Positions 1 to 59,728 of a stretch of DNA of 59,728 nucleotides are shown piece by piece (the first letter of the stretch is position 1; each line of letters opens with the position of its first letter). This DNA comes from Streptomyces sp. NTH33 (GTDB taxonomy: Bacteria > Actinomycetota > Actinomycetes > Streptomycetales > Streptomycetaceae): contig NZ_POTZ01000001.1 of NCBI RefSeq assembly GCF_003236365.1, positions 1-59,728 of the forward strand. Reading direction: 5' to 3'. The notes under the pieces were generated by a model, which was given only the letters and a program-made list of their open reading frames with translations, ran no database searches and was not told the DNA's origin. The position numbers were made by a program, and so were the translations under genes.

Positions 1-577
1 GAACCGAGGGCGCTTCGACCGGCGGGTGCCCGTCGGACCGCTGCGGGGGCTGGTAGCCGTGCTGTCCGGGGTCCGGGTAGCCGTAGCCGCTCCGGCGCGT
101 GTCCTGGTAGCCGCCCTGCTGCTGGTCCTGGAGGAGGTGGGCGAAGGCGTCCGGCTCGTGGCGGTTCTCGCCGGAGTGGCTGACCAGGTCGTCGACGCCG
201 ACGAACTGTGTGGTGCGGGGGTCCTCGCCGTGCGGCAGGTACTGGGTGGCGCCCGACGGCTCCGGCGGCGGGGTCTGTGCCCACACCCGTGGGTCGGGGG
301 CGTACGGCGACTGCGGGGGCTGCCCGTAGAGCGGCTGCCGGGGCCCGTGGGCGCCGGGTGGCGGCGGGGGGTGCGCGGCGCGGTCGTACAGTGCCTCGCC
401 GACCGGGTCCTGCGCGGTGAGGTCCTGAGCCCGGTAGGGGTCCTCGTCGTAGGCGTCCTGGAGGTACATGTCCGCGGGCGGCTGCGGCGGTGCCTGGCCG
501 TGCTCGGGCGGCGGGGCGTCGGGGTCGCCCGAGCCGCCCACGGCGTGGCCGCGGTCACCGTCGTACGGCGCGTTCAT
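1..577 (-). CDS. murJ: MurJ lipid II flippase, N-terminal part (truncated by window edge)
   Basis: An uninterrupted reading frame starts with ATG at 577 and runs off the left edge, giving about 192 residues. All of it is a hydrophilic, Pro/Gln/Gly/Tyr-rich extension (for example DMYLQDAYDEDPYRAQDL near residue 37), with no membrane segment reached yet. Streptomyces MurJ (MviN) homologues carry exactly this kind of long disordered cytoplasmic N-terminus before the 14-helix flippase core, which exports lipid II for peptidoglycan synthesis. The identification rests on that extension and on the neighbouring DUF6049 gene, which normally sits directly upstream of murJ. The gap to that gene is 46 bp, so the two are probably one transcript. 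The catalytic core is outside the window, so the function is inferred from synteny and N-terminal similarity only. Confidence 0.8.
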   Translation of the reverse strand, partial: MNAPYDGDRGHAVGGSGDPDAPPPEHGQAPPQPPADMYLQDAYDEDPYRAQDLTAQDPVGEALYDRAAHPPPPPGAHGPRQPLYGQPPQSPYAPDPRVWAQTPPPEPSGATQYLPHGEDPRTTQFVGVDDLVSHSGENRHEPDAFAHLLQDQQQGGYQDTRRSGYGYPDPGQHGYQPPQRSDGHPPVEAPSV

Positions 578-623
578 GGATTACCCCACCTCATTGTCCC
601 GGGCCCTCCGGGCCACGACATGC

Positions 624-3011
624 TCAACGGTCCACTTTCTCACCCGTGCCGGACGGGTCGGCGTTTTCCGCTGCGGTGTCCGGTGCCGGGTCACTCGGCT
701 GCTCCGGGGCGCCGCCTTCCGGCTCGTCTGCGCTCTCGCCGGTTCCGCCGGTGCCGCCCTCACCGCTGTCCGCGTCCGTCTTCCCGGCGTCCTCGGCCGT
801 CTCGGCGCCCTGGGCGGTCTCCCGGGCCGCCGCCCGCTTGCGCTGGGTGTACATGCGGAAACCGGCGAGGACGAGCAGCAGGACACCGCCGCCGATGACC
901 AGCATCACCGTGGCCGTGATCTCGGTGACCTTCACGTCGAAGGTGACGGGTGCACCGTACTCCCGGCCGTCCTGCGTGTAGAGCTGGGCGACCACCGTCA
1001 CGGGGCCGTTGGCGTTGGCCGATGTGGTGAACTTCACGGACTGGCTGTGCCCGCCGGAGACAGTGACGGACTGTTCGGAGTAGGCCTTGCCGCCGATCTT
1101 GAGACGGGTGGGATTGGTCGAGGTGAGCCGCAGCACCAGGTGGTCGACGTCCTGCACCAGGTTGTTCTGCACGGTCACCGGGATCGTGGCGCTGCGGCCG
1201 GAGAGCTTCGTCTCCGACTTGTCGATCAGCTTGACCTGTTCGGAGAGGTCGTCGAGGTACGCCTCCACGCCGTTCCGGAAGTGCTTCGCCTCGCCGGCCC
1301 GGCCGCGCCACGCCGTGGACATCTCCCGGTTCATGGCCCGTCCGAAGGGTGTGACGACCCGGGACTCGTTGGTCAGGACGACCTTGAAATTGTTGACCTT
1401 GTCCTGCGTTCTGGCGATCGCCGCGAAGGCGGAGCGGCCCAGTTCCTTCTTGCGCAGCGAGGAAGGGTAGGCGGTGGTCGACGGGACCTTCGTGGTGGCA
1501 CCGGGATCCGGCGTGGCCTTGGCGGCCGCGGCCAGGTCCTGCGACTGGGACCAGGTGCTCTGCTGGAGGGCTGTCAGCGCCTGCGCCATGGCCTGGGCCT
1601 GGTGCGCGGTCGGCATGCGCTGCGGGGCCACGACGATGCTGCGCTGTTCGTTCGTCTGGTCGTGGAGTTCCAGGCTCTGGGCGAGGAACTGCTGCACGGC
1701 GAGCGTGGTGGCGCCGGCTCGCGACATGTCGCCCTCGAACGCCGTCGACAGGCGCTCGTCCGCGACGACGGCCGTGGTGCCGCCGCCGATGGGACGGGCC
1801 GCCGAGGGCGTGTAGGTCATGTCGCCGGTCTCCCGCAGGCTGTCGCTGCGCGCGATGACCTTGTCGGCGCCCGCGGAGGTGGCGACCTTGACGATCGAGG
1901 GGTCCACGGCGCCGTCCACGGGCCAGGCGAAGTCCGTGCTCGGTTTCACGTGGAGCACCGTCTCCACCGTGCCGGCGGCGACGTCGGTGGCGTCCTTGAG
2001 CTGGCTCAGCGAGCCGGTCACGCTCGTGCCGCGGTGGGCGAGGGAAGCCAGGTCGGGGTCGGCGAAGGGCAGTGCCACGACCTCCTTGCCCGTCACCGCC
2101 TGCTGCAGCTCGGCGAGCCACTGCTTGGCGACCGCCTGGTGGGTGCCCGGGGTGGGTGTGCCGCCGTCCGTCTGGATGCGGTAGTTGCGGGTCATGGCGT
2201 CCACGGATGCCAGCAGGTCGGGGTCGATGACCCAGGTGACGTCGAGGTTCTTGCCCAGCGACAGCATCTGCTCCAGGCGGCCGCCGGGAGCGATGTCCTT
2301 GGCCAGGTCGTCGTTGAGGAAGACCGGCGTCTGCTGGGCGCTGGGGCCCGTCTCGGCGGTCATGTGGACGGGGGACACGAGCGGCCACAGATAGGTCGTC
2401 TTCGTCTTCGTGTCCGCATCGGCCGGCTGCCACGGCAGGAACGTGTGCCGGATGCCCAGGACCTGCTCCCAGGGCTGTCCGGAGGTCTGCCCGGACAGCG
2501 AGACGGAGAGCTGGTAGACCCCGTCCTCGCCGAGGTTCAGCTTGTCGACCGGCACGGAGAGGTTGAAGTGCTCGGCGACGCCCGGGGAGAGCTTGGGGAA
2601 CTTCTGGACGTACTTGCCGCCGACCTCAAAGCCGTCGGCGCCCGGCTCGAACGCGGTGCGCCGGGCCACGGCGTCGATCGCCGAGCGGGTGTTCAGTTCC
2701 TGACCCACGCGCAGGCCCACGTGGGCGTCGGTGACCGCCTGCCTGCCGTTGTTCGTCACGGTGCCCGAGACGGTCAGCGTGTCCCCGTCCGAGGGCACGC
2801 TGGGGCTGAGGGAGTCGAGGGAGACGGCCACCGTGCGCGAGCCCGACGCGGACCGGAGGGAATCCTGGCCGGCGGCGTGCGCGGCCGCCGCGGCGGGCAG
2901 CTGGAGCAGTCCGGCCAGCAGGGGCGTTCCGGCGAGCAGTGCCCCGGCGCGCCTCAGCAGGCGGCGGGCAGGTGAGGGACAGGTCCCCTGGAAGTCTGCC
3001 GCCTCGGCCAC
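624..3011 (-). CDS. DUF6049 family secreted/membrane-anchored protein upstream of murJ
   Basis: This 795-residue protein starts at a GTG with a GAGGGA ribosome-binding site about 9 nt upstream. Residues about 17-47 (RRLLRRAG then an Ala/Leu-rich stretch ending near AHAAG) look like an export signal. A single hydrophobic helix near residues 700-718 is followed by RMYTQRKR and an acidic, Gly/Glu-rich cytoplasmic tail of about 75 residues. The topology is therefore a large extracytoplasmic region with a C-terminal anchor. It matches the DUF6049 family found next to murJ in actinobacteria. An early Ig-like segment with alternating hydrophobic strands (about 60-170) is visible, and a second beta-rich segment precedes the anchor. 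No catalytic motif is apparent. The location suggests a role with the flippase in wall synthesis, but this is inference from neighbourhood. Confidence 0.8.
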   Translation of the reverse strand: MAEAADFQGTCPSPARRLLRRAGALLAGTPLLAGLLQLPAAAAAHAAGQDSLRSASGSRTVAVSLDSLSPSVPSDGDTLTVSGTVTNNGRQAVTDAHVGLRVGQELNTRSAIDAVARRTAFEPGADGFEVGGKYVQKFPKLSPGVAEHFNLSVPVDKLNLGEDGVYQLSVSLSGQTSGQPWEQVLGIRHTFLPWQPADADTKTKTTYLWPLVSPVHMTAETGPSAQQTPVFLNDDLAKDIAPGGRLEQMLSLGKNLDVTWVIDPDLLASVDAMTRNYRIQTDGGTPTPGTHQAVAKQWLAELQQAVTGKEVVALPFADPDLASLAHRGTSVTGSLSQLKDATDVAAGTVETVLHVKPSTDFAWPVDGAVDPSIVKVATSAGADKVIARSDSLRETGDMTYTPSAARPIGGGTTAVVADERLSTAFEGDMSRAGATTLAVQQFLAQSLELHDQTNEQRSIVVAPQRMPTAHQAQAMAQALTALQQSTWSQSQDLAAAAKATPDPGATTKVPSTTAYPSSLRKKELGRSAFAAIARTQDKVNNFKVVLTNESRVVTPFGRAMNREMSTAWRGRAGEAKHFRNGVEAYLDDLSEQVKLIDKSETKLSGRSATIPVTVQNNLVQDVDHLVLRLTSTNPTRLKIGGKAYSEQSVTVSGGHSQSVKFTTSANANGPVTVVAQLYTQDGREYGAPVTFDVKVTEITATVMLVIGGGVLLLVLAGFRMYTQRKRAAARETAQGAETAEDAGKTDADSGEGGTGGTGESADEPEGGAPEQPSDPAPDTAAENADPSGTGEKVDR

Positions 3012-3310
3012 GCGCTCGCCCGTCCCTCGTCGTCAGTGGTCGTCGGAATGTGCGTCCACGCATGGTAACGATGCGCGCTGAAGGGAAGTGCCGCGGAGGC
3101 GGCCACACGATCATGGGACGCCGACGACTGCCCTGGATATGGGTGTATCCGGGGATGCTGTTCGTTATGTCACAAAGGCTGGTACTGGGTGAGTGACAGG
3201 GGGTTTGTCGCCGGCATCCCACGGGGTGCCGTCCCCGCGCGCCCGCAGGGTGTCCCCGCAGGAACATCGACGGCGCGGCCGGCAGCCCGGGCCACGTACT
3301 CTTTTCTGTT
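3012..3310. other. Divergent intergenic region between DUF6049 and cca genes
   Basis: About 300 bp separate two divergent genes and should hold both promoters. A TACTCT hexamer at 3297-3302 lies 8 nt before the GTG start of the cca gene and is placed like a -10 element. No operator-like palindrome or RNA structure was recognised in the rest. Confidence 0.5.
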
Positions 3311-4786
3311 GTGCCGAACGCCAACGAAGACACTTCCTCTGCCCTGAGCCAGGTGCAGCAGCGCGCGGTGAGCGAGCTGCTGCGGGTGGCCCCCGTCGCC
3401 GACGATCTCGCGCGTCGCTTCCAGGAGGCCGGGTTCTCCCTCGCCCTGGTCGGCGGCTCGGTCCGGGACGCGCTGCTCGGCCGGCTCGGCAACGACCTGG
3501 ACTTCACCACCGACGCCCGCCCCGAGGACGTACTGAAGATCGTGCGGCCGTGGGCCGACGCCGTGTGGGATGTCGGGATCGCCTTCGGCACGGTCGGGGC
3601 GCAGAAGCGGGTCCGCGCCGGAGATGCTGATCGATGCTTCCAGATCGAGGTGACCACCTACCGGTCGGAGGCGTACGACCGCTCCTCGCGCAAGCCCGAG
3701 GTGTCGTACGGCGACTCCATCGAGGACGACCTCGTCCGGCGTGACTTCACCGTCAACGCGATGGCCCTGACGCTGCCGGAGAAGACGTTCATCGACCCGC
3801 ACGGCGGCCTCGAGGACCTCGCGGCCCGCGTGCTGCGCACCCCCGCCACGCCCGAGGAGTCCTTCTCCGACGATCCGCTGCGCATGATGAGGGCCGCGCG
3901 CTTCGCCGCCCAGCTCGACTTCGAGGTCGCCCCCGAGGTCGTCACGGCGATGAAGGAGATGTCCGCACGCATCGAGATCGTCTCGGCCGAGCGGGTCCGG
4001 GACGAGCTGAACAAGCTGATCCTGTCGGCCCACCCGCGCAAGGGCCTGACCCTGCTCGTCGACACCGGTCTCGCCGACCATGTCCTGCCCGAGCTGCCGG
4101 CCCTGCGTCTGGAGAGCGACGAGCACCACCGGCACAAGGACGTCTACGACCACACACTGATCGTCCTGGAGCAGGCGATGGCGCTGGAGGAGGAGGGCCC
4201 CGACCTGACCCTCCGCCTGGCTGCCCTTCTGCACGACATCGGCAAGCCGCGCACACGGCGTTTCGAGAAGGACGGCCGGGTCTCCTTCCACCACCACGAG
4301 GTGGTCGGCGCGAAGATGACCAAGAAGCGCATGACGGCGCTGAAGTACTCCAACGAGCTGGTGAAGGACGTCTCCCGTCTGGTCGAGCTCCACCTGCGCT
4401 TCCACGGCTACGGCACCGGCGAGTGGACGGACTCCGCGGTCCGCCGCTACGTCCGTGACGCGGGCCCGCTGCTCGGCCGGCTCCACAAGCTGACCCGCTC
4501 GGACTGCACCACCCGCAACAAGCGCAAGGCGACCGCGCTGTCCCGGGCGTACGACGGTCTGGAGGCACGCATCGCCCAGCTCCAGCAGCAGGAGGAGCTC
4601 GACGCGATTCGCCCGGATCTCGACGGCAACCAGATCATGGAGATCCTCGGCATCAAGCCCGGTCCGGCCGTCGGCAAGGCGTACAAGCACATGCTGGAGC
4701 TCCGCCTGGAGAACGGGCCGATGGAGTACGACGCGGCGGTCGAGGCCCTCAAGGAGTGGTGGACCGAGCAGGACGGGCCGAACTGA
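3311..4786 (+). CDS. cca: CCA tRNA nucleotidyltransferase with HD domain
   Basis: This 491-residue enzyme adds or repairs the 3'-CCA end of tRNAs in the cytoplasm. The nucleotidyltransferase signature is clear: GGSVRD at residues 48-53 followed by the metal-binding DLD at 62-64. Next come the RRDFTVNAMA and FSDDPLRMMRAARFAAQ motifs that mark the class II Pol-beta-like family. An HD phosphohydrolase domain follows (LLHDIGKP near residue 307 and HHHEVVGA shortly after). The full-length HD-containing form is usual for actinobacteria. The GTG start has no Shine-Dalgarno sequence but has a TACTCT hexamer 8 nt upstream, so the mRNA may be leaderless. The gene is often annotated pcnA in Streptomyces; the RRDFTVNAMA motif fits CCA addition better than poly(A) polymerase, though sequence alone cannot fully separate the two activities. 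Confidence 0.93.
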   Translation: MPNANEDTSSALSQVQQRAVSELLRVAPVADDLARRFQEAGFSLALVGGSVRDALLGRLGNDLDFTTDARPEDVLKIVRPWADAVWDVGIAFGTVGAQKRVRAGDADRCFQIEVTTYRSEAYDRSSRKPEVSYGDSIEDDLVRRDFTVNAMALTLPEKTFIDPHGGLEDLAARVLRTPATPEESFSDDPLRMMRAARFAAQLDFEVAPEVVTAMKEMSARIEIVSAERVRDELNKLILSAHPRKGLTLLVDTGLADHVLPELPALRLESDEHHRHKDVYDHTLIVLEQAMALEEEGPDLTLRLAALLHDIGKPRTRRFEKDGRVSFHHHEVVGAKMTKKRMTALKYSNELVKDVSRLVELHLRFHGYGTGEWTDSAVRRYVRDAGPLLGRLHKLTRSDCTTRNKRKATALSRAYDGLEARIAQLQQQEELDAIRPDLDGNQIMEILGIKPGPAVGKAYKHMLELRLENGPMEYDAAVEALKEWWTEQDGPN

Positions 4787-4805
4787 CAGCACGCGACGGG
4801 GTCAT

Positions 4806-4819
4806 GTTTCACGTGAAAC
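4806..4819. promoter_or_regulatory. parS: parS site (perfect 14-mer) inside a 32-bp palindrome
   Basis: GTTTCACGTGAAAC matches the Streptomyces ParB-binding parS consensus exactly. The surrounding perfect palindrome spans 4797-4828 (CGGGGTCA... to ...TGACCCCG), so transcribed RNA could also fold into a long stem just 11 bp after the cca stop codon. ParB loading here would help organise and segregate origin regions during sporulation. Confidence 0.93.
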
Positions 4820-4849
4820 ATGACCCCGGGGAGAACACCGAGGGGCGAT

Positions 4850-4863
4850 GTTTCACGTGAAAC
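4850..4863. promoter_or_regulatory. parS: parS site (perfect 14-mer), second of a close pair
   Basis: A second exact GTTTCACGTGAAAC lies 44 bp (centre to centre) from the first and is embedded in a 24-bp perfect palindrome at 4845-4868. Both sites sit between the convergent cca and MFS genes, where no coding sequence is disturbed. Confidence 0.93.
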
Positions 4864-4938
4864 ATCGCTCCTTCCTCGCCCTCCGCCACCCTTCGTCACC
4901 CTCCACCACTCTTCATCAAGGAACCATCGGTGTGACCT

Positions 4939-6201
4939 CTACCGGCGTTCGAAACCGACCATGAGGGCCGCGACCGCCGCGTAGATGACAGCGACCGTGA
5001 TCACCAGCACGGCCGAGCGGCCGTCCGGTGGCAGCATCAGTGTGGCGGCGCCCGCAGCGCCCACGAAGGCGACGTTGAACAGCACGTCGTACACGGAGAA
5101 GATCCGGCCGCGAAAGCCGTCGTCGACCGCGGACTGCACCACTGTGTCCGTGGCGATCTTCGCGCCCTGAGTGGTCAGTCCCAGGACGAACGCCGCGACC
5201 AGCAGGGGGCCGGTGGTGAACGGCAGGCCGAGGGCGGGTTCGAGGACTGCCGCGAAGCCGGCGCACACGGCGATCCAGCGGACGGGCCCGAGCCGTCCCG
5301 CCGCCCACGGCGTCACGACGGCCGCCGCGAAGAACCCGGCACCGGAGAGTCCCAGCGCCAGCCCGAGCAGGCGCAGCCCGTCCCTCGTGTTCGAGGTCAG
5401 ACCATAACGGCACAGCATCAGCACCATGACCGTCAGAGCGCCGTAGCAGAACCGCATCAGCGTCATCGACGCCAGCGCCCGGGCAGCCTCCCGGCGCGGC
5501 GGTGCGGCGAGATGCCGTATGCCCGCCAACAGGCCGCGCGCGGTGCCGGTCAGTGTCGTTCCCAGCCGGGGTCGGGCCGCGCCCCGGTCGGGGCCGAGCA
5601 GTTCCGGGGCCATGAGGAGCGAGGTGAGGGCCGCGCACAGATAGAGGGCGGCTCCCAGCAGCACCACGGCAGCGTCGGAGTCCGCGCCCAGCAGCCGTAC
5701 GAGGAAGGCGAGACCGCCACCCGCGAACGCGGCCAGGGAACCGGCGGTCGGCGACAGGGAGTTGGCCATCACCAGTCGCTCGGCGTCGACCACGCGCGGC
5801 AGCGCGGCGGACAGCCCGGACAGGACGAAGCGGTTGACGGCGGTGACGCACAGGGCGGAGACGTAGAACAGCCAGTCCGGCACGGCGGCGACCATCAGCA
5901 CCGCGGTGGCGGCCGCCATCACCGCGCGTGCCAGATTGCCGTAGAGGAAGACCTGGCGGCGCCGCCAGCGGTCCAGCAGGACACCGGCGAACGGGCCGAC
6001 CAGGGAGTACGGCAGCAACAGCACCGCCATCGCGGAGGCGATCGCGGCGGCCGAGGTCTGCTTCTCCGGGGAGAAGACGACGTACGTGGCGAGCGCGACC
6101 TGGTAGACCCCGTCCGCGCCCTGGGAGAGCAGCCGCACGGCGAGCAGGCGTCTGAAGTTCCTCAAGCGCAGCAGAACGCGCAGGTCACGGACGACGGGCA
6201 T
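4939..6201 (-). CDS. MFS transporter (12-helix permease)
   Basis: This 420-residue integral membrane protein has repeated hydrophobic helices and MFS hallmarks. The loop GVLLDRWRRRQVFLYGNLAR near residue 70 resembles the A-motif between helices 2 and 3. The second half has similar loops (FRGRIFSVYDVLFNVAF). The order of helices and the Arg-rich cytoplasmic loops suggest a drug or metabolite exporter, but the substrate cannot be read from sequence. I chose the ATG at 6201 (MPVVRDL); an in-frame GTG at 6216 would add five residues. The ino1 terminator at 6235-6267 sits just upstream, so it probably has its own promoter or depends on readthrough. Confidence 0.85.
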   Translation of the reverse strand: MPVVRDLRVLLRLRNFRRLLAVRLLSQGADGVYQVALATYVVFSPEKQTSAAAIASAMAVLLLPYSLVGPFAGVLLDRWRRRQVFLYGNLARAVMAAATAVLMVAAVPDWLFYVSALCVTAVNRFVLSGLSAALPRVVDAERLVMANSLSPTAGSLAAFAGGGLAFLVRLLGADSDAAVVLLGAALYLCAALTSLLMAPELLGPDRGAARPRLGTTLTGTARGLLAGIRHLAAPPRREAARALASMTLMRFCYGALTVMVLMLCRYGLTSNTRDGLRLLGLALGLSGAGFFAAAVVTPWAAGRLGPVRWIAVCAGFAAVLEPALGLPFTTGPLLVAAFVLGLTTQGAKIATDTVVQSAVDDGFRGRIFSVYDVLFNVAFVGAAGAATLMLPPDGRSAVLVITVAVIYAAVAALMVGFERR

Positions 6202-6234
6202 GGGGCACAGCCTCACATACGGCAGGCCCCCGGG

Positions 6235-6267
6235 AGCACACGGTGCGCCCGGGGGCCCGACAGCCCT
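6235..6267 (-). terminator. Strong hairpin after ino1
   Basis: The arms GGCCCCCGGG and CCCGGGGGCC pair, followed by a GCAC/GTGC extension after one mismatch and a 3-nt loop. The hairpin begins 28 bp beyond the ino1 stop codon and separates ino1 from the downstream MFS gene. Confidence 0.75.
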
Positions 6268-6294
6268 GGCAGGAGCGGTTTCAGAGGCGGGGGG

Positions 6295-7377
6295 TCAGCG
6301 CTCGACCTCGCCGCGGATGAACTTCTCCACGTTCTCGCGGGCCTCGTCGTCGAAGTACTGCACCGGCGGGGACTTCATGAAGTAGGAGGACGCGGAGAGG
6401 ATCGGGCCGCCGACGCCCCGGTCCTTGGCGATCTTCGCGGCACGCAGGGCGTCGATGATGACACCCGCGGAGTTCGGGGAGTCCCAGACCTCGAGCTTGT
6501 ACTCCAGGCTCAGCGGGACGTCGCCGAAGGCGCGGCCCTCGAGACGGACGTAGGCCCACTTGCGGTCGTCGAGCCAGGCCACGTAGTCGGACGGGCCGAT
6601 GTGGACGTTCTTCTCGCCGAGGTCCCGGTCGGGGATCTGGGAGGTGACGGCCTGGGTCTTGGAGATCTTCTTGGACTCCAGACGGTCGCGCTCCAGCATG
6701 TTCTTGAAGTCCATGTTGCCGCCGACGTTCAGCTGCATGGTGCGGTCCAGGATGACACCGCGATCCTCGAACAGCTTCGCCATGACGCGGTGCGTGATGG
6801 TCGCGCCGACCTGCGACTTGATGTCGTCACCGACGATCGGCACGCCCGCCTCGGTGAACTTGTCCGCCCACTCCTTGGTGCCGGCGATGAAGACCGGGAG
6901 AGCGTTGACGAAGGCGACCTTGGCGTCGATGGCGCACTGGGCGTAGAACTTCGCCGCGTCCTCGGAGCCCACGGGCAGGTAGCAGACGAGGACGTCGACC
7001 TGCTTGTCCTTGAGGACCTGGACGACGTCGACCGGGGCCTCGCCGGACTCCTCGATGGTCTCGCGGTAGTACTTGCCGAGGCCGTCGAGGGTGTGGCCGC
7101 GCTGGACCGTCACCCCGGTGGAGGGCACGTCGCAGATCTTGATGGTGTTGTTCTCGGAGGCGCCGATGGCGTCCGCGAGGTCCAGGCCGACCTTCTTGGC
7201 GTCGATGTCGAAGGCGGCGACGAACTCGACGTCACGCACGTGGTAGTCGCCGAACTGCACGTGCATGAGGCCCGGGACCTTGGACGCCGGATCGGCGTCC
7301 TTGTAGTACTCCACGCCCTGTACCAGCGACGCGGCGCAGTTGCCCACGCCGACGATGGCTACGCGAACCGAACCCAT
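6295..7377 (-). CDS. ino1: Inositol-3-phosphate synthase
   Basis: This 360-residue NAD-dependent enzyme converts glucose 6-phosphate to 1L-myo-inositol 1-phosphate, the entry step to inositol, phosphatidylinositol and mycothiol in actinomycetes. The N-terminal [13 protein letters not shown] (residues 10-22) is the NAD-binding glycine loop of the family. The family-conserved segments [30 protein letters not shown] and [16 protein letters not shown] are all present. The short length is typical of the bacterial/actinobacterial form. ATG at 7377 has GGGAG 9 nt upstream. It lies 45 bp downstream of a padR gene on the same strand, a linkage also known from mycobacteria, so the two are probably co-transcribed and PadR-controlled. 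Confidence 0.95.
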
Positions 7378-7422
7378 TGGCGGTTGCTCCCTGTGTGTAC
7401 TCGGTGAGGCCCCGACGGGACC

Positions 7423-8106
7423 TCACGTGGCGGTGTCGTCGGGCGTATCCGGCCGGGAAGGCTCCCCGGACCGGGGCAGGCCGCCCGTCGCTCCAGTTGC
7501 GGTGTCCTGAGAGGCGGGCTCCCCGGAGCCGGAACCCTTGAGGTCCCGCCCGGCCCGCTCGCTCTCGATGAGCTCGTTCAGCCAGCGCACTTCGCGCTCC
7601 ACGGATTCCATCCCGTGGCGCTGGAGCTCGAGTGTGTAGTCGTCGAGGCGCTCCCGGGTGCGCGCCAGGGAGGCCCGCATCTTCTCCAGGCGCTCCTCCA
7701 GCCGGCTGCGGCGGCCCTCGAGCACGCGCATGCGTACGTCGCGCGACGTCTGTCCGAAGAAGGCGAAGCGCGCGGCGAAGTGCTCGTCGTCGTACGCGTC
7801 GGGACCCGTCTGGGAGAGCAGCTCCTCGAAGTGCTCCTTGCCCTCGGCCGTCAACCGGTAGACGATCTTGGCGCGGCGTCCCGCGAGCGCGGCGGAGACG
7901 GCGTCCTCCGGTGCGTTGCCCGGCTCCTCGATCAACCAGCCGTTGGCGACCAGCGTCTTGAGGCAGGGATAGAGCGACCCGTAGCTGAACGCCCGGAACA
8001 CACCCAGTGACGTATTGAGTCGTTTGCGCAGCTCATAGCCGTGCATCGGGGATTCACGCAGCAGGCCGAGTACGGCGAACTCCAGGATCCCGGAACGCCG
8101 GCCCAT
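7423..8106 (-). CDS. PadR-family transcriptional regulator
   Basis: This 227-residue protein starts with a winged-helix domain (residues about 1-85, with LRESPMHGYELRKRLN and SYGSLYPCLKTLVANGWL), the defining PadR pattern. A long charged alpha-helical region (about 105-185, RRSRLEERLEKMRASLARTRERLDDY) probably forms the PadR C-terminal dimerisation coil. The last 40 residues are low-complexity. A 23-bp palindrome in its own upstream region with the ATGT...ACAT half-sites typical of PadR proteins indicates autorepression. Since ino1 follows directly, inositol synthesis is the likely regulated function. Confidence 0.9.
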   Translation of the reverse strand: MGRRSGILEFAVLGLLRESPMHGYELRKRLNTSLGVFRAFSYGSLYPCLKTLVANGWLIEEPGNAPEDAVSAALAGRRAKIVYRLTAEGKEHFEELLSQTGPDAYDDEHFAARFAFFGQTSRDVRMRVLEGRRSRLEERLEKMRASLARTRERLDDYTLELQRHGMESVEREVRWLNELIESERAGRDLKGSGSGEPASQDTATGATGGLPRSGEPSRPDTPDDTAT

Positions 8107-8180
8107 CGTCGCCTCCTCTCTGCCGCGACCCGGTGCGGTGGGATGCCGCTCCGAGTGTCGTGACGGTCTTTATCTCGCGC

Positions 8181-8203
8181 TGATGTATCGACTCGATACA
8201 TCA
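8181..8203. promoter_or_regulatory. Probable PadR operator
   Basis: A perfect odd-centred palindrome has arms TGATGTATCGA and TCGATACATCA around a central C. It contains the ATGT/ACAT half-sites characteristic of PadR operators and lies 75 bp before the padR start. The rest of the 8107-8504 divergent region toward the penicillin-binding protein gene shows no other clear motif apart from the latter's ribosome-binding site. Confidence 0.8.
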
Positions 8204-8504
8204 CGACGATAGAACGGTGCTTCGGATGCGACAAGAGGGGGCTGGGTGAGCGGGATCACATCACCGTCTCGTTGAAGCCAAGTTGCCTGGTTTGGGGTGA
8301 ACTTCGGGGTTCAGTGGCTTGCGGTGGTGCGTAGTCTGTGCGGCATGCATACCGCCGGGAACCGTGTGACGCCTGGGGACGTCCTCGTCCCGGGTGCAGT
8401 ACGGATGAATGAGCGACCGACCGCATCCGTACTTCGGGGGGACCGGAAACCAGCCGCCGTTTCCAGGCGCGCAAGGATGCGCCTGCCCGAGGAGTAGTCG
8501 TTCG

Positions 8505-11153
8505 ATGAGCGAGCACCGTCGCAAACCGCCGCAGCCGCAGGGAGGCGGACGTGCCGCGGCCCGACGCGGCCAGTCCGGTTCGTCCTCCGGCCGCCGCGCG
8601 GCACCGCGAGGCGCCACCGGGTCTCCGTCCGATTCCTATGGGCCGGGTGCCCACGGCCCGGGAGGTGAGGGCCGTACGTACGGCGGCCGCGCCGAGGCAC
8701 GACGCGCGGCACAGAGAGGCGGGAGCCGCCGAGCCGGTTCCACCGGGCCCGGGCGCGGCAGAGGGCGCGCGGCGCCTCCCGGCAAGGAGCGGATCATCGA
8801 CTACCCCCGCCACGACAAGGACGGCTGGCGCCGCTGGATGCCGTCCTGGAAGCTCGTCTCCGGGTTGTGCATCGCCTTCTTCGGCAGCCTCGTGGCCGTC
8901 GCCGGCGTCGGGTACGCGATGGTGAGTGTGCCCAGTGAGGCGCACGCCGCGGCGTTGTCGCAGAACAACGTCTACTACTGGTCCGACAAGACGCAGATGG
9001 TCGCCACCGGCAGCGGTCAGAACCGGCAGAACCTTCCGTTCGACCGGATTCCCGAAGCCATGCAGTGGGCGGTGATCTCGGCCGAGAACAAGAGCTTCTA
9101 CGACGACTCGGGTGTCGACCCGATGGGGATCGCCCGCGCGCTGGCCAACATGGCGCGAGGCGGTGACACGCAGGGTGGCTCGACGATCACCCAGCAGTTC
9201 GTGAAGAACACCTACCTGAGTCAGGAACAGACGGTCTCCCGGAAGTTCAAGGAGATGTTCATCTCGATCAAGGTGGGCACGAAGCTCACCAAGCAGGACA
9301 TCCTCCAGGGCTACCTGAACACCTCGTACTACGGCCGTGGCGCCTACGGCATCCAGGCCGCCGCCCAGACGTACTACGGCAAGGACGCCGTCGATCTCAC
9401 GCCGAGCGAATGCGCCGTCCTCGCCGCTCTGCTCAAGGGCCCGACGTACTACGACCCCGCGGGCAACGAGAACCTCGACGCCTCGGCCACCGCCGATGCC
9501 AACCGCAAGCGTTCGGAGCTGCGGTGGAGCTGGATCCTCGAGCAGATGCACAAGGACAAGCGCCTCTCGGACGCCGACTACCAGGAGGCGATCAAGAAGT
9601 ACCCCCTGCCTCAGGGCCGTAAAGCGATCAAGGGCATGACCGGCCAGGTCAGCTATCTCGTCGACGCGGCGAAGCGGTACGTCCTGAAGCACTCCGACAT
9701 CACGGAGGCGCAGTTCGACCAGGGCGGGTACCAGATCTACACCACCTTCGAGAAGGGCAAGGTCGAGGCGCTCGCCAAGGCCGTCAAGAAGGTGGAGAAG
9801 GAAAACATCGACCCGAAGCGCGAGGAGGACCAGCACGTCCAGTTCGGTGCGGCGTCGGTGAAGCCCAATGACGGTGCGATCGTCGCGCTCTACGGCGGTG
9901 TCGGCTTCGAGAACGGCCACTTCAACAACAACGCGGACACCTCGGGCGTCCCCGTCGGTTCGACGTGGAAGCCGTTCGTGCTCGCCGCGGCGATGCAGTA
10001 CGGCACCTACAAGACCGATGGCGTGGGGATCTCACCGCTCAGCAAGTACAACGGTGACGACCGCCTGAAGATCAGGAACAACGACGGGTCCTTCGTCCTC
10101 AAGAAGGACAACACGCCCTTCCTCCAGAAGAACGAGAGCCCCTACCCGTGGGGCTTCATCACCCTGCGCAAGGCGATGGAGCAGTCCGTCAACACCCCCT
10201 TCGTACAGCTCGGCATGGACGTGGGGATGAGGAACGTGGCGGACGTGGCGGAGAAATCCGGCATTCTGAAGGACAGCTTCGCCGACCTCAACGCGTCGTT
10301 CGCCCTCGGTACGTCGACCCCCAGCGCGATCCGCATGGCCGACTCCTACGCGACGTTCGCGGCGTCGGGCAAGCAGGCCGACCCGTACTCGGTGACAGCC
10401 GTCAAGCACAACGGTTCGGAGGTGCCCGGCTTCGAGAAGCCGCGCATCAAGCAGGCGATGCCCGAGAGCGTGGCGCACAACGTCACCGACGTCCTCGAGA
10501 ACGTCATCGAGAACGGCACGGCCAAGAACGCGCTCGCCCTGGGCCGTAAGGCCGCGGGCAAGACGGGCACCACCGACGAGAACAAGTCCGCGTGGTTCGT
10601 CGGCTACACCCAGCAGCTGTCGACCGCGGTGGCGATGTTCCGTGAGGACCCCAAGAGCCACAAGCTGCTCTCCATGAACGGCACGGCGGGCAAGGACTCC
10701 ATCCACGGTGGTGACATTCCCACGCAGGTGTGGACCGAGTACATGAAGGAAGCCCTGAGGGGGAAGCCCGACCCCGGCTTCCCCAAGGCCGAGGAGATCG
10801 GCGAGATCGCGGACGGGATAGGCGCACCCTCCCCGACTCCGTCCCCGACCGTCACCGAGACCGTGGAGGAGAGCCCGACTGCCTCGCCCGAGCCCAGCCA
10901 GACCGAGACCAGCCCGGAGCCCACGCCGACCCGGACACGTTGCGGTTTCTTCGGCTGCAACGGCAACGGCAATGGCAATGGCAACGGCAACGGCAACGGC
11001 AACGGTGGTCAGACGGGCGACGGCGGCACGGACGGCGGCATCACTCCGGAGCCTTCGGCCACCGACACAGGTGGTATCGACAACAGCACCGGAGGCGGCA
11101 ACCGGGGCAGCGGCAACGGAGGCACCGGTTTCTTCGGAGGCCCGGCCGGTTGA
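8505..11153 (+). CDS. Class A penicillin-binding protein (glycosyltransferase/transpeptidase)
   Basis: This 882-residue bifunctional enzyme polymerises and cross-links peptidoglycan. A basic, disordered cytoplasmic N-terminus precedes a single membrane helix near residues 115-138. The GT51 domain shows the catalytic-Glu motif AENKSFYDDSGVD (about residue 193) and GGSTITQQFVKN. The transpeptidase domain has all three motifs: STWK at 486-489, SVN at 561-563 and KTGTT at 686-690. The tail is Pro/Thr/Glu-rich and then contains seven Gly-Asn dipeptides in a row, encoded by ggcaac/ggcaat repeats at about 10960-11002. I chose ATG 8505 (MSEHRRKPP) because GAGGAG lies 10 nt upstream; an ATG at 8409 would add 32 unlikely residues. 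The femX and MurJ neighbours support a wall-synthesis context. Confidence 0.95.
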   Translation: MSEHRRKPPQPQGGGRAAARRGQSGSSSGRRAAPRGATGSPSDSYGPGAHGPGGEGRTYGGRAEARRAAQRGGSRRAGSTGPGRGRGRAAPPGKERIIDYPRHDKDGWRRWMPSWKLVSGLCIAFFGSLVAVAGVGYAMVSVPSEAHAAALSQNNVYYWSDKTQMVATGSGQNRQNLPFDRIPEAMQWAVISAENKSFYDDSGVDPMGIARALANMARGGDTQGGSTITQQFVKNTYLSQEQTVSRKFKEMFISIKVGTKLTKQDILQGYLNTSYYGRGAYGIQAAAQTYYGKDAVDLTPSECAVLAALLKGPTYYDPAGNENLDASATADANRKRSELRWSWILEQMHKDKRLSDADYQEAIKKYPLPQGRKAIKGMTGQVSYLVDAAKRYVLKHSDITEAQFDQGGYQIYTTFEKGKVEALAKAVKKVEKENIDPKREEDQHVQFGAASVKPNDGAIVALYGGVGFENGHFNNNADTSGVPVGSTWKPFVLAAAMQYGTYKTDGVGISPLSKYNGDDRLKIRNNDGSFVLKKDNTPFLQKNESPYPWGFITLRKAMEQSVNTPFVQLGMDVGMRNVADVAEKSGILKDSFADLNASFALGTSTPSAIRMADSYATFAASGKQADPYSVTAVKHNGSEVPGFEKPRIKQAMPESVAHNVTDVLENVIENGTAKNALALGRKAAGKTGTTDENKSAWFVGYTQQLSTAVAMFREDPKSHKLLSMNGTAGKDSIHGGDIPTQVWTEYMKEALRGKPDPGFPKAEEIGEIADGIGAPSPTPSPTVTETVEESPTASPEPSQTETSPEPTPTRTRCGFFGCNGNGNGNGNGNGNGNGGQTGDGGTDGGITPEPSATDTGGIDNSTGGGNRGSGNGGTGFFGGPAG

Positions 11154-11160
11154 TCCGAGG

Positions 11161-11197
11161 CGAGCGCGCGCCACGACCAAGTCGTGGCGCGCGCTCG
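11161..11197 (+). terminator. Hairpin after penicillin-binding protein gene
   Basis: A perfect 17-bp stem (CGAGCGCGCGCCACGAC with its complement) encloses a 3-nt loop 7 bp beyond the stop codon. There is no long T-run, as is common in high-GC terminators. Confidence 0.85.
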
Positions 11198-11554
11198 TAT
11201 GGGTGATACAGCGCCACGCCCATGCGCGAGACGGTCTCAGGCTGCTCACCCGAAGCGCCCCTTCCCTGCAACCGTCGTGCTGCCCATCGCGGCCACCCCT
11301 ACCCTGAAGATGCGACTGGTGAGGCACGGAGCCACCCATGGAGTGCTCTCCGGCGCGGTGCTCGCTGCGACGGCGGGTCGCGGCGCCACAGCGGCCGACA
11401 GTCCTCCCGCCCGCCCAGTACGTCGCCCGGCGAGCACCGCGAGCCGTCGACCGGCACCGCACGGGCCGCGACGGGTGTATCGATCCGGGTGATGGAAGCC
11501 GGCAGCGGGATCGGGCCCGCGCCGTTCGCGGTCTCGTACGGCAGGATGTGCGGC
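11198..11554. other. Intergenic region upstream of the GT87 gene
   Basis: About 350 bp separate the terminator from the next start codon. I see no operator, RNA or convincing coding frame here; reading frames that cross it have no ribosome-binding site and no family resemblance. It presumably carries the promoter of the downstream glycosyltransferase gene. Confidence 0.4.
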
Positions 11555-13063
11555 ATGCCCAGTGGAGAATCGACGCACGCGAGCGTCCACGAACCGGAGC
11601 CGGTGGGGCCGACCAAGGAGGATCCGGTCGCCGCTGCCGGCAGTGAGCTGATCGGCGGCCCGGTCGGGCGGCGCGCCCTGACCGGGACGTCCTGGTGGAC
11701 CCCGGTGCGGGTCGTCGCGCTCGTCGCGATCGGCATGTTCGCCCTCGGCCTGGTCCAGAAGGCGCCCTGCTACCAGGGCGCCTGGTTCTTCGGTCCGAGC
11801 TCGCAGTACACGAAGGCCTGCTACTCGGACATCCCGCACCTCTACCAGGGGCGCGGCTTCGCCGACGGCCTCGTGCCCTACTTCGACAGACTCTCCGGCG
11901 ACATGCCGTACCTGGAGTACCCGGTGCTGACCGGGCTGTTCATGGAGGTGGCCTCCTGGCTGACCCCGCACAGCGGCAGCATCCAGCACCAGGAGCAGTG
12001 GTACTGGATGGTCAACGCCGGGATGCTGATGGTGTGCGCGGCCGTCATCGCCGTCTGCGTGACCCGTACGCACGCCCGGCGGCCGTGGGACGGTCTGCTG
12101 GTCGCCCTGGCGCCAGCCTTCGCGCTGACCGCCACCATCAACTGGGACCTGCTGGCGGTCGCCCTGACGGCCGCCGCGATGCTGATGTGGTCCCGGGGAC
12201 GCTCGCTCGCCTTCGGCGTCCTGCTGGGGCTCGCCACGGCCGCCAAGCTCTACCCCGTCTTCCTGCTCGGCCCGCTGTTCCTGCTGTGCTGGCGTGCGGG
12301 GAAGTGGCGCGACTTCGGCAGGGCCCTGGCGGGCGCGGTCGCCGCCTGGCTGGTGGTGAACCTGCCGGTGATGGCCTTCGCCACGGACGGCTGGTGGCAG
12401 TTCTACAAGTTCAGCCATGACCGGGGCGTCGACTTCGGTTCCTTCTGGCTGATCTGGTCCCAGAACTCCAGCAATCCGCCCAGCACCGACTTCGTCAACA
12501 CCACGGCCACCCTGCTGGTGGTGCTGTGCGCCCTCGGCATCGCGGTGCTGACGCTGACCGCCCCGCGCCGTCCGCGCTTTGCCCAGCTCGCCTTTCTGAT
12601 CGTGGCGGCCTTCATCGTCACCAACAAGGTCTATTCGCCGCAGTACGTCCTGTGGCTGGTGCCGCTGGCCGTGCTGGCGCGGCCCAAGTGGCGGGACTTC
12701 CTGGTCTGGCAGGCCTGCGAGGTGGCGTACTTCCTCGGGATCTGGATGTACCTCGCGTACACGACCAGCGGAGACGCCCACAAGGGTCTGCCGACCGACG
12801 GCTACCACTGGGCGATCGCCGTGCATCTGCTGGGCACGCTGTACCTGTGCGCGGTCGTCGTGCGCGACATCCTCATGCCGGAGAGGGACGTGGTGCGCCG
12901 CGCCGGCGACGACGACCCCTCGGGCGGCGTTCTCGACGGCGCCGAGGACGTCTTCGCCCTCGATACGCGCACTCCTTCGCCGCGCCACGTGGCCCACGTC
13001 GGCGCACCGCAGGTGGAGTGGGGCGGCCGGAGCGCGGCCGCACCCCGGGACGATTCGCCCTGA
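11555..13063 (+). CDS. GT87-type polyprenol-linked membrane glycosyltransferase
   Basis: This protein of about 502 residues has about ten predicted membrane helices. It shows features of the GT-C fold family GT87 (formerly DUF2029): an acidic extracytoplasmic loop early on (FADGLVPYFDRLSGDMPYLEYPVLTG), then TATINWDLLAVALTAAAM, GVLLGLATAAKLYPVFLLGP and, later, TNKVYSPQYVLWLVPL. Members transfer mannose or related sugars from polyprenol-phosphate donors on the outer face of the membrane. The acceptor cannot be deduced. The start is ATG 11555, with an in-frame ATG at 11546 as an alternative. The hydrophilic C-terminal tail of about 75 residues has no clear motif. A bidirectional terminator follows. 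Confidence 0.85.
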   Translation: MPSGESTHASVHEPEPVGPTKEDPVAAAGSELIGGPVGRRALTGTSWWTPVRVVALVAIGMFALGLVQKAPCYQGAWFFGPSSQYTKACYSDIPHLYQGRGFADGLVPYFDRLSGDMPYLEYPVLTGLFMEVASWLTPHSGSIQHQEQWYWMVNAGMLMVCAAVIAVCVTRTHARRPWDGLLVALAPAFALTATINWDLLAVALTAAAMLMWSRGRSLAFGVLLGLATAAKLYPVFLLGPLFLLCWRAGKWRDFGRALAGAVAAWLVVNLPVMAFATDGWWQFYKFSHDRGVDFGSFWLIWSQNSSNPPSTDFVNTTATLLVVLCALGIAVLTLTAPRRPRFAQLAFLIVAAFIVTNKVYSPQYVLWLVPLAVLARPKWRDFLVWQACEVAYFLGIWMYLAYTTSGDAHKGLPTDGYHWAIAVHLLGTLYLCAVVVRDILMPERDVVRRAGDDDPSGGVLDGAEDVFALDTRTPSPRHVAHVGAPQVEWGGRSAAAPRDDSP

Positions 13064-13134
13064 GCGAACGCGCCCGCTCACGGAGGACCTGCGGACCTGA
13101 GGACCTGAGGGCATGAGGGCATGAGGACATACGG

Positions 13135-13172
13135 AAAGGCCGTACACGGTCACTGCCGTGTACGGCCTTTTT
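13135..13172. terminator. Bidirectional terminator between convergent genes
   Basis: Arms AAAGGCCGTACACGG and CCGTGTACGGCCTTT form a 15-bp perfect stem with a 6-nt loop. A/T runs on both flanks make it a good terminator for both the GT87 gene (plus) and the racemase-like gene (minus). Just before it (13089-13130) short degenerate repeats of GAGGACCTG/GGGCATGA type occur. Confidence 0.9.
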
Positions 13173-13187
13173 GCAGGAGAAGAGGGC

Positions 13188-14219
13188 TCAGCGGTCCACG
13201 AGCCGGTCGAACTGCGTGGTGGTGTGCCGCAGATGCGCCACCAGCTCGTCACCGACCTCGGGCTCCTGGGCGTCCGCGGGGATGAACAGGATCGACACCT
13301 GCATGTGCGGCGGCTCCGCGAACCAGCGCTGCTTGCCGCTCCAGACGAACGGGGAGAGGTTCCGGTTCACCGTGGCCAGACCGGCGCGGGCGACGCCCTT
13401 GGCCCGCGGCATGACGCCGTGCAGCGCTTTGGGGGCCTCCAGGCCCACCCCGTGCGACGTACCGCCCGCCACGACCACCAGGAAGCCGTCCGAGGCCGCC
13501 TTCTGCTGGCGGTAGCCGAAGCGGTCACCCTTGGCGACCCGCGTGACGTCCAGGACCGCGCCGCGGTACTCGGTGGCCTCGTGGTCCCCCAGCCACAGCC
13601 GTGTGCCGATCCGGGCACGGAAACGGGTCTGCGGGAACTGCTGCTGCAGCCGGGCGAGTTCGTCCGCCTTGAGATGGCTGACGAACATCGTGTGCAACGG
13701 CAGCCGGGCCGCGCGCAGCCGGTCCATCCAGCCGATGACCTCCTCCACGGCGTCCGAGCCGTCGGTGCGGTCCAGCGGCAGGTGGAGGGCGAAACCCTCC
13801 AGCCGGACGTTCTCGATGGCGGAGTGCAGCTGCGGCAGGTCCTGCTCGCTGACTCCGTGCCGCTTCATCGAGGACATCACCTCGATGACGACACGGGCCC
13901 CGACAAGGCCGTACACCCCGTCGACCGACGACACCGAGCGGACCACCCGGTCGGGCAGCGGCACCGGCTCCTCGCCGCGGCGGTACGGCGTGAGCACCAG
14001 CAGGTCACCGCTGAAGAAGTCCTTGATGCGCGCGGCCTCGTACGTCGTGCCGACGGCGAGGATGTCCGTACCCAGCCGGGTGACCTCCTCCGCCAGCCGC
14101 TCGTGCCCGAAGCCGTAGCCGTTGCCCTTGCAGACCGGGACGAGCCCCGGGAACTGCTCCTGCACGTGCTTGTGGTGCGCCCGCCAGCGCGCGGTGTCGA
14201 CGTAGAGCGTGAGCGCCAT
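13188..14219 (-). CDS. Alanine-racemase-like PLP (fold III) protein
   Basis: This 343-residue protein resembles the TIM-barrel domain of alanine racemase. The PLP lysine is recognisable as K31 in VPVCKGNGYGFGHERLA, the counterpart of the VKADAYGHG motif. The C-terminal beta domain is unusual. The region that should hold the catalytic tyrosine and the GRISMDQ-like signature reads instead NRNLSPFVWSGKQRWFAEPPHMQ, so racemase activity is doubtful. It lies 92 bp downstream of femX on the same strand and is probably co-transcribed. This suggests a role in peptidoglycan side-chain or cross-bridge chemistry, or in amino-acid supply for it. It could alternatively be a PLP-binding homeostasis protein. 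The fold assignment is solid and the activity is not. Confidence 0.75.
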   Translation of the reverse strand: MALTLYVDTARWRAHHKHVQEQFPGLVPVCKGNGYGFGHERLAEEVTRLGTDILAVGTTYEAARIKDFFSGDLLVLTPYRRGEEPVPLPDRVVRSVSSVDGVYGLVGARVVIEVMSSMKRHGVSEQDLPQLHSAIENVRLEGFALHLPLDRTDGSDAVEEVIGWMDRLRAARLPLHTMFVSHLKADELARLQQQFPQTRFRARIGTRLWLGDHEATEYRGAVLDVTRVAKGDRFGYRQQKAASDGFLVVVAGGTSHGVGLEAPKALHGVMPRAKGVARAGLATVNRNLSPFVWSGKQRWFAEPPHMQVSILFIPADAQEPEVGDELVAHLRHTTTQFDRLVDR

Positions 14220-14311
14220 GGCCGGACCTGGAACCTTTCTCGTGGCTGCGGTGTATCAGAAGTATGGGAAGTGTGGAAGGTGTCGACGGAACAGAGGCGA
14301 AGAGCGTCAGG

Positions 14312-15433
14312 TCAGCGTCGCGACATGTAGATGTCGAGCGCCTTGTGGAGCAGCTTGTTCAGCGGGAAGTCCCACTCGCCGAGGTACTCGGCGGCCTGTC
14401 CGCCGGTGCCGACCTTGAACTGGATCAGGCCGAAGAGGTGGTCGGTCTCGTCCAGAGAGTCGGAGATGCCGCGCAGGTCGTAGACCGTGGCGCCGAGCGC
14501 GTAGGCGTCGCGCAGCATCCGCCACTGCATCGCGTTCGAGGGCCGGACCTCCCGGCCGATGTTGTCGGAGGCACCGTAGGAGTACCAGACGTGCCCGCCG
14601 ACGATCAGCATGGTGGCCGCGGCCAGGTTCACACCGTTGTGCCGGGCGAAGTACAGCCGCATGCGGTTGGGGTCCTCGGTGTTGAGGGCCGTCCACATGC
14701 GCTGGAAGTACGACAGCGGGCGGGGCCGGAAGTGGTCGCGCACCGCGGTGATCTCGTACAGCCGCTGCCATTCCTCGAGGTCCTGGTAGCCGCCCTGGAC
14801 GACCTCGACACCGGCCTTCTCGGCCTTCTTGATGTTGCGGCGCCACAGCTGGTTGAAGTTCTTGTGCACCTCTTCCAGGGACCGGTTGGCCAGCGGCACC
14901 TGGAAGACGTAGCGGGGCTGGACGTCACCGAAGCCCGCGCCGCCGTCCTCACCCTGCTGCCAGCCCATACGGCGCAGCTTGTCGGAGACCTCGAAGGCGC
15001 GGGGCTCGATGAAGTCGGCCTCCAGGTCGCGCAGGCGCTTGACGTCCGAGTCCTGGATGCCCTTCTTGATGGTCTCGGCGTTCCAGCGGCGGATGACCAC
15101 CGGCGGGCCCATCTTCACCGAGAAGGCGCCCTGCTGCTTCAGATGCGCCAGCATCGGCCGGATCCAGTCGTCGAGATTCGGCGCGAACCAGTTGATGACC
15201 GGGCCCTCGGGCAGATAGGCGAGATACCGCTTGATCTTGGGCAACTGGCGGTACAGGACAAGTCCGGCGCCGACCAGCTCACCGGTGCGGTCGTCGAACC
15301 AGCCCAGGTTCTCCGAGCGCCACTCCGACTTGACGTCCGCCCAGGCCGGGACCTGCATGTGACTCGCCGCGGGCAGGCTCTGGACGTAGGCCAGATGCTG
15401 CTCTCGACTGATGGTCCTCAGGGTCAGGCTCAT
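14312..15433 (-). CDS. femX: FemX, peptidoglycan interpeptide-bridge aminoacyltransferase
   Basis: This 373-residue cytoplasmic enzyme belongs to the FemABX family, which uses aminoacyl-tRNA to add the first bridge residue to lipid II. In Streptomyces this is the single glycine on LL-diaminopimelate. Two GNAT-like subdomains are visible: an N-terminal part with ASHMQVPAWADVKSEW and LPKIKRYLAYLPEGPVI, and a C-terminal part with GHVWYSYGASDN, PSNAMQWRMLRDAYALGATVYDLRGI and HLFGLIQFKVGTGG. The NFNQLWRRNIKKAEKAGVEV segment before the second domain is the charged helix typical of the family. FemX is essential in S. coelicolor because vancomycin-type precursors otherwise accumulate uselessly. The ATG at 15433 is the natural start. 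Confidence 0.9.
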   Translation of the reverse strand: MSLTLRTISREQHLAYVQSLPAASHMQVPAWADVKSEWRSENLGWFDDRTGELVGAGLVLYRQLPKIKRYLAYLPEGPVINWFAPNLDDWIRPMLAHLKQQGAFSVKMGPPVVIRRWNAETIKKGIQDSDVKRLRDLEADFIEPRAFEVSDKLRRMGWQQGEDGGAGFGDVQPRYVFQVPLANRSLEEVHKNFNQLWRRNIKKAEKAGVEVVQGGYQDLEEWQRLYEITAVRDHFRPRPLSYFQRMWTALNTEDPNRMRLYFARHNGVNLAAATMLIVGGHVWYSYGASDNIGREVRPSNAMQWRMLRDAYALGATVYDLRGISDSLDETDHLFGLIQFKVGTGGQAAEYLGEWDFPLNKLLHKALDIYMSRR

Positions 15434-15593
15434 TCGGGGCGCTCCTCGGGCTGGTGTGTCCCCATGGGGTCAGGGGCTCCGGCTCTCGCGCCGAAGCCTA
15501 CTGCGCCCGGGGAGCGCGCAGACTGGCCGTACGCGACCTTCGCCCCGCCCTGGCGCCCGCCGGGGCGCCGTGCGCGGTCGTGCGGGCGGCGTC

Positions 15594-15627
15594 CGCGGAG
15601 TTTGGGGGACGCCGCCCGTCAGGAGCG
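15594..15627 (-). terminator. Hairpin after small membrane protein gene
   Basis: Arms GGGCGGCGTCC and GGACGCCGCCC form an 11-bp stem with a 12-nt loop located 21 bp beyond the stop codon of the minus-strand gene at 15648. Confidence 0.65.
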
Positions 15628-15647
15628 GCCGGAGTGCCCGGGATCAG

Positions 15648-15968
15648 CTAGAAGAGGCCGCCGAAGAGACCGCCGTGCGCCAGGCCGAGGTAGAAGCCGA
15701 CCGCGGAGGCGCCGAGGCCGAGGATCAGCCCGAAACGCTGACGTGTCGTCACCGAGACCCACTGACCGTACGCGCCGGTGAAGATGCCCACCAGACCGGC
15801 CCAGGAGCTCAGCAGGTGCAGACTGTGGAAGAGGAGCCCGGTGATGAAGGCCAGCACGCCCAGCGCCAGGGTCACCACGAGCAGGGTGTCCTGGAGAGGG
15901 TGGGGCTTGCCGTCCGTGGCGAAGAGGCCGCCGCCCGCGGCGGGGTTCGGTCGCATCGTCTGTGCCAT
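15648..15968 (-). CDS. Small membrane protein, function unknown
   Basis: This 106-residue protein contains three predicted membrane helices: LLVVTLALGVLAFITGLLF, HLLSSWAGLVGIFTGAYG and GLILGLGASAVGFYLGLAHG. Its N-terminus is hydrophilic (MAQTMRPNPAAGGGLF). The ATG at 15968 has a textbook GGAGG 6 nt upstream and is preferred over an upstream frame extension. It is divergent from rpsF, with about 280 bp between the starts. I know of no assigned function; its position in front of the rpsF operon is conserved in Streptomyces as far as I recall. Confidence 0.75.
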   Translation of the reverse strand: MAQTMRPNPAAGGGLFATDGKPHPLQDTLLVVTLALGVLAFITGLLFHSLHLLSSWAGLVGIFTGAYGQWVSVTTRQRFGLILGLGASAVGFYLGLAHGGLFGGLF

Positions 15969-16251
15969 GGGCACCTCCTGCGAAAGACGGCGCGTCCTGG
16001 CGCCGTGCACACCCGTGACGTCCAGATTGACGGGTCCTGCCACCCGATTTCAACCGGAAGCAGGTGTGCGGGTAATCTGTACGGTCTGCACAGTGTCTGC
16101 CCCGGCGGAGCCGCGGCGAACCCGGAGAGTGCGTCGGCCGCCCCCGATTGTCAGTGGCGGCTGATGTAATGCAGACACTGTTGCGTACGCATCACAACCC
16201 TCCTGCCACGGAACGACCGTGGCCGCTGAGTCCAAAGGAGGTGGGTTCCAC

Positions 16252-16542
16252 ATGCGTCACTACGAGGTGATGGTCATCCTCGACCCCGATCTCGAGGAGC
16301 GCTCTGTCTCCCCGCTGATCGAGAACTTCCTTTCCGTCGTCCGTGATGGTGGCGGAAAGGTCGAGAAGGTCGACACCTGGGGCCGTCGTCGTCTCGCGTA
16401 CGAGATCAAGAAGAAGCCCGAGGGCATCTACTCGGTCATCGACCTGCAGGCCGAGCCTGTGGTCGTCAAGGAGCTCGACCGCCAGATGAACCTGAACGAG
16501 TCGGTCCTCCGGACCAAGGTCCTCCGCCCCGAGACCCACTGA
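16252..16542 (+). CDS. rpsF: 30S ribosomal protein bS6
   Basis: This 96-residue protein has the complete bS6 pattern ([16 protein letters not shown] at the start, [15 protein letters not shown] in the middle and the [12 protein letters not shown] end). It binds bS18 and 16S rRNA in the platform of the small subunit. The ATG at 16252 has AAAGGAGG about 10 nt upstream; an upstream in-frame start would add 11 non-conserved residues. It is the first gene of the rpsF-ssb-rpsR-rplI operon, so its promoter should lie between 15970 and 16230. Confidence 0.97.
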
Positions 16543-16618
16543 GCCCTTCCGCTCAGCCGGCCCCGGGATTCGAGTAGCAGCACAAGCAGCCAGCAGCACA
16601 CCCGCCGAGAGGTTCCCC

Positions 16619-17107
<489 letters not shown>

Positions 17108-17164
17108 GTCCTCGGACCGAGGGTGGGCCGTACCCACACTTCTTGATCACACAGGAGAAACACC

Positions 17165-17401
17165 ATGGCGAAGCCGCCTGTGCGCAAGCCTAAGAAGAAG
17201 GTCTGCGCTTTCTGCAAGGACAAGGTCACGTACGTGGACTACAAGGACACGAACATGCTGCGGAAGTTCATTTCCGACCGCGGCAAGATCCGTGCCCGCC
17301 GCGTGACCGGCAACTGCACGCAGCACCAGCGTGACGTCGCCACGGCCGTCAAGAACAGCCGTGAGATGGCGCTGCTGCCCTACACCTCCACTGCGCGCTA
17401 A
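17165..17401 (+). CDS. rpsR: 30S ribosomal protein bS18 (zinc-ribbon type)
   Basis: This 78-residue bS18 contains the cysteine motif VCAFCKD near residues 14-18 and a later [11 protein letters not shown]. This corresponds to the zinc-binding C+ form; actinobacteria often also encode a cysteine-free paralogue used under zinc limitation. It pairs with bS6 in the ribosome. CAGGAG lies 7 nt before the ATG. Tight spacing (57 bp after ssb and 18 bp before rplI) supports a single operon. Confidence 0.97.
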
Positions 17402-17419
17402 GGGAAGGGTGAGCCACTC

Positions 17420-17866
17420 ATGAAGATCATCCTCACCCATGAGGTTTCCGGCCTCGGCGCCGCCGGCGACGTCGTCGACGTCAAGGACGGTTACGCCCGC
17501 AACTACCTGATCCCGCGGAAGTTCGCGATCCGCTGGACCAAGGGCGGCGAGAAGGACGTCGCGCAGATCCGTCGCGCTCGCAAGATCCACGAGATCCAGA
17601 CCATCGAGCAGGCCAACCAGATCAAGGCCCAGCTCGAGGGCGTGAAGGTCCGCCTGTCGGTCCGCTCCGGCGACGCCGGCCGTCTCTTCGGTTCCGTCAC
17701 CCCGGCCGACATCGCCTCGGCGATCAAGGCTGCCGGCGGTCCCGAGGTCGACAAGCGCCGCATCGAACTGGGCGCGCCGATCAAGACCCTGGGCGCCCAC
17801 GAGACGTCCGTGCGTCTGCACCCCGAGGTTGCCGCCAAGGTCAACATCGAGGTCGTCGCGGCCTGA
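17420..17866 (+). CDS. rplI: 50S ribosomal protein bL9
   Basis: This 148-residue protein has the bL9 N-terminal domain ([32 protein letters not shown]), the long connecting helix (about 45-75) and the C-terminal rRNA-binding domain ([15 protein letters not shown]). It is the last gene of the operon and is followed within 26 bp by a strong terminator. Confidence 0.97.
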
Positions 17867-17891
17867 CCGCCGCACTCGGCTTGAGCAGTCG

Positions 17892-17930
17892 GCAGAGGGG
17901 CCGCACCCGTCGAGGGTGCGGCCCCTCTGC
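17892..17930 (+). terminator. Terminator of the rpsF-ssb-rpsR-rplI operon
   Basis: A 17-bp perfect GC-rich stem (GCAGAGGGGCCGCACCC with its complement) closes on a 5-nt loop GTCGA just after rplI. Confidence 0.9.
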
Positions 17931-17961
17931 GTGGTCGGCGCGCGGTGGTGGGAGAAGCGGC

Positions 17962-17975
17962 GTTTCACGTGAAAC
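17962..17975. promoter_or_regulatory. parS: parS site (perfect 14-mer)
   Basis: An exact GTTTCACGTGAAAC, extended to a 16-bp palindrome by flanking C/G, lies between the convergent rplI terminator and the MATE gene, only 2 bp beyond the latter's stop codon. Confidence 0.92.
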
Positions 17976-17977
17976 GG

Positions 17978-19315
17978 TCAGCGCGTCGCTCCCGTGACGA
18001 CCCAGCGGCCCGAGCGGGAACGCAGCCACAGGGTCAGCATGCGCACGGTCATCATCAGCGTCATGGCCGCCCAGAGCGTGGTGAGTCCGCCCCCGAGGGT
18101 GGGAACGAGCAGCGCCACCGGAGTGAAGACAGCCAAGGTGACCAGCATGGCACCGGCGAGATACGGCCCGTCTCCAGCGCCCATCAGCACACCGTCCAGG
18201 ACGAAGACGATGCCGCAGACCGGCTGGGAGAGCGCCACCACGAGCAGTGCGGGCAGCGCGGTGTCCTTGACGACGACGTCGCTGGTGAAGAGGGACAGAA
18301 AGAGCGGGCGGCTCAGGATCACGAGGAGCCCGAGGCAGAACCCGACGGCTACGCCCCACTGCACCATGCGCCGGCAGGCTTCCCTGGCGCCTGCGGCGTC
18401 CCCGGCGCCCAGACAGCGGCCGATGATGGCCTGTCCGGCGATCGCGATGGCGTCGAGGGCGAACGCGAGCAGACTCCACAAGGACAGGATGATCTGGTGA
18501 GCGGCGATGTCCGCGTCACCGAGGCGGGCCGCCACCGCCGTGGCGATCATCAGGATCGCGCGCAGGGAAAGCGTACGGACGAGCAGGGGGACACCGGCCT
18601 GCGCGGACGCCCTGATGCCGGCCGCGTCGGGACGGAGAGAGGCGTTGTGCCTGCGTGCTCCGCGGACGACCACGGCAAGGTAGACGGCCGCCATGCCGCA
18701 CTGGGCGATGACAGTGCCCCAGGCCGAGCCCGCGATGCCGAGTCCGGCACCGTAGACGAGACCGGCGTTCAGGGCCGCGTTGGCGACGAAACCCGCGACG
18801 GCGACATACAGCGGGGTCCGGGTGTCCTGCAGCCCGCGCAGGACTCCGGTGGCGGCCAGAACGACGAGCATGGCCGGAATGCCCAGCGAGGAGATACGCA
18901 GGTAGGTGGTCGCGTACGGAGCCGCGGTCTGCGAGGCACCGAAGAGGTCCACCAGAGCGGGGGCGGTGGGCAGCACGACCGCGATCACGGCAGCGCCGAG
19001 CAGCAGCGCCAGCCAGATGCCGTCCATGCCCTGGCGGATGGCTGCCTGGAGATCGCCCGCGCCGACGCGGCGGGCGACGGCCGCCGTGGTGGCGTAGGCA
19101 AGAAAGACGAAGACGCTGACGGCAGTCATCAGGAGGGCCGAGGCGACGCCGAGCCCGGCGAGCTGTGCCGTGCCGAGATGGCCGACGATCGCGCTGTCGG
19201 CCATCACGAAGAGCGGCTCGGCGACGAGTGCGCCGAAGGCCGGAACGGCCAGCGCGACGATCTCTCGGTCATGCCGGCGCCGGGTGACCGTGCGGCGTGC
19301 GGGGGCCTGTGTCAT
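17978..19315 (-). CDS. MATE family multidrug/metabolite exporter
   Basis: This protein of about 445 residues has the 12-helix MATE pattern in two related halves. Examples are EIVALAVPAFGALVAEPLFVMADSAIVGHLG in helix 1-2 of the N-half and ILMIATAVAARLGDADIAAHQIILSLWSLLAFALDAIAIAGQAIIGRCLG at the start of the C-half. MATE proteins export cationic drugs or metabolites using Na+ or H+ gradients; the substrate here is unknown. ATG at 19315 (MTQAPARR) is chosen, with upstream in-frame codons possible. The upstream 400 bp are shared with dnaB and carry DnaA boxes. Confidence 0.88.
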   Translation of the reverse strand: MTQAPARRTVTRRRHDREIVALAVPAFGALVAEPLFVMADSAIVGHLGTAQLAGLGVASALLMTAVSVFVFLAYATTAAVARRVGAGDLQAAIRQGMDGIWLALLLGAAVIAVVLPTAPALVDLFGASQTAAPYATTYLRISSLGIPAMLVVLAATGVLRGLQDTRTPLYVAVAGFVANAALNAGLVYGAGLGIAGSAWGTVIAQCGMAAVYLAVVVRGARRHNASLRPDAAGIRASAQAGVPLLVRTLSLRAILMIATAVAARLGDADIAAHQIILSLWSLLAFALDAIAIAGQAIIGRCLGAGDAAGAREACRRMVQWGVAVGFCLGLLVILSRPLFLSLFTSDVVVKDTALPALLVVALSQPVCGIVFVLDGVLMGAGDGPYLAGAMLVTLAVFTPVALLVPTLGGGLTTLWAAMTLMMTVRMLTLWLRSRSGRWVVTGATR

Positions 19316-19503
19316 GAGCACCAATCTAATCGTCCACAGGTAAGAGACGCAAAGGTGCGTCACTCCTTACTTTCGTTCTCGTGGCATTCGCTTGTGCGTA
19401 CCGCCTCGAGCGATCTTGGTCCGACTGGGAAAGTTTTTCTCCTGCACAGCCGGTGGATGGGAAAACAGCAGGTCAGAGCTGTCCCGCAGAAGGTGTCGAG
19501 GGC

Positions 19504-19592
19504 TTGTTCACAGCGCTGTCCACCGGGTCGTGCACAGGTTTGGCGGAGTTCTCCACAACATCCGGCCGCTTGTCCACATGGCCTGTGGATAA
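19504..19592. promoter_or_regulatory. DnaA-box cluster upstream of dnaB
   Basis: Within 89 bp there is a perfect TTGTCCACA at 19570-19578 and a perfect TTATCCACA on the minus strand at 19584-19592. Near matches are TTGTTCACA at 19504-19512, CTGTCCACC at 19516-19524 and TTCTCCACA at 19549-19557. The cluster sits in the 19316-19775 intergenic region between the divergent MATE and dnaB genes, an AT-richer stretch than its surroundings. DnaA could regulate dnaB here or be titrated. Confidence 0.82.
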
Positions 19593-19775
19593 CCAGATTG
19601 GCTGACGCCTCCCGGGGCCCTACCGTGGTGCGGCGCCCACTCTGTTCGCCGGCCTTCCGAACCGTCATAAACCTGACACGCCTGAAGCGGAGACGGGCCT
19701 CTCATTTGTCAGTGCCGTCCCTTAGAAAAGAGGGGCACGGCGAGGTCCGCTCGGCGGACGGGAGGAGGTCGCTCG

Positions 19776-21251
19776 GTGAGCATTTCCGAGCCCTTGGACG
19801 ACCCGTGGGCCGACAGAGGGCCCAGTGATCGTCTGCCCACCTCCCGCCGCTTCGACTCGGGGCCTGGCCGCGACGAGCAGCACGACCGGGGCCAGGACCG
19901 GGGCGCGTGGGACGACGGGGGCTCCTCCTTCGAGCGACTCCCCCCCCAGGACCTGGACGCCGAGCAGTCGGTCCTCGGCGGAATGCTCCTGTCCAAGGAC
20001 GCCATCGCCGATGTCGTGGAGATCCTCAAGGGCCACGACTTCTACAAACCGGCGCACGAGACGATCTACCAGGCGATCCTCGACGTCTACGCCAAGGGTG
20101 AGCCCGCCGACCCCATCACCATCGCCGCCGAGCTCACCAGGCGCGGCGAGATCAACAGGGTGGGCGGCGCCTCCTACCTCCACTCGCTCGTGCAGACCGT
20201 GCCGACGGCGGCGAACGCCGCGTACTACGCGGAGATCGTCCACGAGCGTGCGATCCTGCGTCGTCTCGTCGAGGCCGGTACGCGCATCACGCAGATGGGA
20301 TACGCGGCCGACGACGACGTCGACGAGATCGTCAACCGTGCTCAGGCCGAGGTCTACGCGGTCACCGAGCAGCGCACCAGCGAGGACTACCTGCCGCTGG
20401 GCGACATCATGGAAGGCGCGCTCGACGAGATCGAGGCGATCGGCTCGCGCAGCGGCGAGATGACCGGTGTGCCCACCGGATTCACCGACTTCGACTCGCT
20501 GACGAACGGCCTGCACCCGGGCCAGATGGTCGTCATCGCAGCGCGCCCCGCGATGGGCAAGTCGACGCTCGCGCTGGACTTCGCGCGAACGGCGTCGATC
20601 AAGCACAACCTGCCCAGTGTCATCTTCTCGCTGGAGATGGGGCGCAACGAGATCGCGATGCGTCTGCTGTCCGCCGAGGCCCGCGTCGCCCTGCACCACA
20701 TGCGCTCGGGCACGATGACCGACGAGGACTGGACGCGGCTGGCCCGCCGGATGCCGGACGTCTCGGCCGCTCCGCTCTACATCGACGACTCTCCGAACCT
20801 GTCGATGATGGAGATCCGCGCCAAGTGCCGGCGACTGAAGCAGCGCAACGACCTCAAGCTGGTCGTCATCGACTACCTGCAGCTGATGCAGTCCGGTGGC
20901 TCCAGGCGTGCCGAGAGCCGGCAGCAGGAGGTCTCGGACATGTCCCGCAATCTCAAGCTGCTGGCCAAGGAGCTGGAGATCCCGGTCATCGCGCTCTCCC
21001 AGCTCAACCGTGGCCCCGAGCAGCGCACCGACAAGAAGCCGATGGTCTCCGACCTGCGCGAGTCGGGCTCCATCGAGCAGGACGCCGACATGGTCATCCT
21101 GCTGCACCGCGAGGACGCCTACGAGAAGGAGTCGCCGCGCGCCGGGGAGGCCGACCTGATCGTCGCCAAGCACCGCAACGGCCCGACCGCGACGATCACG
21201 GTCGCCTTCCAGGGCCACTACTCGCGGTTCGTGGACATGGCACAGACCTGA
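19776..21251 (+). CDS. dnaB: Replicative DNA helicase DnaB
   Basis: This 491-residue hexameric helicase unwinds DNA at the replication fork. An acidic, disordered N-terminal extension (about 55 residues) precedes the primase-interaction domain (PPQDLDAEQSVLGGMLLSKDAI). The RecA-like domain has the Walker A motif ARPAMGKST near residue 255, the Walker B region KLVVIDYLQLM and the arginine-finger region with KHRNGPTATI near the end. No intein interrupts the gene, unlike in several other actinobacteria. The GTG start at 19776 is supported by GGAGGAGG 7 nt upstream. The upstream DnaA boxes suggest coupling of its expression to initiation. Confidence 0.96.
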   Translation: MSISEPLDDPWADRGPSDRLPTSRRFDSGPGRDEQHDRGQDRGAWDDGGSSFERLPPQDLDAEQSVLGGMLLSKDAIADVVEILKGHDFYKPAHETIYQAILDVYAKGEPADPITIAAELTRRGEINRVGGASYLHSLVQTVPTAANAAYYAEIVHERAILRRLVEAGTRITQMGYAADDDVDEIVNRAQAEVYAVTEQRTSEDYLPLGDIMEGALDEIEAIGSRSGEMTGVPTGFTDFDSLTNGLHPGQMVVIAARPAMGKSTLALDFARTASIKHNLPSVIFSLEMGRNEIAMRLLSAEARVALHHMRSGTMTDEDWTRLARRMPDVSAAPLYIDDSPNLSMMEIRAKCRRLKQRNDLKLVVIDYLQLMQSGGSRRAESRQQEVSDMSRNLKLLAKELEIPVIALSQLNRGPEQRTDKKPMVSDLRESGSIEQDADMVILLHREDAYEKESPRAGEADLIVAKHRNGPTATITVAFQGHYSRFVDMAQT

Positions 21252-21582
21252 GCGGCGTCTGGCTAGGTTCTCAAATGATCTACCAAATGAGCAGGCCTCA
21301 GGTTAAAAGGTTGACGAATGGGAGCCATTTGAGCCAGGCCAGTGTTAAATCGACGCTGGCGCCCCGGATGCATGAGTAGTGGTGATTCGGTGCCCGGGTG
21401 GCCCGGGCCTCGTGGAGGGTCTCAGATTTCGTGGCCAAATCTCACGAGCGATGGCCAAGCGATGGCATATCTGACACGAATCTGAGACTGGCAGGTCAAG
21501 CCGCCCAGACGATCCCGGCTGAGGAAATGCCACGACGGTGAGAGGAAACACCCATCCAAGCCGTGAGACAGCGGGCAGCTGC
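21252..21582. other. Repeat-bearing, AT-richer intergenic region after dnaB
   Basis: This stretch lacks a supported gene and has less GC than its surroundings. It holds an imperfect inverted repeat with arms CTCAAATG (21270-21277) and CATTTGAG (21326-21333). A second pair has arms TCTCAGATTTCGTG (21420-21433) and CACGAATCTGAGA (21475-21487). It also contains AGGAAATGCCACG (21522-21534) and GCCGTGAGACAGC (21560-21572), both of which recur on the other side of the adjacent reductase gene. The pattern looks like the edge of a past insertion. Confidence 0.6.
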
Positions 21583-22149
21583 TCAGCGCCTCGTCTCGTA
21601 CCTGGTCAGGACCACGCCGCCGGGAAACGTCCGCGTCTCCACCAGGTTCAGGTTCACCCAGCTGTCCAGCGCGGTGAAGAACGGCGTGCCGCCGCCCACC
21701 AGGACCGGATGGGCGACGATCGCGTACTCGTCGATCAGCCCGGCGCGCATGGCCGCCCCGGCGAGCGTTGCGCCGCCGATGTTCATTGGGCCGCCGTCCT
21801 CGGCCTTGAGCCGGGTGATCTCGGCGATCGCGTCGCCGGTGACCAGGCGGGTGTTCCAGTCGACCTTGTCGATCGTCGAGGAGAACACCACCTTCGGCGT
21901 GTCCCGCCAGTTCCGCGCGAACTCGATCTCCGCCGGGGTGGCGCCCGGCTGCTGGTCGCCGGTCGGCCAGTAGGAGCTCATCGTCTCCCACAGCTTGCGC
22001 CCGTACAGCGACAGGCCACTCGCCTGCTCGTGGTCGAGCCACCACTGGAACAGCTCGTCGCTCGGCGGTCCGCTCCAGCCGATGTCGTCGCCGGCCGCGG
22101 CGATGTAGCCGTCCAGGGTCAGGTTCATGCCGTAGATCAGTTTCCGCAT
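21583..22149 (-). CDS. Dihydrofolate reductase/RibD C-terminal family protein
   Basis: This 188-residue protein has the RibD-C/DHFR-like fold. It begins KLIYGMNLTLDGYIAA, continues with SLYGRKLWETM and ends with GGPMNIGGATLAGAAMRAGLIDEYAIVAHPVLVGGG, the NADPH-binding strand-loop and dimer segment of the family. Members reduce small heterocyclic substrates, but many actinobacterial copies have no assigned substrate. ATG 22149 has GGAAGG about 7 nt upstream. Matching 13-bp direct repeats on both sides (21522/22306 and 21560/22346) suggest the gene entered this locus as a small cassette. Confidence 0.88.
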   Translation of the reverse strand: MRKLIYGMNLTLDGYIAAAGDDIGWSGPPSDELFQWWLDHEQASGLSLYGRKLWETMSSYWPTGDQQPGATPAEIEFARNWRDTPKVVFSSTIDKVDWNTRLVTGDAIAEITRLKAEDGGPMNIGGATLAGAAMRAGLIDEYAIVAHPVLVGGGTPFFTALDSWVNLNLVETRTFPGGVVLTRYETRR

Positions 22150-22305
22150 GGCTCAGCCTTCCGTCCGTGGGTGTCCGGCGTATAGACCAGCGCGGCGCGG
22201 GAAACTCATCGGTGCGCGATCTGGGCTCGCCGGTGGTCCTCGTGCTCGGGGCTCAGCGTGGTGTACTCGGCCGACTCGGGCAAGCCGCCTGATCTCGACC
22301 TCGCC

Positions 22306-22358
22306 AGGAAATGCCACGGATTTGAGACTGATCATGGGTGACAAGGCCGTGAGACAGC
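22306..22358. repeat. Right-hand copy of repeats flanking the reductase gene
   Basis: AGGAAATGCCACG at 22306-22318 and GCCGTGAGACAGC at 22346-22358 duplicate the two 13-mers at 21522 and 21560 in the same order, with 27 instead of 25 bp between them. The segment CACGGATTTGAGACTGA at 22316-22332 also matches CACGAATCTGAGACTGG at 21475-21491 at 14 of 17 positions. The rest of the 22150-22493 intergenic region shows nothing else I can name. Confidence 0.7.
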
Positions 22359-22493
22359 CAAGAACGCCCAGGTCACGCAAGATCGACATGTCACGAGCGG
22401 CGATACCCTACAGTCCCGCGGTCCGCCGCGGCTGTCGCCGTGTCCGCCGGAAAAGCGCTCGACGTGCGCGGGCGCACCGGATGGAGTGAGGGC

Positions 22494-23879
22494 ATGACGA
22501 TTTCTCAGGATGGATTGCTTCCCGGTACGCGCCGGGCGCTGTCGCACCGGATCGCCGTGGCACAGACCGAGGGGCGGGCGCCGTCGCTCGTCGCCGCGGT
22601 CGTGCGCGAGGGGCGGACCGTCTGGCATGGCGCGCGGACATCGGTGGAGGGCCACGGACCGGACGAGAACACGCAGTACAGGATCGGCTCGATCACCAAG
22701 ACCTTCACCGCCGTGCTCGTCCTGCGGCTGCGCGACGAGGGTGTCCTGAGCCTGACGGACCCGCTGGAGAGGCATCTGCCGGGCACCGGCGTGGGGGAGG
22801 CCACGATCGCCGACCTGCTGGCGCACACGGGCGGGCTGGCCGCCGAGTCGCCCGCGCCGTGGTGGGAGAGATCGCCCGGAGCTCTGCGCCCCGAACTCGC
22901 CGACGTACTGGGCGAGGAGCCGCTGCGGCATCCGGTCGGCCGTCGGTTCCACTACTCGAATCCCGGCTACACCCTGCTGGGCGCGCTCGTCGAGGAAGTG
23001 CGCGGTGCCGGCTGGGAGGAGGTCCTTCGGAGTGAAGTGCTCGAACCCCTGGGACTGAACCGCACGGGCGCTCACCCCGAGGCGCCGTACGCGGGCGGCT
23101 GGGCGGTACATCCCTGGGCCGATGTGATGCTGCCGGAGCCCGCCGAGGACCTCGGCCGGATGGCTCCGGCTGGGCAACTGTGGTCCACCACACGGGATTT
23201 GGCTCGCTTCGCCGCCTTCCTCGCCAAGGGGGACGATCGAATTCTGAGTGCCGATTCGCTTCGGGAGATGCGGACTCCGGCGGCTCCCTCCCAAGCGGCG
23301 GATGTGGTCTCCGGGTACGCGTACGGCCTGGGGCTCGAACTGCGGCGGTGGGGCGACCGGCTCCTCGTGGGGCACAGCGGGTCGCTCCCGGGCTTCCTGG
23401 CCTCGCTCACCATCGATGCGGAGGAAGACGTGGCCGCGGTCGTGCTGGCCAACTGCACGTCCGGCCCGCTGCCCGTCACGGTGGGCGCCGACCTCGTGCG
23501 TATCGTCGCCGACGCGGAGCCGCGGATTCCCGAGCCCTGGCGGCCGTTGCGGGAGATCGACCCGTCGGTACTGGAGCTGGCGGGGCAGTGGTACTGGGGG
23601 ACGTACGGCTTCGGCCTGCGGCTGACCGCTGACGGGCTCCTCTCGCTGGAGCCGCTGTCCGGCAGCGGCCGGCGTGCACGGTTCCGGGCGAACGGTGACG
23701 GCACCTGGACGGGGCTGGAGGGCTACTACGCCGGTGAGGTGCTGCGGGCGGTACGGCGGCCGGACGGGTCGGTGGACCACCTGGATCTCGGGTCGTTCGT
23801 GTTCACGCGCCAGCCGTACGACACGAAGGCTTCCGTGCCCGGTGGCGTGGACCCGGAGGGGTGGCGAGGCATCGGTTAG
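22494..23879 (+). CDS. Serine hydrolase of the class C beta-lactamase/DD-peptidase fold
   Basis: This 461-residue protein has the three motifs of the family: nucleophile S66 in SITK (66-69), Y154 in YSN, and HSG at 294-296. The length and the extra beta-rich C-terminal domain (about 360-450, LAGQWYWGTYGFGLRLTADG) match the penicillin-binding-protein-like hydrolases that act as esterases or D-aminopeptidases rather than as secreted beta-lactamases. There is no signal peptide, so it is probably cytoplasmic. ATG 22494 has GGAGTGAGGG in front. The substrate is unknown. Confidence 0.88.
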   Translation: MTISQDGLLPGTRRALSHRIAVAQTEGRAPSLVAAVVREGRTVWHGARTSVEGHGPDENTQYRIGSITKTFTAVLVLRLRDEGVLSLTDPLERHLPGTGVGEATIADLLAHTGGLAAESPAPWWERSPGALRPELADVLGEEPLRHPVGRRFHYSNPGYTLLGALVEEVRGAGWEEVLRSEVLEPLGLNRTGAHPEAPYAGGWAVHPWADVMLPEPAEDLGRMAPAGQLWSTTRDLARFAAFLAKGDDRILSADSLREMRTPAAPSQAADVVSGYAYGLGLELRRWGDRLLVGHSGSLPGFLASLTIDAEEDVAAVVLANCTSGPLPVTVGADLVRIVADAEPRIPEPWRPLREIDPSVLELAGQWYWGTYGFGLRLTADGLLSLEPLSGSGRRARFRANGDGTWTGLEGYYAGEVLRAVRRPDGSVDHLDLGSFVFTRQPYDTKASVPGGVDPEGWRGIG

Positions 23880-23881
23880 GG

Positions 23882-23908
23882 CCCGTCCGGCATGATCCGC
23901 CGGACGGG
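23882..23908. terminator. Hairpin between convergent genes
   Basis: Arms CCCGTCCGGC and GCCGGACGGG form a 10-bp stem with a 7-nt loop, directly after the serine hydrolase stop codon and before the end of the minus-strand acetyltransferase. Confidence 0.8.
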
Positions 23909-23924
23909 TTCCAGGGGCCGGGGG

Positions 23925-24377
23925 TCAAAGTCGCAGTTTGAAGCCCAGGTGCGAGGCTTCGAAGCCCAGCCGTTCGTAGAAGCGGTGGGCGTCGGCGCGG
24001 GTTCGGTCCGACGTCAGCTGCACCAACTGGCAGCCCTGGCGTCGTGATGCGTCGATGGCCCACTCGATGAGCTGCGTGCCCAGGCCGCTGCCGCGCTCGT
24101 CGGAGTGGACGCGGACGCCTTCGATGATCGACCGGGTGGAGCCGCGCCGGGACAGGCCGGGAATGATCGAGAGCTGGAGCGTGCCGACGACGCGGCCCTC
24201 GCTCACCGCGACCATCAGGTGCTGGTGGGGGTCGGCGCTCAGCCGCTCCAGCGCGGTCAGATAGGGCGCGAGGTCGTCCGGGGACTCGCGCTGCGCGCCC
24301 AGCGGGTCGTCGGCGAGCATGCCGACGATGGCGGGCACGTCCCCGGCGACGGCCGGCCGTATCTCAAGATCTGTCAT
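23925..24377 (-). CDS. GNAT family N-acetyltransferase
   Basis: This 150-residue protein is a single GNAT domain. Acetyl-CoA binding motif A is visible as VRVHSDERGSGLGTQLIEWAID, followed by motif B as DRTRADAHRFYERLGFEASHLGFKL. The N-terminal strand is LEIRPAVAGDVPAIVGML. The acceptor is unknown. ATG 24377 (MTDLEIRP) is preferred; an in-frame GTG adds three residues. It is followed on the same strand by no further gene before the terminator. Confidence 0.9.
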   Translation of the reverse strand: MTDLEIRPAVAGDVPAIVGMLADDPLGAQRESPDDLAPYLTALERLSADPHQHLMVAVSEGRVVGTLQLSIIPGLSRRGSTRSIIEGVRVHSDERGSGLGTQLIEWAIDASRRQGCQLVQLTSDRTRADAHRFYERLGFEASHLGFKLRL

Positions 24378-24452
24378 GTACCGCACTCTACGGTGCGATC
24401 ACGGCCTGCTCCGGGGCGTGCGTGTGCGCGCCGTTCGTCCGTGGCGGCTTCC

Positions 24453-25325
24453 TCAACCCGCCGCCACGGTGAGGGGGGCGAAGCGCCGGCTCCAGTCCCC
24501 GGGGAGTTCCGCGATGCCGTAGGTCATGACGGCGTTGCGGATCACGGACACCAGTCCGCGTTCCTTCAGCCAGGCCAGCAGTTCCTCGTGGCGTACGTCG
24601 ATGTCCGTGCGCAGCGGGCGGCTGGTGTGGGCGGCGAGGGAGGTGAGCAGGGCTTTGGCCGTCTCGGTGTCCCGGGCGATCAGGGGACCCACGACATGGG
24701 TGTCCATGTTGGGCCAGGCTGCGGCGTAGCCGATGATCCGGCCGTGGGCCTCGGCGACCCGTAGCTGGTCGGCGAACGCGGGAAGCCGGGTGATGAGGGG
24801 GGTGCGATCGGTGCCGAAGACCTCCTCGTCGAGCCGGAGGATGCCGGTGAGATCCCCGGCGGTGGCCGCTCGCGTGGCGATACGAGGGGGCTGCTCGTCC
24901 GGTGCCGGCGTGAAGCGTCCGAGTACCATCTCCGCCCACCCGGTGACCTTGAAGCCCAGCTCCTCGTACAGCGGACGGCCGTGCGGCGTCGCGTGGAGGG
25001 TCAGGGGTGTGGTGCCCGCCGTCGAGACGACATGGCGCATCATCCGGCGTCCGATGCCCCGGCGGGCATGTCGTTCGGCGACCAGGACCATGCCGATGGC
25101 GCCCAGCTCCGGGCGGTCCTGCGGTCCGTACGTGGTGAGGACGCACGCGGCGGTGAGTCCCCCGTTCGGATCGTCGATGCCGTAGCCCGTCCCGGCTGTC
25201 AGGAGGAAGCCCCACTTGTGCTCCTCACGCTGCCATCCCCGGTTCTCGGACAGGTCGGCGCAGGCGGTGAGATCGCGAAGCGTCAGACGGCGGATGGGGG
25301 AAGGGGCAGGCGAAGGAGTCGACAC
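24453..25325 (-). CDS. Tandem-GNAT acetyltransferase
   Basis: This protein of about 290 residues contains two GNAT modules. The first has the acetyl-CoA loop VLVAERHARRGIGRRMMRHVV and the LYEELGFKVTGWAEM end. The second, more degenerate module runs from about residue 155 (ATRAATAGDLTGILRLDEEVFG) to IRNAVMTYGIAELPGDW. Only the first keeps a recognisable RxxGxG/A acetyl-CoA motif, so the second may be a substrate or dimer domain. The start is uncertain: I use GTG 25325 (VSTPSPAP); ATG 25397 would add 24 residues of non-conserved type. Substrate unknown. Confidence 0.8.
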   Translation of the reverse strand: MSTPSPAPSPIRRLTLRDLTACADLSENRGWQREEHKWGFLLTAGTGYGIDDPNGGLTAACVLTTYGPQDRPELGAIGMVLVAERHARRGIGRRMMRHVVSTAGTTPLTLHATPHGRPLYEELGFKVTGWAEMVLGRFTPAPDEQPPRIATRAATAGDLTGILRLDEEVFGTDRTPLITRLPAFADQLRVAEAHGRIIGYAAAWPNMDTHVVGPLIARDTETAKALLTSLAAHTSRPLRTDIDVRHEELLAWLKERGLVSVIRNAVMTYGIAELPGDWSRRFAPLTVAAG

Positions 25326-25437
25326 GCAGGTCAGGCTGTCCGACGGGCACCCTCGGCGTCCAGTTGTTTCCGACCGGATGGGCGTGGTTCTGGCCATGCG
25401 GTGGTCATCTGCGCGGTCCAGGGACAGGCGCGTCGGT

Positions 25438-25451
25438 GTTTCACGTGAAAC
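25438..25451. promoter_or_regulatory. parS: parS site (perfect 14-mer)
   Basis: An exact GTTTCACGTGAAAC lies between the start of the tandem-GNAT gene and the 3' end of the Nudix gene, 10 bp beyond the Nudix stop codon. Confidence 0.9.
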
Positions 25452-25461
25452 GTCCGGTTTC

Positions 25462-25944
25462 TCAGCCGAGGTCAGGTGCGTGCATGGCGCGTACGCCCTC
25501 GATGTTCCCGTCCAGATAGTGCCGCAGGGACAGCGGGACCAGATGGACGGAGGCGATGCCGACCCGGGTGAACGGCACCCGTACGATCTCGTACGCGCCG
25601 GTGGGCTCGTCCACTTCGGGGCCGTGCCGCTGGGAGGTGTCCATGGACTCCAGCCGGCAGACGAAGAAGTGCTGCACTTTCACACCGGTCGCACCGCCGC
25701 TCTCGCCGATGTGCTCCACGGTGTCCACAAAGCAGGGCACCACGTCGGTGATCTTGGCGCCGAGCTCCTCGTGGACCTCACGATGCAGAGCGTCGACGAC
25801 GGTCGTGTCCCCGGGCTCGACTCCGCCGCCGGGAGTGACCCAGTAGGGATCGACACCGGGCTTTGTGCGCTTGATCAGGATCAGGTCGTCACCGTCGAGG
25901 AGAACGGCACGGGCGGTGCGCTTGACCACGGGTCGGACGGTCAT
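25462..25944 (-). CDS. Nudix hydrolase
   Basis: This 160-residue protein has a Nudix box beginning GGGVEPGD and ending REVHEELGA. The metal-binding REVHEE core is intact. The earlier glutamate of the GX5EX7REUXEEXGU consensus is Thr instead, a modest deviation. Nudix enzymes hydrolyse nucleoside-diphosphate-linked compounds such as damaged nucleotides, ADP-ribose or coenzymes; the substrate is not evident. ATG at 25944 is the natural start. Confidence 0.88.
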   Translation of the reverse strand: MTVRPVVKRTARAVLLDGDDLILIKRTKPGVDPYWVTPGGGVEPGDTTVVDALHREVHEELGAKITDVVPCFVDTVEHIGESGGATGVKVQHFFVCRLESMDTSQRHGPEVDEPTGAYEIVRVPFTRVGIASVHLVPLSLRHYLDGNIEGVRAMHAPDLG

Positions 25945-26025
25945 GGGAGAAATGTGGCCCGGCTGGTTCCAGGTGAAACATCGCGCGACGCCGCAGCCCT
26001 CGGGGCATGGCGTTCCGCTGGTGGC

Positions 26026-26940
26026 TCAGGACCAGTCGGCGGCCGCACGCAGTAGCCACTCGTGGGCCCGCGCGATGTGCGGCATCGCCAGCGTGCCGGT
26101 CCGGACGACGAGGAAATAGGTGCGCAGCGGCGGCACCGCCGGTTCGTGGAGGGCCACGACCTCTCTCCGCTCCAGGGCCGCCGCGCACAGGTACCGGGGC
26201 AGTACCGCGAGCCCGGCGCCCGCCACCACGCAGGCGAGGACCGCACGCAGGTCGGGGACGATCACCGTGCCGGACGCCGCCGGCCGGGAGTCGAAGACCG
26301 AGGCCCAGTAGCGGGAGGCGAAGGGAAGCGACTCATGGACCTCGACCAGGGGAATGGTCTCCGGAGGGGGTACGACCTTGTGGCGCGGCTTCGGGGAGTC
26401 GGTCCGCTCGGCCCAGCGCGGGGCGGCTACCAGGACGTGTTCCTCGTCGCACAACGGAGCCGCCGTGAGCAGTCCGCCGCGCGGCCGGACCGTGCTGATG
26501 GCCAGATCATGATGTCCGGCGGACAGGCCGTCCAGGGTTTCCTCGGCGGTTCCGAACGAGGTGCGCAAGGCGAATCCCTGCTTGTTGTCGCCGGTCAGTC
26601 CGGTCAGTCCGGTCAGCGCGGGCAGTGCCCGCTCCGCGGTGAATTCCGGTGGACCGGCCAGATGCAGGGTGCGTAAGGAGGATTCGTCGTCGAGGCCGGA
26701 TTCGGTGATCTCCAGCAGGGCGTCGAGATGCGGCGCGGCCTTGTGGGCGAGTTCGTCGCCGATGGTCGTGGGCGTCACGCCACGGGCCCGGCGCAGGAAC
26801 AGGGGGCGGCCCACCTGCCGTTCCAGCGTACGGATCTGGGAGGTGACGGCCGGCTGGGAGAGGCCGAGCAGCGCTGCGGCCCGGGTGAAGGAGCCCGCCC
26901 GGTGCACAGTCACGAACGTGCGCAGCAACGCCAGATCCAT
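26026..26940 (-). CDS. LysR-type transcriptional regulator
   Basis: This 304-residue regulator has a winged helix-turn-helix at residues 1-60 (MDLALLRTFVTVHRAGSFTRAAALLGLSQPAVTSQI) followed by a LysR substrate-binding domain (about 88-300, with LHLAGPPEFTAERALPAL and PDLRAVLACVVAGAGLAVLPRYL). The start is the conserved MDLALLRTF at 26940; an upstream in-frame ATG would add 17 spurious residues. No divergent structural gene is next to it, so its target is not obvious. The AT-rich stretch around 26990-27010 (TATAAATATG) may hold its promoter or operator. Confidence 0.92.
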   Translation of the reverse strand: MDLALLRTFVTVHRAGSFTRAAALLGLSQPAVTSQIRTLERQVGRPLFLRRARGVTPTTIGDELAHKAAPHLDALLEITESGLDDESSLRTLHLAGPPEFTAERALPALTGLTGLTGDNKQGFALRTSFGTAEETLDGLSAGHHDLAISTVRPRGGLLTAAPLCDEEHVLVAAPRWAERTDSPKPRHKVVPPPETIPLVEVHESLPFASRYWASVFDSRPAASGTVIVPDLRAVLACVVAGAGLAVLPRYLCAAALERREVVALHEPAVPPLRTYFLVVRTGTLAMPHIARAHEWLLRAAADWS

Positions 26941-27088
26941 GGCGCACCCACCCCTCTCGGTGCCCTTCGCGCGGCCCCCGGACCCGCCCAACTATAAATA
27001 TGTCGATAGGTCTCTGTCGCTACCGTGATTGGACACTGACACTCAGTCAACTAGCCTTGTTCGCGCGGTTCTACGCGCGGGAACCGGA

Positions 27089-27127
27089 GGACGGTCCGAG
27101 CCACGAGGGGGGAGGCTCGGACCGTCC
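27089..27127 (-). terminator. Terminator of the PLP lyase gene
   Basis: Arms GGACGGTCCGAGCC and GGCTCGGACCGTCC form a 14-bp stem with an 11-nt loop, 41 bp past the stop codon of the minus-strand gene at 27168. Confidence 0.85.
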
Positions 27128-27167
27128 GTCGTGCGCGGCCGGCGACCTGCCGGTGGCCGCAAAGCGG

Positions 27168-28349
27168 TCAGCGGGCCGATTCGTCCAGTGCCCGGAGCAC
27201 ATCCGCCACGAGATCCTCGGGGTCCTCGGCACCGACGGACATCCGGATGAAGCCCTCCGGCACCGCGTCCCCGCCCCAGCGCCCGCGTCGCTCGGCCGTG
27301 GAGCGCACCCCGCCGAAGCTCGTCGCGTCGTCCACGAGCCTGAGTGCGTCGAGGAAACGCTCGGCACGTGCGCGCGTGGGCAGAGTGAAGGACACCACGC
27401 ACCCGTAGCGCCGCATCTGCTGTGCGGCGACCCTGTGCGAGGGATCGTCCGGCAGCCCCGGATAACGCAGTCCGGTCACCTCGGGGCGCCCGCGCAGCGC
27501 CTTGGCGAGTGCCAGGGCGGAGGCGTTCTGCCGGTCGACGCGCAGGTGCAGGGTGGCGAGGGAGCGGTGTGCGAGCCATGCCTCCATCGGGCCCGGGATC
27601 GCACCCACGATCTTGCGCCAGCGGCGTACGGCCGCCATGGCCTCGCCGCCGCGGCCGGCGACGTATCCCAGCAGGATGTCGCCGTGTCCGGTGAGCTGCT
27701 TGGTGCCGCTGGCCACCGAGAAGTCCGCGCCGAGCGCCAGCGGCCGCTGCCCGAGCGGGGTCGCCAGGGTGTTGTCGACCGCGACCAGGACCCCACGCTC
27801 GTGTGCCGCCTGAACCAGCCGCCGGATGTCGCAGACGTCGAGCCCCGGGTTCGACGGGGACTCGATCCACAGCAGCCGTGCCCCGTTCAGCACGTCGAGC
27901 TGGGCGTCCCCGCCGGTCGGCGCGGTACGTACCTCGATGCCGTACGCCTGCAGCTGTTCGCCTGCCAGGGGCAGCGCCTGGTAGCCGTCGCCGGGCAGGA
28001 CCACCGCGTCCCCCGCGCGCAGCTGGGAGAAGAGCACCGAGGAGATGGCGGCCATGCCGGAGGCGAACACCAGTGTCTCCACGCCGCTCCGCCCGGGCGC
28101 TTCCAGCTCGCCGATGGCGCGCTCCAGCAGGGTCCAGGTCGGGTTCTCGTCGCGGCCGTAGGTGTAGGGGCCCGTCGGATCGCCCGGCAGATGGTAGTGG
28201 GCGGCGAACACCGGCCCCGGAAGCGTCGGCTCGTGTTTGACCGGCTCGGGCAGTCCGGCCCGCACCGCGCGCGTGCCGTCACCGGTGTCGGCGGGGGAAC
28301 AGGAATCCTTCCGAGCACCGTCCGGGCCGTTCGCCGCGGAATCGTTCAT
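27168..28349 (-). CDS. Cys/Met metabolism PLP enzyme (cystathionine gamma-lyase-like)
   Basis: This 393-residue fold I PLP enzyme of the cystathionine gamma-synthase/lyase family has YTYGRDENPTWTLLERAIGELE, ETLVFASGMAAISSVL, the PLP ring-stacking region GDGYQALPL, VAVDNTLATPLGQRPLALGAD and the PLP lysine in SVASGTKQLTGHGD. The segment FIRMSVGAEDPEDLVADVLRAL closes the C-terminal domain. Family members make or break cystathionine, homocysteine or methionine bonds, and the exact reaction cannot be fixed by motif. ATG 28349 has GGAGGG about 10 nt upstream and removes 13 residues of an upstream frame. A holin-like membrane gene lies immediately upstream on the same strand, ending 39 bp before this start. 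Confidence 0.88.
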   Translation of the reverse strand: MNDSAANGPDGARKDSCSPADTGDGTRAVRAGLPEPVKHEPTLPGPVFAAHYHLPGDPTGPYTYGRDENPTWTLLERAIGELEAPGRSGVETLVFASGMAAISSVLFSQLRAGDAVVLPGDGYQALPLAGEQLQAYGIEVRTAPTGGDAQLDVLNGARLLWIESPSNPGLDVCDIRRLVQAAHERGVLVAVDNTLATPLGQRPLALGADFSVASGTKQLTGHGDILLGYVAGRGGEAMAAVRRWRKIVGAIPGPMEAWLAHRSLATLHLRVDRQNASALALAKALRGRPEVTGLRYPGLPDDPSHRVAAQQMRRYGCVVSFTLPTRARAERFLDALRLVDDATSFGGVRSTAERRGRWGGDAVPEGFIRMSVGAEDPEDLVADVLRALDESAR

Positions 28350-28388
28350 GCCGCCCTGCCCTCCTTCGTTCGGCCCGTCATCGGCCAC

Positions 28389-28766
28389 TCAGTCCTCGTC
28401 CGGCAGGACCATGTGCAGGGCCCAGGAGACGACCGAGACGACCAGACCGCCGAGGACGGCCGTCCAGAAGCCCTCGACGTGGAAGCTCACCTCGAGCTTG
28501 CCGCACACCCACGACGTGAGCAGCAGCATCAGCGCGTTGACCACCAGGGTGATCAGGCCGAGCGTCAGGAGGAACAACGGGAGGGTCAGCACCTTCACCA
28601 CCGGCTTGACCAGGAAGTTCACCAGGCCGAAGACCAGGGCGACGGCGATCAGCGTGCCGGCCTTCCGGGCAGTGCTGTCGCCGGTCAGGGTGATCTTGTC
28701 GAGCAGCCAGACGGCGACCGCCAGGGCACCCGCGTTGACGATCGTCTTGACTACAAAATTCTTCAT
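28389..28766 (-). CDS. Phage holin family 4-type small membrane protein
   Basis: This 125-residue protein has four hydrophobic helices (KTIVNAGALAVAVWLLDKI, AGTLIAVALVFGLVNFLV, LPLFLLTLGLITLVVNALMLLL, FWTAVLGGLVVSVVSWALH). The KPVVKVLTLPLFLLTLGLITLVVNALML segment is diagnostic of the conserved bacterial family once called phage holin family 4 (PF04020). Despite the name it is a chromosomal household protein of unknown function. ATG 28766 is the start and the gene is divergent from the cupin gene, with only 48 bp between starts. Confidence 0.85.
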   Translation of the reverse strand: MKNFVVKTIVNAGALAVAVWLLDKITLTGDSTARKAGTLIAVALVFGLVNFLVKPVVKVLTLPLFLLTLGLITLVVNALMLLLTSWVCGKLEVSFHVEGFWTAVLGGLVVSVVSWALHMVLPDED

Positions 28767-28814
28767 GTGTCTGATCGTGGCAGACGAGAACGGTGACGAG
28801 CACGGGCGAGGGCG

Positions 28815-29132
28815 ATGAAGGCATTCCGGCTGGACGAACTGGAGGCGGAACGAGCCGCCAACGAGGGCGCCTACCTTCAATTCCTGCGGGAGCGGAACAT
28901 GTCGGTCGGTCTGTACGCCCTCGACGCGGGCGACCACGACCCGCAGAAGCCGCACAACCAGGACGAGGTGTACTTCGTCGTGAGCGGCCGTGCCTCGATC
29001 ACGGTGGGTCCGGAGACGACCCAGGTGGCGCGCGGCAGCGTGGTCTACGTGCCGGCCGGAGTCGCCCACAAGTTCCACCACATCAGCGAGGATCTGCGGG
29101 TCTTGGTGGTGTTCTCTCCCCCGGAAGCCTGA
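28815..29132 (+). CDS. Small cupin-domain protein
   Basis: This 105-residue single-domain cupin has the metal-binding motifs in the usual order: first motif around GDHDPQKPHNQDEVYFVVSGRASITV (His and Glu ligands) and second motif GSVVYVPAGVAHKFHHI. Such proteins may be oxygenases, isomerases or sensors, and no substrate is evident. The GAGGG in front of the ATG is only 2 nt away, so initiation may be weak. Confidence 0.85.
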   Translation: MKAFRLDELEAERAANEGAYLQFLRERNMSVGLYALDAGDHDPQKPHNQDEVYFVVSGRASITVGPETTQVARGSVVYVPAGVAHKFHHISEDLRVLVVFSPPEA

Positions 29133-29309
29133 GACGCCGTCTCGGGGTTCCCTAGGGGAACGGTCAGGGGAGGACAAGGGGTGCGGGGGCCCCACCGGAC
29201 CCCTGGCCGTCCTAGCATCGAGTGCAGGACATCCGAAGGGCCCGTACCGGGGGGTGCGGGACACCGACAGGGCCGGCACAAGGCCGGTGGAGAGATGAGG
29301 ACGAGGGCA

Positions 29310-29522
29310 ATGCGAGAGATCTTCGCGGGTCTGCCGTGGTGGGTGAAGTGGATCGCGGTGCCGGTCATCGCCCTGGTCGTCTTCGGCGGCCTGATAGCGA
29401 GCGTGGTCGGCTTCGTGATCAGCCTGCTGTTCAAACTGCTGGTCTTCGTGGCCCTGGTCGGCGGACTGGTCTACACCGTCCGGAAGTTCATGTCGAGCTC
29501 GTCCTCGCGCAGCGACTGGTGA
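29310..29522 (+). CDS. Small membrane protein, DUF5326-like
   Basis: This 70-residue protein begins MREIFAGLPWWVKWIAVPVIAL and carries two hydrophobic helices (WIAVPVIALVVFGGLIASVVGFV and LLFKLLVFVALVGGLVYTV) before a basic/Ser-rich end. It matches the short actinobacterial family DUF5326 in length and opening. ATG 29310 has GAGGA 8 nt upstream; an ATG at 29295 has its purine block too close. Function unknown. It may be expressed with the downstream ssgR but has its own gap of about 195 bp. Confidence 0.75.
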   Translation: MREIFAGLPWWVKWIAVPVIALVVFGGLIASVVGFVISLLFKLLVFVALVGGLVYTVRKFMSSSSSRSDW

Positions 29523-29718
29523 GAGCCGTGGGGCACCGGTGACCGGTAACGGGAATCGCCGGTTCCCTCGCGAGAGGGAAGTTTTCCGGACAGTCCGTCT
29601 GTGAGTGGTGGCGGACGGATAAGGTCCGGAAATCGACGCGGGGCAGGTCCCCGCGGGCGGCTCGCACCCCCACCCGTGCTCCCGGCACGGCTGCCCCCTC
29701 GCGCTACGGGAGTGACCC

Positions 29719-30606
29719 TTGGCCACGGTTGACACCGCACCCGCAGAACGGCACGCGCCCCCCGCGCCCCGGGGGCCGTCCCGTTCCACGGCACTCCCGG
29801 CGCAGCCCCGCTCATCGCCCCCCGTGGAGCAGCCCCGCGCCGCGGTCCCGGATCAGCAGCCCCAGACTCTCATCGGGTCCGTGCAGCGCGCGATGCGCCT
29901 GCTGGAGTCCGTCGCACGGCACGAGCAGGGAGCACCTGCCAAACAGCTCGCCCGCGAGACGGGTCTGGCGCTCCCCACCGCCTACCACCTGTTGCGCACC
30001 CTCGTCCACGAGGGCTATCTGTACCGCGACCGGGGCCTGTTCTTCCTGGGCGAGGCGGCCGAGCGGCTGGGCAGCAGCGGAGCGGCGCAGAAACGTCGCA
30101 GCGTGGTTGTCGAGACGATGGCGCGGTGGCGGGATGTGATCGGCGCGCCGGTGTACTACGCGATGTACCGCGACGGCGAGATCGAGATCATGTGCGTCTC
30201 GGCCTCCGCGGCCCACCCGGCGGTCGAGGAGTGGGCCGACTTCCGTGAGACCGGGCACGCGCACGCGGTCGGCCAGTGCCTGCTGTCTCAGCTGGACGAC
30301 GGCGCCCGCCGCGACCACCTCGGCCGTTACCCCGTGCTGTCCCTCACTCCGTACACGGTCCGTGACGAGCACAGCCTGCTGCGGCGCCTGGAGCGGACGC
30401 CGCGGATGGAGCCGGTGACCGAGCGGCAGGAGTACGCGCTGGGGGCGGTGTGCGCGGCGATTCCCATCACGGTGGGCACCACGGCGGCCACCATGGCCCT
30501 GTCTCTTCCCGCACACCAGGCCGACCGGCTGCTGCCCGCCGCGCGACAACTGCAGCGCGAGGTGGGACGGTGTCTGGGCTCTCTGGCGCTCTCTATCAGC
30601 ATCTGA
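29719..30606 (+). CDS. ssgR: SsgR, IclR-type activator of ssgA
   Basis: This 295-residue IclR-family regulator has a variable Pro/Ala-rich N-terminus (about 1-50), a winged helix-turn-helix at about 52-115 (SVQRAMRLLESVARHEQGAPAKQLARETGLALPTAYHLLRTLVHEGYLYRD), and an effector-binding domain to the end (VVVETMARWRDVIGAPVYYAMYRDGE, FRETGHAHAVGQCLL). The adjacent, downstream ssgA gene is the known target of SsgR in S. coelicolor, where the pair controls sporulation-specific cell division. The start is TTG 29719 with GGGAG about 7 nt upstream, an uncommon but supported start. Confidence 0.93.
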   Translation: MATVDTAPAERHAPPAPRGPSRSTALPAQPRSSPPVEQPRAAVPDQQPQTLIGSVQRAMRLLESVARHEQGAPAKQLARETGLALPTAYHLLRTLVHEGYLYRDRGLFFLGEAAERLGSSGAAQKRRSVVVETMARWRDVIGAPVYYAMYRDGEIEIMCVSASAAHPAVEEWADFRETGHAHAVGQCLLSQLDDGARRDHLGRYPVLSLTPYTVRDEHSLLRRLERTPRMEPVTERQEYALGAVCAAIPITVGTTAATMALSLPAHQADRLLPAARQLQREVGRCLGSLALSISI

Positions 30607-30703
30607 AAACTCACTCCTTGTGATCTGTTGTGTACTTTCAGCAAGATGCACCAGTGTTACGGGATGGGTTCCCGGCCAGTCGACGGCAAATGACGGGGTA
30701 GCG

Positions 30704-31141
30704 ATGCGCGAGTCCGTACAGGCAGAGGTCATGATGAGCTTTCTCGTGTCCGAGGAGCTCTCCTTCCGCATTCCGGTGGAGCTGCGGTACGAGACCTGTG
30801 ATCCCTATGCCGTGCGGCTGACCTTCCATCTTCCCGGCGACGCCCCGGTGACCTGGGCGTTCGGGCGGGAGCTCCTGATCGACGGGGTGGGCATGCCGTG
30901 CGGGGACGGCGATGTGCGCATCGCGCCCGCCGACACCGGTTCGCTCAGCGAGGTCCTGATCCGGCTTCAGGTCGGTGGCGACCGGGCGCTGTTCCGCTCC
31001 TCCACGGCGCCGCTGGTGGCGTTCCTGGACCGCACGGACAAGCTGGTGCCGCTGGGCCAGGAGGGCGCGCTGGCCGACTTCGACGCCCATCTCGACGAGG
31101 CTCTGGACCGTATCCTGGCGGAGGAGCGGAGCACGGGCTGA
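30704..31141 (+). CDS. ssgA: SsgA, sporulation cell-division activator
   Basis: This 145-residue SsgA-like protein matches the family throughout (SFLVSEELSFRIPVELRYE, LTFHLPGDAPVTWAFGRELL, DRALFRSSTAPLVAFLDRTDKLVPLGQE). SALPs are unique to morphologically complex actinomycetes; SsgA localises SsgB and thereby FtsZ for sporulation septa. This gene is the best single marker that the organism is a sporulating streptomycete. ATG 30704 is the start, 97 bp after ssgR. The interval contains AT-rich TTGTGATCTGTTGTGTAC, a candidate SsgR control region, although no palindrome is clear. Confidence 0.95.
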   Translation: MRESVQAEVMMSFLVSEELSFRIPVELRYETCDPYAVRLTFHLPGDAPVTWAFGRELLIDGVGMPCGDGDVRIAPADTGSLSEVLIRLQVGGDRALFRSSTAPLVAFLDRTDKLVPLGQEGALADFDAHLDEALDRILAEERSTG

Positions 31142-31240
31142 AGCGTTACGGCATCCGTACACGGGTGGTGATGCAACGCTTGACCGCGTTCCGCAAGGGT
31201 GCAGGAACGGTTCACCAGCCGGGTGCCGGCCCGCACCGGG

Positions 31241-32665
31241 TCATCGCTTGCGACGCCTGCCCCTCCTGCCCCGTGCCGGAGCGGGCACGGCGGCCGATCC
31301 GGCGGCCGGTCCCTGGTCGCCGCGGTCGGCCGAGACCATGAGCGCCGCCAGGGCCGTGGTGACCGGAACGGAAGCAACCAGGCCGATCGAGCCCACCAGT
31401 GTGCGCACGATCTCCTCGGCGACCAGCTCACTGTTGGCGACGGTCCCCACGCCGCTCTGCGCGATGGAGAAGAGCAGCAGCAACGGAAGCGCGGCACCCG
31501 CGTACGCGAGGACGAGGGTGTTGACCACCGAGGCGATGTGGTCGCGCCCGATGCGGATGCCCGCGCGGTACAGCGCACGCCGGCCCATGGAGGGATTGGC
31601 CTCGTGCAGTTCCCAGACCGCGGACGTCTGCGTGACCGTCACGTCGTCGAGCACTCCGAGCGAGCCGATGATGACGCCGGCCAGCAGCAGACCGCTCATG
31701 TCGATCGACGGGTACAGGCCGTGGATCAGCCCGGTGTTGTCGTCGGTGTTGCCGGTGAGCGCGGCCCAGCCGATGAACAGTGAGCCCAGCACGCCGATCA
31801 GCATCAGCGAGATCAGTGTGCCGAGCACCGCCACCGACGTACGGGCGGACAGGCCGTGACACATGTACAGCGCGATCAGCATGATGGCGCTCGACCCCAC
31901 GACCGCCACGGCCAGCGGGTTCGAGCCCTGCAGGATCGCGGGCAGGACGAACAGGTTCAGCACCAGGAAGCTGACGGCCAGCGCGATCAGCGCCATGACG
32001 CCCCGCAGCCGCCCGACGGCCACGACGGCGAGTGCGAAGACACCGGCCAGCAGCGCCATCGGGAAACGCCGGTTGACGTCGGCGACCGAGTACTGCAGGT
32101 CCCTTGGCGCGGAGGGCTCGTAGGCGACCACGACCTTCTCGCCCTGGTGCAACTGGCGGGACTGGTCGGGCTGCACGATCTCGGTGAACGTACGGCCCTT
32201 GTCCTTGCCGGTGTCCACCCGGATCGTGGCCTTCTTGCAGGTGCTGGAAGCCTGTTGCTGTGCGGAGGAACCTTCGGCGGTGGAGGTGTCGCCGGTCGGT
32301 GCGGCCGCGGAGGCGTTCACCGACTTGCAGCTCACCTCGACCACCTGGGCGACGGTGGCCTGCTGCGTCTGCCGGTCGAAACCCACGCCGGTGCGCTCGT
32401 GCGCCGGGGCACCGCCCGGCCACAGCACGACGAGACCGACCACCACCGCGGCGGCGAACGGGATCAGGATCGCCGCGATGACCTTGCGGAGGTGCTTGGA
32501 GGCGGGTGCGGCCGGCCCGTGGTTGTGCGAGTGCCCGTGTCCGCCGCCGGTTCCCGGGCCGTGCCCGTGCCCGTGTCCGGTATCGGTGGCGTTCCGGCCG
32601 TGCCCGGGGCCGTGTCCGTGCCGCGGTTCGGGCGGCGGATGGGGGTGCTGCTGTGCCGTGGTCAC
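31241..32665 (-). CDS. YibE/F-family membrane protein with His-rich N-terminus
   Basis: This protein of about 474 residues has a cytoplasmic N-terminus rich in His-Gly repeats (GHGHGHGPGTGGGHGHSHNHG), which could bind metal. A helix near 70-92 follows (VIAAILIPFAAAVVVGLVVL), then an extracytoplasmic domain (about 95-220) and seven or eight helices. The YibE/F signature VIIGSLGVLDDVTVTQTSAVWELHEANP and GRDHIASVVNTLVLAYAGAALPLLL are clear. YibE/F proteins have no settled function; transport or metal handling have been suggested. The start is GTG 32665 (VTTAQQHP), with an in-frame extension of 11 residues possible. It ends 99 bp after the convergent ssgA. Confidence 0.85.
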   Translation of the reverse strand: MTTAQQHPHPPPEPRHGHGPGHGRNATDTGHGHGHGPGTGGGHGHSHNHGPAAPASKHLRKVIAAILIPFAAAVVVGLVVLWPGGAPAHERTGVGFDRQTQQATVAQVVEVSCKSVNASAAAPTGDTSTAEGSSAQQQASSTCKKATIRVDTGKDKGRTFTEIVQPDQSRQLHQGEKVVVAYEPSAPRDLQYSVADVNRRFPMALLAGVFALAVVAVGRLRGVMALIALAVSFLVLNLFVLPAILQGSNPLAVAVVGSSAIMLIALYMCHGLSARTSVAVLGTLISLMLIGVLGSLFIGWAALTGNTDDNTGLIHGLYPSIDMSGLLLAGVIIGSLGVLDDVTVTQTSAVWELHEANPSMGRRALYRAGIRIGRDHIASVVNTLVLAYAGAALPLLLLFSIAQSGVGTVANSELVAEEIVRTLVGSIGLVASVPVTTALAALMVSADRGDQGPAAGSAAVPAPARGRRGRRRKR

Positions 32666-32742
32666 CGCCCGATCATCGCAAGAACGGCGCAGGCCCACTG
32701 TTCACCGCGCCACACATGACGCTAGCGTGGAGGCACCTTTGC

Positions 32743-34668
<1,926 letters not shown>

Positions 34669-34698
34669 GCCCCGCCGCGTGCGGGGCGGGGAGGCGTG

Positions 34699-34725
34699 CC
34701 GGAGCCCTCGGGGTGAGGGCTCCGG
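34699..34725. terminator. Terminator between thiC and a convergent gene
   Basis: Arms CCGGAGCCCTC and GAGGGCTCCGG form an 11-bp perfect stem with a 5-nt loop exactly between the thiC stop codon and the stop codon of the minus-strand gene at 34726. Confidence 0.88.
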
Positions 34726-35577
34726 TCACTCCGGCTGGTGGTCCGGACCTCCGAAGTCCGGGCTGGTGAAGTCGGGGCTGGAGAAGCTCGGACGAGGGCT
34801 CGGGACTCCGTCGTGGGGGCTGCTGAAACCAGGGCGGTCGTAGCCGAGTTGCGGGATGCGGCCGGACGGCGCCGACGGGTCCGTACGGGTCGGCGCGGGG
34901 GAGCCGGTGTCGGCGAGTGCGTCGCGCAGGAACGGCAGGATGCCTCGTTCGAGCAGGGCTTCGTGCCAGGCCTCCCTCGCCTGGACGAGTTCTTCGGCCG
35001 GTTCGCCGTAGGGTCCGGTCTCCAGCGGGGGACGGTTGCGCAGTGCGGTGAGCAGCAGTCCGGCGGCGGCCACGAGGATCGCGGCCGCGGTCACGGCACC
35101 GAACACCCAGCCCATAGTGATCATGGTCTGGGCGAAGGGCTGCGCCGGGTCGAGCATCTTCAGGATGTAGCCGACGAGCAGGAAGAGGGCGGCGGCTATC
35201 CCGGCCAGGACGGGGGCGAGCACCGCCGCGACGGCGCCCGCGCCCGCGCCGGTGGTCTCGACGACCCCCTCCACGGTGGCGGCCAGTCCGGTTCCGTCCG
35301 GCTCGGCGGAGCCGGACCGGCCGGTGGTGGACAGGGTGGCCGACACCGGCCGGCGCAGCTCCTCGCGGATCTTGACGTAGTGGTGGTATTCGGTCGCCGC
35401 GGCCGCCGTGATCAGAGCGGTGGCGCCCAGTGCCATGGTGCGCAGTTGTTCCGAGTTGAGCCGCTGTCCGACAGCGGCCAGTTCCGGACGGTGAGGGGCG
35501 GAGCGCAGCGCCTCATCGAGGATCCGCTCGTATTCCTGGCGGTCCTCGCTCAGCAGGTGCTGCGGAACGCTGTTCAT
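34726..35577 (-). CDS. Membrane protein of unknown function
   Basis: This 283-residue protein has an N-terminal hydrophilic part (MNSVPQHLLSEDRQEYERILDEALRSAPHRPEL), two or three membrane helices (a weak one about 45-62, then AVAAVLAPVLAGIAAALFLLVGYIL and WVFGAVTAAAILVAAAGLLLTAL), a soluble EAWHEALLERGILPFLRDAL segment and a disordered Ser/Pro/Asp-rich tail ending in SPDFTSPDFGGPD repeats. I do not recognise the family beyond actinobacterial hypothetical proteins. ATG 35577 is favoured because the GGGGG block lies 6 nt upstream; the ATG two codons earlier abuts it. Confidence 0.7.
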   Translation of the reverse strand: MNSVPQHLLSEDRQEYERILDEALRSAPHRPELAAVGQRLNSEQLRTMALGATALITAAAATEYHHYVKIREELRRPVSATLSTTGRSGSAEPDGTGLAATVEGVVETTGAGAGAVAAVLAPVLAGIAAALFLLVGYILKMLDPAQPFAQTMITMGWVFGAVTAAAILVAAAGLLLTALRNRPPLETGPYGEPAEELVQAREAWHEALLERGILPFLRDALADTGSPAPTRTDPSAPSGRIPQLGYDRPGFSSPHDGVPSPRPSFSSPDFTSPDFGGPDHQPE

Positions 35578-35770
35578 GTGCATCCCCCGATGCTCCGTAG
35601 GGCTTGGGGCTCGCGCGGCGGCGAGCCGTCGGGCAGAAACGGAGGGGAGCCTGCTACGGATAAACCGATGGTAGAGCCGTGACGGTGCGCGGTGACAGGG
35701 GATTTCCACAAATTGGGTGCCGACCTGCGCGGTCGTCTCGGCAGGGCGGCTTCCCGGTGAACGGCCGGAC

Positions 35771-36841
35771 TTACAGCGGAAGTTGCTGGACCAGCAGCTT
35801 TCCGGCCATGGTCACGCCGCCGTCCATCGCGATGGCGAGTCCGTCGGCGTAGACGTGCGGTCCCTCCACGACCGGGCCCGCGCTCTCGTCGTCGTCCTCG
35901 GAGCCGACCTGGCCCAGCAGATAGGGGATGGGGCTGTGGCCGTGAACGATTCGGGTGCCGCCGTACGTATGGAGCAGGGAGCGTACGGCGTCGGCGCCGC
36001 CCTCGTCGCGGAAGGAGAAGCGCTTGGTGAACTTGCGGAACAGGTCCCAGACCTCGTTCACGTCGTTGCGCGTGAGCGTCTCGCGGACGGTGTCGTTGAC
36101 CTCTTCGATCGAGGCGCCGTAGTCGAGATAGGCGGTGGTGTCGGAGTGCACGAGCAGATAGCCGTCGACCTCCTCGACCGCGTCGAGGCGGGCCATCCAC
36201 TGCAGGTGGTGGTCCTGGAGGCGGTCCATGTCGGACTTCTGGCCGCCGTTGAGCAGCCAGGCCGCCTGGAAGGTGGCGGTGCCCGCGCCGGAGTTGACGG
36301 GGGTGTCGCCGAACCGCTTGGCGCCGAGCAGCAGCAGCTCGTGGTTGCCCATGAGGGCCTTGCAGTAGCCGCCGGCGGCGGCCGCCTCGGCGGACAGCCG
36401 CATCACGAGGTCGATGACGCCGATGCCGTCCGGTCCGCGGTCGGTGAAGTCGCCGAGGAACCACAGCCGCGCGGTGCCCGCGCACCAGTGGCCGGCGGAG
36501 TCGATGAGCCCCTTCTCCTGGAGGGCGGCCACCAGCTGGTCGAGGTAGCCGTGCACGTCACCGACGACGTACAGGGGACCCGGGCCGGTGCCGGGCTGTG
36601 CGGCGGGCGCGGGGGCCGGGTCGACGGTCACCTGGACCGTGTCACCGCGGTTGATGACCGGCAGGTCGCGCTCGGTGGGCGTGTACGCGTCGGAGTAGCC
36701 CGTCCGGGCCGGCCGGGCCCTCTCGGCGGGAGGCGTGCTGTGGGCGTACGGACCGGTCTCGTTGACGTACGCGGGCACCCGGAAGTCGCGCAGCGTTGCC
36801 GTGCGCTCCACCTCGGGTCCCTGACCGGCCCCCTGAGTCAT
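35771..36841 (-). CDS. Metallophosphoesterase (PPP-type phosphatase)
   Basis: This 356-residue protein has the PPP/calcineurin-like metal-binding motifs in order: GDVHG at 94-98, GDFTDRG at 130-136, GNHE at 165-168, then HSDTTAYLDYG and GTRIVHGHSPIPYL. Such enzymes dephosphorylate Ser/Thr proteins or small molecules such as diadenosine polyphosphates. The first 85 residues are disordered and proline-rich, so it is probably soluble. ATG 36841 (MTQGAGQ) has GGAGGGG just upstream, which rules out a start five codons earlier that would contain the ribosome-binding site. Substrate unknown. Confidence 0.88.
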   Translation of the reverse strand: MTQGAGQGPEVERTATLRDFRVPAYVNETGPYAHSTPPAERARPARTGYSDAYTPTERDLPVINRGDTVQVTVDPAPAPAAQPGTGPGPLYVVGDVHGYLDQLVAALQEKGLIDSAGHWCAGTARLWFLGDFTDRGPDGIGVIDLVMRLSAEAAAAGGYCKALMGNHELLLLGAKRFGDTPVNSGAGTATFQAAWLLNGGQKSDMDRLQDHHLQWMARLDAVEEVDGYLLVHSDTTAYLDYGASIEEVNDTVRETLTRNDVNEVWDLFRKFTKRFSFRDEGGADAVRSLLHTYGGTRIVHGHSPIPYLLGQVGSEDDDESAGPVVEGPHVYADGLAIAMDGGVTMAGKLLVQQLPL

Positions 36842-37039
36842 CGACCCCTCCACCATCGCGCCGCATCTGCACCGCTTCGGACTGCCTGGTCGCAGCGGCC
36901 CGCGGTGTCGTGGGCCCATCATAGGAATGCGGATCGCGCCATGTGATGACCCAGGGGTGGTGAATCGGGACAGGACTCCGGTTCGCCGCGGCTTTCGCCC
37001 CGTTTGACCGATCTACGGCGGTCCCGCGGTCGCCCCGTC

Positions 37040-38152
37040 CTAGTGCCCGTCCGATGTACGTGGTGGGCTGATCGTCCGGCGTTGCGGGCGTCGCTGGGAC
37101 GAGGTGCGCACGATCAGCTCGGTCGGTACGACCTGCTCGACCGGGTGGTCCGACTCGACGCCTTCGATCGCGTCGATGAGGAGCTGGACGACCGCCGTGC
37201 CGATCCGGCGCGGCTTCAGGGACAGCGTGGTGATGGGGGGCTCGGTGCTGGCGTACACGGTGGACTCGCTGCAGCACACCAGCAGCAGGTCCTCGGGGAC
37301 GCGCAGGCCGTAGCGACGGGCGGCGGCGAGCAGATCGGTGCCGTTGGGGTCGAACAGTCCGTAGACGGCGTCGGGCCGGTCGGGGCGGGCCAGCAGCCGG
37401 TCGGCGGCGACGGCGCCCGCGCACGGGTCGTGGGCGGGGTAGGCCTCGTAGACCGGGTCCTGGCCGACGCGCTCGCACCAGTGCAGGTAGGCGGTCGTCG
37501 ACAGGCGGGTGTACGTGTCCGTGGTGGTGCCGGTGAGCAGGCCGATACGGCGGGCGCCGGCCTCGGCGAGGTGGTCGAGGATGCCGAGGACGGCGGCTTC
37601 GTGGTCGTTGTCGACCCAGGCGGTGACCGGGAGCGTGCCGGCCGGGCGGCCGTCGCTGACCACCGGTAAGCCCTGGCGGACCAGTTCGCTGACGACCGGG
37701 TCCTGGTCGGAGGGGTCGATGACGACCGTGCCGTCCAGGGCGACGTTCGACCACACGTCGTGGCGCGAGGTCGCCGGCAGGATCACGAGGGCGTAGCCGC
37801 GGGCGAGCGCGGCCGAGGTGGCGGCGCGGGCCATCTCGGCGAAGTACGCGAACTCGGTGAAGGTGAAAGGTTCATCCCCGTATGTCGTCACGGTCAGGCC
37901 GATGAGGCCCGACTTGCCGGTACGGAGGGTGCGGGCCGCGGCCGAGGGGCGGTATCCCAGCCGGTCGGCGACCTCGCGGACATGGCGTCGGGTGGCGTCG
38001 GGGAGCCGTCCCTTGCCGTTGAGGGCGTCGGAGACGGTCGTGATGGAGACGCCGGCGGCGGCGGCCACGTCTCTGATGCCCGCCCGGCCCGGCCGGCCGC
38101 CTCGGCGTGAGGTTTCCGCGCGGCTCACCTGGTGCTCCCCTGCTGCTGTCAT
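37040..38152 (-). CDS. LacI-family transcriptional regulator
   Basis: This 370-residue regulator has a LacI helix-turn-helix at about 24-80 (IRDVAAAAGVSITTVSDALNGKGRLPDATRRHVREVADRLGY) and a periplasmic-binding-like effector domain (SGLIGLTV..., DGTVVIDPSDQDPVVSELV, ARRIGLLTGTTTDTY, TTLSLKPRRIGTAVVQLLIDAIEG). It is divergent from the aminotransferase gene, but no sugar-uptake genes are nearby, so its target is unclear. ATG 38152 is the most likely start. The 38153-38576 intergenic region should hold its operator. Confidence 0.92.
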   Translation of the reverse strand: MTAAGEHQVSRAETSRRGGRPGRAGIRDVAAAAGVSITTVSDALNGKGRLPDATRRHVREVADRLGYRPSAAARTLRTGKSGLIGLTVTTYGDEPFTFTEFAYFAEMARAATSAALARGYALVILPATSRHDVWSNVALDGTVVIDPSDQDPVVSELVRQGLPVVSDGRPAGTLPVTAWVDNDHEAAVLGILDHLAEAGARRIGLLTGTTTDTYTRLSTTAYLHWCERVGQDPVYEAYPAHDPCAGAVAADRLLARPDRPDAVYGLFDPNGTDLLAAARRYGLRVPEDLLLVCCSESTVYASTEPPITTLSLKPRRIGTAVVQLLIDAIEGVESDHPVEQVVPTELIVRTSSQRRPQRRTISPPRTSDGH

Positions 38153-38576
38153 GGCGAGCCGATAGTAGGGCTCATGCGGTGGGGTAGTGCGGACGCATAT
38201 GCACTCGTTGACAGGCACGTTTCTGCATGGTCATCCAGGCCCAATTTCCTTTGAAACCATGTCAGTTAAGCGACGAGATGCCAGGACCTGACGTGGTGGC
38301 ACGCATGGACCTGCCGAGCCCTCGATGTTTCGAAGAGGTCTCAACTCACCTTCACGAGGGATGCGCGCCACGGCGTGAGCCACCGGCGCGTAGATATATC
38401 CTGACGCGCCCCTCGATTCGTATGCCTTCGTATGGCGATGCCTCCGGTGTCAGTGTGACCCATGAGGTCAGCGCCGGTGCACCGCAGGTGGTGGCGTCCG
38501 ACCCATACGCAGCGGCGCCCAATCCTCATAAGGTGTGCAGTATTGGAAGCCGGTGGTGATCACGAGGAGGACTGCG
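38153..38576. other. Divergent intergenic region between LacI regulator and aminotransferase
   Basis: About 420 bp separate the divergent starts. GAGGAGGA at 38564-38571 is the aminotransferase ribosome-binding site. An AT-richer patch around 38390-38410 (GTAGATATATCC) could hold promoter elements. No strong palindromic operator for the LacI protein was recognised. Confidence 0.45.
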
Positions 38577-39656
38577 GTGAGCGAGACGAGCCCGAAGCTG
38601 CGTGCCGAGCTGGAGGGTATCCCCACCTACAAGCCGGGAAGGCCCGCCGCGGCCGGCGGCCCGGTGGCGTACAAGCTGTCCTCCAACGAGAACCCCTACC
38701 CGCCGCTGCCGGGAGTGATGGAGGCGGTGACGGCGGCAGCCTGCTCCTTCAACCGCTACCCGGACATGGCGTGCACGGCCCTGACCGGGGAACTGGCCGA
38801 GCGCTTCGGCGTGCCGGTCTCCCACGTGGCCACCGGCACCGGCTCCGTCGGTGTCGCCCAGCAGCTGATCCAGTCCACCAGCGGCCCCGGCGACGAGGTC
38901 GTCTACGCCTGGCGGTCCTTCGAGGCGTACCCGATCATCACGCAGATCAGCGGGGCGACCTCCGTGCAGGTGCCGCTGACCTCGGGTGAGGTGCACGACC
39001 TGGACGCGATGGCGGACGCGATCACCGACCGCACCCGTCTGGTCTTCGTCTGCAATCCGAACAACCCGACCGGCACGGTGGTGCGGCGGGCCGAGCTGGA
39101 ACGCTTCCTCGACCGCGTGCCCTCCGATGTGCTGGTGGTGCTGGACGAGGCCTACCGCGAGTTCATCCGCGACCCCGAGGTGCCGGACGGTGTGTCGCTC
39201 TACCGCGACCGGCCGAACGTCTGTGTGCTGCGTACGTTCTCCAAGGCCTACGGCCTCGCCGGGCTGCGGGTCGGCTTCGCGATCGCCCATGAGCCGGTGG
39301 CGGCGGCGCTGCGCAAGACGGCGGTGCCGTTCGGTGTGAGCCAGCTGGCTCAGGAGGCGGCGATCGCCTCGCTGCGGGCCGAGGACGAACTGCTGGGCCG
39401 GGTCGGTTCGCTGGTGTGCGAGCGCACGCGTGTGGTCGACGGGCTGCGCGCGCAGGGCTGGACGGTGCCCGAGACGCAGGCCAACTTCGTGTGGCTGCGG
39501 CTGGGGGCGCGGACGGTCGCCTTCGCCGAGGCGTGCGAGCAGGCGGGCGTGGTGATCCGGCCGTTCCCGGGCGAGGGTGTGCGGGTGACCGTCGGGGAGG
39601 CCGAGGCGAACGACATCTTCCTGAAGGCGGCGGAGGCGTTCCGCAAGGAGGTCTGA
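38577..39656 (+). CDS. Histidinol-phosphate/aromatic aminotransferase
   Basis: This 359-residue fold I PLP aminotransferase of the HisC branch has [19 protein letters not shown], the phosphate-loop region [36 protein letters not shown] and the PLP lysine in [16 protein letters not shown]. In actinomycetes this locus-type copy, separate from the his operon, is often an aromatic amino-acid transaminase (Pat), making phenylalanine from phenylpyruvate, which would complement pheA at the other end of this window. HisC activity cannot be excluded. GTG 38577 follows GAGGAGGA at 5-nt spacing. Confidence 0.87.
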
Positions 39657-39802
39657 GCGTCACGGCCGGGGCGGGCATCGGGACGAGTCCCGGGGTGCCC
39701 GCCCTGTTTGCTGCCGGCCGGCACGTCGCGCTCAAGGGGTTGACGCAGGAGGGGACCCCTCTTACGGGCTTCGAAGACATGTGCGTCATAATTGCTTGTG
39801 AA

Positions 39803-39818
39803 TGTGAACGCGTTCACA
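39803..39818. promoter_or_regulatory. Rex operator (ROP) of the cyd operon
   Basis: TGTGAACGCGTTCACA is a perfect 16-bp palindrome matching the Rex operator defined for the S. coelicolor cyd operon. Nested outer half-sites CTTGTGAA (39795-39802) and TTCACAAG (39813-39820) form a second palindrome spaced by 10 bp. The NADH/NAD-responsive repressor Rex should block transcription when oxygen is ample. The centre is about 93 bp before the cydA start. Confidence 0.93.
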
Positions 39819-39903
39819 AGCGAGTCCGATTGTTGCCCTGTTGCGCAGGACACACCGGGGCAAACGGCCGCCGCCGCAGCGGTGACGTAAGGAGAGTGAC
39901 GAC

Positions 39904-41412
39904 GTGGACCTGGCTTTGGCGCCGGAGACACTGGCGCGCTGGCAGTTCGGCATCACGACCGTCTACCACTTCCTGTTCGTCCCCCTGACGATCTCGCTGG
40001 CCGCCCTGACGGCCGGACTGCAGACCGCCTGGGTGCGCACGAGCAAGGAGAAGTACCTCAGGGCCACCAAGTTCTGGGGCAAGCTTTTCCTGATCAATAT
40101 CGCCATGGGTGTGGTCACCGGCATCGTCCAGGAGTTCCAGTTCGGCATGAACTGGTCCGACTACTCCCGCTTCGTCGGTGACGTCTTCGGTGCCCCGCTC
40201 GCCTTCGAGGCGCTGATCGCGTTCTTCTTCGAGTCCACGTTCATCGGACTGTGGATCTTCGGCTGGGACAAGCTGTCCAAGAAGATCCACCTGGCCTGCA
40301 TGTGGATGGTGGCGCTCGGCACGATCCTGTCGGCGTACTTCATCCTCGCGGCCAACTCCTGGATGCAGCACCCCATCGGCTACCGGATCAACGAGGCCAA
40401 GGGGCGCGCGGAACTCACCGACTTCTGGGCGGTGCTCACCCAGGACACGGCGCTGGCCCAGGTCTTCCACACGCTGACCGCGGCCTTCCTGACCGGTGGC
40501 GCCTTCATGGTCGGCATCGCCGCCTACCACCTCGCCCGCAGGAAGCACGTGCGCGAGATGAAGACCTCGCTGCGGCTCGGCCTGATCACGGTCGTCATCG
40601 CCGGCCTGCTCACCGCGGTCAGCGGCGACGTCCTCGGCAAGGTCATGTTCAGGCAGCAGCCGATGAAGATGGCGGCCGCCGAGGCACTGTGGGACGGCGA
40701 GAAGTCGGCACCGTTCTCGGTCTTCGCCTACGGCGATGTCGACAAGGGGCACAACAAGGTCGCCATCGAGATTCCGGGCCTGCTGTCCTTCCTGGCCAAC
40801 GACGACTTCGGTTCGCACGTCCCCGGCATCAACGACGTCAACAAGGCGGAGCAGGAGAAGTACGGGCCCGGCGACTACCGGCCCAACATCCCCGTCACCT
40901 ACTGGGGCTTCCGCTGGATGATCGGGTTCGGCATGGCCTCCTTCGCCATCGGTCTTGCGGGACTGTGGCTGACCCGCAAGAAGTTCCTGCTGCCGAAGCA
41001 TCTGCGGGTCGGTGACGACGAGGTGCCGCATCTGGTGCTCTTCCGGAACAAGGCACTCGGCCCGCAGCTGACGACGTGGTACTGGCGCGTCGCGATCTGG
41101 ACGCTGGCCTTCCCGCTGATCGCCAGCTCCTGGGGCTGGATCTTCACCGAGATGGGCCGCCAGCCGTGGGCCGTCTACGGCGTGCTGCAGACCCGGCACG
41201 CGGTCTCCCCCGGCGTCTCCCAGGGCGAGGTCCTCACGTCGATGACCGTCTTCACGCTGCTCTACGCCATCCTCGCCGTGATCGAGGTCAAGCTGCTCGT
41301 GAAGTACGTCAAGGCCGGCCCGCCCGAGCTCACGGAGGCCGATCTCAACCCGCCCACGAAGATCGGCGGCGACGAGCGTGACGCCGACAAGCCGATGGCC
41401 TTCTCGTACTAG
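39904..41412 (+). CDS. cydA: Cytochrome bd oxidase subunit I
   Basis: This 502-residue quinol oxidase subunit binds haems b558, b595 and d in the cytoplasmic membrane. The low-spin haem histidine lies in ARWQFGITTVYHFLFVPLTI (H22). A second haem His is in VFHTLTAAFLTGGAFMVGIAAYH, and the methionine ligand region is GFRWMIGFGMASFAIG. The GRQPW motif (EMGRQPWAVYGVL) is present and the quinol loop is of the short type. The oxidase has high oxygen affinity and conserves less energy than the aa3 branch. GTG 39904 follows AAGGAGAG. It is the first gene of cydA-cydB-cydCD. Confidence 0.97.
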   Translation: MDLALAPETLARWQFGITTVYHFLFVPLTISLAALTAGLQTAWVRTSKEKYLRATKFWGKLFLINIAMGVVTGIVQEFQFGMNWSDYSRFVGDVFGAPLAFEALIAFFFESTFIGLWIFGWDKLSKKIHLACMWMVALGTILSAYFILAANSWMQHPIGYRINEAKGRAELTDFWAVLTQDTALAQVFHTLTAAFLTGGAFMVGIAAYHLARRKHVREMKTSLRLGLITVVIAGLLTAVSGDVLGKVMFRQQPMKMAAAEALWDGEKSAPFSVFAYGDVDKGHNKVAIEIPGLLSFLANDDFGSHVPGINDVNKAEQEKYGPGDYRPNIPVTYWGFRWMIGFGMASFAIGLAGLWLTRKKFLLPKHLRVGDDEVPHLVLFRNKALGPQLTTWYWRVAIWTLAFPLIASSWGWIFTEMGRQPWAVYGVLQTRHAVSPGVSQGEVLTSMTVFTLLYAILAVIEVKLLVKYVKAGPPELTEADLNPPTKIGGDERDADKPMAFSY

Positions 41413-41432
41413 GCCGAGGGAGCTGCACAGTC

Positions 41433-42437
41433 ATGGAACTGCACGACGTCTGGTTCGTTCTCATCGCCGTCCTGTGGATCGGATACTTCTTCCTGGAGGG
41501 TTTCGACTTCGGGGTCGGCATCCTCACCAGGCTGCTCGCCCGGAACCGGGCCGAGAAGCGGGTGCTGATCAACACCATCGGCCCCGTGTGGGACGGCAAC
41601 GAGGTCTGGCTGCTCACCGCGGGCGGCGCGACCTTCGCCGCCTTCCCCGAGTGGTACGCCACCCTCTTCTCCGGCTTCTACCTGCCCCTGCTCGTCATCC
41701 TGGTCAGCCTGATCGTGCGCGGAGTCGCCTTCGAGTACCGGGCCAAGCGGCCCGAGGAGAACTGGCAGCGCAACTGGGAGACCGCGATCTTCTGGAGTTC
41801 GCTGATCCCCGCGTTCCTGTGGGGCGTGGCCTTCGGCAACATCGTGCGGGGCGTGAAGATCGACCAGAACCTCGAGTACGTCGGCGGCGTCAGCGACCTC
41901 CTCAACCCGTACGCGCTCCTCGGTGGACTGGTCACCCTGACGCTGTTCACCTTCCACGGCGCGCTGTTCACCGCTCTGAAGACCGTCGGTGACATCCGCG
42001 AGCGGGCACGGAAGCTGGCCCTGCGCGTGGGCCTGGTGACGGCCCTGGCCGCCCTGGTCTTCCTGCTGTGGACACAGGCGCACACGGGCAACGGCGAGAG
42101 CCTGGTGGCGCTGGTCGTGGCGGTGGTCACCCTGGTGGCCGCGCTCGCGGCCAACCAGGCGGGCCGCGAGGGCTGGGCCTTCGCGCTGTCGGGCGTCACC
42201 ATCGTGGCCGCCGTGGCGATGCTGTTCCTGTCGCTCTTCCCGAACGTCATGCCGTCCACGCTCGACACGGACTGGAGCCTGACGGTCACCAACGCCTCGT
42301 CCAGCCCGTACACCCTGAAGATCATGACCTGGTGCGCCGCGATCGCCACGCCGATCGTCCTGCTCTACCAGGGGTGGACCTACTGGGTGTTCCGCAAGCG
42401 GATCGGCACACAGCACATCGCCGAACCCGCGCACTGA
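41433..42437 (+). CDS. cydB: Cytochrome bd oxidase subunit II
   Basis: This 334-residue integral membrane protein opens with MELHDVWFVLIAVLWIGYFFLEGFDFGVGIL and continues with NTIGPVWDGNEVWLLTAGGATFAAFP, both hallmark CydB segments, and nine helices follow. It pairs with CydA. Spacing of 20 bp from cydA indicates one transcript. Confidence 0.97.
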   Translation: MELHDVWFVLIAVLWIGYFFLEGFDFGVGILTRLLARNRAEKRVLINTIGPVWDGNEVWLLTAGGATFAAFPEWYATLFSGFYLPLLVILVSLIVRGVAFEYRAKRPEENWQRNWETAIFWSSLIPAFLWGVAFGNIVRGVKIDQNLEYVGGVSDLLNPYALLGGLVTLTLFTFHGALFTALKTVGDIRERARKLALRVGLVTALAALVFLLWTQAHTGNGESLVALVVAVVTLVAALAANQAGREGWAFALSGVTIVAAVAMLFLSLFPNVMPSTLDTDWSLTVTNASSSPYTLKIMTWCAAIATPIVLLYQGWTYWVFRKRIGTQHIAEPAH

Positions 42438-42452
42438 GTCCGGTGAGGGTGT

Positions 42453-42466
42453 GTTTCACGTGAAAC
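42453..42466. promoter_or_regulatory. parS: parS site (perfect 14-mer) in a 28-bp palindrome
   Basis: An exact GTTTCACGTGAAAC is centred in a perfect 28-bp palindrome at 42446-42473 (AGGGTGT... to ...ACACCCT) in the 59-bp cydB-cydCD gap. Transcribed, it could fold as an intra-operon hairpin. Confidence 0.92.
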
Positions 42467-42489
42467 ACACCCTAGGGACCGAAGGGCAT

Positions 42490-42503
42490 GCTTCACGTGA
42501 AAC
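42490..42503. promoter_or_regulatory. parS: parS variant overlapping the cydCD start
   Basis: GCTTCACGTGAAAC differs from the consensus at one position and lies 37 bp (centre to centre) from the preceding perfect parS. Its central GTG is the likely cydCD start codon. Confidence 0.7.
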
Positions 42504-45500
42504 CGATCGATCCGCGACTTCTCCGTTACGCCCGTGCCACCCGGCTCTTCCTGGTGGCCGTCGTCGGGCTGGGCGCCGTCGGCGCGGGACTGGTGATCGC
42601 ACAGGCGATGCTCATCGCCGAGGTGGTGGTGGGCGCTTTCCAGCACCGGACGGCGGTCGCCGGACTGCGCACGCCCCTGCTGCTGTTGGTGGCCGTGGCC
42701 TGCGGCCGTGCGCTGGTCTCCTGGCTGACCGAGCTCGCCGCGCACCGGGCGAGCGCGGCGGTGAAGTCGGAGCTGCGCGGGCGGCTGCTGGAGCGTGCGA
42801 CGGCACTCGGCCCCGGCTGGCTGGGCGAACAGCGGACCGGCTCGCTGGTCGCCCTGGCCACACGTGGGGTCGACGCCCTGGACGACTACTTCTCGCGCTA
42901 TCTGCCGCAGCTGGGGCTGGCGGTGGTCGTCCCGGTGGCGGTGCTCGCGCGGATCGTCACCGAGGACTGGGTCTCCGCGGCCATCGTCGTGGGCACCCTT
43001 CCGCTGATCCCCGTCTTCATGATGCTGATCGGCTGGGCCACGCAGTCCCGCATGGACCGTCAGTGGCGGCTGCTGTCCCGGCTGTCCGGGCACTTCCTGG
43101 ACGTCGTGGCGGGACTGCCGACCCTGAAGGTGTTCGGCCGGGCCAAGGCACAGGCGGAGTCGATCCAGCGCATCACCGGCGAGTACCGGCGGGCGACCAT
43201 GCGCACCCTGCGGATCGCCTTTCTGTCCTCGTTCGCCCTGGAACTGCTGGCCACGCTGTCGGTGGCCCTGGTCGCGGTCACGATCGGCATGCGGCTCGTC
43301 AGCGGCGACATGGACCTGTACATCGGGCTGGTCATCCTCGTGCTCGCGCCCGAGGCGTATCTCCCGCTGCGGCAGGTCGGTGCGCAGTACCACGCGGCGG
43401 CGGAGGGGCTGGCGGCGGCCGAGGAGATCTTCGCCGTGCTGGAGACCCCCGTGCCGAAGTCCGGCACGGCGGTCGTCCCGACGGGCGACCTGTCCTTCGA
43501 GAACGTGAGCGTCCGCTACCCCGGGCGGTCCGGGGATGCCGTGAAGGACGTGTCCTTCGCCGTGCGGCCGGGGGAGACGGTCGCGCTCGTCGGGCCCAGC
43601 GGTGCGGGCAAGTCGACACTGCTGAACGTCCTGCTGGGGTTCGTGCGGCCCACCGAGGGCCGGGTGCGGATCGCGGGGGTCGATCTCGCCGACGTCGACC
43701 TGGAGCAGTGGCGGTCGCGGATCGCCTGGGTGCCGCAGCGGCCGCACCTGTACGCCGGGACGATCGCCGAGAACGTACGGCTGGCACGGCCCGACGCGGA
43801 CGACGCCGCCGTACGCGGGGCGCTGGCCGACGCCGGTGCGCTGGAGTTCGTGGACGCGCTGCCCGAGGGGATGGACACCGGGCTCGGCGAGGACGGGGCC
43901 GGACTGTCCGCGGGACAGCGCCAGCGGCTCGCGCTCGCCCGGGCCTTCCTCGCCGACCGGCCCGTCCTGCTGCTCGACGAGCCGACGGCCGCGCTGGACG
44001 GAGCCACCGAGGCGGAGGTCGTGGCAGCGGTACGACGTCTGTCCGCCGGGCGGACCGTGCTGCTGGTGGTGCACCGGCCGGCCCTGCTGGAGGTGGCGGA
44101 CCGGGTGGTGCGCCTCGACGAGGCCGGGTCCCCCGCGTCCGCACGGTCCGCGGTCCCGAGCGCCGCGGCACGGCCGGGGGAAAAGCCGCAGCCGGAACGC
44201 ACCGCCACCCCGACCGGCCCCGGGGCCGAGGCCACGACGGCCGCGGGTGGCGTTCTCGGCCGGGTCCGGGCGATGTCCGGGCCCCGGCGCGGCCGTCTCG
44301 CCCTCGCCCTGCTGCTCGGCAGCCTCGCGCTCGGCAGCGCGGTCGGGCTGATGGCCACGTCCGGATGGCTCATCTCGCGGGCGTCCCAGCAACCGCCCGT
44401 GCTCTACCTGATGGTGGCCGTCACGGCGACCAGGGCCTTCGGCATCGGGCGGGCGGTCTTCCGCTACGCGGAACGGCTGGTGTCGCACGACGCCGTACTG
44501 CGGATGCTGGCCGATACGCGGGTGGCCGTCTACCGGCGGCTGGAACGGCTGGCGCCCGCCGGGCTGCGCCGGATGCGCCGCGGCGACCTGCTCACGCGGC
44601 TCGTCGCGGACGTGGACGCCCTGCAGGACTACTGGCTGCGCTGGCTGCTGCCCGCCGGTGCGGCACTGACCGTGTCCGCCGTCTCCGTCGCCTTCACCAC
44701 CTGGCTGCTGCCCGAGGCCGGTGCGGTGCTCGCCGCCGGCCTGCTCACGGCCGGGGCGGGCGTCCCCCTCGTCACCGGGGTCGTGTCACGGCGCGCCGAG
44801 CACCGGCTCGCCCCCGCACGCGGCGCCCTCGCCACCCGGGCTGCCGACCTGCTCACCGGCACCGCCGAACTGACGGTCGCCGGTGCCCTGCCCGCCCGCG
44901 CCGAAGCAGCCAGGCGGGCCGACGGCGCGCTGACCCGGATCGCCTCGCGCGCCGCCACCGCCACCGCGCTCGGTGACGGACTCACCGCCCTGATCTCCGG
45001 GCTGACCGTCGCGGCGGCGGCCCTCGTCGCAGCCCAGGCGGTCGCCGACGGGCTGCTGGCCGGTGTGACCACGGCCGTCGTCGTCCTCACCCCGCTGGCC
45101 GCCTTCGAAGCGGTCCTCGGCATGCCGCTCGCCGTGCAGTACCGGCAACGGGTGCGGCGCAGCGCGGAGCGGGTGTACGAGGTCCTGGACGCCCCCGAAC
45201 CCGTCCGCGAGCCGGAGCGGCCCCGGCAGGCGCCCGCCTCACCGTTCCCGCTCGCCGTCGGCAACCTGACGGCCCGGCACGCGGGCCAGGACCGGCCGGC
45301 ACTCGCCGGCGTCGGCCTGACGCTCCAGGAGGGCCGCAGGGTCGCCGTGGTCGGGCCGTCCGGGTCCGGCAAGACCACGCTCGCCCAGGTACTGCTGCGC
45401 TTCCTCGACGCGGAAGCGGGCACCTACACCCTCGGCGGCGTCGACGCCCACGCCCTGGCCGGCGACGACGTACGACGGCTGGTCGGACTGTGCGCCCAGG

Positions 45501-45994
45501 ACGCGCACCTGTTCGACAGCTCGGTGCGGGAGAACCTGCTGCTCGCCAAGAAGGACGCGACCGAGGCCGAGCTGCGGGACGCCCTCGCACGGGCCCGGCT
45601 GCTGGACTGGGCCGACACCCTGCCCGACGGGCTCGACACGCTCGTCGGCGAGCACGGGGCCCGGCTGTCGGGCGGGCAGCGGCAGCGGCTGGCCCTGGCC
45701 CGTGCGCTGCTCGCCGACTTCCCGGTGCTCGTGCTCGACGAGCCCGCCGAACACCTCGACCTGGCCACCGCCGACGCGCTCACCGCCGACCTGCTGGCCG
45801 CCACCGAGGGCCGTACGACGCTGCTCATCACGCACCGCCTGGCCGGGCTGGAGGCCGTGGACGAGGTGATCGTCCTGGACCAGGGACGCGTGGTCCAGCG
45901 GGGGGCGTACACGGAGCTGGCCGCACTGCCGGGACCGCTGCGGCGGATGGCCGAGCGGGAGGCGGAGACCCAGCTGCTGGTGGGGGCGGGGTAG
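42497..45994 (+). CDS. cydCD: Fused CydD-CydC ABC exporter for cytochrome bd assembly
   Basis: This protein of about 1165 residues joins the two half-transporters CydD and CydC, which in most bacteria are separate and export thiols such as glutathione or cysteine needed for bd oxidase maturation. Each half has six helices plus an ATPase. The first ATPase has Walker A GPSGAGKST (about residue 366), signature LSAGQRQRLALARA and Walker B VLLLDEPTAALD. The second has GPSGSGKTT (about 954), LSGGQRQRLALARA and VLVLDEPAEHLD. The fused form is known from streptomycetes. I prefer GTG 42497 (VKPIDPRLL) because AAGGG sits 10 nt upstream; ATG 42488 (MLHVKPID) has that purine block only 1 nt away. Confidence 0.93.
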   Translation: MKPIDPRLLRYARATRLFLVAVVGLGAVGAGLVIAQAMLIAEVVVGAFQHRTAVAGLRTPLLLLVAVACGRALVSWLTELAAHRASAAVKSELRGRLLERATALGPGWLGEQRTGSLVALATRGVDALDDYFSRYLPQLGLAVVVPVAVLARIVTEDWVSAAIVVGTLPLIPVFMMLIGWATQSRMDRQWRLLSRLSGHFLDVVAGLPTLKVFGRAKAQAESIQRITGEYRRATMRTLRIAFLSSFALELLATLSVALVAVTIGMRLVSGDMDLYIGLVILVLAPEAYLPLRQVGAQYHAAAEGLAAAEEIFAVLETPVPKSGTAVVPTGDLSFENVSVRYPGRSGDAVKDVSFAVRPGETVALVGPSGAGKSTLLNVLLGFVRPTEGRVRIAGVDLADVDLEQWRSRIAWVPQRPHLYAGTIAENVRLARPDADDAAVRGALADAGALEFVDALPEGMDTGLGEDGAGLSAGQRQRLALARAFLADRPVLLLDEPTAALDGATEAEVVAAVRRLSAGRTVLLVVHRPALLEVADRVVRLDEAGSPASARSAVPSAAARPGEKPQPERTATPTGPGAEATTAAGGVLGRVRAMSGPRRGRLALALLLGSLALGSAVGLMATSGWLISRASQQPPVLYLMVAVTATRAFGIGRAVFRYAERLVSHDAVLRMLADTRVAVYRRLERLAPAGLRRMRRGDLLTRLVADVDALQDYWLRWLLPAGAALTVSAVSVAFTTWLLPEAGAVLAAGLLTAGAGVPLVTGVVSRRAEHRLAPARGALATRAADLLTGTAELTVAGALPARAEAARRADGALTRIASRAATATALGDGLTALISGLTVAAAALVAAQAVADGLLAGVTTAVVVLTPLAAFEAVLGMPLAVQYRQRVRRSAERVYEVLDAPEPVREPERPRQAPASPFPLAVGNLTARHAGQDRPALAGVGLTLQEGRRVAVVGPSGSGKTTLAQVLLRFLDAEAGTYTLGGVDAHALAGDDVRRLVGLCAQDAHLFDSSVRENLLLAKKDATEAELRDALARARLLDWADTLPDGLDTLVGEHGARLSGGQRQRLALARALLADFPVLVLDEPAEHLDLATADALTADLLAATEGRTTLLITHRLAGLEAVDEVIVLDQGRVVQRGAYTELAALPGPLRRMAEREAETQLLVGAG

Positions 45995-46040
45995 CGGCTT
46001 CACCCGCGCGCCAGGTCCCGCCGGGTGGGCAGCGCGCCGG

Positions 46041-46928
46041 TTACAGCCGCTCCCCCAGCATCCGTTCGATCACCGCGGCGACCCCGTCCTCGTTGTTGGC
46101 GAACGTCACCCCCGAGGCCGCGGCGATCGCGTCGGGGTGGGCGTTGCCCATGGCGTAGGACCGGCCGGCCCAGGTGAGCATCTCGATGTCGTTCGGCATG
46201 TCGCCGAAGGCGACGACCTCCTCGTGCGAGACGCCGCGCTCGGCACAGCACAGCGCCAGAGTGCTCGCCTTGGAGACGTCCGGGCCGCTGATCTCCAGCA
46301 GGGCGCTGGGGCTGGACCGGGTGATCGTGGCGCGCTCGCCGACGGCGAGCCGGGCGACGGTGAGGAACGCGTCCGGGTCGAGCGTGGGGTGGTAGGCGAG
46401 GATCTTCAGGATCGGCTGCTCGGCTCCGGCCCCGTCCGGCGCCAGCAGTTCCTCGGCGGGCGCGCGGGTGTCGGGTATCTCCATGTGCAGCTTCGGATAG
46501 GCCGGCTCCTGATAGAAGCCGTACGTCTGCTCGACCGCGTACACCGTGCCCGGCACCGCCGCGCGCACCAGCCGTACCGCGTCCAGCGCGATCTCCCGTG
46601 CCAGCTCGCGCACCTTCACGAAGCGGTGGGCGCCGGGTCCGCCGTGCAGGTCGACCACGGCCGCGCCGTTGCCGCAGATCGCCAGGCCATGCCCGTGGAC
46701 GTGGTCGCTGACCACGTCCATCCAGCGGGCCGGGCGGCCGGTGACGAAGAAGACATCGATACCCGCCTCCTCCGCGGCCGCCAGGGCGGCGATCGTGCGG
46801 GGGGAGACCGACTTGTCGTCGCGCAGCAGAGTTCCGTCGAGATCGGTGGCGATCAGCCGCGGCGGCAGGGCGGCGGCCAGGGTCTCGGGCTGTCGAGTCG
46901 CTGAGGTCACCGGGGCATTGTCCCGCAT
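46041..46928 (-). CDS. HAD-superfamily (Cof-type) phosphatase
   Basis: This protein of about 295 residues has the HAD subfamily IIB architecture. The nucleophile Asp is in [14 protein letters not shown] (D29, D31), motif II is in FFVTGRPARWM, the cap follows, and motif III/IV reads [23 protein letters not shown]. These cytoplasmic phosphatases act on sugar phosphates or cofactors such as FMN or PLP. The start is ambiguous: ATG 46928 or GTG 46910. A related paralogue lies at 54845-55657. It converges on cydCD. Confidence 0.9.
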   Translation of the reverse strand: MRDNAPVTSATRQPETLAAALPPRLIATDLDGTLLRDDKSVSPRTIAALAAAEEAGIDVFFVTGRPARWMDVVSDHVHGHGLAICGNGAAVVDLHGGPGAHRFVKVRELAREIALDAVRLVRAAVPGTVYAVEQTYGFYQEPAYPKLHMEIPDTRAPAEELLAPDGAGAEQPILKILAYHPTLDPDAFLTVARLAVGERATITRSSPSALLEISGPDVSKASTLALCCAERGVSHEEVVAFGDMPNDIEMLTWAGRSYAMGNAHPDAIAAASGVTFANNEDGVAAVIERMLGERL

Positions 46929-46977
46929 ATGCCCGCACGACCGTGCGGCACTCCGCACATTTGAGGGGTTGTCTCGG

Positions 46978-47880
46978 TCACGCCAGCTGGGCGGGCGCTT
47001 CCAGGGCGATCCGCTCGAAGACCTTCTCCTCAGCGGCGAAATCCGAGTCGGGGATGGGCCAGTGGATCACGATCTCGGTGAAACCCAGCTCCTGGTGGCG
47101 GCCGGCGAAGTCGACGAACGCGTCGAGGGACTCCAGCGGCCGCCCCCGGTCCGGGGTGAATCCGGTCAGCAGGACCTTGTCGAGCACGGCAACGTCACGG
47201 CCCACCTCGGCACAGGCGTCCGCGAGCTTCTCGGCCTGAACGCGGAGGGCCTGGACGGACTGCTCCGGCGTGCCGTTCTCGTACAGCTTGGGGTCGCCGG
47301 TGGTCACCCACGCCTGCCCGTGCCGCGCCGCGAGCCGCAGCCCGCGCGGACCGGTCGCGGCCACCGCGAACGGCAACCGGGGCCGCTGCACGCAGCCGGG
47401 GATGTTGCGGGCCTCGTGGGCGGAGTAGAAGTCGCCCTGGTAGGACACCGAGTCCTCGGTCAGCAGCCGGTCGAGCAGGGACACGAACTCGGCGAACCGG
47501 TCGGCCCGCTCCCGAGGTGTCCACGGCTCCTGCCCGAGCGCGGTGGCGTCGAAGCCGGTGCCACCCGCGCCGATGCCGAGCGTGATCCGCCCGCCGGAGA
47601 TGTCGTCGAGGGAGATCAGCTCCTTGGCGAGGGTGACCGGGTGCCGGAAGTTCGGCGAGGTCACCAGCGTGCCCAGCCGCAGCCGGTCGGTCACGGCCGC
47701 GGCGGCGGTCAGTGTCGGCACCACCCCGAACCACGGGCCGTCCCGGAAGCTGCGCCAGGACAGATGGTCGTAGGTGTACGCGGTGTGGAAACCGAGCTGT
47801 TCGGCACGGGTCCATGCCGAACGGCCGCCCTCCTGCCAGCGGCGGTACGGAAGGATCACGGTGCTCAGGCGCAGACTCAT
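46978..47880 (-). CDS. Luciferase-like (LLM class, probably F420-dependent) oxidoreductase
   Basis: This 300-residue TIM-barrel protein has LLM-family motifs: WTRAEQLGFHTAYTYDHLSWRSF, VTDRLRLGTLVTSPNFRHPVTLAKELISLDDISGGRITLGIGAGG, and FAEFVSLLDRLLTEDSVSYQGDFY. Actinobacterial members usually use coenzyme F420, sometimes FMN. The substrate is unknown. ATG 47880 (MSLRLSTVIL) is the right start; extending upstream would place the parS sequence inside the protein. Confidence 0.88.
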   Translation of the reverse strand: MSLRLSTVILPYRRWQEGGRSAWTRAEQLGFHTAYTYDHLSWRSFRDGPWFGVVPTLTAAAAVTDRLRLGTLVTSPNFRHPVTLAKELISLDDISGGRITLGIGAGGTGFDATALGQEPWTPRERADRFAEFVSLLDRLLTEDSVSYQGDFYSAHEARNIPGCVQRPRLPFAVAATGPRGLRLAARHGQAWVTTGDPKLYENGTPEQSVQALRVQAEKLADACAEVGRDVAVLDKVLLTGFTPDRGRPLESLDAFVDFAGRHQELGFTEIVIHWPIPDSDFAAEEKVFERIALEAPAQLA

Positions 47881-47906
47881 GGCCCCGAGCCTAAGCGCCC
47901 GCAAGC

Positions 47907-47920
47907 GTTTCACGTGAAAC
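47907..47920. promoter_or_regulatory. parS: parS site (perfect 14-mer)
   Basis: An exact GTTTCACGTGAAAC lies 27 bp upstream of the LLM oxidoreductase start codon, between that gene and kptA, in the promoter-proximal region of the oxidoreductase. Confidence 0.9.
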
Positions 47921-47972
47921 CGTCACCGCCCGCGGCCGGGTGGTCCAGGCCGCCGACCGTGCCGGACCGGGC

Positions 47973-48521
47973 TCAGTGGTGGGAGGCAAACCGCAGGTAG
48001 CGAGGTGGCACGGTCTTCGTCAGCCATACCCCGTTGGCGCTGACGTGGAAGACATGACCGTCGCGGTGCATGGCGGCCGCGTCCACGGCGAGCACCACCG
48101 GACGGCCACGGCGGGCGCCGACACGGGCCACGGTCTCGCGATCGGGTGAGAGGTGCACGTCGTGTCGGTTCATGGGCCGCAGGCCCTCGACGCGGATGGC
48201 GGTCAGGTTGCGGGCCACCGTTCCGTGGTAGAGGTACGGCGGCGGGGTCGCGGCCGGCAGTGCGAGGTCGACCTCGATGCTGTGGCCCTGACTGGCGCGG
48301 ATACGGGTGCCCTCGATCGCGAAGCGCCGCTTGTCGTTGGTGGCGATCACATGCTCCAGTTCCTCGCGCGAGATGCGGAAACCATGGGCGGCCGCCGCCG
48401 CGAGCAGCGTGTCGATCTCGACCCAGCCGCCCTCGTCGAGGGTGAGCCCGATCCTCCCGGGCTGGTGGCGGAGGTGTCGGGAGAGGTACTTCGACACCTT
48501 CACGGCGCGCCTTTCGTCCAT
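47973..48521 (-). CDS. kptA: RNA 2'-phosphotransferase KptA/Tpt1
   Basis: This 182-residue protein has the KptA pattern: VKVSKYLSRHLRHQPGRIGLTLDEGGWVEID, RRFAIEGTRIRASQGHSIEVDLAL, and YLYHGTVARNLTAIRVEGLRPMNRHDVHLSPDRETVARVG. The enzyme transfers an internal RNA 2'-phosphate to NAD+, which in eukaryotes finishes tRNA splicing. Bacteria lack that pathway and the natural substrate is unknown. It could also act as an ADP-ribosyltransferase-like nucleic-acid modifier. ATG 48521 is the start. It ends 92 bp before the LLM start. Confidence 0.93.
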   Translation of the reverse strand: MDERRAVKVSKYLSRHLRHQPGRIGLTLDEGGWVEIDTLLAAAAAHGFRISREELEHVIATNDKRRFAIEGTRIRASQGHSIEVDLALPAATPPPYLYHGTVARNLTAIRVEGLRPMNRHDVHLSPDRETVARVGARRGRPVVLAVDAAAMHRDGHVFHVSANGVWLTKTVPPRYLRFASHH

Positions 48522-48558
48522 CCGACCAGCTTGCCGGGAGAGACGAACATCACGCAGG

Positions 48559-50427
48559 TCAATTTCGCCAGGGAGGTTTGATCCACAGCCAACTTGCCTT
48601 ATCCACAGGTGAATTGGCAGAACCTGTGGACAACCGGCCGCTGTTTCGGGGCGTCGTGCCGGAATCGGCGGCTCCCAGCGGAGGCTCCACCCGCGCGAGC
48701 CTGCGCAGCGCCCGCGGAGCGAAACGCGACATCGCGTGGAAGAGACGCGCCTCCGGCGTCACCGGCACCACCGCGTCGTCGCGCACGACCGCGCGCAGGA
48801 TCGCGTCGGCCACCTTCTCCGGCGGGTAGCCGCGCAGCCCGTACAGGCGGGCCGTGCGCTGCCGCAGGCGCTTCTCCTCCGCCGCGTCGACGCCCGCGAA
48901 GTGCGCCGCCGACGTGATGCCGGTGTCGACGAAGCCGGGACAGACCGCCGTGACGCCGATCCCCCGCCCGGCCAGCTCCGCGCGCAGGCACTCGCTCAGC
49001 ATCAGCACCGCCGCCTTGGAGGTGCTGTAGGCGGGCAGAGCCCTCGAGGGCTGGTACGCCGCCGCAGACGCGGTGTTGACGATGTGGCCGCCCTGCCCGC
49101 GCTCGGCCATCCGCCTCCCGAAGAGCCGGCAACCGTGGATCACCCCCCACAGGTTGACGTCGAGGACCTCCCTCCAGTCCTCGGGGGTGTGGTCGAAGAA
49201 CGAACCGGACAGGCCGATGCCGGCGTTGTTCACCAGCACGTCCACCACGCCGTACTCGGCGGCGACCTTCTCGTCCAGCTCCTCCATGGCCCGCTCGTCA
49301 CGGACGTCCACCGGCTCGGCCCAGGCGGCCGGCGCGCCGAGCAGCCGGGACCGCTCGGCGGTGCGGACCGCGGACTCGGCGTCCCGGTCGACGGCCACGA
49401 CGCGCGCGCCCGCCTCGGCGAAGGCGAACGCAGTGGCCCGTCCGATGCCGCTGCCCGCGCCCGTGACCAGCACGAGCTGCCCGGCGAAGCGGTCGGCGTA
49501 CCTGCCGACGGCGGCGGGCCGCGGCCGTCCGTCCTCGGTGGCCGTCACGAAGTCCGTGATCCAGGCCGCCAGCTGGTCGGGCCGGGTGCGCGGGACCCAG
49601 TGCCCGGCGGGGAGCGTACGGCGCACCAGGTCCGGGGCCCACCGCTCCAGGCCGTCGTACAGGCACTCCGACAGGAAGGCGTCCTCCAGGGGCGTGATGA
49701 GCTGCACCGGCACGCGCGCGTAGGCGTCCGGTCGCGGCCTGCGCAGCCGGGCGCGGACGTTGTCCCGGTACAACCAGGCGCCGTGCGCCGCGTCCCGGGG
49801 CAGCGACGAGGTCGGGTAGCCGTCGGCGGGCAGCTTCTCGACACGTCCGAGAATCCTGGGCCAGCGCCTGCCGAGCGAACCGCGCCAGGCCAGTTCGGGC
49901 AGCTTCGGCGTGTGCAGCAGGTACACGTACCAGGACTTGGCGCCCTGGCCGAGGAGCTGGCCCACCCGGCGCGGGGTGGGGCGCTTGACGCGCGTGCCGA
50001 TCCAGTGGCCGAAGTGGTCCAGGGACGGCCCGGACACGGACGTGAAGGAGGCGATCCGGCCCTCGGTGCGCCGGACGGTGACGAACTCCCAGGACTGCAC
50101 CGAGCCCCAGTCGTGCCCCACGAGATGCACCGGCCTGCCGGGACTGACCGCGTCCGCGACCGCCAGGAAGTCGTCCGTGAGCTTCTCCAGCGTGAAGCCG
50201 CCGCGCAGCGGCAGGGGCGCGGTGGAGCGGCCGTGGCCCCTCACGTCGTACAGCACGACGTGGAACCGGCCGGCCAGACGCCGGGCCACCTGGGACCAGA
50301 CCTCCTTGCTGTCCGGATAGCCGTGCACCAGGACGACCGTCGGCTGTTGTGGGTCCCCCAGTTCGGCCACGCACAGCTCGACCCCGCCCGTGCGGACCCG
50401 GCGCTCCCGCGCGCCCTTCAGCGGCAT
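48559..50427 (-). CDS. Alpha/beta-hydrolase fused to short-chain dehydrogenase (EphD-like)
   Basis: This protein of about 622 residues joins an epoxide-hydrolase-like alpha/beta hydrolase (VLVHGYPDSKEVW, nucleophile region VHLVGHDWGSVQSWE with D106, late His in GHWVPRTRPDQ) to an SDR (LVTGAGSGIGRATAFAF near 325, VLVNNAGIG, and the catalytic YSTSK near 475). The architecture matches EphD of mycobacteria. Hydrolysis and redox steps may act on one lipid or epoxide substrate, which is not known. ATG 50427 (MPLKGAR) is preferred. The C-terminal tail (about 25 residues after DSGTTPRN) is encoded by a DnaA-box cluster and has no family conservation that I recognise. Confidence 0.87.
   Translation of the reverse strand: MPLKGARERRVRTGGVELCVAELGDPQQPTVVLVHGYPDSKEVWSQVARRLAGRFHVVLYDVRGHGRSTAPLPLRGGFTLEKLTDDFLAVADAVSPGRPVHLVGHDWGSVQSWEFVTVRRTEGRIASFTSVSGPSLDHFGHWIGTRVKRPTPRRVGQLLGQGAKSWYVYLLHTPKLPELAWRGSLGRRWPRILGRVEKLPADGYPTSSLPRDAAHGAWLYRDNVRARLRRPRPDAYARVPVQLITPLEDAFLSECLYDGLERWAPDLVRRTLPAGHWVPRTRPDQLAAWITDFVTATEDGRPRPAAVGRYADRFAGQLVLVTGAGSGIGRATAFAFAEAGARVVAVDRDAESAVRTAERSRLLGAPAAWAEPVDVRDERAMEELDEKVAAEYGVVDVLVNNAGIGLSGSFFDHTPEDWREVLDVNLWGVIHGCRLFGRRMAERGQGGHIVNTASAAAYQPSRALPAYSTSKAAVLMLSECLRAELAGRGIGVTAVCPGFVDTGITSAAHFAGVDAAEEKRLRQRTARLYGLRGYPPEKVADAILRAVVRDDAVVPVTPEARLFHAMSRFAPRALRRLARVEPPLGAADSGTTPRNSGRLSTGSANSPVDKASWLWIKPPWRN
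48579..48633. promoter_or_regulatory. DnaA-box cluster inside the 3' end of the hydrolase-SDR gene
   Basis: Two perfect boxes lie in inverted orientation: TTATCCACA at 48599-48607 (plus) and TTGTCCACA read on the minus strand at 48625-48633. A near match, TGATCCACA, is at 48579-48587. All fall within the last 25 codons of the hydrolase-SDR reading frame and just upstream of kptA. Confidence 0.8.
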
Positions 50428-50563
50428 CACGCGCGTCACCTCTCCCGGGACTGTGTGAGACCTGAGGGTGTGACCCTTAAGGTCCCCGTAATACTCGAGT
50501 CTGATGCCAAGACGGCTCTCGGGTCTGACGACGTGCGTGGCACGGGTCACTACCGTCGAGGGC

Positions 50564-51544
50564 GTGACTGTGATCGCGACCGAAAGCCTGAGCAAGCGGT
50601 TCCCCAGGGTGACCGCGCTTGACCGGCTCTCCGTGGACGTCGGACCCGGTGTGACCGGACTCGTCGGCGCCAACGGAGCCGGCAAGTCCACACTCATCAA
50701 GATCCTGCTGGGTCTGTCCCCCGCCACCGAGGGCCGCGCCGAAGTGCTCGGTCTCGATGTCGCCACCGAGGGCGCCGCCATCCGCGAGCGCGTGGGCTAC
50801 ATGCCGGAGCACGACTGTCTGCCGCCCGACGTCTCGGCCACCGAGTTCGTCGTCCACATGGCGCGCATGTCCGGCCTGCCCCCGACGGCCGCGCGGGAAC
50901 GCACCGCGGACACCCTGCGCCACGTCGGCCTGTACGAGGAGCGCTACCGCCCCATCGGCGGCTACTCCACCGGCATGAAGCAGCGCGTCAAGCTCGCCCA
51001 GGCCCTGGTGCACGACCCGCAGCTGGTCTTCCTCGACGAGCCGACCAACGGCCTCGACCCGGTGGGCCGCGACGAGATGCTCGGCCTGATCCGCCGTATT
51101 CACACCGACTTCGGCATCTCGGTCCTGGTCACCTCCCACCTGCTGGGCGAGCTCGAACGCACCTGCGACCACGTCGTCGTCATCGACGGCGGCAAGCTGC
51201 TGCGCTCCAGCTCCACCACCGACTTCACCCAGACCACGACCACCCTCGCCATCGAGGTCACCGACAGCGACGAGCACCCGGACGGCACCCGCGCGGTGCG
51301 CGACGCGCTCCACGCGCGCGGGGTGGACACCCAGGACGGTACGGGCCTGCCGGGCGCCGGCCACGTCCTGCTGCTCACCGCGCAGAGCGAGGAGACGTAC
51401 GACCTGGTGCGGGACGTGATCGCGGGCCTCGGCCTCGGCCTGGTGCGCATGGAGCAGCGCCGGCACCACATCTCGGAGGTCTTCCGGGACCACGACGAAC
51501 AGCGCGACGGACAGCGGAAGGAGGCGGTCGGCCATGGCAGTTGA
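50564..51544 (+). CDS. ABC transporter ATP-binding protein (system 1)
   Basis: This 326-residue ATPase has Walker A GANGAGKST at 35-43, signature YSTGMKQRVKLAQALVHDP and Walker B LVFLDEPTNGLDPVGRDEM, then H-loop VTSHLLGELE. The C-terminal 110 residues resemble the extension of ABC-2 type exporters. GTG 50564 (VTVIATESLS) is the start and it overlaps the following permease by 11 bp. Substrate unknown; ABC-2 pairs export lipids, drugs or peptides. Confidence 0.9.
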   Translation: MTVIATESLSKRFPRVTALDRLSVDVGPGVTGLVGANGAGKSTLIKILLGLSPATEGRAEVLGLDVATEGAAIRERVGYMPEHDCLPPDVSATEFVVHMARMSGLPPTAARERTADTLRHVGLYEERYRPIGGYSTGMKQRVKLAQALVHDPQLVFLDEPTNGLDPVGRDEMLGLIRRIHTDFGISVLVTSHLLGELERTCDHVVVIDGGKLLRSSSTTDFTQTTTTLAIEVTDSDEHPDGTRAVRDALHARGVDTQDGTGLPGAGHVLLLTAQSEETYDLVRDVIAGLGLGLVRMEQRRHHISEVFRDHDEQRDGQRKEAVGHGS

Positions 51545-52442
51545 GCACTCCGCGGCACCGCCCTCGGGCGACGGGGCCCGCATCCACAACATCGGCTACC
51601 GCAGCTACGACGGCCCCCGCCTGGGCCGCGCCTACGCCCGCCGCTCGCTGTACTCGCAGTCCCTGCGCGGCGCCTACGGCCTCGGCCGCTCGGTGAAGTC
51701 CAAGGTGCTGCCCATGCTGCTGTTCGTGGTGATGTGCGTGCCCGCGGCCATCATGGTCGCCGTCGCGGTCGCCACCAAGGCCAAGGACCTGCCCATCGCC
51801 TACACGGACAACGCCCTCATCATGCAGGGCGTCATCAGCCTCTACGTCGCCTCGCAGGCACCCCAGTCCGTCTCCCGCGACCTGCGCTTCAAGACCGTGC
51901 CGCTGTACTTCTCGCGGCCCATCGAGACCGCCGACTACGTCCGCGCCAAGTACGCGGCGCTGGCCTCGGCGATGTTCATCCTGACCGCCGCCCCGCTGCT
52001 GGTGCTCTACGTGGGCGCACTGCTGGCCAAGCTGGACTTCGCCGACCAGACCAAGGGATTCGCCCAGGGACTCGTCTCCGTGGCGCTGCTCTCCCTGCTC
52101 TTCGCCGGCCTCGGCCTGGTCATCGCCGCCGTCACCCCGCGCCGCGGCTTCGGCATAGCCGCCGTGATCGCCGTGCTGACCATCTCCTACGGCGCCGTCT
52201 CCACCCTCCAGGCCATCGCGGACGCCCGGAACAACACCGGCGCCATCCCCTGGATCGGCCTGTTCTCGCCGGTCACCCTGATCGACGGAGTGCAGACCGC
52301 CTTCCTGGGCGCGACCTCCTCGGCACCCGGCGGTGTCGGCCCCGGCACCGGCGAGGGCATCGTGTACGTCCTCGCCGTCCTTGGCCTCATCGCCGGCGCA
52401 TACGGCCTCCTGCTGCGCCGCTACAAGAAGGTGGGAATGTGA
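51534..52442 (+). CDS. ABC-2 type permease (system 1)
   Basis: This 302-residue permease has six helices (VLPMLLFVVMCVPAAIMVAVAVATK, ALASAMFILTAAPLLVLYVGALL, LVSVALLSLLFAGLGLVIAAV, GFGIAAVIAVLTISYGAVSTL and others) after a hydrophilic start containing IHNIGYRSYDGPRLGRAYARRSLYSQSLRGAYGLGRS. It overlaps the ATPase start and end in a translationally coupled series: its TGA stop shares bases with the GTG start of the next ATPase. Confidence 0.88.
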   Translation: MAVEHSAAPPSGDGARIHNIGYRSYDGPRLGRAYARRSLYSQSLRGAYGLGRSVKSKVLPMLLFVVMCVPAAIMVAVAVATKAKDLPIAYTDNALIMQGVISLYVASQAPQSVSRDLRFKTVPLYFSRPIETADYVRAKYAALASAMFILTAAPLLVLYVGALLAKLDFADQTKGFAQGLVSVALLSLLFAGLGLVIAAVTPRRGFGIAAVIAVLTISYGAVSTLQAIADARNNTGAIPWIGLFSPVTLIDGVQTAFLGATSSAPGGVGPGTGEGIVYVLAVLGLIAGAYGLLLRRYKKVGM

Positions 52443-53350
52443 CGACCCTCAGCATCGACCACGTCTCCCGCTGGTTCGGCAACGTGGTCGCCGTCAACGA
52501 CATCACCATGACGATCGGTCCCGGCGTCACCGGCCTGCTCGGCCCCAACGGCGCCGGAAAGTCCACGCTGATCAACATGATGGCCGGCTTCCTCGCCCCC
52601 TCCACCGGCAGCGTCACCCTCGACGGGCAGCCGGTGTGGCGCAACGAGCGGATCTACCGGCGCATCGGCATCGTCCCCGAGCGGGAGGCGATGTACGACT
52701 TCCTCACCGGCCGCGAGTTCGTCGTCGCCAACGCCGAACTGCACGGCCTGGGCGCCAAGGCCGCCCAGAAGGCACTCGCCACCGTCGAGATGGAGTACGC
52801 GCAGGACCGGAGGATCTCCACCTACTCCAAGGGCATGCGGCAGCGCGTGAAGATGGCGAGCGCCCTCGTCCACGACCCCTCGCTGCTCCTGCTCGACGAG
52901 CCGTTCAACGGCATGGACCCGCGCCAGCGCATGCAGCTGATGGACCTGCTGCGGCGCATGGGCGACGAGGGCCGCACGGTGCTGTTCTCCTCCCACATCC
53001 TGGAGGAGGTCGAACAGCTCGCCCGGCACATCGAGGTCGTCGTCGCCGGACGCCACGCGGCCAGCGGCGACTTCCGCAGGATCCGCCGCCTGATGACCGA
53101 CCGCCCGCACCGCTACCTGGTGCGCTCCAGCGACGACCGCGCGCTCGCGGCCGCGCTGATCGCCGACCCCTCGACCTCCGGCATCGAGGTCGACCTCGCC
53201 GAGGGCGCACTGCGCGTCCAGGCCGTCGACTTCGGCCGGTTCACGGCGCTGCTGCCGAGGGTGGCCCGGGACCACGGCATCCGACTGCACACGGTCTCGC
53301 CGTCCGACGAGTCCCTCGAGTCCGTCTTCTCGTACCTGGTCGCGGCGTAG
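52439..53350 (+). CDS. ABC transporter ATP-binding protein (system 2)
   Basis: This 303-residue ATPase has Walker A GPNGAGKST at 35-43, signature YSKGMRQRVKMASALVHDP and Walker B LLLLDEPFNGMDPRQRMQL, then SSHILEEVEQLARH. GTG 52439 overlaps the previous stop by 4 bp (ATGTGA arrangement). It is clearly paralogous to the upstream ATPase, which suggests a tandem duplication that has since diverged. Confidence 0.9.
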   Translation: MTTLSIDHVSRWFGNVVAVNDITMTIGPGVTGLLGPNGAGKSTLINMMAGFLAPSTGSVTLDGQPVWRNERIYRRIGIVPEREAMYDFLTGREFVVANAELHGLGAKAAQKALATVEMEYAQDRRISTYSKGMRQRVKMASALVHDPSLLLLDEPFNGMDPRQRMQLMDLLRRMGDEGRTVLFSSHILEEVEQLARHIEVVVAGRHAASGDFRRIRRLMTDRPHRYLVRSSDDRALAAALIADPSTSGIEVDLAEGALRVQAVDFGRFTALLPRVARDHGIRLHTVSPSDESLESVFSYLVAA

Positions 53351-53360
53351 GAGGCCCACG

Positions 53361-54080
53361 ATGTACGACCCCACAGTCGCCCGGCTCACCTACCGGGCCC
53401 TGCTCGGCCGCCGCCGGGCCCTCATCCTCGGCGCGCTGCCGCTGCTGCTCGTCGTGATCGCCGCCGCCGTCCGCGCTCTCGCCGGAGCCGACGACCAGAC
53501 CGCGGTGAACGTCCTCGGCGGGTTCGCCCTCGCCACCATGGTGCCGATCATCGGCGTCATCGCCGGCACCGGTGCCATCGGGCCGGAGATCGACGACGGT
53601 TCGGTGGTGTACCTGCTGTCCAAGCCGCTGAAGCGGCCGACGATCATCTTCACCAAGCTGATCGTGGCGATCGCGGTGACCATGGTGTTCTCGGCGGTGC
53701 CGACCCTGGTCGCCGGGCTGATCCTCAACGGCAACGGGCAGCAGATCGCCGTGGCCTACACAGTGGCCGCACTGGTCGCCTCCATCGCCTACGCGGCCCT
53801 CTTCCTCCTGCTGGGCACGGTCTCCCGGCATGCGGTGGTCTTCGGGCTCGTGTACGCGCTCGTGTGGGAGGCGCTGTTCGGCTCCCTGGTCCCCGGGGCG
53901 CGCACGCTGAGCGTCCAGCAGTGGGCGCTGGCCGTGGCCCACAAGGTCGCCGGCGGCGACATGGTCACCTCCGACGTCGGGCTGCCGACCGCGACGGTGC
54001 TGCTGGTGGCGGTGACCGTGCTGGCCACCTGGTACGCCGGGCAGAAGCTGCGGTCCCTGACACTCGCCGGAGAGGAGTGA
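53361..54080 (+). CDS. ABC-2 type permease (system 2)
   Basis: This 239-residue permease has about six helices (LILGALPLLLVVIAAAVRAL, GGFALATMVPIIGVIAGTGAIG, ITMV-like VAIAVTMVFSAVPTLVAGLIL, ALVASIAYAALFLLLGTV, VFGLVYALVWEALFGSLV). The loop IGPEIDDGSVVYLLSKPLKRPTIIFTKLIV between early helices is typical of ABC-2 permeases with cytoplasmic coupling elements. It begins 10 bp after the second ATPase and completes the four-gene unit. Confidence 0.87.
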   Translation: MYDPTVARLTYRALLGRRRALILGALPLLLVVIAAAVRALAGADDQTAVNVLGGFALATMVPIIGVIAGTGAIGPEIDDGSVVYLLSKPLKRPTIIFTKLIVAIAVTMVFSAVPTLVAGLILNGNGQQIAVAYTVAALVASIAYAALFLLLGTVSRHAVVFGLVYALVWEALFGSLVPGARTLSVQQWALAVAHKVAGGDMVTSDVGLPTATVLLVAVTVLATWYAGQKLRSLTLAGEE

Positions 54081-54118
54081 GGCGGGCGCTTCCTCGGCGG
54101 ACGGGCCCACCCGGTCTT

Positions 54119-54139
54119 GACGGAGGCTTCACCTCCGTC
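54119..54139 (+). terminator. Hairpin after the ABC operon
   Basis: Arms GACGGAGG and CCTCCGTC form an 8-bp stem with a 5-nt loop, 38 bp after the last permease stop codon and before the next start. Confidence 0.6.
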
Positions 54140-54182
54140 CGGGCACACTGGGCAAAGCGGACGGACGATCGGGAGGACGGGC

Positions 54183-54422
54183 ATGGCCGCCGGGACACCG
54201 GAGAGCGAGGGACGGGGGAGGACCGAGGACACCTGGGACGACGTCGTCCTCGACGCGGACTTCATACGGGCCGCCGAGACCACCGAGCCGTCCGCGAGGG
54301 CCCGGATGCTCACCGCGCGCTGGCGGCACGAGCAGCCCGAGCCGCAGCCGTGGCGCTCCGACGAGCCGCCCGCGGGATGGTTCTTCAGCAAGGCGCGCCG
54401 GCGCAGGTGGCGGCGCCGGTGA
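54183..54422 (+). CDS. Small basic-ended protein of unknown function
   Basis: This 79-residue soluble protein is acidic in its first half (TEDTWDDVVLDADFIRAAETTEPSARARMLTARW) and ends in the strongly basic KARRRRWRRR after WRSDEPPAGWFFSK. ATG 54183 is preceded by GGGAGGA. I recognise no domain; a similar small gene follows the ABC genes in S. coelicolor as I recall. The 54423-54692 stretch after it contains only a loose inverted repeat (CGCCGACGCT at 54451 and AGCGTCGGCG at 54501) before the tRNA gene. Confidence 0.75.
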   Translation: MAAGTPESEGRGRTEDTWDDVVLDADFIRAAETTEPSARARMLTARWRHEQPEPQPWRSDEPPAGWFFSKARRRRWRRR

Positions 54423-54692
54423 CCGGGCCGGGTGCCCGCTAATTCGGTGGCGCCGACGCTGTCGTCACGGCACAGTGGTGGTGTCCACCACGCCGGACGG
54501 AGCGTCGGCGTCACGATCCGGGAGAGGAGCTGGGCGATGTCCATGCACGGCAGTACGCCGAGCTCCCGACAGGGCAGCCCGCGGCGGGCTCCGGGGTAGA
54601 ACCACCCACTCCGTCGAGCCCGCCCCGCACGGGGAACTGCCCGGGGCGGCCGCTTCGAGCACGCGATCCGCTGTCGCGTGGGCCGCCCACCC

Positions 54693-54844
<152 letters not shown>

Positions 54845-55657
54845 TCAGCCCAGCAACCTCTCCAGCACCACCGCGATGCCGTCCTCGTCGTTCGAGGCCG
54901 TCGTCTCGTCCGCGACCGCCTTCAGCTCCTCGTGGGCGTTGGCCATGGCCACACCGTGGGCCGCCCAGGTGAACATCGGAACGTCGTTGGGCATGTCACC
55001 GAAGGCGACGGCATCCGCCGCCCTCAGACCCAGCCGCCGTGCCGCCAGCGACAGGCCCGTCGCCTTCGACAGGCCGAGCGGCAGCAGCTCGACGATGCCC
55101 TCGCCGGCCACGGTGACCGAGACGAAACCGCCGGCGGTCCGGCGGGCCACGTCGGCCAGTTCGTCGTCCGTGAGGGTCGGGTGCTGGATGTAGATCTTGT
55201 TGAGGGGCGCGCTCCACAGGTCCGAGGCGTCCGCGAGCGGAATCGCCGGAAGCGGGCCCGAGACCGCGTAGCCGGGACCCACGAGCACCTCGCCGTCCAG
55301 GCCGTCGCGGCCGGCCGCCAGGTGCAGCGGACCGACCTCGGCCTCGATCTTGGCCAGCGCCACACCGGCCAGCTGCCGGTCCAGGGTCACCGAGGTCAGC
55401 AGGCGGTGCTCCCCGGCGTCGTACACCTGGGCGCCCTGGCCGCAGACCGCGAGGCCCCGGTAGCCGAGGTCGTCGAGGACGTGCCGTGTCCAGGGCACCG
55501 CGCGGCCCGTGACCACGAGATGCGCGGCACCCGCCGCGGTGGCCGCGGCGAGTGCCTCACGGGTGCGCCCCGAGACCGACCCGTCGGAGCGCAGCAGGGT
55601 GCCGTCGAGGTCGGTGGCGATCAGCTTGTAGGGGAAGGACTCGGGGAGGTGGCTCAC
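54845..55657 (-). CDS. HAD-superfamily (Cof-type) phosphatase, second copy
   Basis: This 270-residue HAD IIB protein has the nucleophile region [17 protein letters not shown] (D16, D18), [12 protein letters not shown] for motif II, and [30 protein letters not shown] for motifs III/IV. It is a paralogue of the gene at 46041-46928. GTG 55657 overlaps the serS stop codon by 4 bp, so translation is probably coupled to serS, an arrangement conserved in Streptomyces. Confidence 0.9.
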
Positions 55658-56931
55658 TTGGCCACCGGTTCCAGAACCTCCCGGCCGCCGAGGTGGGGAC
55701 GCAGCACCTCGGGCACCCGTACGGAGCCGTCGGCCTGCTGGTGGTTCTCAAGGATCGCGACGATCGTGCGCGGGACGGCGCACAGCGTGCCGTTGAGCGT
55801 GGCCAGCGGACGGACCTTCTTGTCCTCGCGCACCCGGATCTGCAGGCGGCGGGACTGGAACTCGGTGCAGTCCGAGGTCGAGGTCAGCTCGCGGTACCTG
55901 CCCTGGGTCGGGATCCACGCCTCGCAGTCGAACTTGCGCGAGGCGGAGGCGCCCAGGTCGGCCGAGGCCACGTCGATGACCCGGAACGGCAGCTCCAGCG
56001 AGGTCAGCCACTGCTTCTCCCACTCCAGCAGCCGCCGGTGCTCCTCCTGCGACTCCTCCGGGGCGACATAGGAGAACATCTCCACCTTGTCGAACTGGTG
56101 CACGCGGAAGATGCCGCGGGTGTCCTTGCCGTGCGAGCCGGCCTCACGGCGGAAGCACGGCGAGAAGCCGGCGTACCGCAGCGGCAGGCGCTCGGCGTCG
56201 ATGATCTCGTCCATGTGGTACGCCGCCAGCGGCACCTCGGACGTGCCGACCAGGTACAGGTCGTCCTTGTCGAGGTGGTACACGTCCTGGGAGGCCTGGC
56301 CGAGGAAGCCGGTTCCGGCCATCGACTGCGGGCGGACCAGCGCCGGGGTCAGCATCGGCGTGAAGCCGGCCGCGGTGGCCTGGGCCATCGCCGCGTTCAC
56401 CAGGGCCAGCTCCAGCAGGGCACCGACACCGGTGAGGAAGTAGAAGCGCGAACCGGAGACCTTCGCGCCGCGCTCCACGTCGATCGCGCCGAGCGACTGC
56501 CCGAGCTCCAGGTGGTCCTTGGGCGTGAAGCCCTCGGCGTCGAAGTCGCGGATCGTGCCGTGCGTCTCCAGCGTGACGAAGTCCTCCTCGCCGCCGACGG
56601 GCACGTCGGGGTGCACGAGGTTGCCGAGCTGGAGCAGCAGCTCCTGGGTCTCCGCGTCCGCCGCGTCGCGTTCGGCGTCGGCCGCCTTGACGTCGGCGGC
56701 GAGCCGACTCGCCTTCTTCAGCAGCTCGGCCTTCTCCTCGCCGGAGGCCTTGGGGATGAGCTTGCCCAGCGCCTTCTGCTCGGCGCGCAGCTCGTCGAAG
56801 CGGACGCCGGACGACCTGCGCCGCTCGTCGGCAGACAGGAGGGAGTCGACGAGCGCGACGTCCTCTCCACGGGCGCGCTGGGAGGCGCGCACACGGTCGG
56901 GGTCCTCACGGAGCAGGCGAAGGTCAATCAC
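55654..56931 (-). CDS. serS: Seryl-tRNA synthetase
   Basis: This 425-residue class II synthetase charges tRNA-Ser. The N-terminal coiled-coil arm covers about residues 30-105 ([43 protein letters not shown]). Class II motif 2 is in the region [28 protein letters not shown] and motif 3 in [21 protein letters not shown] 56931 ([10 protein letters not shown]) is the conserved start; no clear Shine-Dalgarno is present. The upstream 530 bp form a DnaA-box-rich region. The gene overlaps the following HAD phosphatase by 4 bp. Confidence 0.96.
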
Positions 56932-57113
56932 GCGGTCAAGGCTACCGGTGCGGCGTTCCGCCTCACGACCCAGTATTCCGAACCGTACATTGCGTACCGT
57001 TATGGGGGAATTGCCCCCTGTGTCGATGAGGGCCGCCCGCTCCCCGGGGCGGGGCGGGTGGCAGACGTACGGCTGACTGAATTTCTTCGCATGGACCGGC
57101 ATGCGGGGTCGCG

Positions 57114-57434
57114 TTGTCCACAGCGGTCTACGGTGATCCACATGTTCCGGAAAGTTATCCACAGGCTGTGCGAAAGATCTGTGGAAGACGGAATTGATCA
57201 CTCCGGAAGCCGTGGCCGGAAGGAAGAATTCCGGCTTGAGTCGGCCCGGCGCCCACTTTCGGGTGGAAAGGGGTCGCCCCAAAAGATGAACCAAAGGAGG
57301 TGAGTGGACGAAGAGCGACTTGTCCGCCCTGATCCCTCCAGGGGGCCGCAAGGGGATTTGTCGATCGAATCGCCCATGGATATCGACTTGTCCCCTGGTC
57401 GAGAAGAAGACCTGTGGACAACTTCTGTGGATAA
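57114..57434. promoter_or_regulatory. DnaA-box cluster between serS and pheA
   Basis: Four perfect boxes occur: TTGTCCACA at 57114-57122 and TTATCCACA at 57155-57163 on the plus strand, then TTGTCCACA (57413-57421) and TTATCCACA (57426-57434) read on the minus strand. A near match, TGATCCACA, is at 57134-57142. They occupy the 56932-57464 intergenic region, which also holds the serS promoter. Between the box groups, AAAGGAGGTGA at 57293-57303 precedes a possible 54-codon frame starting at GTG 57304. Confidence 0.88.
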
Positions 57435-57464
57435 CGCCGACCCGGCTGGAAACGAACGGCCTGG

Positions 57465-58397
57465 CTAGAAACGACCGTCCTGGCAGTGCGCCACCCAGTC
57501 CGCCGCCGCCACGAACTCCCCGTCCGAGGTCCCGGTCAGTGGAGGCCGTACGTCCGTCACGCCGATGTCCGCCCGCGGGTACGAGCCGAGGAAGCGCACC
57601 TGCAGACAGATCCGCTTCAGCCCCATCAGGGCCTCGGCCATCCGGCGATCGTTGATGTGACCCTCGGCGTCGACGCAGAAGCAGTAGTTGCCGATGCCGG
57701 CGCCCGTCGGGCGGGACTGCAGCAGCATCAGGTTGATGCCGCGGGTGCTGAACTCGCCCAGCAGGTCGCGCAGTCCGCCGGGATGGTCGTCGCGCTGCCA
57801 CAGCACCACGGAGGTCTTGTCCGCGCCGCTCGGGGCGGCGGGCCGGGCGGGTCGGCCGACCAGTACGAACCGCGTCTGCGCGTTCTCGGCGTCGTGGATT
57901 CCCGTCTCCAGGGGCACGAGCCCGTAGCGCTCGGCCGCGAACTCACCGGCGAAGGCGGCGTCGTAGCGGCCCTCCTGGACCAGGCGGGCACCGTCCGCGT
58001 TCGAGGCGGCCGACTCCCAGACGGCGTCCGGGAGATACGCCTTCATCCAGTTGCGCACCTGCGGCTGGGCGGCCGGGTGGGCGGTGACCGTCTTGACGTC
58101 GGACAGCTTGGTACCGGGCCTGACCAGCAGCGCGAAGGTGATCGACAGCAGCACCTCGCGGTAGATCATCAGCGGCTCGCCCGCGACCAGCTCGTCGAGG
58201 GTGGCGGTGATGCCGCCCTCGACGGAGTTCTCGATCGGCACGAACGCGGCCTCGGCCTCGCCGGCGCGGACCGCGTCCAACGCGGACTGAACGGACACGT
58301 ACGGGATCAGCTCCCGGGTGGCCGTCTCGGGAAGGGTGCGCAGGGCGACTTCGGTGAAGGTGCCCTCGGGGCCGAGATACGCGTAGCTCGCTGGCAT
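57465..58397 (-). CDS. pheA: Prephenate dehydratase
   Basis: This 310-residue enzyme converts prephenate to phenylpyruvate in phenylalanine synthesis. The catalytic domain (about 1-185) opens [18 protein letters not shown] and contains [19 protein letters not shown], then the TRF motif [11 protein letters not shown]. The regulatory ACT domain (about 205-285) reads [28 protein letters not shown], where QSRP stands in place of the common ESRP. This suggests ordinary feedback inhibition by Phe, although the variant residue could tune it. It may work with the aminotransferase at 38577. Confidence 0.95.
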
Positions 58398-58505
58398 GAC
58401 CTCACCCTAATGGCCGCCCGGGAGGCAGGCTCGCCCGTCTCACGAGAGCCCCTCCCGAGGGTGAACCCGCGTAACCCCCGCCCGAGCCGCTCCTCCTCGC
58501 CGTGC

Positions 58506-59728
58506 TCACCCCTCCAGCAGACGCTGTCCCACGTATTCGCCCTTGGCCGCCCCGCCCGGCACCGCGAACAGCCCGCTCGCCTCGTGCCGGATGTACTGCG
58601 ACAGCGCGTCGCCGCGGTCCAGCTTGCGCTGCACCGGCACGAAGCCGCGCAGCGGGTCCGCCTGCCAGCAGACGAACAGCAGGCCCGCGTCGGAGGTGCC
58701 GTCGGCGTCGAAGCCGTCGTGGTAGGAGAAGGGGCGCCGGAGCATGGCCGCGCCCCCGTTCCGGTCGGGCCGGGTGATCCGCGCGTGCGCGTTGACCGGG
58801 ACGACATAGCTGCTGTCCTTCCCCGTCTTCTCCAGGTCCATCGCGGTCGTCTCGCTGCCCCCGCTGAGCGGTGCCCCGTCGGACTTGCGGCGCCCGATGA
58901 CGTTCTCCTGCTGGGCGAGCGACAGCTTCTCCCAGTCGTCCAGGAGCATGCGGATGCGGCGTACGACGACGTAGGAGCCGTTCGCCATCCAGGCCGGCTC
59001 ACCGTTCGCGGGGACGAAGACGCGCTGGTCGAAGTCGGGGTCGGACGGCTTGGGGTTGCGGGTGCCGTCGACCTGGCCCATGAGGTTGCGGGTCGTCATG
59101 GGGCGCGTGGTGGCGCCGGGGGAGCGGTTGAAGCCGTTCATCTGCCAGCGAACGCGGGCGGCGCTGCCCGCGTCCTTCTGCAGGGCGCGCAGGGCGTGGA
59201 AGGCGACCAGCGCGTCGTTCGCGCCGATCTGCACCCACAGATCGCCGTTGCTGCGGGTCCTGTCGAGCTGGTCGGAGGAGAAGTCGGGCAGGGGGTCGAG
59301 GGCGCTGGGCCGCTGCTTGTGCAGACCCGTCCGGTCGAAGAAGGAGTGGCCGAAGCCGAAGGTGACCGTCAGTGAGGAGGGGCCGGCGTCCAGGGCGATG
59401 CCGGTGTCGTCGTGGGCGGCCGGCTCGCCGGCCATCAGCCGCTCGGCCGTCGCCGACCAGCGGCGCAGCAGCGCGGCGACCTCCTTGCGGCCCGCACCGG
59501 CCGCGAGGTCGAAGGCCATGAGGTGGCCGTGGGCCTGCAGGGGGTCGGTGATGCCGGGCTGATGTTTCCCGTGAAACATCGCCCGGTCGGCGCCGAGCGA
59601 GGTGAGCGGGGTGGCGCCGGCGGGCGCCGCCGTGTATCCGACGGCGGCGCCCGCCGCGCCGAGGACGAGTCCGGTCGCGCCGGCCGTGCCGAGCAGCTGC
59701 CGGCGCGATATGCCCGCTCTCGTGGGGG
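58506..59728 (-). CDS. Tat-exported DyP-type haem peroxidase (EfeB-like), 5' end cut by window edge
   Basis: The reading frame is open to the right edge, giving about 407 residues without the true start. A twin-arginine signal is visible near the edge (SRRQLLG followed by a Gly/Ala/Val-rich hydrophobic stretch), so the protein is exported folded. The peroxidase domain has the DyP signature GQVDGTRNPKPSD and FGFGHSFFDRTG with later GAAMLRRPFSYHDGFDADGTSDAGLLFVCWQADP. Family members oxidise dyes or release iron from haem; in Streptomyces such genes often belong to Efe iron uptake. The ATG at 59579 would start inside the signal-proximal region and is not the real start. Confidence 0.9.
   Translation of the reverse strand, partial: PTRAGISRRQLLGTAGATGLVLGAAGAAVGYTAAPAGATPLTSLGADRAMFHGKHQPGITDPLQAHGHLMAFDLAAGAGRKEVAALLRRWSATAERLMAGEPAAHDDTGIALDAGPSSLTVTFGFGHSFFDRTGLHKQRPSALDPLPDFSSDQLDRTRSNGDLWVQIGANDALVAFHALRALQKDAGSAARVRWQMNGFNRSPGATTRPMTTRNLMGQVDGTRNPKPSDPDFDQRVFVPANGEPAWMANGSYVVVRRIRMLLDDWEKLSLAQQENVIGRRKSDGAPLSGGSETTAMDLEKTGKDSSYVVPVNAHARITRPDRNGGAAMLRRPFSYHDGFDADGTSDAGLLFVCWQADPLRGFVPVQRKLDRGDALSQYIRHEASGLFAVPGGAAKGEYVGQRLLEG
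59564..59577. promoter_or_regulatory. parS-like sequence within the peroxidase coding region
   Basis: GTTTCCCGTGAAAC has one central change from the parS consensus (CACGTG core broken to CCCGTG). It encodes the MFHGKH segment downstream of the Tat signal. The central base is important for ParB contacts, so binding is uncertain. Confidence 0.4.

Follow-up and report, generated by a model that had tools for sequence, protein, structure and literature searches.

The gap between pheA and serS in Streptomyces sp. NTH33 carries an ordered array of DnaA boxes that recurs at this position across the Streptomycetaceae, lies near but outside oriC, and keeps its two ends in helical register. It is probably a conserved, origin-proximal, D78-type DnaA-binding control element of fixed geometry, likely looped, that restrains the initiation of replication. 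The array fills the 533 bp between the two genes in the window (the whole 59,728-nucleotide stretch of DNA that was analysed), and four strict boxes (TTRTCCACA) plus one box with a single mismatch occur at 57114–57434. The initial annotation had reported exactly this content for these 321 bp, with the left and right pairs in opposite orientations; both the content and the orientations were recovered (left pair on the + strand, right pair on the − strand). Its description of the four boxes as perfect holds in that all four are strict, but in a narrower sense the word applies to only two of them, because the perfect box of E. coli is TTATCCACA, whereas TTGTCCACA is the S. coelicolor high-affinity box, the latter as given in a passage of one review (PMC4285127). 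Four more weak boxes, kept in relatives, were absent from its list. An alignment of 81 pheA–serS gaps was used to read the box columns, which are given here with the flanking features.

57465–58397, − strand: pheA (prephenate dehydratase), passing the NCBIfam cut-off
57426–57434, − strand: b1, strong box, TTATCCACA; strict in 77 of 81 loci
57413–57421, − strand: b2, strong box, TTGTCCACA here and TTATCCACA in the consensus; strict in 77 of 81 loci
57388–57396, + strand: w3, weak box, TTGTCCCCT here and TTGTCCCCA in the consensus; one mismatch in 78 of 81 loci, two in the other three
57358–57366, + strand: w4, weak box, consensus TTGTCGACT; ≤2 mismatches in 73 of 81 loci
57303–57311, − strand: w5, weak box, TCGTCCACT, consensus TCGTCCACC; ≤2 mismatches in 69 of 81 loci
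57251–57284: conserved block (mean pairwise identity 0.74) carrying inverted repeats of the GGGGCGACCCC and CCAC..GTGG types
57180–57188, − strand: w6, weak box, TCTTCCACA, consensus AAGTCCACA; ≤2 mismatches in 79 of 81 loci
57155–57163, + strand: b7, strong box, TTATCCACA; strict in 81 of 81 loci
57134–57142, + strand: w8, near match, TGATCCACA; ≤2 mismatches in 50 of 81 loci
57114–57122, + strand: b9, strong box, TTGTCCACA; strict in 54 of 81 loci, one mismatch in 23
56939–57034, − strand: serS promoter region, with a TTGAC −35-like site in relatives and TAGCCT near the start
56931, − strand: GTG start of serS, which passes the NCBIfam cut-off (query started 3 bp upstream of the GTG)

Nine box columns (≤2 mismatches), four strong (b1, b2, b7, b9) and five weak (w3, w4, w5, w6, w8), are kept in anywhere from 50 to all 81 gaps, with the strong boxes at both ends of the array and facing inwards. 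The spacing of b1 and b2 is 13 bp in 79 of 81 aligned loci, while b7, the inverted partner of b2, lies 258 bp from it in NTH33; b7 and b9 are 41 bp apart in NTH33 and one relative (L002) and 29–32 bp apart in the other 125 of 127. The blocks at boxes have mean pairwise identities of 0.81 to 0.94, the exception being w8 (in a stretch of 0.57), and the remaining stretches between them have 0.31 to 0.74. The conserved block holding w3 (57380–57405) has an identity of 0.94, and w4 is further degenerated in NTH33. At both ends a strong and a weak box face each other (b2–w3 and w6–b7), in each case 25 bp apart. Such pairs could point to a DARS-like element that reactivates ADP-DnaA and promotes initiation; the likeness is between face-to-face box pairs in the array and the head-to-head DnaA interaction that a passage of one review names as a DARS feature (PMC5742627). 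We regard this as very unlikely, as the S. coelicolor clusters, in the review passages cited below, repress untimely initiation, the opposite sign, if the array is such a cluster. The inverted repeats and rigid spacing might also suggest a structured RNA, a leader or a small gene in the gap, an exceedingly improbable reading. The RNA element was rejected on an Rfam search of the array with no match up to E 1 and on the want of covariation support from RNAalifold (two-sided change in 1 of 35 predicted pairs, covariation term −0.14), and a reading frame is disfavoured by the frequent differences of 1 bp in length.

A chance cluster can be dismissed. The draft genome of the source strain (1200 contigs, 7.86 Mb) holds 46 strict boxes, compared to 20 matches for the reversed control pattern, and from this genome-wide count ~5e-8 groups of four strict boxes in 321 bp are expected by chance. 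Across the whole window there are 15 matches to TTGTCCACA with at most one mismatch (6.2 expected), a number reached by 0 of 100 shuffled windows, and the core consensus of the array holds 11 boxes (≤2 mismatches) compared to a mean of 1.05 over 2000 base shuffles. The GC content is 57.7% in the array versus 69.8% in the window.

The first relatives compared were the best 80 of 583 pheA relatives, and in all of these best 80 loci serS sits directly behind pheA and the gap holds four (n = 46), three (n = 33), or two (n = 1) strict boxes. With the NTH33 window and 96 further Streptomycetaceae gaps, the set came to 177 gaps with serS next to pheA (176 distinct sequences, among which species may recur). 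All 177 contain at least two strict boxes, though 80 of the 96 (L103–L182) were chosen for a BLAST match to the array and lean towards positives; the other 16 derive from 20 loci (L183–L202) sampled among 106 genomes with no BLAST match. A convergent strict pair 230–350 bp apart occurs in 174 of the 177, and the three in-family gaps that have no such pair (L191, L193, L198) hold strict boxes in another arrangement. BLAST with the array consensus matched 191 of 297 genomes of the family and 12 of 17 genera. A missing match does not mean a missing array, because serS was adjacent in 16 of the 20 sampled BLAST-negative genomes and all 16 of these gaps hold at least two strict boxes. Outside the family, serS was adjacent to pheA in four of 10 pheA loci (and not adjacent within the locus in six), and strict boxes were found in 0 of these 4 adjacent gaps. 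Of the other four of the 20 BLAST-negative genomes, G005 and G006 have a polysaccharide-deacetylase gene that parts the array from serS, with the array still behind pheA; the pheA–serS interval of G007 is free of strict boxes, and in G004 the two genes sit on different contigs.

Where the position of the array could be related to dnaA, the distance had a median of 84 kb (quartiles, 80 and 88 kb; range, 78–134 kb; 31 of 33 genomes, leaving out G015, which had no BLAST match, and G259). For these distances the contig ends of G153 were taken as joined, and G284 shares its dnaA coordinates with the record of L067. The array does not adjoin dnaA in any of the 31 genomes, which rules out that it is oriC itself, and the initial annotation's placement of the cluster outside oriC yet proximal to the origin, at serS–pheA, is borne out across the in-family adjacent gaps. 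Streptomyces oriC, like the array, has many DnaA boxes. Beside the 3′ end of dnaA no strict box was found in the stretches read from L216 and L217 (~0.7 kb each, partial) or L220 (to 6 kb), and the densest 400 bp of these held 7, 8, and 10 one-mismatch boxes, respectively; the array, unlike these stretches (partial for L216 and L217), has strong boxes, at its ends. The larger number of strict boxes in the array than beside dnaA is only suggestive of tighter DnaA binding than at oriC, as judged from the box sequences. The window also contains 11 matches (≤2 mismatches) to the parS consensus, versus 0.05 expected, and this density fits an origin-proximal region. Six of the matches are perfect.

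4806, 4850, 17962, 25438, 42453, and 47907: perfect parS sites, each read as a + strand match (the motif is palindromic)

Other groups of DnaA boxes were seen in the window and beyond it.

19504–19592: second box group, with TTGTTCACA, TTCTCCACA, TTGTCCACA, and TTATCCACA
48579–48633: three DnaA boxes, two of them strict, inverted, and 26 bp apart

The first of these lies between dnaB, which encodes the replicative helicase, and a MatE-family gene, a position at which DnaA control of dnaB is conceivable; a similar group is also present in a relative (L218). The second falls within the 3′-terminal part of a long hydrolase/dehydrogenase open reading frame adjoining a KptA-family gene; an S. canus record has a similar strict pair, 25 bp apart, about 10 kb from the array. 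A strict pair with the 13-bp spacing occurs in 17 of 394 genomes of the class outside the genus of the window (L086–L102, other actinobacterial families), where neither pheA nor serS is matched in the surrounding 2.5 kb or so. In one of these (L092) the pair may overlap the 5′ end of a long open reading frame.

The stretch between the two ends of the array varies in length mostly in steps of whole helical turns. The b2–b7 distance is mostly 260, 270, 280, 290, or about 302 bp, and the 174 gaps (without L191, L193, and L198, and including five rows anchored on b1 and shifted by 13 bp) fall into classes of 256–261 bp (n = 107), 267–271 bp (n = 35), 278–283 bp (n = 16), 289–291 bp (n = 7), and 301–303 bp (n = 3), with six strays (285, 287, 293, 294, 308, and 333 bp). 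A comb of 10.4 bp (within 2 bp) captures 157 of the 174 distances and 55 of the 67 longer ones. On a tree of pheA plus serS (one FastTree, simple parsimony assignment) the turn class of the spacer changes 33 times, and the 35 spacer indel steps of ≥5 bp give a mean cosine of 0.62 at a period of 10.5 bp (0.64 at 10 bp, 0.45 at 11 bp, 0.09 at 9 bp, and 0.05 at 12 bp). As a control, 97 steps of ≤60 bp in three other gaps of the best-80 loci gave a cosine of −0.02 (single gaps, −0.18 to 0.13), and 0 of 20000 permutations, which took the 86 control steps of ≤40 bp, reached the difference between spacer and control. The spacer cosine ranged from 0.53 to 0.62 under other rootings and row choices, being 0.61–0.62 when the five b1-anchored rows were removed and 0.53–0.54 when the 13-bp shift was not applied. 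In the two genera with a gene between the array and serS, which lie outside the set of 174, the strict pair is 229 and 219 bp apart, or 31 and 41 bp below 260 bp. The phasing indicates that it matters how one array end is rotated against the other.

Passive titration, in which DnaA would be soaked up by the number and affinity of the boxes and geometry would be irrelevant, is possible but rather doubtful as the whole account. The dense strong boxes near oriC are what such a site would have, and titration is the explanation of D78 given in the initial annotation. The spacer of a sponge could, however, vary freely, and here it changes mostly by whole helical turns, with the weak boxes kept in place; titration alone explains the data less well because a sponge needs no such order.

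Weaker signals also occur beside the b2–b7 stretch. The pheA–b2 distance, intended as a control, gave a weaker 11-bp signal (cosine, 0.27 and, in a second computation, 0.31 with p 7e-5 to 1.2e-4; 0.13–0.15 at 10.5 bp) and the b7–serS distance a cosine of 0.44 at 11 bp; some of the phasing may therefore be a property of the gap as a whole, serS promoter included. The length of the whole pheA–serS gap was not phased (42 steps, cosine 0.10 at 10.5 bp). The serS promoter may share the same face-of-helix arrangement, or the gap may have a general tendency. In 70 of 81 loci a TTGAC −35-like site is found at 96–99 bp from b9; in three others it is one or two turns more distant (108 bp in two, 118 bp in one), and eight, NTH33 among them, do not have it; TAGCCT, 7 bp before the serS GTG (56929–56944), is kept in relatives, and the start of serS looks leaderless (distances to serS were counted from a point 3 bp upstream of its GTG, an offset common to all of them). 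An operator for serS, at which upstream-bound DnaA would regulate seryl-tRNA synthetase and tie translation capacity to the replication state, would draw on the array ending 182 bp upstream of serS, on the spacing of the −35-like site, and on the b7–serS phasing near 11 bp. We nonetheless consider it unlikely, as no strong box overlaps the promoter-like sites and serS may have its own, leaderless start; as a sole role it is further weakened by the gene order of G005 and G006, where the deacetylase gene intervenes and the array stays behind pheA.

The preferred reading, an initiation-restraining element of fixed geometry, can be set out as a sequence of steps. From the boxes we infer that DnaA would bind the strong end boxes b1–b2 and b7–b9, which face each other, and it would spread from these ends over the weaker boxes between. 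As the ends hold their helical phase over a span of about 260 bp, the complexes on them would probably come into contact, either by looping or along one continuous wrapped filament. Such a complex would hold or inactivate DnaA, with the result that fewer new rounds of initiation would begin at oriC about 80 kb away, and the element, being copied early, would double its capacity soon after initiation. In a stronger form, the array would be an assembled machine, a looped DnaA complex found family-wide that actively inactivates DnaA and serves as a counterpart of datA with a layout of its own; this we put forward tentatively, as a serious possibility that falls short of an expectation. The same tentative standing applies to reading the face-to-face strong/weak pairs as modules kept in helical register throughout the history of the Streptomycetaceae, with spacers changing by whole turns. 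To our knowledge, the limits on initiation in Streptomyces, with many chromosomes per hypha, are not well understood. A single element fixed in place and in helical phase across the family offers a defined target, and the alignment of the array provides, for actinobacteria, a comparative set of DnaA boxes both strong and weak.

H24, H69, and D78 are cosmid names, and the study of Smulczyk-Krawczyszyn in 2006 reportedly described S. coelicolor clusters under them, with D78 binding strongest and its deletion raising initiation. D78 is also said to bind DnaA tighter than oriC, and its deletion to raise the origin-to-end ratio. The serS–pheA position presumably fits D78, and synteny makes it likely that the array is D78; by sequence, the array is a cluster of high-affinity-type DnaA boxes outside but near oriC, as a D78-type element would be. 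A reading of the name as 78 kb from oriC was dropped, the distances running from 78 to 134 kb. A literature search found no SCH69 or SCH24 and found SCD78 only in unrelated work, and the matches for D78 with Streptomyces coelicolor concerned, by title, other subjects. A cluster of three strict boxes (spacings of 43–54 and 143–160 bp) was located in three further records, and we take it to be, perhaps, H69, by gene order.

L213, 2689–2902: three-strict-box cluster, adjoining a rhomboid-domain gene
L214, 2641–2842: three-strict-box cluster
L215, 2593–2798: three-strict-box cluster

In two complete genomes this cluster lies 28–29 kb from dnaA, on the opposite side to the array.

Passages of two reviews (PMC4585315, PMC5742627) bear out the initial annotation in reporting DnaA-box clusters of S. 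coelicolor, placed near oriC or called analogous to datA, that repress untimely initiation, and both credit Smulczyk-Krawczyszyn 2006. The restraint of initiation proposed for the array is drawn from these reports of repressing clusters. Like the array, the S. coelicolor clusters have strong DnaA boxes close to but outside oriC; the array belongs to another strain, and its likeness to D78 is judged by gene position. Clusters of B. subtilis that repress initiation are named beside those of S. coelicolor in the same passages (PMC4585315, PMC5742627), and their likeness to the array, as initiation-repressing DnaA-box clusters, is by description only. The phasing of the array resembles the loop arrangement of E. 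coli datA, where, in a passage of one review (PMC5742627), IHF-induced looping would join two box-bound DnaA, a likeness by description. In the role proposed here the array would also resemble datA, a non-coding DnaA-box cluster that restrains initiation.
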